From the NCBI RefSeq assembly GCF_009727055.1, contig NC_052359.1:57280845-57344844 (forward strand): a stretch of DNA of 64,000 nucleotides, given 5' to 3'. How positions within the stretch are numbered: the stretch's first letter is position 1; each line of letters begins with the position of its first letter. This document shows positions 1 to 64,000 of this stretch, one piece after another. The position numbers and the translations under genes were made by a program. The DNA comes from Benincasa hispida (taxonomy: Eukaryota; Streptophyta; Magnoliopsida; Cucurbitales; Cucurbitaceae). The notes under the pieces were generated by a model. The model worked only from the letters and a program-made list of their open reading frames with translations, searched no databases and was not told the DNA's origin.

Positions 1-1270
1 GGACTATGCGATGAGCATGAAAGTCTATGTGATCGTGCAGTGTGCTTCGAGTAACGCATGTTATGCGATCGTGCAGCTAACGACTACGCGATGAGCATGA
101 TAGTCTAACAATTGAGTAGCAAGCACCGAGTCTCATATACTAATAACAATTGATATCAATGGCAAGTAAATCGAGTAGCAAACGCTGATTAGTAATGAAT
201 AAATATTGCATGAAACATGACACTACCTTAAGTTTATTTATAAAAGTTATAAATAACTTATGTATGTCTAGCTAGCAATGTAGAATGGTTTTAATTGTTT
301 CATTTTTTTTTTATAAAAGTTATAATTAATGAAATTAGAATTAAAATCAATAATAAAGAGTTACATGCACACCTTAGGTTTTAATCATTTTTTTAAAAGT
401 ATTTTAAAATTTGATTGAGATAGACCTAAGATCACATTTCTAATAAGATTAGAAACCTAAATTTAATATTTTAAATCGGTTTAATAGGATTAAATTGATA
501 CTAATAAAAAATTAAATATGTAACAAATGTATTTATAAGGGACCTTTTGGCTAAGGCTAGTTCTGGCTAAGCTGGGGTACTTGGAAACGTCGCACCCCTA
601 CCTGGAAACTTACTTGGAAAGGTGAATTTGATAGATTTGTTACATGGATGCAAATTTGATGAAAGTCTATTAAAGAGTTTAATAAGATTTGAGTCAAACT
701 TTTTTTAATCATCAAAAGAAAATATTGTTTTTGAGCAAATTAAACAAACCACTTAGTTAAAATTAGTAGCCAAATTTTCTAAGTTAATGAACCCTAGGTA
801 GAATATTCAGTAGGAGGTAAATGGGTTATATGATACTTCACTTTAACCTCTATACGTTTTTCCCTAAAAGTTCACACCGTGAGATCTATCTTCGGCCTCG
901 AGGCACCTTTGAAATGTTCCCCTACGGGTGGCATTTAGGTAGGTCAATACCAAGGTGAACGGAGAGAATGTTCATAGTAAGTGGGAGCGAGATGTGTGAC
1001 AACATATCTCTCGGTCTCTCTCATTAGGTTGGATAAAGTGTTTGTGCATCGCCTCATGTGGGTGTCCCCCTAAAGGATGGCAGTTTTGCACAACTCTTTA
1101 TTTGATCTCCAGAAATGGATAGGGTTGCTTTAGTCTCTTGTCCTAATCAGCTTTTCCCTAAGGTTGGCTTAATAGGGCCGAACTCTAGGGTTTAAAATGA
1201 GGGGTTACACTTACACAGAATTGTTAAAGATGTTAACAAATTCTGGACCGAACAATGGTGACTATTAGAT
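1..1270 (+). other. Element A (copia): untranslated leader, 5' part outside the window
   Basis: This stretch has no credible coding frame. It matches, by eye, the leader of element C at about 18330-19540 in the same order and orientation, so it is the region between the primer binding site and gag of a copia element whose 5' LTR lies before base 1. Bases 1-180 hold scattered GCGATCG and GAGTAGC motifs like those at 17540-18020. Bases 868-1105 hold the leader block conserved in four elements of this window, starting with TTCACACCGTGAGATC, which contains the short hairpin TCAC-ACC-GTGA. Confidence 0.8.
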
Positions 1271-1291
1271 TCAGTTACAAGGAATTTAAAC

Positions 1292-1329
1292 CTGTCTCTT
1301 ATACACATCTAGATGTGTATAAGAGACAG
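1292..1329. other. Tn5 mosaic-end junction adapter, copy 1 (library artefact)
   Basis: The sequence is the 19-base Tn5 mosaic end CTGTCTCTTATACACATCT directly followed by its reverse complement. That 38-base palindrome is the known circularisation junction adapter of transposase-based mate-pair libraries. It is synthetic and should not be in a plant chromosome. Confidence 0.98.
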
Positions 1330-1330
1330 G

Positions 1331-1420
1331 AACTCTAGGGTTTAAAATGAGGGGTTACACTTACACAGAATTGTTAAAGATGTTAACAAATTCTGGACCG
1401 AACAATGGTGACTATTAGAT
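1331..1420 (+). repeat. Exact 90-bp duplicate of 1181-1270, caught between two adapters
   Basis: Bases 1331-1420 repeat 1181-1270 with no difference that I can see, at an offset of exactly 150. They are bounded on both sides by the adapter palindrome. This is best read as the end of one library fragment assembled a second time, not as a genomic tandem repeat. Confidence 0.95.
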
Positions 1421-1458
1421 CTGTCTCTTATACACATCTAGATGTGTATAAGAGACAG
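1421..1458. other. Tn5 mosaic-end junction adapter, copy 2 (library artefact)
   Basis: This is the same 38-base palindrome as at 1292. An ATG inside it at 1442 opens a frame beginning MCIRDR, the peptide that this adapter yields when translated, so the start of that frame is not biological. The junction joins leader sequence ending ACTATTAGAT to gag sequence starting GAACATGATGG. In the uninterrupted relative C these points are about 620 bp apart (19536 to 20155). Confidence 0.98.
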
Positions 1459-1904
1459 GAACATGATGGTCCACTTCAATGTGGCAGAGATGAACGGGTC
1501 GAGCATCGATGAGGCCAGCCAGGTTAGCATTATTCTGGAGTCGTTACCAGAAAGCTTCCTTCATTTCATTAACAACGCTCTTTTGAACAAAGTTGACTAC
1601 AACCTTACAACTCTACTCAAAGAGTTGTAGACTTTCCAATCTTTGTTGAAAAGCAAGGAGAAGAAGGTTGGTGAAGCAAATATTGCTTCATCTTCCAAAA
1701 AATTCCACAAAGGTTCGACCTCTGGAACTAAGTTTGCACCTTCTTCCTCTGGCACTAGAAACTGGAAGGAGAAGAAGGGTGGTAAAGGGAAGGTACTTGC
1801 TAACCCACAACCTGCTGCTCTAAGGGGTAGGCAACCAGTGGAGGGTTGACAAGGGAAAATGTTTCCATTACAACCAAGACAGACACTAGAAGCGAAACTG
1901 CCCT
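1459..1904 (+). pseudogene. Element A: 3' part of copia gag with zinc knuckle (broken)
   Basis: This is the C-terminal half of a Ty1/copia capsid protein (UBN2-type gag). It begins at the peptide NMMVHFNVAEMNG, about codon 134 of the related gag in C; the first part is missing because of the adapter junction at 1421-1458. An in-frame TAG stands at 1628 where relatives have Gln, and the frame shifts near 1835 before the zinc knuckle. The knuckle (1860-1901) reads C-x2-Y-x4-H-x4-C: its second Cys is Tyr, and a TAG follows the His codon. In life this protein would package element RNA. Confidence 0.9.
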
Positions 1905-2700
1905 TGATATTTGGCTGAGAAGAAGAAGGCCAAACAAGGTAAATATAATTTAATAGTTTTGGAAACTTGTTTAGTGGAGAATGATGATTCTGCCTGGATT
2001 ATTGACTCTAGGGTCACTAACCATGTTTGTTCTTCATTTCAGAGAATTAGTTCCTGGTGGCAGCTTGGTACTGGTGAGATGATGATGCAAGTTAGAACTG
2101 GACATGTCGTCTCAGCTATGGCAGTGGGAGGTCTCCTTTTGACTTTACAGACTAAGTTTATCATTCTGAATGATGTATATGTAGTTCTCGAGTTAAAGAG
2201 GAACTTAATTTCTAAAAAGTCATTGCTTGAATGTAATTATCAAATACATTTTTCTATTAATCAAGTGTTTATTTCAAAAAATAGTGTTGATATTTGTTCT
2301 GCACAACTGGAAAGTAATTTGTATGTGCTAAAGTTGTTAGTAACAAATGCCCTCCATAACATAGAGATATTTAAAACTGTCATAACTCAAAATAAGCAAC
2401 TTAAAATTTCTCCTAAAGAAAATGCACAGCTTTGGCACCTAAGATTAGGGCACATTAATCTCAATAGGATTGAAAGGTTGGTGAAGAATGGACTTCTAAG
2501 CGAGTTATAATAAAATTCTTTACTTGTGTATGAGTCATGCCTTGAAGGCAAAATGACTAAAAGGCCTTTTATTGGAAAAGGTTATAGGGCTAATAAACCT
2601 CTAGAGCTAGTGCATTTAGACCTTTGTGGTTCGATAAATGTACGAGCTAGGGGAGGTTATGAATATTTCATCACTTTTATTGATGACTATTCAAGTTATG
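1905..2700 (+). pseudogene. Element A: copia protease, pre-integrase and integrase start (broken)
   Basis: The frame continues from the zinc knuckle. The aspartic protease site reads WIIDSR at 1995-2012, with Arg where the family has Gly after D-S, so the site is damaged. The pre-integrase zinc-binding region follows (HLRLGHINLNRIERL near 2430, then CESCLEGKM-like residues near 2530). Two consecutive TAA codons lie at 2508-2513. The first integrase catalytic Asp sits in FIDDYSSYG near 2680. The domain is then interrupted by the solo LTR at 2706 and resumes at 4731. Confidence 0.9.
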
Positions 2701-2705
2701 GGTAT

Positions 2706-4725
2706 TGAAGGAATACACAAGCATGCAACGGAAGCAAACAAAATCAATAAGTACTCTAGTTACATTTAATTTGAGTTCTAAAAGCATGCTTTCACAAGAG
2801 GGTTTGAAATAAACATACCTTTGATGAATACTTCCAATTTCAAGCTACTCTTCACGTTAATTCGACTCCAAATCAACAATGAAACACTAAGAGATCTTTT
2901 ATACTATTCTCAGTCTTGAATTTGAGTTGTGGAACTCAGATTTGAGTGAATTTGGTGAAGGAACTAGAGAGGGTTTATGAGGTAGAAGAAGAATTTGCAG
3001 CAGCTTGCTAAAAAACTCTAGCCATCTTTTATCTCAGCAAATTGGAGGTGTTTTTATTCACTTCAATCATGCAAGCACTGAAGCTCATCTCCATGCCAGC
3101 TTCTAGTTGCTCTTTGAAGTGGAATTTGTGTGTTAATCAAGGAGGAACACCTCCTACTTGGAGAAAAATGGGAATAATCCACTCAAAACTCATTTTTCAA
3201 ATTTCCAAATTTCCTATTTATTTCTTTTAATTAATTCTGAAATTAATCAAAACTTGATTATATTAATTCTTAATTAATCAAATCTATAATTACAAAATCC
3301 AAATCTCAAATTAAATTTAAAATTTAGAAATTAATTTGATTTTTAATTAATTAAACATATTTAATTAATTTAATTAATTTAATATCAAATATTAAATTAA
3401 TCACATACTAAATTTATAACATGAATCTAATTCATGTAATTGAAATTTAAATCAACATTTAAATATTATAAACTCTTCAATTTTGTTTAATTTCAAACGT
3501 GAATTATATTGAATATAATTATGCAAATCCTAATTTGATTTTGAACTAATTCAAACTCAAAGACCCTAATTTCAATTTAAACATTTTCAAATTGAAATTC
3601 AATTTGAACATTCAAATTGAAATTCAATTTGAACAATTCAAATTGATATCCTTCCAAATTCACTCAATTAATAATTCAAGGTGTTCATGTTTTACGAGCT
3701 AGTAGAGGGACCTTAGGGACCTACAGATCATGAGCTCCAACAATTAAGATTAATTGACTAAACTCTTTAGACCGAATTAATCAGTATTCATTAACTATCA
3801 AGTCACACCACTATAGCTCGATAGTTGCACTCTTCTTACTGTAGATATATTTGTCTCCACACGATATAACCATAACTAGTTAGTCGACCCTTCATAGGTT
3901 GTTCATAATATCGACTGGGTCAATGTGTTGTTTTACCCTCGATATTATGTCTTGTTCCTTAAATTCTAACTAATTCTCTAATGAACAATTGGTTTATGAT
4001 CCAATCACTAAACCGGATCCTTTTCAAGCCAGCGAGAAGGTTGGGCCTCTTGTTCAAGACCTGGATACAGTACTTAAGAGAACAACCTTTCTCCTATCCA
4101 TTGATCGGGTAGGCGTGAATTCCGTCTTACACCCTATGTCCCTAGTTATCTACCCAATTTTACCCCTGAAATGGGATACTTATTGAGCCGGCGCTATTGA
4201 GCCAACCCTCATCTATGAAATCTAAGGATAATCTCGATTAAACAGGAGTTCATAGTTAGCTCAGGATTAAGATCGAGTTACCTAGGTTATCTAAGCGAAA
4301 TAGTTAGTCTTAAATAGTAAACATCGTTAAAAAGTAAGAGCGACTTATTTCTTGGTTTGATCTTATGCAACCTAATTATATAGGACACCCTTACCCCTCA
4401 TGTCAATACATGAACGAATCTGGATCACTTCGTTTGTAGTATCCTTACAACAACTTATAACAGCTATAGAGTAGACCGCATCCAATAGTGTTACTAGAAT
4501 AAGGTACCCAACCTTAATCACGTACTATAGATTGTTTTGGCTATTTACTCAAACTTGGTCCATCTTTATGTCTCTACATAAAGTTCAAGAATTCATGTAA
4601 TGTCCATGGATCTTAGTTTATTGGATTTAGACTTTTATTAAAGAAATGTTGAATAACATCTTTTATTGATAATAGAATATGTTTAACTTTTACAAACTGC
4701 GAGTTTTAGGACATAAAACCCAACA
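2706..4725 (-). mobile_element. Solo copia LTR in element A integrase, TSD GGTAT
   Basis: On the minus strand this 2020-bp unit begins TGTTGGGTTTTATGTCC and ends TATTCCTTCA, the TG...CA form of copia LTRs. The flanks are GGTAT at 2701-2705 and GGTAT at 4726-4730, a perfect 5-bp target site duplication. Removing one copy rejoins the integrase codons for YGY...YLMQHK. No internal region is present, so this is a solo LTR left after recombination between the two LTRs of a full element. It is AT-rich around 3200-3660. Confidence 0.93.
3586..3646. repeat. 25-bp tandem repeat, about 2.4 copies, inside the solo LTR
   Basis: The unit starts TTCAAATTGAAATTC and ends AATTTGAACA; full copies are 3586-3610 and 3611-3635, with a partial third. 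Each unit is almost self-complementary around its centre, so each could fold as a hairpin. Confidence 0.85.
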
Positions 4726-4730
4726 GGTAT

Positions 4731-4982
4731 GTTTATTTAATGCAACATAAGCCTAAGTCCTTTGACAAGTTCAAATAGTTCAAGGTTGAAGCTGAGAACG
4801 CCTTAAATAAAACGATTAAAACCCTTCGATCTGATCTAGGTGGAGAGTTTTTAGATTCTGATTTCCAGAACTATATGATAGAACATGGAATAGTTTCCTA
4901 ACTCTCAGCACCTGGTACATCTCAGCAGAATGGTGTATCAAAGAGGAGAAATCGAACCCTGTTGACATGGTTCGATCTATGA
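4731..4982 (+). pseudogene. Element A: integrase core, second segment (broken)
   Basis: This resumes the integrase cut at 2705. It reads YLMQHKPKSFDK, then the second catalytic region LRSDLGGEFLDS near 4830 and the third, GVSKRRNRTLLTWFDL, near 4945. Gly replaces the Arg of the usual DRGGE signature one residue late (DLGGE), Lys replaces the catalytic Glu of SERRN, and at least two in-frame stops occur (near 4780 and 4902). Element D interrupts it at 4988. Confidence 0.85.
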
Positions 4983-4987
4983 TAAGT

Positions 4988-6820
4988 TGTAACGATAGAA
5001 ATGGAATGTTGTGCTGTGTTATCGCTTATGCACACTACTACTAAGTTAATCTCTTTATCTACTCTAACACATGGCTTAGGGATGAGAGGAATGATGTGCT
5101 AAATATGCGCTCAAGTACTTTGCGATAAAGAGAATTTTATGCAATACTACATCTAAATATATGCGTTGTTAATGATATACTCGTAGTATGCAATGGAATA
5201 ATGCGTGTCACAAGTTTCCTTACGCTGAAACCAAGTATAATTCCAACACAAGTTTCTCAGAATAATCCGAGGTCAAACACAGGGATTGTTTTCGTTAATG
5301 CATTACTTTTGTGATACATGCGACCAGTTTAACAATGAATAAAGAATTAGGTTTAAACAAGAATGTAAATTGCGATGAAATAAAATTGCGTTGATAAAAT
5401 AAAATCCTAAACTAATATGATACAAGATACAAGATACATGATACATGATACTTAGGTCGAGAACTGACTGTGAAGTTGTACAAAGATTCGATGTATGCGA
5501 TGGCAAGTCTTTATGAATGAATCAGAAAGAGAAAGAGCAAATAGTAAAAACAACGCAAGTTTGTCAATTGCATTAAAGATGCAACTAAGGTTCCGTTTTT
5601 CCTTGGCGTACACCTCTCGGTGATCGGTCGCGTTCCCATATCTCTATGCTGAAACAGGGATGAACGTGATGAACGCAAGGTTGTTTCCATATCTGGAAAT
5701 ACTTCTCGCTTTAGTTAACGCATTCTTCCAACCTTCTCTCGATAGGCAGAATAACATCTTCACTTCTGCTCTCACAAGTGAAGATGCCGTCGAGCATGCT
5801 TTAGCTAAACTTAATTATTTCCTTAACACAAATTAACTCACTCGCTTAATTCTTGCTAATTACCCAGGGAATTAGGAAAACATCATGGAGAAAATGGGTT
5901 ATGGATGAATAGAAAGAGATAGAGAGATGGCAATGGTAATTATCATAACATTTAATTCTAGAATTAAGCGTTCGATACATGGTGTGAATGAAAGATTAAG
6001 GAAGATGAATACAAATGATGAAATAGAGATTAGAAACAAATACAGAAGGAGTGTCAACGTCTTAACACAGATCCTGAACGGAGATTGTGCTTGCCAGCGT
6101 GTGGAAGTAATGGAGAGGAAAGTTTCCCTCTCAGGCTTGCTTTCCTGGTAGAATTGACCTTCGCATAGAGCTTCAACGGGAATTGGAAGCGTTCAGACCA
6201 GTCTCTCTTTCAGAATCGGTATATGCACGTCTCTATGTATTCGTATATGTTTTTCAGTGAATTTGCAGAAGCTATTTATAGGTGAAGCTTGGCTCTTTGA
6301 CTTTGTGGTCCCCACTGTATGGTTATGGTAGTTCCTGAAATGGCGGAGTGAATATTCCTTCTGTTACGCAATCAATCCGTCAGAAATGCACGATTGAAAG
6401 TTGTACACTTGTCAGAATACTCCATAAATGCATTGCTCTTTACATCTTCGATCGATCGCCACATGCGTTGTTATTTTTGATTACCGCATACGGTTGAAAT
6501 TGCGTTGATCTCTAGAGCTCTTGATCGATTGTCACATACGCCGTCATTGCATTGATCATTTCTTCGTTCTTGATTGATGGGCACAATACGATGAGATACG
6601 TTGTTTATTTTATCTTTGAGCCATGAACGCATGCGGTGATTGATTTCTTGTAAATAGAAGTTGAAACATTCTATTCTACCATTGCAATCGTGTTAGTGGG
6701 TGTATTGACGACATTTTATAATTTTCGCATTTCTTAGCCAATTTCTATACTATCGACGCAATTTTTCTTTCTTTTTACCGCAATATCTAAATAAAACACT
6801 TGTATTTCTACAAGTTATCA
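4988..6820 (-). repeat. Element D 3' LTR
   Basis: This 1833-bp LTR starts TGTAACGATAG at 4988 and ends CAAGTTATCA at 6820 on the plus strand. The first 100 bases differ from the right LTR at about three positions. It lacks about 69 bp present in the right LTR (13269-13340), the rest of the alignment being collinear. A TATA box in element orientation lies at 6273-6280 (TATTTATA on this strand). Confidence 0.92.
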
Positions 6821-6834
6821 CAGCCTCAAATTTA
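6821..6834 (-). other. Element D polypurine tract
   Basis: On the minus strand TAAATTTGAGGCTG abuts the LTR start TGATAACTTG. It matches the AAATTTGGGGGTG form usual before Athila 3' LTRs. A second, better match (AAATTTGGGGGTGG on the minus strand) lies at 7541-7556, about 720 bp away from the LTR. Confidence 0.8.
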
Positions 6835-7144
6835 GATATATGCTTGTCCTCAAGCATATCTTCAACTAAGGCAATATTGCTCAATTCTTATCCTTATTTT
6901 GCGTTGATTGGTTGCTCTGAATGCTCCGCCTTGGCAATATTACCTAACAATGCAATTTCTTTCTATCCTTGATAATTCATAAACATGCCTTACTTTATTC
7001 TTTTATACAACAAATCTCTACTAAAAAATTCCTTTCTTGTTTTGAAAAGAATGTTTACCTCTTCATGCAAAAACAACTTGGTGCGTCTGTATGCGGTGGT
7101 CTAGTTTGCGTCGTTTTATTAGAGACCGTTGATCATGGTTACGC

Positions 7145-7194
7145 CCTTCGTTTTGGCTTGTTCCCACGGGTGTCATGCGAACATCCAACTACGG
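7145..7194. repeat. PPT-proximal 50-bp module, D copy 1
   Basis: Plus strand reads CTTCGTTTTGGCTTG, then ACGGGTGTCATGCGAACATC, then CAACTACG. It matches the copies at 7341, 38261 and 38402. Confidence 0.9.
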
Positions 7195-7340
7195 TTGTGT
7201 GCCAATCTCAACTTCAACTCTTGATTTTTAGTTAAGTTTAACTTTTGCTGATCAGAGGAGTTGTCCCTTATATTCTTATTTTTCTCTCATTTTTTCCTCT
7301 TTTTTTTTCTTTTCATATTTCGTTGTTCTTGGAAACCCAC

Positions 7341-7394
7341 CTTCGTTTTGGCTTGCTTCCATGGGAGTCATGCAAACATCCAACTACGAGCAGG
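7341..7394. repeat. PPT-proximal 50-bp module, D copy 2
   Basis: Plus strand reads CTTCGTTTTGGCTTG, then ATGGGAGTCATGCAAACATC, then CAACTACGAGCAGG. It lies 196 bp from copy 1 in direct orientation. Differences from the other copies are nearly all C/T or G/A. Confidence 0.9.
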
Positions 7395-8004
7395 TTCCTT
7401 TCATGACTTAACTCTTATTAGGTTGGGATTTTGATTTTCCCTTGCGTTGACATTGGAGTTTGTATGAATTTTTTTTATTTGACAATGAATTCATTTTTCT
7501 AATGACCGCATCCACTTGATCGCATCTGCTCAGACCTTCTCCACCCCCAAATTTAGAGATGCGCAAGGTTCTCATTACGTTATTTTGGATAGAATAGACA
7601 AAACACTTAGTCAAAATTTTGAAAAGAAGGTTTGAGCAGAGTCTTGAAGGATAAAAGGTAAAGTAATGCTATTGCTATGAATTATCTAAGTGTTAGTCAG
7701 AAATTACAAAGTGTGGGGAATGTTTCTAAGGGTATGCATATAACTCATCATGGCAACGCAATGAATAACGCAAAAGAAAAGATAAAGAACATCACAATAA
7801 TTAACAAAGGATGATAAATAAGTGGCTAACGCATACGGAAATAATTTTTACTCAGTTGTATTAAAAATTAACCAAGTATACAAAGAATTACAAATAACGC
7901 AAAATAAAATTTGAGCATGTACAAAAAATCAAGAAATAAATTCTATACATAGAAATAATGAATGAAATAAAAATAAAAGAATGACCACAAAAGAATTTGT
8001 AGAT

Positions 8005-10738
8005 TTATTGAGGAGGAGGTTCAGGAGGAGGATTTTGTAGAGGAACACGAGGAGCTTCTTCAAAGTGCAGATGTTGCTGTAAGTGCAGAGGCACTATGGG
8101 ACCATAGAGATAAGCTGTCAAGAAGTTGAAGTACTCATGGTTGCGCTCTGCTACTTGTCTTTGGTTCAGGTGGATCGTATAGATATTGCGTTGAATGTTG
8201 ATCAACACCTACCTTGTCATCGCAACACTGCAACTCTTCTTGTCGCTCGTATACCTCCATTATTCGCTGGCAGAAATAATCATGTTGATGAGAAAGAAGA
8301 GAATGCATATCAGTAAGTTCAACAGCTAGGGTGGCAATGGTAGGCTGCGCCTGTGACATTTCACCATCAATGTTTTGGGGTTGGGCAAAAGTGCCTTCAC
8401 CCAAATCACGTGGGTCATCTACATGCGGCGGTGGAGGGGAAAATTGTGGTGAAGATGAAGGGGAGGATGGAGCTACTAGATATGCATTGGGTGAAGCAAG
8501 AGCAAGGAAAAGATTGGTGAAATGTTCGAGGAGTGGGGAAAGGGGTTCTGTAGGAGGGCTTAGAGGGTGAATCACCAAAGGTAAAGGGTCCAAGGGTTCT
8601 TGATCTTGTGGTGATGGCTCTTGGACTTTTTCCTTTCCTTTGTCAACCTTGCGCTGTTTCTTGGGCTTTGGTTGTTGCGGCGCATTTAAATCGATGATAG
8701 GCTTTTTAGGTGGAAGTTCGGGGAAACGTGGGGAATCTTTGAGAAGCATTCTCAAAATCTTGATGTTGATGAGACCATGTACTTTTGACATTGGTTCTTC
8801 TTCAATACCTACAACTAATGAGAGGCATAAGCTTGAGACTGTTCAAGGGAAGAAATACTGGCCTCTTATATGCCCCACAAAACCTCGAATCTGCCTTGCG
8901 ATCAACTGGCCCACATCTATTGGAATGTCGCGTGCGATGCAATATGCGGCCATTACTCTATCCCTCGAAACTGTTTTGTCATGAAAAGTTGGGATGAGTC
9001 GCCGTTTCACCAAATATACCCAAAGTCGCGCCTCTGGAAGTAGTTTATTGGACGCAAGGGTTCTGATGCCTTTTAAGGAGACCGACCACTGAGTGCCCAG
9101 TTGCGTTAATATCTTCGGCGCATCTTCCATTTGTTGCTCTATGGGATCATCAATGATTTTATTACCTGGTGCATCTGGGATGTCCTTCATTTGATAAACT
9201 CATTGATGTCCTTTGCGCTGAAAGGCACTACCTCTCCTTTCATGGTCATCGCATCTTTAGTGCCATGAAGTCGTCCATTATAGAAAGCTCACACTACCAT
9301 TGGGATTACGATGGATGGCCATTGGCAAAATGTTTCCCATCCATGTTCAAGTACAACACTTGTAATTAAGTCTGGTAGTGGCGTTGGCGTAGGGAAGAAA
9401 CCCATTTCCATCATCATGTCATCGTTCTCTTTCTTCTTTGATGGGCGTTCTTTGGCCAACGTAGGCTCACTGTTTTACGTTATTGCTTTGCCCTTTTCTT
9501 TTGTCAGCGCAAGGCGGGATCTTTGTTTTTGTTTCCTTTCCCTTTCCTTGTGTTGTTCTTCCTTCTCCCACTCCGTAATTTCTTTGCTTTTCTTTTCTCT
9601 TATGCGCTGAACATTTTCTCTACGCTTCTTATCCTTTTCTTCTTTCTTCTTCTTTTCTTCCTTCTCTTCTTCTCTTATTTCTCTTTCGAATTGCTCTGAG
9701 GCTAGCAAAATGTGTTGTTCTTCCTCGAGCCTTATTCTTTCCTCTTCTATTGAGATTGCGTTGTTGCGACGCATATCATGTAATTTTCTTCTTAAATCGC
9801 CTTCTGCGATGATTTGTTGTGCCCGCAACAACTTCTCTTGTTTTTCTTCCTCCTTTCTTATTCTTTTCTCCTTCTCTTCTAATGCACTTTGTAAAAATTA
9901 TGGGTCAACTGTTGACCCTTGCGGCGCACTCCTTGCGATGTCGCATAAGAGGGGTGATGTCTGAATCTTCTCCATCATCAGTCGCAACCGTTCTTATTTG
10001 CGTTGTTTCCTCTTCAGGTTGCGCCAATTCTTTTGGTTGCACTGACATCCCCTCATCCACCCTTGTGGTGGTTGATTCTCCGTCGACTTCTGGGCTCTCA
10101 GCCCTCTTTCTCTTTTCTTCCTTCTTCTTCAGGTGCTACTCTTCTCACCTGCGTTCCCTCCTCTCACTCATTTTTCTTTCTTTCTTCTCCTTCCTTGGCT
10201 AGGCTTCTTCATCACCTTCCGCCTTCTTCTCCTTGATCTTCTTCTTCTTCTTCTCCTCAGCCATATTAGGCTGCTTTTCCGCCACCGCTTCCTCCAAAGC
10301 AGCCCTAATGGATCCCTCGTAGGATTATGTTTGAACAGTTTCTTTAGGATCTGAAACGGCCAGGGCGCTTCTTCTCAAAGCTTCTTCCATTTTCTCCTCC
10401 AAAGGTAGTGGCTGATTAACAACCCCCACTTCGGGCAGCCCTTCTTCCTTCTTCATGTTACTTAAAATACCGAACACTTCTTTGTCGTATCTTCTTTTTC
10501 TCTCGTTTTTAGAAGACAGTGTTGGGAGTGAGGCACTCTTCGTGCTCTGCCCCTCTCTAATGCGGAGTAGTCCGGCTGCTACAGGCTTTTGCCGAGGTTT
10601 TCTGGCGACTCGAGGGATGAGTTTTGGTTGGGCGGTGAGATGGCGGCTTGCTGCTAGGAATGCTGCCTCTCTTACAGTGATTTGGGCTAGTGAGGGTAAT
10701 GAGGGTAAAGAGGATGAATGGGAAGACTGATCGGCCAT
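8005..10738 (-). pseudogene. Element D: broken ORF with plant-transposon-protein (Transposase_32-like) domain
   Basis: The likely start is the ATG at 10738 (MADQSSHSSSLPSLPSLAQI); an upstream ATG at 10810 is in the same frame. Reading leftward there is a basic Ser-rich start (to 10325), a Lys/Glu-rich stretch, a long charged coiled-coil-like segment of EER/KKE runs (9831-9475), a globular part with GWETFCQWPSIVIPMVVRAF, GEVVPFSAKDINEFI and LPEARLWVYLVKRRLIPTFH...IPIDVGQLI (about 9410-8840), and a Pro-rich tail (8791-8005). The globular part resembles the Pfam family of putative plant transposon proteins, related to Athila ORF1-type proteins. Its biochemical role is unknown to me. At least four frameshifts or stops separate the pieces (near 10325, 9475, 9190 and 8840). 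Confidence 0.75.
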
Positions 10739-12049
10739 GGTTGTATTGAGTGAAAGAGCTGGGAAAGTTCTTAGGGTTTTAAGAAGAAAGTTCGCAGCCT
10801 GGGTATGCAAAGGATCTGCTAAGGTTTTGTTTTCACAAAAAGACTCAAATAGACGACCTAAGAAGGGGGAGGACGGAATTTATAGGTTAGGCCTTGATGG
10901 GCCCAACGCAAATTCTGCGATGGCAGGCCTCGAGGTACTCAAAAAGCCTGCCGCCGCGCTCCTCACATTTATGAATTAACAGAGAAGTACGTCCTTTCAT
11001 CTGCGAAATCATCATTTCCTTAGAAGCCTAAATGATTGGACTATTCTATTTGCAAAAAGAATTTTTCTTTGGTGTTTTATTCGGATGGGCGCAAGGTTAA
11101 GATTAACGCAATGCTTCCATTAATGCAAATGCATATTTGTAGAGGATGGGCAACAACGCATGTATCAGCGCAACACACCCCTCGGCTCAACGCATTTTTG
11201 GAGGACGGGCCCACGGTATTTCTACTGGCACAACACTACCTCGACATAGTGCGTTTTCGCTAAGGACGGGCGAAAAATACATATGAGCCCAACACACCCC
11301 TCAGCGTAATGCATTTGTGAAAGATGAACGGAAAGTGTATCTCGTCATCGCAAAATGCACCCATCATCGCAATTTATACCGGATGTTGATTATTGTTATT
11401 ATTTTTATTTTTATGATTATTATTATTATTATTATTTTCATCAACGCAAGTCACTAGGACTTTGCGGTATTTACTTTCTTCTTATTAATCATTCACGAAA
11501 AACTAAGAATAACGCAATTAATACAGAAAAGTAAGGGAATTGAACAAAGCACTGAAATTGATGCAATCGAATTAAATGAAAAGTAAATTCATAACGCAAT
11601 AAAAGCTAGTTTAAGGAAACAATAAATGACGAAATTCATGAAGCAATATAGGAAGCAATTAAGAAAGCAATTAAACATAGAATTTAGAAATATGGATTGA
11701 CAGACGATTTTCCATGATTACCGCAATCCACACCTTTGCAGATGGTTAAGCTTGCCTGCGCAATATCATCAAGGACATTGTTCACCTCTTTACCTCATCC
11801 CACAATGTGTACGGGAAGAGATATAATCTAGTTCCTTTGGGAGTCACACCAGGTATGGAGAATGCGTTGCACATTTCTTTCTAATGTGTTCCTGCGCAAA
11901 AAATACACTTGATCTCTGGGTCAGTTTAGAATTTCTGGATCGGTTCCAGTACTCATAAACCATCAGTCTGTTCTTCGCGTTAAATAGACAGTACAAAGAG
12001 ATATGTCCTGCAAAATACCACAAAAGTATTCAACACTAACCGTTACCAA
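10739..12049 (-). other. Element D leader
   Basis: Between the primer site and the ORF of D I see no coding frame. It holds an ATT microsatellite at about 11410-11440, many isolated AACGCAA and GCGCAA words, and at 11760-11990 a conserved-looking stretch of unknown role. Confidence 0.6.
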
Positions 12050-12067
12050 TCCCCGGCAACGAGACCA
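12050..12067 (-). other. Element D primer binding site (tRNA-Asp type)
   Basis: The minus strand reads TGGTCTCGTTGCCGGGGA, six bases from the LTR end at 12074. It matches the tRNA-Asp 3' end used by Athila elements (TGGCGCCGTTGCCGGGGA) at all but two or three positions. Confidence 0.85.
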
Positions 12068-12073
12068 TAAACT

Positions 12074-13975
12074 TGTAACGATAGAAATGGAATGTTGTGC
12101 TGTGTTATCGCTTATGCACACTACTGCTAAGTTAATCTCTTTATCTACTCTAACGCATGGCTTATGGATGAGAGGAATGATGTGCTAAATATGCGCTCAA
12201 GTACTTTGCGATAAAGAGAATTTTATGCGATACTACGTCTAAATATATGCGTTGTTAATGATATGCTCGTAGTATGCGATGGAGTAATGCAAGTCACAAG
12301 TTTCCTTGCGCTGAAACCAAGTATAATTTCAATGCAAGTTTCTCAAAATAATCCGAGGTCGAACATAGGGATTGTTTTCGTTAATGCGTTACTTTTGTGA
12401 TACATGCGACCAGTTTAACAATGAATAAAGAATTAGGTTTAAACAGGAATGTAAATTGTGATGAAATAAAACTGCGTTGATAAAACAAAATCCTAAACTA
12501 ATATGATACAAGATACAAGATACATGATACTGAGGTCGAGAACTGATTGTGAAGTTGTACAAAGATTCGATGTATGCGATCGAAAGTCTTTATGAATGAA
12601 TCAGAAAGAGAAAGAGCAAATAGTAAAAACAACCCAAGTTTGTCAATTGCGTTAAAGATGCAACTAGGTTTCCGCTTTCCCTTGGCGTACACCTCTCTAT
12701 TATCAGCAGCGTTCCCATATCTTTATGGTGAAATAGAGATAAACGTGATGAACGCAAGGTTGTTTCCATGTCTGGAAATACTTCTCGTTTTAGTTAATGC
12801 ATTCTTCCAACATTCTCTCGATAGGCGGAATAACATCTTCACTTCTGCTTTCACAGGTGAAGATGCCATCGAGCATGCTTTAGCTAAACTTAATTATTTC
12901 CTTAACACAAATTAACTCACTCGCTTAATTTTTGCTAATTACCCAGGGAATTAGGAAAACATCATGGAGAAAATGGGTTATAGATGAACGGAAAGAGACA
13001 GAGAGATGACAATGGTAATTATCATAATGTTTAATTCTAGAATTAAGCGTTCGATACATGGTGTGAATGAAAGATTAAGGAAGATGAATACAAATGAACT
13101 AGAGATTAGAAACAAATACAGAAGGAGTGTCAACATCTTGACATAGATCCTGAGCGTAGATTGTGCTTGCCGGTGTGTGGAAGTAATAGAGAGGAAAGCT
13201 TCCCTCTCAAGCTTGCTTTCCTGGTAGAATTGACCTTCGCACCGAGCTTTAGCTATGGAAATTGGAAGGATTCTCTGCTTGGAGACTCACCTCTCGGCCT
13301 TGTCTCGTGGTTCGCTCGAATCTACTCTGTAAGTCGCTTCAGACCAGTCTCTCTCTCAGAATCGGTATATGCATGTCTCTATGTATTCGTATATGTTTTT
13401 CAGTGAATTTGCAGAAGCTATTTATAGGCGAAGCTTGGCTCTTTGACTTTGTGGTCCCCACTGTATGGTTATGGTAGTTCCTAAAATGGCGGAGTGAATA
13501 TTCCTTCTGTTATGCAATCAATTCGTCAGAAATGCACAATTGAAAGTTGTACACTTGTCAGAATACTCCACAAATGCGTTGCTCTTTACATCTTCGATCA
13601 ATCGCCGCATGCGGTGTTATTTTTTATTACCGCATGTGGTTGAAATTGCGTTGATCGCTAGAGCTCTTGATCGATTGTCGCATCGCCGTCATTGCGTTGG
13701 TCATTTCTTCGTTCTTGATTGATGGGCGCAATGCGACGAGATGCATTGGATATTTTATCTTTGAGCCATGAACGCATGCGGTGACTGATTTCCTATAAAC
13801 AGAAACTGAAACATTCTATTCTACCATCTCAATGGTGTTAGTGGGTGTATTGACGATATTTTATAATTTTCGCATTTCTTAGCCAATATCTATACTATCA
13901 ACGCAAAGTTTCTTTCTTTTTACCACAATATCTAAATAAAACAATATAAATAAGTTGTATTTCTAAAAGTTATCA
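12074..13975 (-). repeat. Element D 5' LTR
   Basis: This 1902-bp partner of the left LTR has the promoter TATA box at 13419-13426 in leftward orientation. It carries the block 13269-13340 missing from the left copy; since the relative K (49040-49110) also has it, the left LTR suffered a deletion. Confidence 0.92.
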
Positions 13976-13980
13976 TAAGA

Positions 13981-15140
13981 TACGCTTCCTGACCTAACTC
14001 ATTTTGGAGTTATGCAGTAGAGATTGCAACATATATCTTGAACTTTGTTCCCTCCAAGAGTGTTGCCAAAAAACCTTTGGGAGTTATGGAATGGTTGTAA
14101 AGCTAGTTTACATCATTTCTGTATCTGGGGTTGCCTAACACATGTACTTGAGGCTAATCCTTAGAAACTGGAAGCACGTTCGAGGTTATGCCTATTTGTA
14201 GGCTACCCCAAGGGAACGAGAGGAGGTTATTTTTATGATCCTAAAGAAAACAAAGTGTTTGTATCGACAAATGCTACTTTTCTTGAAGAGTATCATATAA
14301 GGGAGCATATATCTAGAAGCAAAATCGTGTTGAATGAGCTTTCCAAAAAAACTATTGAATCTTCAACAAAAGTTGTTGAAGAGCCTACTACCTCAACAAG
14401 AGTTGTTGAAGTAGGTTCATCTAGTAGGTTAAATCCACCTCAAGTGTTGAGGAAACCTCGACGTAGTGGGAGGGTTGCAAACCCACCTATTCGCTATATG
14501 AGTTAAACTAAAATCCTAGCTATGGTAGCTAATGGCGAGATTGCGGATCCACTGTCTTATAAGAAGGCAATGGAGGATGTTGATAAAGATGAATGGATCA
14601 AAGCTATGAATCTCAAAATGGAGTCTATGTACTTCAATTTAGTTTGGGATCTTGTAGATCAACCTGATGAGGTTAAACTTATAGGTTGCAAATGAATCGA
14701 CAAGAGGAAACATGGAGCTGTTGGGAAGGTGCAAACCTTTAAGGCTAGACTCGTGGCAAAGGGTTATACCAAGGTAGAAGGAGTCGACTATGAGGAAACT
14801 TTCTCGCCTGTTGCCATGTTGAAGTTTATTCGGATCCTCCTATCCATTGCCTCATATTATGACTATGAGATATGGTAAATGGATGTCAAGACTGTCTTTT
14901 TGAATGGCAATCTTGAGGAGACCATTTATATGGTACAACCCGAGGGATTCATAGTCCAAGGTTAAGAGTAAAAGGTTTGCTAGCTGAATCGGTCAATTTA
15001 TGGACTGAAACAGGTATCTCGATCTTGGAATATAAGATGTGATACTACGATCAAATCTTATGGCTTTGATTAGAACGTTAATGAGCCTTGTGTCTACAAG
15101 AAGATCCTCAACAGTTCAGTAGTTTTCCTACTGTTATATG
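13981..15140 (+). pseudogene. Element A: integrase C-terminus and reverse transcriptase N-part (broken)
   Basis: The frame resumes after D with YASxxNSFW-like residues, then LWNGC..SLHHFCIWGC, the copia integrase C-terminal motif RSRLCLFVGYPKGTRGGYF (about 14180-14235), a Ser/Thr-rich linker and RRSGRVANPP. The reverse transcriptase follows (YKKAMEDVDKDEW near 14560, [20 protein letters not shown] near 14730, MDVKTVFLNGNLEETIYMV near 14880). In-frame stops include 14504, 14694, 14875 and 14962. It ends at LYV, just before the catalytic YVDD, where element C begins at 15141. Confidence 0.9.
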
Positions 15141-17190
15141 TATTGAGGTTGATGTCCAAATCTCGTAGGATCCGATAGTTTGTAAACATTTGTATAAACG
15201 AGCAGTTTTGTGATATATAATATGAGATATTTTATTCACTTCAGTCTATGAAATATGAGATATTTTAGTTGTATTAACCACAAACCAATAAACTAAGATC
15301 CCTAATTATCGATGTAACTTAAGCATGTATGTGGAGACATACAAGTGGATTGTACTTTAAGTGATAACCTAAATGGTATGTAGTATATGGATAAAGGAGG
15401 GAAACCTTATCCTGGTGACACTACGAGTGTGGCTTGCTTTGTAGGTGTTACAAGTGCTATAAAGTGCTACAAATGGTTTGATCCTGATCATTCGTGTATT
15501 AGACATGTAAGCGGGGATACTTTATACAAAAGAGTTTGTATAAAGACTGAACCACGAAATTTTTAGTCTCTTTATATAATGTCGTTTATGACAGAGACTT
15601 TCATTTCACTAGGATGTCCATAAGTAATATAACCTTAATCCTAAGTGAGTTGTGAACTCCTGCCTATGAAGGCGGTCCTTTGATTTGCACGGGTGCGAGT
15701 GGCCAGATCACCGACTCAAACATACAACTTTGGGGATTCGTCTAATTGGGGAGCTGGGAACTTAGTTACACAAGACAAAATTCACTCCTTCCCTAAAATA
15801 GGGATAAGTAAATAAATTGCTCCCTTAAAGGCTGATTCCGAGACTTGAACAATGTGGCGCCACACCTTCTCTTGGCCCAAGAAGTGTTTCCTCATAGTGG
15901 GACTATGATGTAATGTTCATTAGAGGGATCAATGGTACTTAAGGAGTTAGATTTAACTATAGGGGAAAAATGGTAAATTGTCCCAGGTGTACTTATGACA
16001 ATTTGTGAAGGGCCATCGTACTATTAATTGGTTATATTTGATGGATATAGAAATATATCTGTAGTGCGAAGGGTGCAATTGTTGGTCTTTAGTGGAATGC
16101 CCGACAGTTAATGGATGGTGGATATCATGATTAAAGAGTTTAGTCAGCTATTCACGTACCATTGGAGCTTCAACTACAGGTCCATAAGGTCCCCTTCGTA
16201 CCTCAATGGATTCATGTTGAGAATCAGTTTTTGGGTTAGTTTGAAGTGTTCAAATTAACAAGAGAGAATTTGATTATATGTGATATAATTAAATTAGTTC
16301 AATCATATATGATATAATTGATTTAATATATTTGATACATTATTATTTTTTATTAGAAGAATGAATATAAATATGATTTATATTAAATGCCATAAAGGAG
16401 AAAAAGAACTATGGTTTATATGTTGCATATGATGTGATATTAAAACTATAGGTTATAAATATAATATGATAAATTAGTTATTATATTTATTTATAATAAA
16501 TTAATTATAAGATATTTGATTTTTGATTTTTTCTCCTAATAACCGACTTAGTGGGAAGTTTTAATCAGTTTTTGGTAACTGATGGATAAAATGAAAAGTG
16601 TTTCATTTTTCACTTCACGGCATAAAAAGCAAGTTATTCAGATAACTTGTCGAGAGAGAAAAGTAAACGATCGAATGAGTATCTTATACGATAGCTACTC
16701 ACTGCTAAACAATCGAGTACCCAAGTCTAAATGACAGACTTTTTCATTCTCCCACTTATTCGATCATCTACTCAATCGTCCAGTTCTTCCTTCTCTCTAC
16801 CAAATCCAAATAGAGCCCACACCTCCAGGATTCTCACACCGAGAATACCAAGGTAGCCTCATGGTTGTGTCGAGTTTCTGTTCGAGGGTCGAGTATTGAG
16901 TTTAACTCAACTGTGATCGAGTATTTTCCAGTTCATGTTGTTACTAGAATTGCTCGCGTTGCATTCGTGTTGTTGGACGCTTTGTTGTTAGATCGAGGAA
17001 ATACTAGAAGAAAAAGTTTTTCAAAGGTATGTTTACTCGATCTCTTGTTTGTTTTTACCTTTGTAGATTTTTGTAATTTACTCGTTATGCATAACTATTG
17101 TTGGTTGGCTGTAAATGTCTTGTTCTTTCACAATGGGGTTTCAAACGATTTGCTTCTACTCATTGGTTCTCTAATTTTAGAGTTCCATCA
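15141..17190 (+). repeat. Element C 5' LTR
   Basis: It begins TATTGAGGTTGATGTCC, the decayed form of TGTTGGGGTTGATGCCC seen at the 3' LTR (36201), and ends CCATCA before the primer site. Both changes at the start are G to A. The 2050-bp unit has AT-rich sequence at 16260-16530 and a small group of ACGATCG-type motifs at 16660-16765. I could not fix a TATA box; CATAAAAAG at about 16619 is a weak candidate. Confidence 0.88.
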
Positions 17191-17192
17191 AT

Positions 17193-17204
17193 TGGTATAA
17201 GAGT
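17193..17204 (+). other. Element C primer binding site (initiator tRNA-Met, decayed)
   Basis: TGGTATAAGAGT lies two bases after the LTR end. It matches TGGTATCAGAGC, the complement of the plant initiator tRNA-Met 3' end, except at two positions. Confidence 0.85.
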
Positions 17205-19756
17205 AAGGTTGTTCTGATATTCTAAATTCCATTGATGTATTGATTTACATTTACAGTCTTGGTGGGTTTTATGTCTACAATGCATTTAAGTGTTAGATGT
17301 AACTGTGGATGTGAATTGATGGATGTTTAGGGATGATTGGCTCTATTTTTTTAAAGCTTTCTTTACATTTCAAAGTTAATTTGTAAGGGCACCTGTGGTT
17401 TTAGGCATAATTAACTTGTTATCGAGTATGTATTCAAGTTTTTAGTGTGTGATTCGTTCATGATGAAGCTTGAACACATGAAGATGTTGTTCATTTCATG
17501 GAAGAAGACCAAAGGTTGGTTGCATCGTGTAGCCTAGGCTAAACGATTGTTTAGATTTGGCTAGGTGATCGTGTAGAAAAGTTCTACTCAATCGTGTAGC
17601 ATTTGCTAAACGATCACATAGCTGATTCTACACAATCGAGTAAAGAGTTTACTCGATCGTGTTGTGTTGGCTACTCGATTGCATGAACACTAAGGGTAAA
17701 CGATCGCTGAGTATGTGATACTCGACGCATGGTAGGCGCACACACTAAATGATTGAGTAGGCCAGCATGCTCATCGCATAGTCACTGGCTACTCGATCCT
17801 CAGTGTAAGATACTCGATGCTTACTCCTCGATCGTTTAGACGATCATGCTTCATCGCATAGTTGTCATCTACTCGATCATTTAGGCATGTATTACACGGT
17901 GTGCGTTGCTCGATCGCGTGGCCTTGTTACTTCATCGCATAGTCCAAAGGCATTCGATCCATGCTACACAATCGTTTATACTCGATCAACGTTACTCGAT
18001 GATCAAAAGGAGCTACTATACGATCAAGGAATAAGTCTTCACTTGGGCGGTTCAAGACTCGGTTTGCCTGTTTGAACCAATTGACTTGATGGCTTATGTA
18101 ACAGATAGTTTTATTTATGGTTTTTGGAGGCTAATTATTCCGGTCCATCAATTTTTGATGAATGTACATGTGATGTATGTTTAATTATATGTCATAAAGT
18201 ATGCCATATAGTTTTAAAACCCACCATAGGTTATGCATTTATTCATGCATCATCTTTATATTATAATAGTTATAATATAGTAGTTTGCATGATGAAATTA
18301 CATTAAAGCATGCTCATGCATCACATAATATAAGAATTATAATATATGCATGGATTAAGCATATCCATGCATCATCTTTATATTATAAGTGTTATAGTAT
18401 AAGGATGTATGAAAGTATGTATACTTAGGTCATTACGAGTTATATAAGAGTTATATATAGTAATGGATTAACATTGCATGAAACTTGACACTTAGGTTAA
18501 TTTATAAAAGTTATAAATACCTAGTATAGCTTAGCCATGTGGATGTTTTTAGTTGTTTCATTTTTTATAAGTGTTATAATTAATGAAATTAGAAATAAAA
18601 TCAGTAAGAAAGACATGCATGCATGCACACTTAGGCTTTAATCATGTTTTAAAAGAGTTTTAAAATTTGATTGAGATGGACCTAAGATCATGGTTCTAAT
18701 GAGATTAGAAACCTAAGTTTAATCTTTTAATTCGGTTTAATAGGATTCAATTGATTAATAAAAGATTAAATATGTACCAAATCTATCTATAAGGGATCTT
18801 TTGTCTAAGGCAGGTTCTAGCTAAGCTGGGGTATTTAAGCTGACGGAAACAAAAGACCCTTACTACCTAGAAATATGAATTAGATAGATTTGTTGCATGC
18901 ATGCAAATTTGATGATAATCTGTTAAAGTGTTTAATAAGACTTGATTCAAACTTGTTTAATTATATTATTATTAAAATAAGTGTTGTTTTTAGCAAATTA
19001 AATACACACAGTTAAAATCAGTAGCTGGATTTACTAAGTTAATGAATCCCTAGGTAGAACATTCAGTGGGAGGTACTTGGGGTATATGATACTTCACTTA
19101 AACCTCTACACGTTTCTCCCTAAAAGTTCACACCGTGAGATCTATCCTCGGCCTCGAGGCACCCTGGAAGTGTCCCCCTAAAGAATGGTGTTTGGGTAGG
19201 TCAATACCAAGGTGAATGGAGAGAATGCTCATAGTAAGTGAGAGTGGGACGTGTGACAACATATCCCATGATCTCTCTCATTAGGTTGGATAGCATTTTC
19301 GTGCATCACCTCTAGGCACTCTAGGAGTGTCCCCCTAAAGGATGGTTGTATTTGCACAACTCTTTATCTGATCTCCTGAAAAAGATAACATTGCTTTAGT
19401 CTCTTGTTCTAATATGCTTTTTCCTTACTGTGGGCGCATTAGGGCAGGGCTCTAGGGCCTAAAATGATGGGTTAGTCTTATGCGAAATTGTTAAGGTTGT
19501 TAACAAATTCTGAATCGAACAACGGTGACTGTTAGAGTCAGTTACAAGGAGTTGTTTCTGTCTAATGGTTGAGAATGTCTCATCCCAATGAAGGGGCACT
19601 TAATCACCTCATCGATGACTTTTATCCAGCCTCGTTGGGGCATCATTGCAAAATAGATGTCACTTAGGGTACAATAGAACTATTTCGCTAAAACCTAAAA
19701 GTGGTAATGCAAGTAGACTTATTAAGTTTGTTCTTGTTTTCAACAACTTTTAATTA
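17205..19756 (+). other. Element C leader, about 2.55 kb
   Basis: There is no coding frame that I trust. Bases 17540-18020 hold a loose array of ACGATCG/ACTCGATCG words with CATCGCATAG. Bases 18150-18560 hold several TTATAATAGTTATAATATAG-like repeats. Bases 19126-19380 hold the leader block shared with A, H and B. The leader is unusually long for a copia element. Confidence 0.75.
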
Positions 19757-20691
19757 ATGGCAACCGCTACTTTAGCTCTTTTAGCCGTCGACAAACTAAC
19801 TGGTGAAAACTACGCCAATTGGAAGAACACGATAAACAAAATATTTATCATCGGTGACCTTTGGTTCGTCCTAATGGAGGAGTGTCCTTCTATTCCACCA
19901 TAAAATGCCGCTCAAAATGTTTGAGAGGCTTATGAGAAATGGACACGGGTGAACGAGAAGGCCTGAGCCTATATCTTGGCCAGCCTGAATGATGTCTTGG
20001 CCAAGAAGCATGAGTCCATGGTCACTGCACGTGAGATTACAGAGTCCCTTAAGGGAATGTTCGGACAACCGTCTGTGCAGCTGAGGCATGAAGCTCTAAA
20101 GTTCACCTTCAACTCCAAAATGAAGGAGGGTACATCTGTTTGTGAACATGTTATGAACATGATGGTCCACTTCAATGTGGCAGAGATGAATGGGTCTTGC
20201 ATCGATGAGGCCAACCAGGTTAGCATTGTTCTGGAGACATTGCCAGAAAGCTTCCTCCATTTTGTTAGCAACGCTGTTTTGAACAGGGTTGATTATACCC
20301 TTACAACTTTTCTCAATGAGTTGCAGACATTCCAATCCTTGCTGAAAAGTAAGGAGAAGAAAGTTGGTGAAGCAAATGTTGCTTCATCATCCAGAAAGTT
20401 CCATAAAGGTTCAACCTCAGGAATTAAGTCTACACTTTCTTCTTCCGGCACCAGCAAGTGGAAGAAGAAGAAGGGTAGTAAAGGGGAAGGGAAGGCACAT
20501 GCTAACCCACCACCTGCCGCTCTACGGGATAGGTGACTAGCGTCGGTTGAAAAAGGAAAATGTTTCCATTGCAACCAGGATGGGCACTGGAAGCGAATCT
20601 ACCCTCGTTTTTTAATGGAGAAGAAGAAAGCCAAAAAAGGTAAATATGATTTATTTGTTTTGGAGACTTATTTAGTGGAGAATGATGATTC
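19757..20691 (+). pseudogene. Element C: copia gag and zinc knuckle (broken)
   Basis: The ATG at 19757 starts MATATLALLAVDKLTGENYA, the usual beginning of this gag family. UBN2-type capsid motifs follow: AYILASLNDVLAKKHESM, LKGMFGQPSVQLRHEALKF, VHFNVAEMNG and LNELQTFQSLLKSKEKKV. In-frame stops are at 19901 (TAA), 19922 (TGA) and 19964 (TGA), and another lies at 20536. The zinc knuckle begins at 20561 as C-x2-C-x4-H, but the final Cys is Tyr (IYP for NCP). The reading frame is cut at 20691 by element H, shortly before the protease site. Confidence 0.92.
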
Positions 20692-20972
20692 TGAAGGAAC
20701 TCTTATTCAAGAGTACCTACGAGCGGAAGTGGATCTTTCCAATTCATTGTGACAGAATTACCGCATATACATTCAGACATACTTTCATGATGCAAAAGGG
20801 ATCAAGAAATCATACCAGATGAAGATTTCTTCTTCACAACGAGTCTGACTGTCTACCTCAAACAGTCACCACTCGAACAAAAGGAATTGGAGAAGACAAC
20901 ACCACTTAGAGCCCTCAGTATTCTTGGAGTGAGAATCCAAAGTGTGGACTTTGTTTGGATTTGGTAGAGGGA

Positions 20973-21355
20973 AGGAGGAAAAACGATCGTACACAACGAT
21001 CAAAAAAGTGTGAGATGCGGTCGTCTATCACATAGACAATATGCTTGATCGTTTAGGTAAAGTATACGATGGTATAGTAAAAGTAAGCAATCGTCTCAAC
21101 GATCGTGTAGGAAAAGATAAACGATCGTCTATACAATCGTATAGGAAAAGTGTGAGCGGTCGTACAAAAAAATCGTGTAGTAAAAACTAAACGATCATCT
21201 ATACGATCGTTTAGTAAATATCGAGAGCTAAACGATCACTTAGTAAAAAGGTAAACGATTGTTTAGATAATAACGCGCTATGGTGTAATTGGTATGCGAT
21301 CGCTTAGCAATATCGTATATGTAAGCGATCGTGCAGTCCTATCGTAAGCGATGAG
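20973..21355. repeat. Phased ACGATCG array in H 3' LTR
   Basis: Cores of ACGATCG or one-base variants fall at about 21088, 21100, 21122, 21134, 21157, 21170, 21192 and 21204. The spacing alternates 12-13 and 22-23 bp, giving a unit of 34-35 bp. The best-preserved half is the 16-base perfect palindrome CTAAACGATCGTTTAG. Outside these positions the cores continue less regularly. Confidence 0.88.
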
Positions 21356-21405
21356 ACTATCTTTTTCACAATACCCGCGCACACCAAGATCAACATACCG
21401 TCTGC

Positions 21406-21413
21406 TATTTATA
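21406..21413 (-). promoter_or_regulatory. TATA box of H 3' LTR
   Basis: TATAAATA on the minus strand, in the context CATTATAAATAGC. The same context recurs at 29856-29863 and 59581-59588. Confidence 0.75.
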
Positions 21414-22772
21414 ATGCACTTATCCGTTATTTTAAACGAAGAGGCGCCTTCCCATTTCCTTTATAGCCATCCAATTAGTGTGATCTTATCACATTCATAA
21501 CTTATAAATTAATATCAAATATTAATTATAATATTTTTTCCTCTACTAGATATAAATCATATTTATATCCAATTTCCTCCAAATTAATGTATCTCATATA
21601 TAAAGTTAATTGTATCATATTTAATTAACTCGTTCAATTATATCATATATAATCGAACTCCCTCTTGTCAATTTGAACATTTCAAATTGACCCAAAAACT
21701 GACTCTCAACTTGTATCCAAGCTACCAAGGGGACCTTATGAACCTATGGCTCGAAGCTCCAACGGTGTGTGAATAGCTGACTAAACTCTTTAGTCAGATA
21801 TCTACCATTCGTTAACTACCAGGCATTCCACTAAAGATTGACAATTGAATTCTTTTTGCCATAGATATATTTCTATGTCCATTGGATATAACCAATCATG
21901 AATACGATGACCCTTCATAGATGCTCGTAAGTACAACTAGTCCAAATTACCATTTTGTCCCTATAGTTACATATCACTCCCTAAGTACCACTGATTTCTC
22001 TAATGAACAATACAACATAGTCCAACTATGTGTGAACACCTTTCAGGCCAAGAGAAGGTGTGTGGCGCCACATCGTTCAAGCCCCGGAATCAGCCCTTAA
22101 GGGAGTTATTTATCTACTTACCCCTGCATTAGGGAATGAGTGAATTCCATCTTGTGTAGCTGAGTTCCCAACTCCTAAATCAGACGAATCCCCAAAATGG
22201 TAGGTTTGAGTCAGTGTTCTGGCCACTCGCACCCATGCAAATCAAAGGACCGCCCTCAATAGCAAGAGTTCCCAACTCACTCAGGATTGAGGTCATGTTA
22301 CCTATGATCATATTAGTGAAGTGAAGTCTCAGTTATGAACGATGTTATATAACGAGACGTTAACACTTCGTGGTCAGGTCTTATACAAACTCTTTGTATA
22401 GGATGCCTCCGCTCGCATGTCCCCTACATGAATGATCAGGATTGGATCATCTGTGACAAGTCACAACACTTGTGACGATTCCACAAACGGGCCGCATCCG
22501 TAGCGTTATCAGGATAAGGTTTCCCTCCTATATCCATATACTACAAACCATTTTGGTTATCACTCAAGACACGATCCACTTTTATGTCACCACATACATG
22601 CTTGAGTCATAGACAGATAACCAAGGATTTTATGTTTATTGGTTTGCGGTAAAATCTAAATTTGCAAAGTCAAGTAGTGAAGTAAATATCATTTATATTA
22701 TATATCACAAGTGTTCATACAAAGTTGTTTACAAACTACTGGACACGAGACTTTAGGGCATAAACCCCAACA

Positions 22773-22790
22773 ATCTCCTACTTGTCCTAA
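22773..22790 (-). other. Element H polypurine tract
   Basis: The minus strand reads GGACAAGTAGGAGAT immediately before the LTR start TGTTGGGG. Elements C and B have AAGTGGGAGAT at the same place. Confidence 0.85.
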
Positions 22791-22895
22791 AGTGAAGTAG
22801 GGAGTACAAGTAAACAGACAAAAAATAATAAACTAGGGCATAAAAACCCAGTGCAACCAAATCTCTCACTTGTCCTAGTCCAGCCGTGGGCGGTC

Positions 22896-23560
22896 CTATA
22901 GACCCATGCTCTGAAGGTGACCCTCAAACACTATAGCTCTGAAAGCCTTCGTAAATGGATCAGCAACGTTTTGCTCCGAGGCGATCTTCGTGACGATCAC
23001 GTCTCCTCGATGCACTATCTCGCGGATCAGATGATACTTTTGCTCTATGTGTTTGTCGTGCCTATGACTCCTGGGCTCCTTGGAGTTCGCCACAGTACCA
23101 CTATTGTCACAATAGAGGGTGATGGGCCTAGACATATCTAGAATAACTTCCAGCTTAGTCAAGAACTTTCTGAGCCAGACGACCTCTTTAGCAGCTTCAC
23201 AAGCCGCTACGTACTCAGCCTCCATCGTGGAGTCGGCGATGCACTCGTGCTTAATGCTCCCCCACACTACAGCTCCTCCATTAAGAGTAAATACTAACCC
23301 TGAAGTGGACTTTCGAGAGTCCTTATTAGTCTGAAAGTCAGAAGATAGTAAGGATCAATCCCAAGACTCATACACGAGCATGTAGTCCCTCGTTTCCGAA
23401 GATACTTGAGGATGTTCTTAACTGCGGTCAAATGACCCTGACCTAGGTTAGATTGATACCTACTGACTATTCTACAGCATAGCAGATGTCTTGGCCTAGC
23501 GAGAGCATCGCATACATTAAACTGCCAACAGCAGATGCATATGGGACCCGTCTCATGTCC
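22896..23560 (-). pseudogene. Element H: RNase H
   Basis: This is the copia RNase H that degrades RNA in the RNA-DNA hybrid. The clean frame 23267-22896 contains [20 protein letters not shown] (with the catalytic Glu), [15 protein letters not shown] (catalytic Asp), [18 protein letters not shown] and [10 protein letters not shown], ending with QSMGL at the normal C-terminus. The part toward 23560 encodes TGS-type and YASAVGSLMYAM-like residues, with frameshifts near 23300 and 23480. Confidence 0.9.
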
Positions 23561-24420
23561 TCAACCTCTTGAGGCGTCTTAGGATATATGTCCTTAAACA
23601 AAGTGACTCCATGCCTGAATGGTAGTAGGCCCTTTTGGAGTTTTGCATCGAGTACTTGAGCAAGATTTTGTCAATATACGATGCTTGAGACAGTGGTAAG
23701 ACTTTGTTCTTACGATCCCGACAGATCTGTATACCCAAAACAAACTGAGCCTCTCCCAAATCTTTCATTTGGAATTGGGTCACTAGCCAATTCTTAACTG
23801 TAGTCAGTAGACCTACATCATTCCCAATGAGTAATATATCTTCTACATACAATACTAAGAAAGCTACTGAACTGTTGACTATTTTCTTGTAAACACAATG
23901 TTCATCAACGTTTTGGTCAAAGTCATATGATTTGATCGCAACATCAAACTAAATATTCCAAGATCGAGATCCTGCTTCAGCTCATAAATGGATCGATTCA
24001 ATTTTCAAACTTTTTGCTCTTGACCTTGGGCAATGAATCCTTCGGGTTGCACCATGTAAATGGTCTCCTTAAGATTGCCATTCAGAAAAGTCGTCTTGAT
24101 GTCCATTTGCCAAATCTCATAATCATAATAAGCTGCAATGGATAGGAGGATGCGGATCGACTTTAACATGGCAACAGGTGAGAAAGTCTCCCCATAGTAG
24201 ACTCCCTCCACTTGGGTATAACCCTTTGCCACAAGTCGAGCCTTGAAGGTTTGCACCTTTCCATCCGCACCCCGTTTGCGCTTGTAGACCCATTCACAAC
24301 CTAGGTCTTACCCCACCAGGATGATCTACAAGATCCTATACCGAGTTAAAGTACATCGACTCCATCTCAAGATTCATGGCTTTAACCTATTCATCCCGAT
24401 CAACATCCTCCATTGCCCTT
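23553..24420 (-). pseudogene. Element H: reverse transcriptase
   Basis: Two main frames, 24256-24005 and 23852-23553, carry the copia reverse transcriptase: [37 protein letters not shown], then MYVEDILLIGNDVGLLTTV, where Glu replaces the first Asp of the catalytic YVDD. A run of stops or shifts lies between 24005 and 23852 around the SIYGLKQ region. The active-site change alone should abolish polymerisation. Confidence 0.9.
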
Positions 24421-25560
24421 TTTTAGGACAACAGATCCTTAACGTCGCCATCTGTCACCATAGCTAGGATTTCTGTGAAACCCAGATAGCGATCAGGCAG
24501 GTTCATAACCCTCCCACTGCGTCGAGGTTCCCTCAACTCTTGAGGTGTAACCGACCTACCAGATGAACTATCATGAACATTTCTGTTTGATGAATCAGGT
24601 CCTTCAAAAACTCTTGTTGAAGTTTCAGTAGTTTCTTTGGAAAGCTCACTTATCACGACTTTACTACGTGGACTGTGCTCCCTGATATAACCTTCTCTAG
24701 GAAAGTAACGTTCGTGGAAACAAACACCTTGTTTTCAGACGGATCATAAAAGTAACCTCCTCGTGTACCTTTGGGGTAGCCTACAAAGAGGCACAACCTC
24801 GATCGTGATTCAAACTTTTTGGGATTTGCCTCAAGCACATGTGCTGGGTAACTCCATATGCGAAAGTGACGTAAACTAGCTTTACACCCATTCTATAACT
24901 CCAGAGGTGTACTTGCAATACTTTTAGAAGGAACATAGTTGAGAATGTATATCGCAGTCTCCACTGCGAAACCCCAAAACGAGTCCCATGAGGAAGCATA
25001 AATCATCATCGAATGAACCACGTCCAATAAGGTTCTATTTCTCCTCTCTGTTACACCATTTTGCTAAGGTGTACCCGGTGCCGAGAGTTAGGAAATGATT
25101 TCATGTTCTAATAAATAGTCCTGGAACTCAGAATCCAAAAACTCTCCACCTCGATCTAATCGAAGTGTTTTTATTCGTCTATCCAAAGCATTTTCAACTT
25201 CGGCCTTAAACAATTTGAACTTTTCAAAAGATTCAAACTTTCGTTGCATCAGATAGATATACCCATATCTCGAGTAATCATCAATAAAACTGATAATGTA
25301 CTCATAGCCTCCTCGAGCTCGTACATTCATAAGACCACAAAGGTCAAAATGTACTAATTCAAGAGGCTCTTTGGCTCAATAACCTTTTCCAGTAAAAGGT
25401 CGTTTAATCATCTTACCTTCAAGGCAAGATTCGCACACTGGTAAAGAATTTTTCTCTAACTCGCTTAGAAGGCCATTCTTCACCAATCTCTCAATCCTAT
25501 TGAGATTAATGTGCCCTAATCTAAGGTGCTAAAGTTGGAAATTTTCTTTTGGAGAAACTC
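24421..25560 (-). pseudogene. Element H: integrase
   Basis: From right to left it holds the HLRLGHINLNRIERL zinc-binding region with a stop at its start, CESCLEGKM, the core with SFIDDYSRYGYIYLMQ (first Asp), TLRLDRGGEFLDSEF (second Asp, near 25150) and GVTERRNRTLLD (third, Glu, near 25045), then the C-terminal LCLFVGYPKGTRGGYFYD (near 24770) and an RRSGRVMNLP linker. All three catalytic residues can be read. Stops or shifts lie near 25560, 25380, 25087 and 24900. Confidence 0.9.
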
Positions 25561-26055
25561 GCTGACGTTTAGATTGAGTTACGGTAGATTTAAACATCTC
25601 TATGTTATGAAGGGAACTTAAGGCTAAAGGTCTTAGCACATACAAGTTATTTTCCAGTTTAGTTGTACAAATTTCAATGCCATCCTTATGAATAAACACT
25701 TTATTCAATTTAAAAGAAATAGTGTAATTGTATTGTAATAGACACTTTACAGAAATAAGGTTCCTTTTTAGTTCAGGAACTACAAAGACATCTTTTAATA
25801 TAAGAAACCTATTCTGTAAAGTAAACTGGATATCTCCCACTGCCACAGCTAAGACGACGTGCCCGGTGCCTACTCACATCGTCATATCACCAGCCTCCAA
25901 TTGTTGCCAGGATCTAATCCTCTGAAAAGAAGAACATACATGATTAGTGGTGCCCGAATCTAATATCCAAGTAGATTCATCATTCTCCACTAAACAAGTT
26001 TCTAATACAAGCAAATAATATTTACCTCTATTTGCCTTGGCTGCCTTCTTTTCCT
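25561..26055 (-). pseudogene. Element H: aspartic protease region
   Basis: The protease site is intact as WILDSGTTNHVC near 25960, the best-preserved protease site in the window. It follows the zinc knuckle and KGKYYLLVLETCLVEN. Downstream is GHVVLAVAVGDIQFTLQN and VPELKRNLISVKCLL, joined after an in-frame stop at about 25874. Confidence 0.9.
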
Positions 26056-26904
26056 TCAGATAACGAGGACAATTCCTCTTCCAGTGTCTGTCCTGGTTAC
26101 TGTGGAAACATTTTTCTTTTTCAACCGGCGGTGGACGTTTCTTCTGGGCGACAGGTGGCGAGTTAGCAGGCACATTCCCTTTCCCTTAACCACCTTTCTT
26201 CTTCTTCCCCTTTCCAGAGTTAGAAGTTGAAGGTGCAAACTTTGTTCCTGAGGTTGAACCTCGATAGAACCTTTTTTAGGACGAGACAACATTTGCCTCA
26301 CCTCCCTTTTTCTCCTTACTTTTTAGCAAGGATTGGTAAGTCTGCAACTCGTTGAGGAGAGTGGTAAGGGAGTATTCCACTTTGTTAAGAATTATATTGC
26401 TAACAAAGTGAAGGAAGCTCTCTGGCAATGAATGCAGGATAATGCTAACCTGACTACCCTCATCGATCTTAGACCCTCTGCCACGTTAAAGTGGACAATC
26501 ATATTCAGCACGTGTTCACGAACAGAGGTGCCTTCCTCCATTTTGGAGTTGAAGATGTGTTTCAGAGCCTCATGCTTGAGCTGTCCAGACGGCTGTCCGA
26601 ACATTCCCCACAGGGATTTAATGATCTCACGAGCTGAGACCTTGGACTCGTGTTTCTTGGCCAAGACGTCACTAAGACTGGCCAGAATATAGGCTTGGGC
26701 CTTTTCATTTGCCCATATCCAACGCTCGTACGCTGTCCGAATATTTCGAGCAGTGTCCTGAGGTGGAATAGAAGGACATTCCTCCGTAAGGATAAACTTC
26801 AGATCCTTGATGATGAGTATCATCATGAGCATATGTTTCCAACTTGAATAGTTTTGGACATTCAATTTTTCGATGCTAAGCAAATTGATAGTGGTTGATG
26901 CCAT
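26056..26904 (-). pseudogene. Element H: copia gag
   Basis: The ATG at 26904 starts MASTTINLLSIEKLNVQNYS. The UBN2 capsid region runs uninterrupted to VHFNVAE at about 26480, then the frame shifts; the rest of gag is readable in other frames (LNELQTYQSLLKSKEKK near 26330, GSTSGTKFAPS near 26240). The zinc knuckle (KCFHSNQDRHWKRNCP, near 26100) has Ser in place of the second Cys. The start is placed by homology with C and the absence of any upstream in-frame extension. Confidence 0.9.
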
Positions 26905-29255
26905 TAAAAAAACCGTTGTTGAAAAAAGAATAATAACCTTTTATAAGACTTTGCAAAAACCACTTTTAAATTAACCAATTAATTTTTAGCAAAACAGATT
27001 CCAAGTACCCTAAGTGAAAAGACTTCTTGTTTGCAATGATGCCCTAGTGAGGCAGGACAAATGTCACCGGTGGGGTGATCCGATGGCCCTTCACTAGAAT
27101 GGGACAATCTCAACCATTAGGCAGAACCAACTCTTGGAACTAAACCTAATAGCCACCATTTGTTCGGTCCAGAATAGTTAACCCTTGACAATCCTACATA
27201 AGTGTAAACCATTGTTTTCGGCCTCAGAGTCTCGCCCTAATGCGCTTACCATAGGGTAAAAACAGATTAGGACAAGAGACTAAGTAACCTATCCTCTTAC
27301 AAGAGATCAAATAAAGAAACGCGCAAAACAACCATCCTATAAGGGGACACACCCAGGGTGCCACGAGGCGATGTGCAGAAACTTTATTCAATCCAACGAG
27401 GGAGACCGAGGGATATGCTGTCGCACTTCTCGCTCCCACTTACTATGAACACTCTCTCCATCCACCTTGATATTGACCTACCCAAACACCATCCGTTAGG
27501 GGGACATGCCAAAGGTGCCTCGAGGCCGAGTGTAGATCCCACGGTGTGGACTATGAGGGAGAAACACGAGAGATGAAAATGAAGCATCAAATGCCCCAAG
27601 AACCTCCCACTGAATGTTCTACCTAGGGGTTTATTAACCTAGACAATCCGGCTACTGATTATGATCTAAGTCATTTATAAAGTTTGCTAGAAAACAACTT
27701 TTGTCTTTAAAAAAAAACAAAGTAGTCACATTAAACTTTTTAATGGATTGGCCTTAGTTTGCATGCATCAAATTTATCTAAATTACCTTTCCAGGTAGGT
27801 TCCCAGGTAGGGGTGTTTCATTGCTGTCATCTTAAATACCCCAACCTAGACAGAACCCGCCTTCGACAAAAGGTCTACTATAGATAGAATTTCTACATAT
27901 GGATATTTTAGTTCTAATTTCATTTTATAACCATTTATAAAATAAACAACTAAAACACTCATCCCACATAACGAAGTATTTATAACGTTTATAAATATAA
28001 CGAAAGAAAATAATAATAATAAAACATACATAAACATAACCCTTATATTATATTATGCATGAGCATACATTTATGTAAATTAAAACATGCTTCTCTAAAT
28101 TATAACACTTATAATAAAGAAAATATGCATGACCTAAGGTGGGGTTTATCTATATGTGCATACCATATGACATATTAAAAACCTACATCGCATGTAAAAA
28201 ATGAAGGATTTATGGACCGGGATGAGCCTTTACAAAATCGGAATGAAATAGCCCTATCTATTACATTTTTCATTGAGCAAACCAGTTCACAGGCGAACCG
28301 AGTCTTGAACCGTTAGGAGGACTCCATCATGTAGTAAATGCTATAGATAGACGATCGTTCAGCGCGCATTAGACGATAGAAGCATAATTAAACGATTGCA
28401 TAGACAACGACGAGGCTGCGAAGCCTGATCGTCTATGCGATCGTGTAGCATGACGACAGGTAAATGATTTACCTTGCGTTACTAAGCGATCGTTTAGTCA
28501 ATTACTAAGCGATGAAGCTTGCTAACCTAAACGATCGACCAGGCGCACGCGTTAAGCGATACGCGAACATCTCATCGTCTAACCGATGCGTGCAACCAGG
28601 TAAATGATTTACCTTGCGTTACTAACCGATGAAGCCTGCTGACCTAAACGATCGACCAGGCGCGCGTGTGAAGTGATACGCGAGCATCACCTCGTCTACA
28701 CGAACCGATACCCAGTGATCGCGTAACCGATCTTCAACACGATGCGATCAACCCTTAGTCACTTACCCGATCTTCTACATAATGCGATCATCAGCGATCG
28801 TGTACCCCATCGACTGTACGATGCGATCAACACTTGACCGCATACCCCATCATTTAACCGATGCGATCAACAACGATCGCATACCCCATTGACTGCAAGA
28901 TGTGATCAACACTTGATCGCATTCCCCATCGTCTACACGATGCGATCTAAACTTGATCGCATACCTTCCTCGAAGAACCACAATGCTTGCTTCGATCTTC
29001 TTCGTGAACGATTCAAAACTCAAACAGACTTTGAATACAAACTCAATAACGATTATTAATGCCCAAAAACGCAAGGGCCTTTATAAACAACCGTAAATGT
29101 AAAAGAATTAAAACAAACCAAGGCTAACATCCATGAAAACATCCATAAATCCGCACATCCACAACAATTTAACAATTAAACAGTGTATAAATACACCCAC
29201 CAAGAACGTATTTGCAATTCTTTTGCAGCAATGAATTGGAATGTCAGAAAACCTG
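26905..29255 (-). other. Element H leader
   Basis: No coding frame. It contains the conserved leader block at about 27300-27560 (inverted relative to A, C and B as expected from its strand), AT-rich TTATAA repeats at 27930-28110, and a dense group of ACGATCG, GCGATCG and ACGATGCGATC words at 28340-28930. Confidence 0.8.
28340..28930. repeat. Dense GATCG-motif cluster in H leader
   Basis: More than twenty CGATCG, CGATGCGATC or one-base variants occur in 590 bp. The right end has a loosely tandem unit close to CGATGCGATCAACACTTGAT (about 28745-28960). The segment around AGGTAAATGATTTACCTTGC near 28460 recurs at 28596. Confidence 0.8.
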
Positions 29256-29267
29256 GCTCTGATACCA
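29256..29267 (-). other. Element H primer binding site (initiator tRNA-Met)
   Basis: The minus strand reads TGGTATCAGAGC exactly, two bases from the LTR end at 29270. This is the standard copia primer site. Confidence 0.95.
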
Positions 29268-29269
29268 AT

Positions 29270-31007
29270 TGAAGGAACTCTTATTCAAGAGTACCTACGA
29301 GCGGAAGCGGATCTTTCCAATTCATTGTGACAGAATTACCGTATATACATTCAAACATACTTTCATGATGCAAAAGGGATTAAGAAATCATACCAGATGA
29401 AGATTTCTTCTTCACAGCGAGTCTGATGCCCAACCGTCTACCTCGAACAATCACCACTCGAACAAAAGGAATCGGAGAAGACAACACCACTTAGAGCCCT
29501 CAATATTCTTGGAGTGAGAATCCAAAGTGTGGGCTTTGTTCGGATTTGGTAGAGGGAAGGAGGAAGAGCAACCGTACACAACAATCAAGCAAGTGGGAGA
29601 TGAACGATCGCGTACGAAAAACTAAGCGATCGTCTATACGATCATTTAGTATGCTGGGAGCTAAACGATCACTTAGTAAAAAGGTAAACTATCGTTTAGA
29701 TAATAACGCGCGACGATGTAATTGGTATGCGATTGCTTAGCAATATCGTATATGTAAGCGATCATGCAGTCCTATCGTATAGACACTGATTTTCTAAACG
29801 ATGAGACTATCCTTTTCACAATACCCGCACACACCGAGATCAACATACCGTTTGCTATTTATAATGCACCCATCCGTTATTTTAAACGAAGAGGCACCTT
29901 CACGTTTCCTTTGTAATCGTCCAATTAATGTGATCTTATCACATTCATAACTTATAAATTAATATCAAATATTAATTATAATATTTTTTCTCTGCTAGAT
30001 ATAAATCATATTTATATTCAATTTCCTCCAAATTAATATATCTCATACATAAAGTTAATTATATCATATTTAATTAACTCGTTCAATTATATCATATATA
30101 ATCGAACTCCCTCTTGTCAATTTGAACATTTCAAATTGACCCAAGAACTGACTCTCAACTTGTATCCAAGCTACCAAGGGGACCCTTATGAACCTATGGC
30201 TGAAGCTCCAATGGTACTGAATAGCGACTAAACTCTTTAGTCACGATGTCCACCATCCGTAATGGCCAGGCATTCCACTAAAGATGACAATTGAACTCTC
30301 TTCGCAAAAATATATTTATATGTCCATTGATATAACCAATCATGATAACGATGACCTTCACAGATGCTCGAAGTAACAGTTGAGCCAAATTAACCGTTTT
30401 GCCCCTGTAGTTACAATATCACTCCTTAAGTACCATGATTCCTCTAATGAACAATACAACATAGTCCAACTATGTGTGAACACCTCTCGGGCCAAGAAAA
30501 GGTGTGTGGCGCCAACATCGTTCAAGCCCCGGAATCAGCCTTAAGGAGTTATCTATCTAGTTACCCTACATCGGGGAAGAAGTGAATTTCATCTTGTGTA
30601 GTTGACTTCCCAGCTCCCAAATCAGACGAATCCCAAATGGTAGGTTTTGAGTCGGTGTCTGGCCAATCGCATCCATGCAAATCAAAGGACTGCCCTCAAT
30701 GGCAGGAATTCCCAACTCACTCAGGATTAAGGTCATGTTACCTATGGTCATCCTAGTGAAGTGAAGTCTCAGTTATTGAACGATGTTATATAACGAGACG
30801 TTAACACTTCGTGGTCAGGTCTTATACAAACTTTTGTATAGGACACCCCCACTCGCAATGTCCCCTTCACGAATGATCAGGATTAGATCATTCTGTGACA
30901 AGTCACAACACTTATGACCATTCCATAAAACGGGCTGCATCAGTAGCGTTATCAGGATAAGGTTTCCCTCTTATATCCATATACTATAGACCATTTTGGT
31001 TATCACT
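29270..31007 (-). repeat. Element H 5' LTR, outer end truncated
   Basis: Collinear with 20692-22564. The array part is shorter, and the last 208 bp (22565-22772) are absent. The leftward TATA box is at 29856-29863. The array retains cores at about 29605, 29627 and 29639, again 22 and 12 bp apart. Confidence 0.92.
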
Positions 31008-32407
31008 AAATGTGCGAGTTGGCACCAGACACGTCATCTTAGCTGTGGCAGTGGGAGGCCTTCGGTTGACTTTACAGAATAAGTTTATCATTTTAAATGA
31101 TGTGTATGTTGTTCCCGAGTTAAAAAGAGGAACTTAATTTCTATAAAGTCATTGCTTGAATGTAAATACACTCTAAACTTTTTAGTTAATAAAGTGTTTA
31201 TTCTGAAAGATGGTATTGAGATATGTTTAGCTAAATTGGAAAATAATTTGTATGTGCTAAGGTCATTAGTAACAAATTCCCTCCATAACATAGAGATGTT
31301 TGAAACTACCGTAACTCAAAACAAACGACTTAAAGTTTCTCCTAAAGATAATACCCAACTTTGGCACCTTCGTTTGGGGCACATCAATCTTAATAGGATT
31401 GAGATATTGGTGAAGAATCGACTTCTAAATGAGTTAAAAGAAAATTTTTTACCTGTGTGCGAGTCATGCCTTGAAGGCAAAATGACTAAAAGACCTTTTA
31501 TTGGAAAAAGTTATAGGGCCAAAGAGCCTCTAGAGTTAATGCATTCAGAATTTTGTAGTCCGATGAATGTGCGAGCCAGGGGACACTACAAGTATTTCAT
31601 CACTTCTACTGATGATTATTCGAGGTATGGGTATATTTATTTAATGTAACATAAGTCAGATCCTTTAAAAAGTTCAAAGAGTTCAAGGTTGAAGTTGGAA
31701 ATGAATTAAGTAAACGAATTAAAACACTTCGATCTGATTGGGATGGAGAGTTTTTGGATTCTGAGTTTCAGAACTATTTGATAGAACATGGAATGGTTTC
31801 CCAACTCTCAGCACATGGTACACCTCAGAAGAATGGTGTATCAGAGAGGAGAAATAGAACCCTGTTGGACATGGTTCGGTCAATGATGAGTTACGCTTCC
31901 TTACCAGACTCGTTTTAGGGTTTTTTTAGTAGAGACCGCAGCTTACATCATCCTTAACTGTATTCCCTCCAAGAGTGTTTCCAGAACACCTTTGGAATTG
32001 TGGAATGGGCGTAAAGTTAGTTTGCGTCACTTCCGCATCTGAGGTTNCTCCAAGAGTGTTTCCAGAACACCTTTGGAATTGTGGAATGGGCGTAAAGTTA
32101 GTTTGCGTCACTTCCGCATCTGAGGTTGCCTGCACATGTGCTTGAGGCTAATCCTAAGAAATTGGAACCACGTTCGAGGTTGTGCCTATTTGTAGGCTAC
32201 CCCAAAAGGACACGAGGGGATTACTTTTATGATCTTAAGGAAAACAAGGTGTTTGTATCGACAAACACTACATTCCTTGAAGAGGATCATATAAGGGAGC
32301 ACAGTCTATGAAGTAAAATCGTGTTGAGTGAACTTTCCAAAGAGTTGTTGAAGAGCCTGCTACATCAATAAGAGTTGTTGATGGAAGTTCATCTAGTAGG
32401 TAAAATC
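31008..32407 (+). pseudogene. Element C: protease end, pre-integrase and integrase (broken)
   Basis: C resumes with VGTRHVILAVAVGGLRLTLQ. The frame at 31152-31649 carries HLRLGHINLNRIEIL, CESCLEGKMTKRP and STDDYSRYGYIYLM (first catalytic Asp). After a TAA the core continues with LRSDWDGEFLDSEF, where DRGGE has become DWDGE, and GVSERRNRTLLDMV (Glu present). The C-terminus LCLFVGYPKRTRGDYFYD is at 32180-32235. The piece 31967-32127 is distorted by an assembly duplication. Confidence 0.9.
31967..32127. repeat. 80-bp duplication around a single N (assembly join)
   Basis: Bases 31967-32046 and 32048-32127 are identical, and base 32047 is the only N in the window. The doubled segment encodes integrase residues present once in the relatives. 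Two contig ends that overlap by 80 bp were evidently joined without merging. Confidence 0.95.
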
Positions 32408-34438
32408 TGAAGGAAATCTAAACAGAGATCTCCATGAGCAGCCAAAGTGAATCGTTCCAAATCCCATTTAGAATGAACACAAACAATTACAGTCTTAAAT
32501 GGAAACGAACAGGTTATGCATAATTAGAATTTACAACATGCTACAAGAGGATACAAGGAATAGAGTATGCGTACCTTTGAAGAATTATTCTTCAAGTATC
32601 CCTCGATCGATTTCCAATGTGTTCAAAGCAAAACTCGAATGCAACGAACAGAACACGGCTTCCACAAATGTCTGAATTAGCCTTGATCCCAATCAAGTCC
32701 AACTCGATCCATGAATTGAATAGGAACACTACCACAATTGTTACCTTGGTATTCTCGGTGTGAGAATCCAGGAGTTGTGGGCAATGTAAGATCTTGGATT
32801 GAAGAAGATAGGAGGTATACAATCAAGTAAGTGGGAGATATGAAGACCGTCTATCGTATAGATGATGTCCTCGATCGTTTAGAAGATGAAGCCTATCATG
32901 TAGACTTTGCTACTCGATCGTGTAGCAACGATCAGTGAGTAACTAACTATCGTATGGTTAACTCTTAGCTTGATCGTGTATGCTCTCAACACTATCGCTT
33001 AGTAAAAACTCTTTTTACTTGATAGCCTTTTTCGTGAGAATTTTCAAATGAATCAACAACTAATTTAGGAAAACAATTTTCCTTTTTATCTCACGGTTAC
33101 CATAAAACTTTCAATAACCTCCCACTCAATTCGATTATTAGAGAAAAAGAATTAATTGTCATATAATTAATATATTATAAATAAATATGATAAACAATTT
33201 ATCATATTATATTTATGACCTATAGTTTTAATATTTCATCATATGAAACATATAAACCATAGTTCTTTTTCTATTTTATGGTATTTAATATAAATCATAT
33301 TTATATTAATTCCTCCAAATAACGTATCTAATACATCATATCAACTATATCACATATAATTGAATTTCCTTTTATTAATTTGAACACTTCAAATCAACCC
33401 AAAATCTGATTCTCAACTTGAACCCATTGAGCTACCAAGGGGACCTCATGGACCTGTAGCTTGAAGCTCCAACGGTACGTGAATTATTGGCTAAACTCTT
33501 TAGTCACGAGATCCACCATCTGTTAACTGTTGGTCACTCCACTAAAGACTGACAGCAACACTATTCTCACTACAGATATATTTTTGTGTCCACATAACCA
33601 ATCAACAGTGCGATGACCCTTCACAAATCACTCGTAATTACAATTGGGCCAATTTACCATTTTGCCCCTATAGTTACATCTAACTCCTTAAGTACCACTA
33701 ATTCCCCTAATGAACAATAAGTCATAGTCCTACTATGACTGAGTCCTCTCTTCCAAAGAGAGGGTGTGACCACTATGTTCAAGACCCAGAATCAGCCCTT
33801 AATAGAGCAATTTATCTACTTACCCTTGCTTCGGGGAAAGAGTGAATTCCGCCTTGTGTAGCTGAGTTCCCAACTCCTCAATTAGACTAATCCCCCAAAA
33901 GGTAGGCTTGTTGAGTCGAAAATCTGGCCACTCTCACCTATACTAATCAAAGGACCGCCCTCATAAGCAGAAGTTCCCAACTCACTCAGGATTAAGGTCA
34001 TGTCACCTATGGCCATTTTAGTAAAATGTAAGTCTCAATTATCAACGACGTTATATAAAGAGACTAATCATCTCGTGGTCCGGTCTTATACAAGTATAGG
34101 ACACCCCCGCTCACATGTCTCCACATGAATGGTTAGGATCAAACCATTTATAGCACTTTACAATACTTATAAATATCTATAGAGCGGGCTGTATCCATAG
34201 TGTCCCCAGGATAAGGTATCCCTCCTCTATTCTTATACTACAGACCATTTAGTTTATTACTTAAGGCATGATCCACTTGTATGTCTCACATACATGCTTA
34301 AGTTACATGAAATAACCACGAATCTTAGTTTATTGGATTTGAGTAAATGCAAATAAAATAACATTTATTTTATTAATAACAATCAAAATGTTTACAAACT
34401 ATGAGACCACTGGGAGAATTAAGACACCAATCCCAACA
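32408..34438 (-). mobile_element. Solo copia LTR in element C, TSD AAATC
   Basis: On the minus strand it begins TGTTGGGATTGGTGTC and ends ATTTCCTTCA, 2031 bp. AAATC flanks it at 32403-32407 and 34439-34443, a perfect 5-bp duplication. Removing it restores SGR.NPPQELREPRRSER, as in A at 14420-14475. It belongs to a different LTR family from the solo LTR at 2706 and from H, though all three share blocks such as the GGCCACTC...AATCAAAGGACCGCCCTCA segment. A short GATCG cluster lies at 32850-33005. Confidence 0.93.
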
Positions 34439-34443
34439 AAATC

Positions 34444-36088
34444 CACCTCAAGAGTTGAGGGAACCTCGACGTAGTGAGAGGGTTGCGAACCACATGTTCG
34501 TTATATGGGTTTAACTGAAATCCTATCTATGGTAGCCGATGACGAAGTTGAGGATTCGTTGTCTTACAAGAAGACAATGGAGGATGTTGATAGAGATGAA
34601 TGGGTCAAAGCCCTAGATCTCGAGATGGAGTCTATGTACCTCAACTCAGTTTGGGATCTTGTAGATCAAACTGATGGGGTTAAACATATAGGCTGTAAAT
34701 GGTTCTACAAGAGGAAAGGGGTGCTGATGGGAAGGTGCAAACCTTCAAGGCTAGACTTGTAGCAAAGGGTTATACCCAGGTAGAGGGAGTTAACTATGAG
34801 GAGACTTATTCCTGTTGCCATGCTTAAGTCTATTCGCATCCTCCTATCCATTACCTCATATTATGACTATGAGATATGACAAATGGATATCAAGACTAAT
34901 TTTGAATGGCAATCTTGAAGAGACCATTTACATGGTGCAACTCAAGGGATTCATAGCCCAAGGTCAAGAGCAAAAGGTTTGCAAGCTGAATCGGTCCATT
35001 TATGGACTGAAATAGGTATCTCGATCTTGGAACATAAGGTTTGATACTACGATCAAATCTTATAGCTTTGACCAAAACATTGATGAACCTTGTGTCTATA
35101 AGAAAATCGTTAACAGTTTAGTAGTTTTCCTAGTGTTGTATATAGACGATATCATACTCATTGGGAATGATGTAGGTTTACTGACTTCAGTTAAAAACTA
35201 GTTGGCGACCCAATTCCAAATGAAAGATTTGGGAGAGACTCGGTTTATTCTTGGGATTCAGATCTTTTGGGATCGAAAGAACAAAGTGCTAGCACTGTTT
35301 TAGGCACCATACATTGACAAGATGTTGATCAATTACTTGATGCAGAACACCAAAAGGGGCTTTTTGCCTTTTCGGCATGAAGTTACATTGTCTAAGGAAC
35401 AGTGTCCTAAGACACCTCAAGAGGTTGAGGAAATGAGACGGGTCCCCTATGCATCTGCCGTGGGCAGTTTAATGTACCCGATGTTATATACTAGACCTGA
35501 CATCTGCTACGCTGTAAGGATAGTCAGTAGATATCAGTCTAATCTAGAATAGGGTCACTGGGTAGCCGTCAAGAACATCCTCAAGTATCTTCGGAGAATG
35601 AGGGACTACATGCTTGTGTATGGTTCTAAGGATTTGATCCTTACAGGATACATGGAATTTGATTTTCAGACAAATAAGGATTCTTGAAAATCCACTTCAG
35701 GATCAGTGTTCACTCTTAATGGAGTGGCTGTAGTATGGCGAAGTACCAAGCATGGGTGCATCGCTGACTCCTTCATGGAGGCTAAGTATGTAGTGGCTTG
35801 TGAAGCTGCTAAGGAGACCGTTTGGCTCAAGTTATTCCAAACATGTCTAGGCCCATCACCCTTTATTGTGATAATAATTGTGCTATGGCGAATTCACGTG
35901 AGCCTTGGAGTCACAAGTGCGACAAGCATATTGAGCAGAAATACCATCTCATCAGAGAGATTGTGCATCGAGGGGACGTGATTTTCACGAAGATAAGTTC
36001 AGAGCACAACGTTGCTGATCTAGTTATGAAGGCTCTCACGGGTACAGTGTTTGAGGGTCACCTGCAAAGTATGGGTCTACGAGATTGA
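34444..36088 (+). pseudogene. Element C: reverse transcriptase and RNase H (broken)
   Basis: It starts at the RRSERVANH linker, then YKKTMEDVDRDEWVKA, a frameshift near 34720, [20 protein letters not shown], a disturbed MDIKTNF region near 34900, NRSIYGL and the catalytic YIDD at 35139-35150 (Tyr-Ile-Asp-Asp, an acceptable variant of YVDD). RNase H follows: [31 protein letters not shown] (Lys beside the catalytic Glu), LYCDNNCAMANSREP and HLQSMGLRD ending at 36088. I count at least six stops or shifts, among them 35018, 35202, 35301, 35551 and 35686. Confidence 0.9.
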
Positions 36089-36188
36089 CTGCGGCAAGTG
36101 TGAGATATTGTACTTGGCCTTTGTGCCCTAGTTTATTATTTTGTGTACTTGTAATGAGATTATCTTGTACACCCCACTAGCTATAGGA

Positions 36189-36200
36189 CAAGTGGGAGAT
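36189..36200 (+). other. Element C polypurine tract
   Basis: CAAGTGGGAGAT directly precedes the LTR start TGTTGGGGTTG at 36201. Confidence 0.85.
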
Positions 36201-36465
36201 TGTTGGGGTTGATGCCCTAAATCTCGTAGGGTCCTATAGTTTGTAAACATTTGTATGAACAAAGAGTTTTGTGATATATAATATGAGATATTTTATTCAC
36301 TTCAGTCTATGAAATATGAGATATTTTAGTTGCATTAACCTCAAACCAATAAACTAAGATCCATGGTTATCGTTGTAACTTAAGCATATATATGGAGACA
36401 TACAAGTGGATCATGCTTTAGGTGATAACCCAAATGGTTTGAAAATATATGGATAAAAAAGGTGA
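36201..36465 (+). repeat. Element C 3' LTR, first 265 bp only
   Basis: It starts TGTTGGGGTTGATGCCC and matches the 5' LTR from 15141 to about 15400, after which element E begins at 36466. The last five bases GGTGA may be the target duplication of E, but the other side is lost. Confidence 0.88.
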
Positions 36466-37933
36466 TGTGTTGATTTATCATGCGATGATGTATGTATGCG
36501 ATAATGTGCAGATGCGATGATCATACAAGTTTTCCTAACAAAGCCCAAGTATAAGCTTCTTAGGTTCCTGGTAAGTCCAAAGTCGAACAAAAGGACTACT
36601 AAATAGATATGCAACAGACTCTATGATTCTCTTGTGGTGGTGAAAAAGAAATAGATGGTGTTTTGATTTAGACTTTCCTATGATGGAGTTGAACGCGGAG
36701 TGATGCAAGCGTAGAGTTATAACAAGTATGCGATGAAGGGGTTAAGAAGTGATTTAGATAACGTATCTCAAGCTTGTGTGCAAGTTATGCGATCATGCTA
36801 TACACAAATATTAGTACTACATTTCTCAGTGCAAAATGCCACATTTCCTATTTCTAGGATGCATGCGATGTGTATGGGAAATAGCAGATAAAACTTATTT
36901 CTAAGTTTCTACTCTTGCTTATGCGGTCTAATCCGACTCTCTCAAGCCTAGATTCTATCTTTAGACTACTCTCTCAAGTGCGTCCAAATGATGAATGATG
37001 CATACATAAGACAAGATGATCGCATAAAATGCATAGCTTAAGTTATGCTAGCTAAGTACTTCTCAACCCATTCAGAAATTTAGCTACCCATGCATGGTGT
37101 GGAGAGATTGAACATAAATCGAACTGAAGTTTCCAGTTTTTGCAAATAAAGTATTGAGTACAAAATAACAAATGGATTTGAGAAATAACAAGCCAGGTAA
37201 GCAATGTCTTGCTGCCTGTGGCCTTTTCACTGCTCTTTATCACTTCAACTCTGTTCTAGTTGCGGATTCTTACTCTCGCAAGGGTTGGCCTTCTCTTCTT
37301 TGTATTGTTTTCCGGCAGTCTCTCGATCTGTCAGGGAATGATTTCTCTCGACTTTGCCTCGCCTTCTTTTTCTCTCTCCGTCTCTATGTATATATGCATG
37401 TGTGTATCTTCTTTTTCTCTTGTAGCATTGGGTATTTATAGATTTCAAGATGAAGCAGCTCTTTTTACCAATGATTGCAATGATGGGCAGCATTAATTTC
37501 CCTACTCTGTTGCGCCGTTTAAAGGTCACCGAAAGTTCAATGTACTTGCAACAGTATGGTTTTTAAAGGCTTGTCAACTAAATTCGAAATTGACTGTTAT
37601 TAGCTTTATGTCCCATCATGATTTATTATGTTGTCGCCTTGATGTGAGGTCTTTATGCGATCACTTTTTGAGAAACTTCTCACGATCGCATGACTCATGA
37701 TCGTAACTTCAAGTGCGTTGTCGTATTGTGCCCTTGGATCACAATTTCCTATACGCCATCGCATTGTACTTGCACAGAATAGGCAAATGAACTGCTTTTA
37801 TGCGATGAGCACTCGTGATCGCAATTCCTTTTAGTTTGACACTTTTAGACATTATATTGCCTATTTTACCATCGCTTTCTCTCATTGTTTTACTAATTTG
37901 AGTTGTAATAACTTGTATTTCTATCAGTTATCA
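36466..37933 (-). repeat. Element E 3' LTR (1468 bp)
   Basis: On the plus strand it runs TGTGTTGATTTATCATGCG ... CTATCAGTTATCA. TGCGATGA-type words are frequent. A leftward TATA box is at 37433-37440. Confidence 0.9.
37433..37440 (-). promoter_or_regulatory. TATA box of E 3' LTR
   Basis: TATAAATA on the minus strand. The Athila LTRs D (6273, 13419), K (49191) and F (46183) have the same box in the same context. Confidence 0.7.
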
Positions 37934-37948
37934 CACCCTTAAATTTAA
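37934..37948 (-). other. Element E polypurine tract
   Basis: The minus strand reads TTAAATTTAAGGGTG and abuts the LTR start TGATAACTG. It is followed inward by the Athila-typical GAGGACAAGCAT at about 37951-37965. Confidence 0.85.
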
Positions 37949-38260
37949 AACAATGCTTGTCCTCAAGCATAAACTAAAGATTTTCTTTAAAATTTCAACC
38001 GCCTTTACCCTACCTAGACTTCTCAAGGTGCCTTATTCAAATTGCTAAACCAATGCCTTCTTAATTTCCATCCTAATCTTTTCTTAAAATATTTCTACTC
38101 TTTAGGGACCGCGAGCTTAACCTTCAAAAAAATCTTTACTCGTTTCCAGGACATCGCATGATTTATTTCAAAATTTATCAAACCAGGGTGTTGAAGTGAT
38201 TTTGACCCTTGCATGATTCAGATATTCGTTTTGTGATCTTGTACTGATCCGAGTGTCCAG

Positions 38261-38316
38261 CCTCCATTTTGGCTTGCCCCGATGGGTGTCATGCGGACAT
38301 CCAACTACGAGCAAGG
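38261..38316. repeat. PPT-proximal 50-bp module, E copy 1
   Basis: Plus strand reads CCTCCATTTTGGCTTGCCCC, then GATGGGTGTCATGCGGACAT, then CCAACTACGAGCAAGG. It matches the D copies at about 85 percent by eye. Confidence 0.9.
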
Positions 38317-38401
38317 TGCTCTTTCTCAGTCACTCATGCCCATCTCTTTATTTGGCAGCGGAGTTGCGATCACTTGGTTTCTACGTGGATCACGATTCCC
38401 A

Positions 38402-38456
38402 CCTTCGTTTTGGTTTGCCCCCACGAGTGTCATGTAGACATCCAACTACGAGCAGG
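38402..38456. repeat. PPT-proximal 50-bp module, E copy 2
   Basis: Plus strand reads CCTTCGTTTTGGTTTGCCCC, then CACGAGTGTCATGTAGACAT, then CCAACTACGAGCAGG. It is a direct repeat 141 bp from E copy 1. Confidence 0.9.
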
Positions 38457-39299
38457 ATCCGATCTCAACGTTATATAATTTTTTTCTTTATTTTATTATT
38501 TTTTTAACATAAATTTCTAAAAATAACAAGGTTGAAAATTAACAAGGTTGAAAATAATATTACTAGCAACCTTAAATTTAACACACAGCAATGTCCTCAT
38601 TGCTGAAAGACGAAATGATTCATGTGATGGACTTAGGAAATTTCGTAAAAATAGTTTTGAAAGAAAACTGGTAGACCACTAAATTTTAGAAATGTTTCAT
38701 GAATTGATTGTCTTGGAATTAATTTGACTCTAGTACAGCGGTAAGAAAAAAAGCATAAATTTCATCATTGAAGTCATAATGGGCAAGGGGCGAATGCGGC
38801 GACCAAATAAAATTATAAAAAATTCAGGATTGAGTCAAACGAAAGAGGATGCGATAGTAGAATTCAGCAATATTAAATTGAAATTCGAGAAATGCAAAAA
38901 TTAAAATAAGATGAGCCAAGGAAGGATACAACCCCCAAACTTAATTTTTCCGCCTGCATTACTTTGATTGCATCCTTTCCTGTGGTGGGCTGATTCTCTG
39001 ATTGTGATGGGCTGGTCGCACCGATCACGTGTTTTGAGGTTATCGCATTGCTCCATCGCAATCGTTTACTACGATCAGTGTGATAAATAAGAGGATAAAA
39101 AGTATGAAAGAAAGAGTTGACAATTATAAAGAGTAGTAACCATGCAAAAATCAAGATAGATTCATGACAGAAAAACAAAAAAAAGATACTAAAAAAGGAT
39201 AAATTTCATCCCTGATGAATGTGTGTCGCTTATCAACGTAGGGACTAAATGTTTCTTCTTCATTCTGGCTTCCCTAAGTCCACAGAGGTTTATTCACGT

Positions 39300-40320
39300 T
39301 GGAAATCTCCTCCATGATACATCTTCACTCTTTATCCATTTACCTTAAATGCATTGGTCCCATCTTCGTTTGTTAATTCTACCGCTACATGTGGGAATAT
39401 TTCTTTAATTATGAAAGGCCCGGACCAACGCGATTTCAATTTTCCTGGAAAGAGTCATAGCCTAGAATTGAACAGTAAGACCTTCTGACCTGCTTGGAGA
39501 TTATTTTCACACAGATACTTGTCATGCCATCGCTTCGTGCGTTCTTTGTAAATTTTGGCATTTTCATACACCTGTAGTCTCCATTCGTCCAGTTCGAGTA
39601 ACTGAAGTTTTTTCTCTTCCCCTGCAACCTTAAGATCAAAGTTAAGCTTTTTAACTGCCCACATTGCCTTATACTCTAGTTCCAGCAGCATATAACAAGC
39701 CTTTCCAAACACCAACGCATATGGTGACATGCCTATAGGTGTCTTATATGCAGTCTTATATGCCCACAAGGCATCATCAAGCTTCATGGCCCAGTCCTTC
39801 CTCGATGGATTCACCACCTTCTCTAAAATCGACTTGATTTCTCTGTTAGAAACCTCGACTTGTTCGTTTGTCTCGGGGTGATATGCGGTAGCGATCTTAT
39901 GGTGGACATTGTATTTGATCAGCAGTTTGTTAATGATATGATTCACAAAGTGGGTCCCTTTGTCATTTATTATGGCACGTGGAGTGCCAAAACGAATGAA
40001 GATGTTTCTCTGTAAGAACTTGGAGACTGTTGCAGCATCGTTTGCAATGCATGAAACCGCTTCAATCCATTTGGAAACATAGTCGACGGCCAACAGAATA
40101 TATTTATGACCATTTGACGATGGAAATGGTCCCATGAATTCTATACCCCAGACGTCGAATGGTTCCACTTCCAATATGATGTTCATTGGCATCACTTTTT
40201 TTTCCGAAATGTTTCTAGTGCGTTGGCACTTATCGCATTTCATAGAATATTCTCGTGCATCCTTAAACAGAGTTGGCCAGTAATACTCACTTTGCAAAAC
40301 TTTTGCCACTATGCGCTATC
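39300..40320 (-). pseudogene. Element E: gypsy integrase (core intact, ends damaged)
   Basis: The frame 40309-39455 (284 residues) is uninterrupted. It has the zinc-binding Cys pair in CDKCQRTRN, the core with [13 protein letters not shown] (first Asp), [12 protein letters not shown] (second Asp) and [16 protein letters not shown] (Glu of the third motif), then the conserved [17 protein letters not shown] and a C-terminal [10 protein letters not shown]. The His part of the zinc finger lies beyond a stop at about 40312. After the stop at 39455 the typical tail GKLKSRWSGPF can still be read to about 39380. This protein would insert the cDNA into host chromosomes. Confidence 0.92.
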
Positions 40321-40921
40321 CCACGAAATGCCCTCCATGGGGTGATTCATGACATTGAAAAAGTATGTGTTGAAAAATAGTCTCTGGAACACAGAGTCTC
40401 AATATCTGGTATGGTCCCCTTTTGTAAAGATCTGGCTTGTCCCAATAGTAGAATTTGCATTCATGAATGAGCTGCTTCTTTTGATGGGATGTGTAATTTT
40501 CCAGAAATTGTTTGCCGACTAAGAAGTTGACAATATCTGCATACCAAGGTAGTTCTTCAATTTTAAGCAACTGTTCGTCGGGGAACGATGCCTTCAGCTC
40601 GGACTGTATGCGTTCCACTACTGGTTTCTCTAACCTCGATAAATGGTCAGCGACCTGGTTCTCTATTCCCTTGCGGTCGATTATCTCCATATTAAATTCT
40701 TGGAGTAGGAGAACCCATCGGATTAGTCTTGGCTTTGCATATTTTTTGGTCATTAAATATCTTATTGTCGAGTGGTCGGTGTGGACTACAACTTTTGATC
40801 CTAACAAGTAAGGTCTGAATTTTTCAATCGCAAAGATTACCGCTAGAAGCTCTTTCTCGGTGGTGGTGTAGTTCGCCTGTGTGGAGTTCAATGTTCTGCT
40901 CGCATATGCGATGGGGTGCAC
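40316..40921 (-). pseudogene. Element E: RNase H and integrase zinc-finger start
   Basis: This 201-residue frame holds the gypsy RNase H core: [20 protein letters not shown] ([10 protein letters not shown] with the catalytic Glu), [14 protein letters not shown] (catalytic Asp) and [13 protein letters not shown]. It then runs to the integrase finger [17 protein letters not shown]. It is separated from the reverse transcriptase by a frameshift at 40922-40929. Confidence 0.9.
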
Positions 40922-40928
40922 ATTGTCT

Positions 40929-41780
40929 TTACTTTTGTGCTAAGACTGCCCCCATCGCATATCCACTGGTATCGCACATCAGCTCGAATGGCTTTATCCA
41001 ATCCGATGCGATCAGAATTGGCGCTGTAGTCAATGCATCCTTTAGTGCTTTGAATGTGGTGAGGTAGTGTGTATCAAAGTTAAAAGGTCTATCAGATTCC
41101 AACAACGCATTTAACGGTCGAGCTATTTTGGAGTAGTCTTTCACAAATCTCCTGTAGAACCCCGCGTGTCCTAAGAAACTCCTTAAAGCTTTCACATTTA
41201 CTGGAGGTGGAAGTTTTTCTATGTCTTCAATTTTTGCTTTATCCACCTCTAGCCCATTCTTTGAAACCTTATGCCCAAGCACAAATCCTTCTTTAACCAT
41301 GAAATGACACTTTTCCTAGTTCAGCACCAGATTAATCTCTTCACATCTTTTCAGTATTCTCTCCAAGATTTTTAGACAGATTTCATATGTTTGCCCATAG
41401 ACTGAAAAATCGTCCATAAAGATTTCAACTGAGTCTTCAAGGTACTCGGAGAAGATTTCCATTATACACTTTTGAAACGTGCCGGGCGCATTGCATAGTC
41501 CAAAAGGCATGTGACGAAAGGTGAATGGATAGGTGAATGTGGTATTTTCTTGATCCTCTGGTGCGATCATAATCTGGTTATAGCCTGCATACCCATCAAG
41601 GAAACAGAAATAGTAATTCCCTGCTAGTCGGTCGAGCATTTGATCAATGAAAGGTAAGGGGAAATGGTCTTTCTTTATCGCCGTGTTGAGCTTCCTATAG
41701 TCCATTCAAATCTGCCAGCCAGTGACAGTCCTCATGGGGATCAACTCGTTGTTTGCGTTAGGGACTACTATCATCCCACC
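40929..41780 (-). pseudogene. Element E: gypsy reverse transcriptase (broken)
   Basis: The frame 41705-41316 contains MDYRKLNTAIKKDHFPLPF, CFLDGYAGYNQI (Gly after Asp instead of the usual Ser/Gly), MPFGLCNAPGTFQ and the catalytic FMDD at 41409-41420. A TAG at about 41313 stands where relatives have Trp (LNWEKCHF). The frame then continues 41300-40929 with GFVLGHKVSKNGLEV, LRSFLGHAGFYRRFVKDYS and [20 protein letters not shown] in place of Cys at about 41706 precedes MDYRKLN. Both aspartates of the active site are present. Confidence 0.92.
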
Positions 41781-42444
41781 CTTGTAACCCACGTGCTATC
41801 GGCGATATGATATATAATGCAGGCATCTAACCATTTAATGATTTCTTTTTTGACAACCTCTTTCATCGCAGGTTTCAGTCTGCGTTGAGGTTCTATCGAG
41901 CCTTTCTGGTTTTCTTCAAGCCGAATTCTATGCATGCAGTACGTTGGGCTAATACCTCTGATGTCTGCGAGCGTCCATCCTATTGCTCTAATATATTTCT
42001 TCAGAATACTGAGCAGCGCAATTTCTTTTTATTTCGGTAACGCAGAGGATATGATTACTGGCAAGGTTTCATTCTGGCCAAGGAAAATGTACTTCAAGTG
42101 ATTTGGTAGAGTTTTCAGCTCCCGTGTAAGTGGTTACTCTAAGGAGGGTTTCTGTGTTTTTCTTTCTTCATCCAAACTCAACTTTTCTTCATTGTTTGCT
42201 GTTTATATTATTGCATGGCAGGTTTCTAAGGATGCTGTCGCATTCTCTCTTCTTCATTTTCTTCCTCGGACTCCCAATCTTCAACGCAAGTGTGTTCATA
42301 TTCGGAATCTGATAAGCCTTCCTCTTCTGGGAACTTCATTGCCTTGATAATATTAAACCTGAGCTTCTTTCCATTGATGCTCATTGTGATTTCTCCCTTG
42401 TGCACATCTATTTAAGCACGACTAGTGGACAAAAAGGGTTGTCC
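41781..42444 (-). pseudogene. Element E: decayed N-terminal reverse transcriptase and linker
   Basis: The minus strand still encodes fragments of the Athila spacer between protease and reverse transcriptase, such as IGWTLADIRGISPTYCMHRI (about 41990-41930) and KPAMKEVVKKEIIKWL (about 41875-41830). No frame stays open for more than about 60 codons. Beyond them up to 42444 I recognise only short acidic pieces. Confidence 0.65.
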
Positions 42445-42846
42445 TTATATGATTGGCACGTCTTTATCCGCTTCATAATCTAGAATGATGAAGTTTTCAG
42501 GTAGAACGAATTTGTCTATTGTGACCAAGACATCCTTCAATTTTCCTTCAAGGTGTACCAGGGACCTATCTGCAAGTTGGAGAGTCACCGTTGTGGGTGT
42601 CAGCTGACCTACATTCAATTGTTTGAAGATTGAAACATGCATTAATTTTATGCTCGCCCCAAGATCACACAATGCTTGACCAGTGTAGATCCCTCCTATT
42701 GAGCAGGGTATTGTAAAGCTGCCTGGATCGCGCATCTTTGGTGGGATTATAGTATTTAATTCTTGTATTAATGCCACCGTGGCGAATTTTCCTGTGCTTC
42801 TTTTCTTCGAAACAATATCCTTAAAAAACTTGGCATACACCGACAT
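42445..42846 (-). pseudogene. Element E: aspartic protease
   Basis: The frame starts right after an in-frame stop with MSVYAKFFKDIVSKKR and carries GSFTIPCSIG and ALCDLGASIKLMHVSIFKQL, the Athila form (D-L-G-A) of the retroviral-type protease site, followed by the VTLQLADRS and LVTIDKFVLPENFIILDYE strands. It ends at 42445, in YEADKDVPII, with a stop where relatives continue (LGRPFL). Confidence 0.9.
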
Positions 42847-44400
42847 CTACTTTATCGCTTCTATAAATGGAATATTGATGTGTAGTTGTTTCAATATTTC
42901 TAGGAAGCGATGATACTGATATTCATCGTTTTGCTTCTTTTTCAGTCTTTGAGGGAATGGAGGTAGTTGTACTTTCACTGTTCCATGGTCTGGAGGCTTA
43001 GAGGTGATCGCATCTTTAGGTTCCATAGTCTCAGACTCCTTTGACTCAGTTTGTGACAACGGTTTCTTTGATTGAATCGCATGTTGCTCCATTGAATCGG
43101 TCTTGCTAGGCTCTTTCCTGACTTCTACCATCGTCTTTCCACTTCTCAGGGTGATTGCTTGGCAGTGTTCTTTCCCTGTATTCCCTGGATTCCGTGGATG
43201 CTTAGTCGAGCTAGGCAATGTCCGTTGAGGTCTATTCTTCACCTCTCCCGTGATTTGTCCTATTTGAATTTCTAAATTGCGGATGGATGTAGCTTGGTTT
43301 TGAAGGACTGTTTCATTCTTTTCGATGTATTGTTTTAACAAGTTCTCCAGGGATGATGATGGTGGTGTTTGAGAGCTACTAGCTTGTTGTTGTTGTTGTC
43401 CGTTAGTTCTTTGGAAAAATCCTGGTCTCTGCGCCATAGGTTGACTTCTTTGTTGTTAGTTGTTCTTCCAAGTGAAATTAGGGTGGTTTTACCACCCCGA
43501 GTTGTAGGTGTTTGAAAAAGGATTACTTTTGACAAAGTAGATTGATTGGGGATTTCGTGGACACTTTTCAACAAAATGCGGTTCTTCACATGCATCGCAG
43601 CTGGTGTTTATTTGTTCTATTGCATTGACTTGCCCATTTCGAGTTCCGAAATTGTTAATTGCGATGCCTTGCAACAAATTTATCATCACATTCATCTGAT
43701 TTTGCAATGATGCGATGGCACCATTACTTGTATTACATTCTTTGGGTTTTTCTCTTTGATCGCTTCCTTGCCAATCTTTGTGGTTTTTTGAGATGCGATA
43801 AAAAATGTTCTTTGCCTCATCATATGTCTTGTCCAGCAGACCTCCTGTTGCTGCCCCATTGGCAGTTATCTACAATGCAAAATTGAGTCCATGATAGAAA
43901 ATCTCCATTTGGAGACAATCCTACAATCCATTGTGTGGGCAGTCGTGTACGAGTCTCTTGAATCTCGCTCATGCGTCACTGAGCAATTCATCTTCTTCTT
44001 GTTCAAAATTGGTGATCAATATCCTTCTTCTGGCATTCTCTGTAGGAGGGAAATATTTCTTCATAAACTTTTCTACAACTTGTTCCCATGAAGTTATCTC
44101 TCCTGGTTCGAGGGAGTATGCCCATTTTCTTGCTTTATCGCATAGTGAAAATGGAAATAACGTGAGTCGAACCTCTTCTTTGGAAATATTAGGAAACACA
44201 AAAGTGTTACAAATTTTGATGAAACTTCGTAGATGGGCTTGCGGATCTTCACCACGCCGTCCTCCAAACTGTCCTACTGTTTGTATCATTTGTAACATTA
44301 CTGGCTTCATCTTGAACCTTGATCCATCTAATGCTAGTCTCATGATTCCTGGAGAGAGAAATCATATAGATTTTGTGACGCATAGTCCCGTTGCGATTAT
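42847..44400 (-). pseudogene. Element E: Athila gag (broken)
   Basis: The capsid domain (Retrotrans_gag type) is in the frame 44343-43969: RLTLFPFSLCDKARKWAYSL and GEITSWEQVVEKFMKKYFPP. Stops and shifts follow between 43969 and 43707. The frame 43707-43489 has a zinc-knuckle-like CDACEEPHFVEKCP. A third frame, 43437-42847, is the Gln/Ser-rich linker with NLEIQIGQI, CQAITLRSGK and the PFPQRLKKK...FLEILKQLHINIPF segment at the start of the protease region. A TAA at 42844-42849, where relatives have Gln, separates it from the protease. Confidence 0.9.
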
Positions 44401-44675
44401 TTGGCAGTAGGATAGAATTTGCCATTATGTTGTTTTTATTTATTGCTCATTTCTTAGGTTGTTCATCCATTCTGTGAACTCTTCCTTGTCGTCTACGTCT
44501 ATTTTTCTATCTTCTACGAAATATTCTTTCGATCTCTGGGTCGTAGTTGGGCTCAGGAGCGTGTCCTTCGCTCATGCGACACTTGCTTCTTCCTTTACCA
44601 AAGGAATGGTAATGCAAAAAGGTTGAAAGCTACAAAGTTCAAAGAGGTTTGATGTTAGTGCAATCTATACCATAG
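44401..44675 (-). other. Element E: gag start and leader
   Basis: I could not assign a start codon. The minus strand encodes a short acidic piece near 44580-44480 typical of gag N-termini, then non-coding leader to the primer site. Confidence 0.5.
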
Positions 44676-44693
44676 TCCTCAGCAACAACGCCA
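44676..44693 (-). other. Element E primer binding site (tRNA-Asp type)
   Basis: The minus strand reads TGGCGTTGTTGCTGAGGA, matching TGGCGCCGTTGCCGGGGA at 14 of 18 positions, with all differences C to T or G to A. It lies nine bases from the LTR. Confidence 0.85.
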
Positions 44694-44702
44694 AAATCTT
44701 GA

Positions 44703-45013
44703 TGCGTTGATTTATCATGCAATGATGTGTGGATGTGATAATGTGCAGACGCGACGATCATACAAGTTTTCCTAACAAAGCCCAAGTATAAGCCTTTTTA
44801 GGTTCCTGGTAAGTCCAAGGTCGAACACAGGGACTACTAAATAGATATGCGACAGACTCTATGATTCTTTTGCGGTGGTGAAAAAGAAATAGATGGTGTT
44901 TGATTTAGATTTTCCTATGCGATGGAGTGGAACGTGGAATGATGCAAGCGTAGAGTTATAATAAGTATACGATGAAGGGGCTGAGAAGAGATTTAGCTAA
45001 CATTTCTCAAGCT
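44703..45013 (-). repeat. Element E 5' LTR, inner 311 bp
   Basis: It matches 36466 to about 36776 of the 3' LTR closely (TGCGTTGATTTATCATGC start). At CTCAAGCTTG the match stops and another Athila-type LTR begins. Confidence 0.88.
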
Positions 45014-46703
45014 TGTTGATGCGTTATTTTATGAGGTGAAATTATGAAATGAATTATGGTGATGGAAATGCGTTGAGCAACAAGTTTTCTTAGCAGAATC
45101 CAAGTGTAAACCCTACTGAGTTTCCTGGCAAGTCCAAGGTCGAACTCAGGGACTAAGGAAAATGGTATGCGGTGATAATTTTCAAGAAGACTTTACGGTA
45201 ACCAATAAATCAAAAAGTTGTTTTGCGTTGTTATTTATAGTATAAAATAAATGTATGTGGCGGAGTTACAAAAAGAGTTGGGAATATGGAAGAAGCGATG
45301 AATATGCAGGGGAACGGGTTGAGAAGAGGTTCAGCTAACACTTCATAGGATGTGTTCATGTTATACGATCATGTAACACATATACAATAGCAAATCATCT
45401 CTCAACACAAATGTTACAGCTTCTAGTATTAGAACGCATGTGATATATGCGATGAGTCTATAGGACTTATACATAAGCCTCTATTCTTATTTATGCGATG
45501 ACAAATGACACACACACAAATTAAGGTAACCACATAATATCATAACTTATCTCTAGGATGCATGCGATGCATGTTAGCAAACAGAGCTTATCTCTATGTC
45601 CTTATCTCTCACTTATGCAGATCTAATCTCGCTCTCTCGAGTCTAGATTCTAACCCAACTCTCTTAGGTCTTAGGTTCTTTCTTTAGACTCTCTCTCTCG
45701 AGTAGCTTTAAAGGGGTGTTGGGCGCAACATAAGACAAGATAATTGCATTCGATGAAGATCCTAGGTCATGTTAGCTTAGTTCTTCTCAACCCATTCGAT
45801 AAAGTTAGCTACTCATGCGTGCTTTTAAAAGAGTGAACAGATGTAGAATAGCAAGTTCCATTTTATAGATATAGAATTGAAATACAAAATAACAATGCAA
45901 GATGAGAATAAGGAGCCTGGTAGCAATCTCTTGCTTCCCAAGGATTTTACACTGTCTTTTCTACTCTGTTCAAAAGATAGTCTCGCTCTCGCGAGAGTCA
46001 ACCCTCTCTCTGCTTTCCACGCCTCTGGGTTCTCTTTCGAGCTAACCAGAGCGATCTTCCGGCATCTCTTCCCTTCTCTCGCTCCGCCTTCCAAATAAAA
46101 AGAAAAACTATAAACAAGGCTGTTTTTTTCTAAGGAAAAATTCTCTAATTGTTCGAACTTCTTCACTGAAGGTTGCCTTTGGTATTTATAGAGCTTCGAG
46201 GTGAAAAGCTGCTTCTCTCTTATGATTGCACTGATGGGATGGCATTAATTCTTTTTCTGATGTGCCAAATATTTGTCACCGAAAAGTTGAGTGTACTTGC
46301 TACAGTAGTTCGTTAACGGCTTGTCAACTTAATTCGGAATCGACTGTCATCAGCGTTCTGCCCCATCGTGATTTATTATGATTTTCACCTAGATGCGCCC
46401 ACCAAGTTGTGGCGGGTCTATGCGGCAATCCTTCTTGAGCAGATATTTGTGAGCAAAAATCACCGCAAAGCCTTGCAGTAACGTTGTGTTCGACCGTTGC
46501 TTTCTTGTGATCGCATTTTACGCTTTGCGACAACGCATATTCTGCACAAAAATACAAAAGTTATCTATTTCTATGCGATGAACGCATGCGACCATATTGT
46601 TATAAACTTAATGCTTTTTTGACGCAATCTTATATATTTTATCAACATAAACCTGCATTGTTTAATAACATAGCACTTTAATAATGTGCGTGCATTTCTG
46701 CCT
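45014..46703 (-). repeat. Fragment F: LTR of another Athila-like family, outer end missing
   Basis: It starts TGTTGATGCGTTATTTTATG and has the same block order as the E and D LTRs (CCTGGCAAGTCCAAGGTCGA near 45130, CTCTCTCTCGAGT near 45690, TATA box at 46183-46190), but the sequence is clearly different. The terminal ACAAGTTATCA is absent; copia B sequence begins at about 46704 instead. Confidence 0.75.
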
Positions 46704-47315
46704 GACATATATCTTGCAGTTGGAATCGTCAGTAGGTTCCAATCTAATCCTGGATACAGTCATTAAACCGCTGTAAAACATATCCTCAAGTATCTTAGGA
46801 GAACGAGAGACTATATGCTTGTGTATGGACCTAAGAATTTGATCCTTACGGGATACACTGATTTTGATTTTCAGACTGACGTAGATTCTAGGAAATCTAC
46901 TTCAGGATCAGTTTTACTCTTAACGCAGGAGCTATAGTTTGGAGAAGTATCAAACAAAGTTGTATCGTTGACTCCACCATGGAAGCGGAATACGTGGCTG
47001 CATGCGAAGCTATTAAGGAAGCAGTATAGCTACGCAAATTCTTAGCTGATTTGGAAGTCATTCCAAATATGCACCTGCCTATCACACTGTATTGTGATAA
47101 TAGTGGTGCTGTTGCTAACTCAAAGGAACCCAGGAGTCACAAGCGTGGAAAAAATATTGAACGAAAGTACCATCTCATCCGGGAGATTGTATAGAGGAGA
47201 TGTGCTCGTCACAAAGATAGCCTTTAAAGACAACCTTGCTGATCCATTCACCAAAGCCCTCTCGGCTAAAGTTTTCGAGGGCCACCTAGTGGGACAAGGA
47301 CTCAAAATAGTGTAA
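46704..47315 (+). pseudogene. Element B1: copia RNase H, 3' end of pol only
   Basis: It starts within the segment LQLESSVGSNLILD, close to 56945 in B2, and continues with YLRRTRDYMLVYGP, LILTGYTDFDFQTDVDSRKS, a frameshift near 46910, [20 protein letters not shown] (catalytic Glu), LYCDNSGAVANSKEP (catalytic Asp) and the end GHLVGQGLKIV. Nothing of the upstream pol remains. The similarity to B2 (56945-57554) is high by eye, around 95 percent. Element F or a deletion truncated it. Confidence 0.9.
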
Positions 47316-47431
47316 TCAAGGGCAAGTGGGAGAGTGTCTATGGTATTATAGATGCCCTAGTTTATTGTATTTTTCCAACTATGTATCTCAACATTATATT
47401 GTATATATTTGTTCTCACTGGAGTTTTAGTT

Positions 47432-47443
47432 CAAGTGGGAGAT
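47432..47443 (+). other. Element B1 polypurine tract
   Basis: CAAGTGGGAGAT immediately before the LTR start TGTTGGGAATG. Confidence 0.85.
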
Positions 47444-47881
47444 TGTTGGGAATGTCTTAGAACTCGCGGTTCATATTAAACATTTCTATTTAATCAATAA
47501 CAATGACTTGTTAATTTTGCATCTTATTATGAAAATCCAATAAACGCATCCTTGGCTATAGTATGAATGCTGTAACTTTATGTAGTGACATAAATAGGAT
47601 CAAGTTGACAGTATATAGCCTAAATAGTCTAATAAGTATATGAATGAAATTGGGTATCTCATCCTGGTAATACTATTGGATGCAGCCCACTCTGTAGTTG
47701 TTACAAGAAGTTGTAAGGTACTACAAACGATGTGATTCACAAATTGTTCATGTTGAGGCATGAGAGTAGGGGCATCCTATGCAATGAGTTTGCATATAGA
47801 TTGGACCACGAAAATAGTCACTTTTCTTTATAACGACCGTTTACCGTTAAAACTGACTATTTCATTTATTATATAACCTAG

Positions 47882-49752
47882 TGTAACACTAAAGAATGAA
47901 TCATACAAGCTCATGTCCCCGGCAACGGCACCATAAACTTGTAAGCGCATAATGTATAATGATGTGTAATGCGATGATATGCGATACTACTTCTAGATGT
48001 ATGCGTTATTAATGAAATGCTTGTAGTATGCCATGCGTTATCAAAAGTTTCCTTACATTGAAACCAAGTATAATTCCACCGTAAGTTTCTCGGAGTGAAC
48101 CGAGGTCGAACACAGGGATTGTGTAGTTAATGCGTTACGTTCGTGATATATACGACCGTGGATTTTTCAATTAATAAAAAGTTGTGTTTATACAAGTATT
48201 TAAATTGTGATAAAGTAAAATTATGCGGTAAAGTAAAGTTGCGATAATAAAATAAAATGCGATAAAAGTAAACCTAAGCTATTATGATACAAGATACTGA
48301 TACATGATACTGAGACTGAGACTGATTGTGAAGATTATACAAAGGGTCGTGTTATGCGGTGGCAAGTTTTTATGTATGAAACATAGATAGAAAGGGTAAT
48401 TAATATAAAAATCGCAAGTTTATTAATTGCATTAAAGATTTAACTACGGTTCCGCTTTCCCTTGAAGTACACCTCTCGGTGATCGACCGCGTTCCCACAT
48501 CTCTGTGGTGAAACAAGGATGAACGTAATGAGCGCAAGGTTGCTTCCATCTCTGGAAGTACTACTTGCTTTAGTTAACACATTCTTCTAACCTTCTCTCG
48601 ACAGGCAGAATGGCATCTTCACTTCTGCTCTCACAGGTGAAGATGTCGTCTAGCATGCTTTAGCTAAACATATTTATTTCTTTAGCACAGATTTATTTAC
48701 TTTTTTAATTCATTCTAATTACCAAGGGATTAAGAAAACGTCATGGAAAAAGCAGTTAATGGAGGAATGGAAATAGACAGAAAGATGGAGATGAAAATGA
48801 TCATGACATATACTAATATTTAGCGTCTGATACATGGTGCGAATGATAGAGATTAAGAAGATGAATACAATTGATGATAAGAGATAGAAACAAATACAGA
48901 AGAGTGCCAACATCTTAACACAGATCTAGACGGTGGATTTGCTTGCCGGCGAATGGAGTGAATGGAAGGAAGAGCTTCCCTCTTAGGCTTGCTCGTCCGG
49001 TAGGAGTGACCTTGGTACAGAGCTTCATGGTGGGGATTGAAAGGATTTGTCCTGAGACTCACCTCTCGGCCTTGTCTCTTAAATCTTCCCAGATCTTCTC
49101 CGATCAGCACTCAGACCAGTCTTTCTCTCAATATACAAATATCAAAATATGCCTGTATCAAGTATATTTTTTCAATGGAACTTCAAAGGCTATTTATAGG
49201 CTCAACTTTGACTTTCTAATTTGTGGACCCCACTTTATTGTTATGGCAATTCCGAAAATGGTGGAGTGAATATTCCTTCTGTTACGCGATCAATTCCGTC
49301 AGAAATGCACAACGGTCAGCTGCACACGTGTCAGGATCCTCCGCAATTGCGCTGCTCTTTTGCATCTTCGATTGTTTGCCCGCATGCGGTTTTGTTTTCT
49401 ATTACTGCATGTGATTGACGTTACGTTGATCGCAAAGCTCTTGATCGATTGTCGCATGCGCCGTCATTGCGTTGATCGTCTATTCATTCCTGAATGATGG
49501 GTGCAATATGACGTAGATGCGTTGATCTTTTCTCTTGAGCCCATGAACGCATACGGTGACTTGATTTCCTACAAAACATATTTCAAATATTCTTTTCTAC
49601 CATCACAATGGTGTCAATGGGTGTATTGACGAAAATTTATAATTCTTGCATTTCTTATCTAATTTTTCTACAATTGACACAACTTTCCTTTTCTTTTGGC
49701 GACAATATCTAAATAAAGCAGTATAAATAACTTGTATTTCTACAAGTTATTA
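47882..49752 (-). mobile_element. Element K: internally deleted Athila-like relative of D, TSD CCTAG
   Basis: CCTAG flanks it at 47877-47881 and 49753-49757, and the host LTR reads on across it. It consists of 58 bp of terminal and leader sequence (starting TGTAACACTAAAG) with a primer site at 47916-47933, then a complete leftward LTR 47940-49752 closely related to the D LTRs. The left LTR and nearly the whole internal region are missing. The LTR end is TTATTA instead of TTATCA. The leftward TATA box is at 49191-49198. Confidence 0.88.
47916..47933 (-). other. Element K primer binding site (tRNA-Asp)
   Basis: The minus strand reads TGGTGCCGTTGCCGGGGA, one base from TGGCGCCGTTGCCGGGGA. This is the best-preserved tRNA-Asp site in the window. 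Confidence 0.9.
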
Positions 49753-51087
49753 CCTAGGTTAACTCGATCTTAATCCTGGGCTAGCTTAAACTCCTGTTTG
49801 TTCGGGATTATCCTTTGATATGAAAATGATGAGAGTAGTCCAACAGCACTGCTCGATAAGCTTACCATTTTGGGGATAAGACCGGATGAATAGCTGAGGA
49901 CATATCTTGCAAGATGGAATTCGCTCCTACCTATTTAGGGTTAGCAGATAGGTAGTTCTCTTAAGTACTGACTCAGGTCTTGAACAATCAGGGCCTCACC
50001 TTCTCATGATAGAGAAGGATTTGATTCATAGAGATTATGAATCATAATTGTTCATTAGAGGATCAGTAAGAATTAAGGAACAAGATGTAGTCATAGGGTA
50101 AAACGGTATTTTTGACCTAGCTGTGATTACGAACAACCTGTGAAGGATCGACTTACTAATTATGGTTATTAAGTGGACATAATATATCTACAGTGAGGGG
50201 AGTTCAACTATAAGGCTAATGTGGAGTGTACCCATTAGTTAACAAATGGGGGTTAGATCGGACTAATGAGTTTAACCGATTAATCTCGAATCGTTGGAGC
50301 CCATGATCTGTAGGTTCGCGAGGTCCCCCTATTAGCTCATAAATGGATAAGCTTTAGGATAGTTTGAGAGATTAATTTGAAATGTTCAAATTAAACGGAA
50401 CAAGAGAATAAATATATAAATATGATTTAAATATATAAAGATGATTGTTGTGCAAAAAATTAATTTAATATTTGATATTAAATTAATTAATTTTTTAAGT
50501 TAATTTATGAAAATCAAATTTTGAATTAAAATGATTTAATATCATTTTTGGTTTTAAAAAGAAAATGAAAATCGTTTGCATGATAGCACAAAAATGGAAA
50601 ATGGGTATTTTCCATTACCATCATCTTTATGCTCACACAAAATGCATTATCTTCTTGACCTTGATTCTCCAAGCATGAGCTGCATTCTATCACTTTGCAT
50701 GTTCATCTATTATATAAAGTAGAATAGAGTTATTGGAGAAGAGGATAATGAACAGAATTTCGAGAGAAATTTTTTAGAAGAAGAAACTATCTTTTTCGGC
50801 TGTGCTGTTGTGAGTTTCTATGATTTCTTCACTTCTTCAAGCTGTTCTTGAGTCCCACAACTCTACCTAAAGCTCCAAGAGCATAGTAGGGAAGGCTTTT
50901 AGGTGGTTCACGTTGATAACAAAGGCAGACAATAGCTGAACAGGCGTTATCTTGAAGAGTTCATCAAAGGTATGTTCATAAAACCCACTTTTTGAGAAGA
51001 GCGGGCTTTAGTTTTTGCTAAAATTAGTGAATTAGAAAGCTTATGGATCCTTGATAGTTCCACTGCATATTTTTTTACTCTTTCAAT

Positions 51088-51099
51088 TGGTATCAGAGC
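51088..51099 (+). other. Element B2 primer binding site (initiator tRNA-Met)
   Basis: TGGTATCAGAGC, exact, two bases after the LTR end CTTTCA. Confidence 0.95.
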
Positions 51100-53552
51100 A
51101 TCTTTTAAGCTTTCAATTCGGTCTAATTTTGGCAAGGTGGGTGATTTTCCATGAGATATATGAAACTGATGCACTGCTATGATTTTCTCTGTTTTGGCAT
51201 TTTAATTCTCTTTAATTTCTCAATTAAATTTGTTATTGGCTCTTGTTTGATGAGCATTTATGTGTTAGCAAGAGTCTGTAATTTATTTGGAGTCATTAGA
51301 GTTGAAATTAAGATATAATTGAAGAAACAAGCAAAGGAGGTCAAGTTGCTATTCGAGTTTTTTCAGCTTCTACTTAAATATGTTGTTGAGGTCCAGTTGC
51401 TAAACGATCATTTAGCTCAGACGTTGCATGATGAGAAGAAAAGCTAGACGATCATTTAGTAATATGTGTTGGTCGTTGTGATGTTGAACGCTAAACGATC
51501 ATGTACCTGCGGGAGCTAAGCGATGCGTTCATTTGCTATACGATAGTATTACGCGATCATTTAGTTTTTGTTGTGGGAACTAGACAATTCGTTGATTTTG
51601 CTAAACGATGGTGCTATACGATCGTTCAGCAATGATGCACGCTAAACGATACGATGAAATGCTACACGATAGCATTGAGCGTTCGTTTGGTCGCGGAGCT
51701 AAGCGATCGTGTAGATAAATGCTATACGACGCGATGATGTTCTATACGATGGAGCTATGCGATCATTAAGCTGCGGGCAAATACTAAATGACGACTTGAA
51801 TGCGCTGGGCGATGGTGTTATGCAATCGTTTAGTACTATGCGATGGAGCTAAGCGATTGCACTGCGATGGAACTAAATGATCGTCTAGTCCTATGCGATA
51901 GAGTTAAACGATCGTTCAAGTTTTAGGAAACACTATGTGATCGTGTAGTTCCTCACAACTCCAGGTGATGACACTAGACAATTACATCCAGATGTTACAC
52001 GACCAGCCTTAGCAGCATATTGAGGTTGGACCGAGAGAAACCGATTCGATCGGTTTATTCAAGGTTCAATCTGGTTCAGCCTCAAATGGTTGTGGTTGGT
52101 TTGATTCAGGCTTTGTTGGTCTAGTTTAGACACGTCCAGCCTGGTTCAAGTTGTTTTGGGTTCAGTTTGGAACGGTTCGAGTGGTTCAAAGATGATTTTG
52201 AAGTTGTTAGTAATAGTTAGCTGTCTGTTTGCTTGTTTATGCCAAAACGAAAACCATAACAGTTAGTATTTAATTGTTTATGCATGAGATGTATGTGATA
52301 ATTAAATAAATTCATGTATGTACAGTATGCCATGTAGATTTAAAACCCCACCATAGGAAGCATGTTACATGCATTGACAGTACGTTATAATTGTTATAAT
52401 ATATAGTATACATGTTAGGGTTATGTTTAATATAATAATTATATTAGATACCTTTGTTGAATGTTGTGGATGTTTAAGCATGTCTAAATTTTGTAAGTTG
52501 TTATAAAATTGGTTAGACATTTAAAATCCATAACAAAGAACAGCTGCATGCTCACTTAGATTGACAACTAATTTTAATCGTTAAAATAGATTGTTGCCTT
52601 ATAAAATACGGTTACAAACTCATATCGGCTCATAAATCTGTCTAAGGTTGGGGGTACTTAAGTTGACGGTTTACGGAACACCTCCTACCTGGGGATTATG
52701 ACCGAACAATTGAGAGTTGTTAACTAATTTTATGAGCTTGCATGAGTGATATGAGGTAATAACATGGTTTATCACCTAGACACTGTAGGTTAAATCCAAT
52801 TATAAAAGTTATATTTGGATAAACCACTTAGACTTAGGTTGTATGAAATTAGTCGTCATGCCTAAGTAAATTAACCAAACATTTAGAATACTTCAGTGGG
52901 AGATTAACAATATATTTGATATATAGTTATTAGCTCTCACATCCTCAAGAGTTCACACCGTGAGATCCATGCTCAGTTTCTTTTCAATTTTACCTTGACT
53001 GCTCCATACGGAAAATGTTTGCATGGGTCAATAACAAGGTGAATGAGGGAAGTGGTTCATAGTAAGTGGGTGAAAGAAATGTGTCAACATTATCCTACGG
53101 TCTCCTCCATTAGTTTGAACTGTGAGATTCCTATGTTGCGCCTTCTGTTGTTTTTATGTGGCACTAGCTATTCGTTAACCGCAACGATCCCTACGGAGGA
53201 TTGTAACATAGGAATCGAAACAACTTAAGCTTCAGTAAAATGAATAGGGTCTTATAGTTCCGTCTTGGATATTGTCTTCTCTCTCGAAGGCATATTCATA
53301 TTGTCCTATAAGATCTGAAAATGGCGGGTCACACTTTCAAGAATTACTAAGTATTAGTAAAGATCTTGACCGAAAACGATAACCAAAAGAACATTGGGAT
53401 ATGAGTTATTTTAGATAATAGTATTTGGTCAAGAACTGTCTTACTTCTGTGAAGGAATTCTTGACTGCCCCACGGTAGCACTTGTTCTAAATCACTTAAA
53501 TATCGTTATAAATAAATAAAGATTTATTGGGTACTTTATTAGTTTTGCTAAA
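51100..53552 (+). other. Element B2 leader, about 2.45 kb
   Basis: No coding frame. Bases 51395-51965 hold the GATCG-type motif cluster, 52030-52200 a GGTTCAG/GGTTTGG-rich stretch, and 52950-53140 the leader block shared with A, C and H, more diverged here. Confidence 0.8.
51395..51965. repeat. GATCG-motif cluster in B2 leader
   Basis: CTAAACGATCATTTAG-like words, GCGATCG, and CTATACGATCGTTCAG occur about every 20-30 bp, irregularly spaced. They are mixed with GCTAAGCGATCGTGTAG forms. Confidence 0.8.
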
Positions 53553-55199
53553 ATGGATTTAGATGCATATTTAATAGAATTTATTTAAAATGTTTCAGAA
53601 AAACTTCTTGCTTCTGAAAAATTTAACAGAGAGGGTTACTCCAACTGGAAATCAAATATCAATACAATATTAGTAGTAGATGACTTGAGGTTTGTATTAA
53701 CAGAGAAGTGTCCTCCAGTTCCCAGTTCAACGGTGACCCGAAATGTTTGGGATGTTTATGATAGGTGGGTTAAGGCGAACAAAAAATCCCGGGCCTATAT
53801 CTTGGCAAGTATATCTGATGTACTCAACAAGAAACACGAGGTCATGCTCATAGCTCGTGAGATCATGGCATCATTACAGGAGATGTTAGGGCAACTGTCA
53901 TCGTCTGTTAGACATAAAGCCATTAAATATGTGTATGTGACACGTATGAAGGATGGGACCAACGTGAGAGAACATGTTCTCGACATAATGGTCCATTTTA
54001 ACATCGCAGAGGCTCACAGGGCTATGATAGACGAAACAAGTCAGGTGAGCATGATACTAGAATCTCTTCCTAAGAGCTATATACCGTTCAGGACAAATGC
54101 TGTCATGAACAAAATCACTTATAACTTAACGACGTTGTTGAATGAATTGCAAACTTATCAATCGATGATGAAACTCAAGGAAAAGGAAATAAATGTTATT
54201 TCTAAACCGAAAAAGTTTTACAAAGGGTCTACTTCTGGTACAAAACCCGTTGATGATAAGAAAGCTAGTCCTTCTTCTTCTTCTAAAGATAAAACCGTAC
54301 AGATGAAAAAGAAAGGAAAAGGGAAAAAGAAAACCACTGTGAAGAAAAACAAAAACAAAACTCCCAAGGGAAAATGTTTCCATTGTGGAGAGGTTGGGCA
54401 TTGGAAGAGTAATTGCCCAAAATATTTGGCTAAAAAGAAAGCAGAAAAGAATAAACAAGGTAAATATGATTTATTAGTTGTTGAAACATGTATAGTGAAA
54501 AATTCTCACCTTAACTGGATATTAGATTCAGGCGTCACTAATCATGTTTGTACTTTTCTACAGGAAACTAGTTCTTGGAGAAGACTTTCTGAATATGAGA
54601 TGACTTTCAAGGTGGGCACAGGTGAAGTCATTTCAGTTGAAGCAGTGGGAGATGTGAAGTTGTTTTTTGGGAGTTCTTTTATCTTACTCAAGAATGTGTT
54701 CTTTGTATCTAAGATGAAAAGGAATCTAATCTCCATTTCTTGTCTTTTAGAAAATATATACAGTGTATCTTTTGAATGTAATGAAGTGTTTGTTTATTCA
54801 AGAGATGTTCATATTTGTTCTGCTAGACTTGCAAATAACTTATACATATTACAACCAACAGAACCAAAAGTTATTTTAAATATAGAGATATTTAAAACAG
54901 CTAAAACTCATAATAAAAAGCGAAAAATTTCTCCTAACGCCTATCTTTGGAACCTCAGGCTTGGTCACATTAATCTCAATAGGATTGAGAGATTGGTAAA
55001 AAATGGTCATCTAAATCAGTTAGAAGACAGTTCTTTACCTCAATGTGAATCATGTCTTAAGGGAAAAATGACGAAAAGATCTTTTTCTGACAAAGGTTTT
55101 CATACCAAAGAACCTCTTGAACTTATACATTCAGACCTTTGTGGTCCAATGAATGTTAAAGCTCGAGGAGGATATCAGTACTTCGTCAGTTTTAGATGA
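53553..55199 (+). pseudogene. Element B2: gag, protease and pre-integrase (one stop, nearly open)
   Basis: From the ATG at 53553 (MDLDAYLIEFI) the frame has one TAA at 53586 and is then open to 55197. UBN2 capsid motifs are AYILASISDVLNKKHEVM, MLGQLSSSVRHKAIKY and VHFNIAEAHR. A Lys-rich basic linker precedes a complete zinc knuckle, CFHCGEVGHWKSNC (near 54377), the only fully conserved one in the window. The protease site reads WILDSGVTNHVC (near 54520). The pre-integrase HINLNRIERL and CESCLKGKM follow. The frame is lost at FVSFR-stop, by a one-base loss just before the first integrase Asp. Confidence 0.93.
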
Positions 55200-55990
55200 T
55201 TACTCTCGATATGGCTATATTTACTTAATCAGTCACAAGTCTGAAACTCTTGAAAAGTTCAAAGAATTTAAGGCTGAAACTGAAAATTAGTTAAGTAAAA
55301 GAATTAAAACACTTCGATCTGATCGAGGTGGTGAGTATATAGATTTTTTATTCCAGAACTATCTAGTAGATCATGGAATTCAATCCCAACTCATGACACC
55401 TGAAACACCACAACAAAACGGTGTTATAGAAAGGAGAAATCGAACTTTGTTGGACATGGTTCGGTCTATGATGAGTTATGCTCATTTACCTCAATCCTTT
55501 TGGGGATATGCAGTACAGAATGCAGTTTATATTCTGAACGTTGTTCCATCCAAAAGTGTTTAAGAAACACCATATCAATTGTGGAAAGGACGCAAAGCAA
55601 GTTTACGTCATTTTCGCATCTAGGGTTGTCCAGCACACGTGTTAGTATAGAATCCGAAGAAATTGGAAACACGTTCGAAATTATGCCTATTTGTAGGATA
55701 TCCCATGGAAATAAAAGGAGGATACTTTTATGATCCCCAAGAAGATAAAGTGTTTGTATCGACAAATGCAACTTTCTTGGAAGAGGATCATATTAAGAAT
55801 CATCTACCTTGTAGTAAACTAATATTGCAAGAACTGTCTAAAGATACTACAAATAAATCAAGAGTTATTGATCAAGCTGGTCCATCAACAACGGTTGTTG
55901 TCCCGTCACGTCCATCCTAAGAGTTGGGGATGCCTCATCATAGTGGGAGGGTTATTCAACAACCTGAATGTTACATTAATAGAAACTCAA
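55197..55990 (+). pseudogene. Element B2: integrase core and C-terminus (broken)
   Basis: After the frameshift the core reads DDYSRYGYIYLI, LRSDRGGEYIDFLF (second Asp) and GVIERRNRTLLDMVRSMMSY (Glu), so all three catalytic residues survive. Stops are at 55288, 55561, 55621 and 55651. The C-terminus LCLFVGYPMEIKGGYFYDP is in the frame 55663-55918, followed by a Ser/Thr linker and HHSGRVIQQPE. Confidence 0.9.
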
Positions 55991-56770
55991 AACATCATAC
56001 AAGATGATGATATAGATCCATTAACCTTTAAGAAGGCAATGGAAGATGTTGACAGGACAATGAAATGGAGTCTATGTACTTCAACTCAGTATGGAAACTT
56101 GTAGATCAATCACAAGGTGTTACACCTATACGTTGTAGTGGATCTATAAGAGAAAACGAGACCAAACTGGCAAGTACAGACATATAAAGTCAGGCTCGTG
56201 GCAAAGGGTTTTACCTAAAGAGAAGGAGTAGATTATGAAGAAAATTTTTCTCCTGTTGCCATGATTAAATCAATAAGAATACTTCTAGCCATTGCCACAT
56301 ATTATGACTATGAAATATGGAAAATGGATGTCAAGACAGCTTTTTTGAATGGCTATCTTGATGAAAGTATTTTATATGTCTCAACCAGAGGGGTTCATCG
56401 AAACAGGACAGGAACAGAAAGTCTGTAAGATTAATCGATCCATTTATGGATTGAAACAAGCGTCCAGATCCTGGAATATAAGATTTGACACTGCGATCAA
56501 ATATTATGGCTTTGAACAGAACATTGACGAACCTTCTGTATACAAGAAGATAGTCAACAAAACTGTAGCATTCTTAGTTCTGTATGTTGATGATATCTTG
56601 CTCATTGGGAATGAGACAAGCTTTCTTGCTGACATAAAGAGATGGTTAGCATCACAGTTCCAAATGAAAGATTTGGGTGATGCTCAGTATGTTCTAGGAA
56701 TATAGATCTTTCGAGACCGAAAGAATAGAACATTAGCACTGTCTCAGGCATCTTATATTGACAAGATGTT
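55991..56770 (+). pseudogene. Element B2: reverse transcriptase (broken)
   Basis: The first part (55990-56350) is spread over all three frames: FKKAMEDVDR, MESMYFNSVWKLVDQ, ARGKGFYL-type and MENGCQDSFFEW-type pieces reflect at least three indels. From 56349 the frame is clean: YMSQPEGFIETGQEQKVCKI, SIYGLKQASRSWNIRFD, the catalytic YVDD at 56583-56594, and FQMKDLGDAQYVLGI, ending with a TAG at 56703 where relatives have Gln. Confidence 0.9.
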
Positions 56771-57554
56771 GTCAAGGTATAATATGCAAAATTCCAAGAA
56801 AGGTTTATTACCTTTCAGGCATGGAATTCATTTGTTGAAGGAACAATGTCATAAGACACCTCAAGAGGTTGAGGAGATGAACAAAATTCCATATGCCTCT
56901 GCAGTTGGGAGTTTGATGTATGCTATGTTGTGTACATGTCCCACATATGTTTTGCAGTTGGAATCGTCAGCAGGTTCCAATCTAATCCTGGACACGGACA
57001 TTGGACCGCTGTAAAAAATATCCTCAAGTATCTTAAGAGAACGAGGGACTATATGCTTGTGTATGAACCTAAGGATTTGATCCTTACGGGATATACTGAT
57101 TCTAATTTTCAGACTGACGTAGATTCTAGGAAATCTACTTCAGGATCAGTTTTCACTCTTAATGGAGGAGCTATAGTTGGAGAAGCATCAAGCAAAGTTG
57201 TATCGTTGACTCCACCATGGAAGTGGAATATGTGGCTGCATGCGAAGCTGCTAAGGAAGCAGTATGGCTACGCAAATTCTTAGCTGATTTGGAAGTCGTT
57301 CCAAATATGCACCTGCCTATCACACTGTATTGTGACAACAGTGGTGTTGTTGCTAACTCAAAGAACCCAGGAGTCATAAGCATGGAAAAAACATTGAACG
57401 AAAGTACCATCTCATCTGGGAGATTGTAAACAGAGGAGATGTGCTCGTCACAAAGATAGCCTCTAAAGACAACCTTGCTGATCCATTCACCAAAGCCCTC
57501 TCGGCTAAAGTTTTCGAGGGCCACCTAGTGGGACTAGGACTCCAAGTAGTGTAA
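56771..57554 (+). pseudogene. Element B2: RNase H (broken)
   Basis: It carries PQEVEEMNKIPYASAVGSLM, a frameshift near 56940, GIVSRFQSNPGHGHWTAVKN, LILTGYTDSNFQTDVDSRKS, a shift near 57175, [20 protein letters not shown] (catalytic Glu), LYCDNSGVVANSK (catalytic Asp), a further shift near 57365 and the C-terminus GHLVGLGLQVV with a stop at 57552. Confidence 0.9.
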
Positions 57555-57670
57555 TCTAGGGCAAGTGGGAGAATGTCTATGGTATTGTAGATGCCCTAGT
57601 TTATTGTATTTTTCCCACTATGTATCTCGACATTATATTGTATATATTTGTTCTCACTAGAGTTTTAGTC

Positions 57671-57682
57671 CAAGTGGGAGAT
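57671..57682 (+). other. Element B2 polypurine tract
   Basis: CAAGTGGGAGAT directly before the LTR at 57683. Confidence 0.85.
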
Positions 57683-59432
57683 TGTTGGGAATGTCCTAGA
57701 ATTCACAGTTCGTGTTTATGTAATCCATAACAATGATTTGTTGATTTTGCATCTTATTATGAAAATCCAATAAACGCATCCTTGGCTATAGTCTGAATGC
57801 TGTAACTTTATGTAGTGACATAAACAGGATCAAGTTGACAGTATATAACTTAAATAGTATAATAAGTATATGGATGAAATTGGGTATCTCATCCTGTAAC
57901 ACTATTGGATGCGGCCCACTCTGTAGTTGTTACAAGAAGTTGTAAGGTGCTACAAATGATGTGATCCACAAATCGTTCATGTTGAGACATGAGAGTGGGG
58001 GCATCCTATGCAATGAGTTTGCATATAGACTGGACCACGAAAATAGTCAATTTTCTTTATAACGACCGTTTACTGTTAAAACTGACTATTTCATTTATTA
58101 TATAACCTAGTTAACTCGATTTTAATCCTGAGCTAGCTATGAACTCCTGTTTGTTTGGGATTATCCTTTGATATGCAAACGGTGAGAGTAGTCCAACAGC
58201 CTGCTCAATAAGCTTACCATTTTGGGGATAAGACCGGATGAATAGCTGGGGACATAGCCTTGCAAGATGGAATTCACTCCTGCCCTATTTAGGGTTAGCA
58301 GATACGTTGTTCTCTTAAGTACTAACTCCAGGTCTTGAACAATCGGGGCCTCGCCTTCTCATGATAGAGAAAGGATTTGATTCATAGAGATTATGAATCA
58401 GAATTGTTCATTAGAGGATCAGTAGGAACTTAAAGAACAAGATGTAGTCACAGAGGTAAAACGGTATTTTTTACCTAGTTGTGATTACGAACAACCTGTG
58501 AAGAATCGAATTACTAATTATGGTTATTAAGTGGACATAATATATCTACAGTAAGGGGAGTTCAACTATGGGCTATAGTGAAGTGTCCCATTATTTAACG
58601 AATGGGGGTTAGATCGGACTAATGAGTTTAGCCGATTAATCTCGAATCGTTGGAGCCCATAATCTGTAGGTTCGCGAGGTCCCCCTACTAGCTCGTAAAT
58701 GGATAAGCTTTAGGGTAGCTTGAGAGATTAATTTGAAACGTTAAAATTAAACGGAACAAGAGAATAAATATTTAAATATGATTTAAATATATAAAGATGA
58801 TTATTGTGCAAAAAATTAATTTAATATTTGATATTAAATTAATTAATTTTTTAAGTTAATTTATGAAAATAAATTTTGAATTAAAATGATTTAGTATCAT
58901 TTTTGGTTTTAAAAAGAAAGTGAAAATCATTTGCATGATAGCACAAAAATGGAAAATGGGTATGTTCCATTACCATCATCTTTATGCTCACACAAAATGC
59001 ATTATCTTCTTAACCTTGATTCTCCAAGCATGAGCTGCATTCTATCACTTTGCATGTTCATCTATTATATAAAGTAGAATGGAGTTATTGGAGAAGAGAA
59101 TAATGAACAAAATTTCGAGAGAAATTTTTAGAAGAAGAAACTATCTTCTTCGGCTGTGCTGCTGTGAGTTTCGCTAGTTTCTTCACTTCTTCAAGTTGTT
59201 ATTGAGTCCCACAACTCTGCCTAAAGCTCCAAGAGCATAGTAGGGAAGGCTTTGAGGTGGTTCACATTGATAACAAGGGTAAACAACAGCTGAACATGCG
59301 TTATCTTTCATCAAAGGTATGTTCATAAAACCCACTTTTTGAAAAGGACATGCTTTAGTTTTTGCTAAAATTAGTGAATTAGAAAGCTTATGGATCCTTG
59401 ATACTTCCGCTGCATATTTTTTTACTCTTTCA
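57683..59432 (+). repeat. Element B2 3' LTR (1750 bp, uninterrupted)
   Basis: It begins TGTTGGGAATGTCC and ends TTACTCTTTCA. TATA box TATATAAA at 59066-59073, followed by the conserved splice-like CAAAGGTATGTTCATAAAAC near 59315. It inserted into an H-family LTR: the base after its end continues ATATGATTTATATCTAG as in the minus strand of 21535-21560. Confidence 0.92.
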
Positions 59433-59580
59433 ATATGATTTATATCTAGTAGAGGAAAATATTATAATTAATATACAATATTAATTTATATGTTATGAAT
59501 ATGATAAGATCACATTCATTGGCCGATTGTAAAGGAAATGGGACAGCGTCTCTTCTGTTCTAAATAACGGATGAGTGCAT

Positions 59581-59588
59581 TATAAATA
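59581..59588 (+). promoter_or_regulatory. TATA box of LTR fragment L
   Basis: TATAAATA in the context GCATTATAAATAGC. Transcription would start some 30 bp downstream, so the phased array would be in the RNA leader. Confidence 0.75.
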
Positions 59589-59639
59589 GCTGACGGTGTG
59601 TAGAAGTCATATGGAAGGACATTGTGTTAAATATAGTGT

Positions 59640-60000
59640 TACCGTTTAGAAAATTGTGCCTATACGATAGTGACTACACGATCGCTTACATATACGATAT
59701 TGCTAAGCGATCGCTTACTGATTACACCGTCGCACGCTATTAACTAAACGATCGTTTACCTTTTCCTAAAAAATCGTTTAGCTCCTGATATTTACTAAAC
59801 GATCGTGTAGACGATAGCTTAGTTTTTTCCTACGCGATCATTTGGACGATCGCTCACCCTTTTCCTATACGATCTTTTATACGATCGCTTACCTTATCCT
59901 ACACGATCATTTAGATGATCGCTTACTTTTTCCTACATGATCGTATACTTCACCTAAATGATCAAGCATTTTGTCTATGCGATAGACGATCTCATCTCCC
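59640..60000. repeat. Phased ACGATCG array in LTR fragment L
   Basis: Cores fall at 59800, 59812, 59835, 59847, 59870, 59882, 59904, 59916 and 59938: steps of 12, 23, 12, 23, 12, 22, 12 and 22. The unit is close to TTTTCCTATACGATC followed by TTTTATACGATCGCTTACC. Confidence 0.9.
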
Positions 60001-60334
60001 ACTTGCTTGATCGTTGTGTACGGTCTCTCTTCCTCCTTCTCTCTACCAAATCCGAACAAAGCCCACACTTTGGATTCTCACTCCAAGAATATTGAGGGCT
60101 CTGAGTGGTGGTGTCTTATCCGTTTCCTTTTGTCCGAGTGGTGATTGTTCGAGGTAGATGGTTGGGTTTTAGACTCGTTGTGAAGAAGAAATCTTCATCT
60201 GGTATGATCTCTTGATCTCTTTAGCATTATGAATGCATATTAGTATGTTTTAAATGTATATGCATTAATTCTGTCACAATGAATTGGAAAGATCCGCTTC
60301 CGCTTGTAGGTACTCTTGAATAAGAGTTCCTTCA

Positions 60335-61690
60335 AAAGGTTCTCTGTAAAACGAGTTCCTTAAGTTTATGTGTGCCAGTGAATGGTGACGTTAAGAATGA
60401 GCTATTGTCAGAGGCTCACAATTCTCTGTTTTCAATTCATCCTGATAGCACCAAGATGTACCAGGACTTGAAGCATTACTACTAGTGAAATGACATGAAA
60501 AGAGAGATAGCTTAGTTCGTCAATAAGTGTCTGGTGTGCCAATAGGTAAAAGCTTCAAGATAGAAGTCAACAAGCTTATTATAGCCATTGAGTGTGCCAG
60601 AATGGAAGTGAGAGAAGGTATCTATGGACTTCGTTTGGATTGCCCTGAACAGTAAAGGTTTCACTGTAATTTGGGTTGTAGTAGACAAACTCACCAAAGT
60701 AACACATTTCATACATGGAAAGTCTACTTTTTCAGTAAATAAGTGGGTGCAGATTTACATGAAAAAGATGGTGAGATTGCACAGAGTGCCTGTGGCCATT
60801 GTGTCGGACAGAGATTCTCATTTCACATCAAGCTTCTAGAAGAGTCTTCAGATAGCATTGGATACTTGGTTGGATTTTAGTACAACTTTTCACCTACAGA
60901 CTAATGGATAGACAAAATATTTGAACCATATATTGGAGGATATGTTATGTACTTGTGCGATAGAATTCTCAAGAAGTTGGGATTCTCACCTGTATTTGAT
61001 GGAGTTTGCTTATAATAACAGCTATCAGGCTACGATTGGAATGTCGCCATTTGAGGCCCTATATGGGAAGAACTGAAGGTCTCCTCTGTGTTGGGATGAA
61101 GTAGAAGAGAGGAAGCTGCTAGGACCGGAACTAGTGCAAACCACGAATGAGCCAATACAAAAGATCTGGAGCCGTATACAAACAGCTCAGAGCAAACAGA
61201 AAATCTATGCCGATGTGAGACGTAAGGACCTGGAATTTGAGACTGGTGATAAGATGAACTTAAAGGTGGCACCTATAAAAGGTGTTCTGAGGTTTGTAAG
61301 GAAAAGAAAGCAGAGTCTGCGATTTATTGGACCTTTCAAGGTCTTGGAGCGAATTAACCCTGTAGCTTATCGTTTGGCATTACCTCCATCACTTTCTTTA
61401 GTTCATAATGTCTTTCATATCTTGATGCTGAGAAAGTATGTGATAGATCCGTCCCATATGGTTGACTTTGAGCCATTACCATTGAATGAAAACTTGAGTT
61501 ACGAGGATAAGCCTGTAGAAATTCTCGTTAGAGAGGTAAAGACATTGTGCAACAGGGAGATAACACTTGTGAAAGTCCTGTGGTAGAATCACCAGTTCAA
61601 GGAGGCTACCTGGGAGCAAGAGGATGAGATGAGGGCCCAGTACTCGAAGCTTTTCAGGAATGAACTTTCGAAGACGAAAGTTCTTTAAGA
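60335..61690 (+). pseudogene. Element J: Tekay-type gypsy integrase with chromodomain (5'-truncated, broken)
   Basis: It starts inside the integrase zinc finger (LLSEAHNSLFSIHPDSTKMY, then CLVCQ). The core has VWVVVDKLTKVTHFI-like residues (first Asp near 60685), AIVSDRDSHFTSSF (second Asp near 60805) and TNG-stop-TKYLNHILEDML, where Lys replaces the catalytic Glu. EFAYNNSYQATIGMSPFEALYG and the C-terminal VLRFVRKRKQSLRFIGPFKV and VFHILMLRKYV follow. A chromodomain (YEDKPVEILVREVKTL, LVKVLW-stop-NHQFKEATWE, about 61500-61660) marks it as a chromovirus. Stops include 60481, 60838, 60907, 61072 and 61584. Everything upstream, including reverse transcriptase, is missing. Confidence 0.9.
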
Positions 61691-61699
61691 AAGGAAGGA
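61685..61699 (+). other. Element J polypurine tract
   Basis: TTAAGAAAGGAAGGA abuts the LTR start TGTAGCACCCC. Confidence 0.85.
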
Positions 61700-62088
61700 T
61701 GTAGCACCCCAAAATTTTGTTCTTAATGAAATTTCAGTATTTTCTAATATTTAAGGACATTATTGGAATTTGAAAATTCAAACTTGATTATTGAGATTTA
61801 ATTGCTAAGAAATGGGTGATTCGATTTAATTGTTCGTTTAGAAGGAAATTGTGAAAATTGGCACTCTAAAGGAAAATTGGACTTTTATGTCACATGAGTG
61901 TAATTTGGGATTATTGTCAAGAATGAATTGAATTGGAAAGGGAATAGTTGAATTTGAAATTGTTAGGGAAAAAGAATTTAGTAATATAATATAAAATAAA
62001 ATAAATATTTTATTTTATTTATTTATTATTATATTTACAAATTTTCCCTTTTATCCCTTACGACTCCCCTCTCCTTCATGCACACCCC

Positions 62089-62089
<1 letters not shown>

Positions 62090-62130
<41 letters not shown>
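62090..62130. repeat. Poly-C run of 41 bases
   Basis: An uninterrupted run of C follows CACACCCCT. Homopolymer C of this length is rare in plant genomes; see the finding on it. Confidence 0.9.
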
Positions 62131-62133
<3 letters not shown>

Positions 62134-62754
62134 AATTTCTTTTCTTCTTCCTGAGAGCCCTAGCCAGTCGCCTCCCTCTCCCGTCCGAGCAGCTGCCACG
62201 CCATTGAAGTTTTGAGAGGCTTCTGAAGTGCTGTCCAACATCGTTAAGGGAGATTTCAACATAGTTTGGGTAAGCTTATGGGCATTTAAATTTTGGAAAT
62301 CATCGTGGGGTGTGTTGAATTGGGTATTTTGGATTTGGGTCTAAGGATTTAAAAGTTAGTTGTTTGGGCTGGAATTGAATGGTTGTATTCTTATGCTAAG
62401 GTCATTACTTCGAGTTGTTGTTATTGTTTGGTTGCCTTATTTAACTGTGGAACTTGACCTCGATGTAAGTAATCTTACTATTGAAATTGCCCACATGCTG
62501 GGAAATGTAGTTATGATTTACTGAGGATTTGTTGATGGTTTGATTTTTATGTATGCCTAGTTGATATGAAGATTTAAAAGACTAGACGCGCATAGAGAAA
62601 TTTGAATGCTAGCGTGATTTGAGTATATTATTATTTTATGAGATTTTATTTTATCTAAGGATGATAAGATGTATGTTCATGTTATAGAACCATGTTATGA
62701 TACCCATGATGTTGGAATAGTAATAGCGTCCTCACTGTTAGTTAAATACCCACT

Positions 62755-62960
62755 AGAGGTTGTGTTTCCTTTGGGATTCATTAGAGGTGGTAGTTTCCTT
62801 CGGGATCCACCAGAGGTTGTGTTTCCTTCAGGATTCACTAGCGATGGTGCTTTCCTTCGAGATTCACCAGAGGTTATGTTTCCTTCGAGATTTACTAGAG
62901 GTGGTGTCTCCTTCGAGGTTCATCAGAGGTTATGGGTCCTACGGGACTTAATAGAGGTAG
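62755..62960. repeat. 28/29-bp tandem repeat in J LTR, about seven copies
   Basis: The word AGAGGT or a one- to three-base variant recurs at 62755, 62783, 62812, 62840, 62869, 62897, 62925 and 62953. The unit reads AGAGGTTGTGTTTCCTTCGG then GATTCACT. Units alternate between TTGTG and GGTGG forms, suggesting a 57-bp dimer as the unit of expansion. Confidence 0.88.
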
Positions 62961-63578
62961 TGGGTATACTTAACTACAGTAGGATGAAATTCATATATTC
63001 ATGTATATGTGTCCCATGAGGGCTAGGGGAGTGCTTACGTCCCACCAAAGGTAGGCATCTAGAGGACATAGATACCTAGCCTGACCCTAGTAGTAGGGTT
63101 ACTTACTAAGTATTTTATACTCATCCTTTCTCATTTTGATGTTTCAGGTAAGAGCAGGGATGCACCAACAAATGACAAATGAAATCTATGATCGAGCAAC
63201 TGGAACCAGTTTTAATGCTTCCATTCATGTCTTAAGAATTCTTTTATGTTTTCTTTTATTTTCCTTCTTGTTATTTGGAAACTTACTGTTAAGATTTGTT
63301 TTCAGACCTACTTATTTTCATTTATGATTTATGGGTACCTTATTATTCGATTTTAATATTTGAATTTAATGGAGGTCTTTTAAATTTACCTTATTTATTT
63401 AGCATTTATTTCGCTATTAAAAGGGTGTTGTTTAAAGTTCCATGCATGCATGTGTTTAGTAACAACCTAGCTTGAGTCCTAGGGAGTCGGGTCGTTACAT
63501 GTGAGCTACCGACCCAGTTTTGAGCCAATTTGTGAAAGGCCTCCCCTCCCCCTCCAACCGCCGAGCCACATGGAAAAA

Positions 63579-64000
63579 GATCATGTCTTTCACCCGATTT
63601 GTATGATTCTTGATGGGACAAATTATCTTACTTGAGCTCATCAAAGGAATAGTTTTCTAATTGGGTGTAAGCAATGACACATTTTCACCGGCGATATTCC
63701 TAAACCGATCAGGTTATCCATCAAGGACAATAAAAAATTTGTTGAACGATTAGAAGATTGGGATAGTAAAAATCATTTGATCATTACTTGGCTTGGGAAT
63801 ACGTCTATACTACTATCCATGTTCAATTTGATGTGTTTGACAATGCCAAAAGTTTGTGGGATTTCCTGTCTATCTGTTTTCCATCTGTTGGTTTAGCCCA
63901 TTATTAACAACTGCACAACACTCTTGTTAGTCTTACTCAGGAGACTAGTCAATCCATTAATGACTATTTGGCCACACTTCTACCCATTTGGACACAATTG
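63579..64000 (+). pseudogene. Unrelated copia gag, N-terminal part, runs off the window
   Basis: The frame reads DHVFHPICMILDGTNYLT, FVERLEDWDSKNHLIITWL, then after a shift near 63810 VQFDVFDNAKSLWDFLS and SLTQETSQSINDYLATLLPI. This is the gag type with a CMILDGTNY start, not the UBN2 type of A, B, C and H. In-frame stops are at about 63633 and 63681, and near 63906. Bases 63500-63578 between the J LTR and this gag hold no recognisable feature. Confidence 0.85.

Follow-up and report, generated by a model that had tools for sequence, protein, structure and literature searches.

Results

The locus and its copia-type elements

Near the start of the window, by which we mean the whole 64,000-base stretch of DNA that was analysed, lies a copia-type retrotransposon, element A, interrupted by a block in which two short palindromes enclose a copy of nearby sequence (Table 1). 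Relatives B and C lie in the same window, as does element D, the only element for which an LTR pair was demonstrated; its two LTRs are 93% alike. The leader of D is unusually long: about 2.6 kb lie between its primer-binding motif and the listed gag frame (53685). The pol region of A is interrupted by about 2 kb (2706-4725) relative to 31013-31892, and a portion of this interruption, 3691-4290, aligns in inverted orientation with the D LTR at about 75%, perhaps marking a nested LTR insertion.

Table 1. Positions of the block in element A and of the features compared with it, in window coordinates.
Feature	Position	Strand	Basis
Leader of element A, genuine copy, repeated at 1330-1420	1180..1270	+	exact 91-bp match; aligns to relatives B and C
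First junction adapter, 38 bp (Tn5 mosaic end and reverse complement)	1292..1329	.	exact
Mosaic end, copy 1	1292-1310	+	exact
Mosaic end, copy 2	1311-1329	-	exact
Duplicate of 1180-1270, between both adapters	1330..1420	+	exact, 91 bp
Second 38-bp junction adapter	1421..1458	.	exact
Mosaic end, copy 3	1421-1439	+	exact
Mosaic end, copy 4	1440-1458	-	exact
False 62-aa frame MCIRDR..., begins in adapter, continues into gag remnant	1442..1630	+	translation
Rest of gag and start of pol, copia-type element A	1459..2705	+	alignment with B and C; gag_pre-integrs and Pol_BBD domains within 1911-2507
CTGTCT/CTGCCT comparison	A 1285-1297; B 19552-19563; C (reverse complement) 27111-27136
Relative B	18458-20693	+	aligned to both flanks of A
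Relative C	27900-25259	-	aligned to both flanks of A; Retrotran_gag_2
Exact primer-binding motif	29256-29267	-	motif search
Element D	49748-59434		LTR pair; Retrotran_gag_2
LTRs of element D	49748-51087 and 58101-59434		93% alike
Exact primer-binding motif	51088-51099	+	motif search

To place the left flank of the block within A, we compared it with C and D. A search of the window for primer-binding motifs with up to 2 mismatches gave four matches against 3.75 expected, which is no more than chance, and we relied on the two exact motifs and on the upstream LTR of D, which ends directly before the exact motif at 51088. A segment related to positions 942-1031 of A lies 1.9 kb beyond the motif in D and 1.4 kb beyond it in C, which indicates that the left flank of the block (1180-1291) is leader and not LTR. 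By the same comparison with C and D, the 5' LTR of A would lie before the start of the window.

Two exact mosaic-end palindromes around a local duplicate

A scan of both strands of the window for the 19-bp Tn5 mosaic end returned four matches, all exact although up to 3 mismatches were permitted. By chance 0.04 would be expected, and four matches were reached in none of 100 shuffles. At 1292 and again at 1421 the mosaic end is followed, with no spacer, by its own reverse complement, making a perfect 38-bp palindrome, just as the sequence-only reading of this DNA had described. Pieces of this 38-mer of 12 bases or longer were found nowhere else in the window outside the block, and eight further adapter and linker sequences had no exact match on either strand of the window. 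Between the palindromes, the earlier reading was right to see an exact duplicate of upstream sequence, and its length of 90 bp needs correction to 91 bp.

Two junctions in 64,000 bases do not establish a library-wide trimming failure. The 9 bases to the left and right differ at each junction, so that neither carries a 9-bp target duplication. G, a Tn5-like start, is the first base at three of the four genome ends in the window (P about 0.026 for three or more G at the G content of the window, a weak result with n = 4). Both right-hand ends begin with GAAC, as do none of 288 ends in other loci, possibly by chance. Within about 1 base of the point that matches 1291/1292, B reads CTGTCT and C reads CTGCCT; these resemble the first six bases of the adapter, a likeness that may also be fortuitous.

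Sequence missing from element A

Relative B aligns to the two flanks of the block at 81% and 84% and relative C at about 75%, and neither B nor C, both within the window, has an adapter at the place where A has the block. Between the flank points there are 596 bp in B and 617 bp in C, against the 167-bp block in A. The flanks of the block are thus not contiguous, as in a mate-pair artefact, and the true product would be 429-450 bp longer than the one assembled. About 133 codons separate the gag starts of B (19757) and C (26904) from the base that matches 1459; the gag of B contains stop codons. As far as alignment to relatives can do so, these data confirm that about 600 bp of A, with some 133 codons from the start of gag among them, are unrepresented in the contig, and that A appears without the start of gag because of a misjoin. 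The loss had previously been put at about 620 bp and the same 133 or so codons, figures with which both relatives broadly agree, whereas the excess of 450-500 bp predicted for the true product was right in direction and slightly too large.

The frame beginning MCIRDR had been called a false product. It starts within the second adapter and runs on into the gag remnant, and on this evidence it is spurious. MCIRDR was not found in the literature searched for MCIRDR or VYKRQ, so the case against such frames rests on the sequence presented here.

The same 38-mer in other assemblies

The 38-mer is also present in unrelated assemblies. It occurs in at least 120 stretches of genome contigs, with 17 bacterial genomes named among the 80 titled matches listed, and 7 stretches of viral contigs also contain it. 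The number of genome-contig stretches and of named bacterial genomes among the matches listed mark it as a common library contaminant.

The 120 genome loci listed contain 147 junctions; three were left out because of short flanks, leaving 144 usable. At 15 of these junctions a single short piece of 27-158 bp flanks the adapter on either side, at 16 one flank is repeated within 300 bp, at 30 a flank is repeated elsewhere in the locus, and at 83 there is no repeat in the locus. Set beside the 83 junctions that have no repeat, the 15 with a short piece on both sides suggest that the local geometry seen in the window is recurrent but a minority form, which counts somewhat against the reading favoured below. 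The first base is G at 44.4% of the 288 genome ends in the other loci listed, against a background of 23.6% in the loci overall. In several of these loci short inserts separate two or more adapters. Several 38-bp adapters fall inside a few hundred bases in, for example, L048 and L082 (among L008-L127).

This arrangement has a known source. As described in the NextClip paper (PMC3928519), transposase puts a 19-bp biotinylated adaptor on each fragment end and circularisation joins the two; NextClip searches for the resulting 38 bases, one adaptor forward and one as reverse complement. The same paper reports that the use of unprocessed reads in scaffolding led to a lower scaffold N50. The identical 19-mer is printed as the start of adapter sequences removed in another study (PMC11575248). 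Given the exact match and its layout, it is nearly certain that the block is an untrimmed Nextera mate-pair junction adapter built into the assembly, not biology.

How the pieces were joined

The two junctions step in opposite directions. The first leads from 1291 back to the copy of 1180, spanning a 112-bp fragment if a single fragment is involved. The second leads from the copy of 1270 forward to 1459, a distance of about 617-638 bp on the scale of the relatives. Either junction alone could represent the right end of a fragment joined to its own left end, but the block as a whole makes a net step forward. With one step back and one forward, the block cannot come from one fragment of this locus circularised on its own, and the earlier proposal that the contig joins two ends of a mate-pair fragment finds no support in the form in which it was put. 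We therefore regard the block as, almost certainly, an adapter artefact in which more than one fragment took part; several reads or pieces linked one after another via the adapter common to them would fit better than one circle.

We propose that the pieces were brought together during assembly. Fragment ends would have received 19-bp mosaic ends by Tn5 tagmentation, and the joining of those ends would have formed the 38-bp palindrome; reads running into such junctions would have been left unclipped. The region between about 1291 and 1459 may then have been filled from locally recruited reads, with the software walking from read to read through the shared 38-bp word. In such a walk the first read would end at 1291, the next would cover 1180-1270 and the last would start at 1459, and the real sequence of about 600 bp would never have been placed. 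A fill of this kind, drawing on local reads that have one 38-bp word in common, would explain why all three pieces come from the locus. Bridging by software rather than by ligation is perhaps the somewhat likelier way in which the pieces were joined.

The alternative that survives best, a serious contender though at less than even chances, keeps the adapter artefact and has the pieces physically ligated in the library, so that the contig follows real chimeric reads. Short tagmented fragments could have been ligated into a concatemer, or one very small circle could have undergone a further ligation. Adapters flanked on either side by the same short piece, as at the 15 usable junctions described above, are expected if short fragments join themselves or their copies, and the other loci with two or more adapters around short inserts also speak for ligation. 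Three pieces from one stretch of about 0.9 kb would rarely be united at random, however, and local read recruitment would be simpler.

One ordinary mate-pair circle, its odd geometry possibly arising through an LTR-to-LTR mix-up, is very improbable. Each junction taken alone has a mate-pair layout, but there are two of them, one going back over the 112-bp fragment and the other then going forward. A mix-up between LTRs is disfavoured as the source of both steps, since the comparison with C and D, where the related segment lies well past the primer-binding motif, makes the left flank of A leader, and the window holds no second copy of 1-1291 downstream of gag. A real genomic insertion of Tn5/IS50-type ends can be rejected with hardly any reservation: the 19-mer is a functional transposase end, but two bare ends abut directly and no transposon body accompanies them, a 9-bp target duplication is absent at both junctions, a stretch present in the relatives is missing, the same 38-mer is scattered across unrelated assemblies, and the mosaic end was made in the laboratory by combining the two IS50 ends.

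A second irregular join was seen elsewhere in the window. A single N at 32047 lies between two exact 80-bp copies (31967-32127), one closing the left part and the other opening the right; no tandem copy of this kind was found for the related elements (family D20) in the repeat listing. The N probably marks two overlapping contigs joined unmerged, and 80 would equal k-1 if k were 81. It shows that the window contains at least one other unresolved or faulty join, in keeping with an artefact at the block in A.

Discussion

We conclude that the block in element A is an error of assembly rather than a true feature of the genome. That it is adapter contamination does not hinge on raw reads or on a search of the host genome; how the pieces were joined does. 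For users of the assembly the result is a data-quality warning: neither the truncation nor the age nor the proteins of element A should be inferred from this locus, and any frame that begins MCIRDR deserves distrust. Screening for the exact 38-mer would be cheap and useful, since many public genome records still contain the adapter. A more general idea, which we put forward as speculation and think unlikely to hold, is that gap fillers use the palindromic 38-bp adapter as a universal bridge, creating false forward joins in repeats and silently losing real sequence, and that some apparent 5' truncations of retrotransposons in assemblies of the mate-pair era are artefacts of this kind.

Compared with known systems, the elements of the window resemble copia-type LTR retrotransposons in their domains, gag_pre-integrs and Pol_BBD in A and Retrotran_gag_2 in C and D; A departs from them in that the start of its gag is seemingly absent, through the misjoin. 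The block shares with IS50/Tn5 transposon ends its 19-mer, a recognition end of Tn5 transposase. Unlike them, it has neither a transposon body nor a 9-bp duplication, and the mosaic end is synthetic. The closest counterpart is the junction adapter of Nextera (Illumina) mate-pair libraries: the exact 38 bp of mosaic end and reverse complement occur here twice, in the layout given in the NextClip paper (PMC3928519). The block differs from that model in having two junctions around a 91-bp local duplicate, with outer flanks that step forward and not only back.
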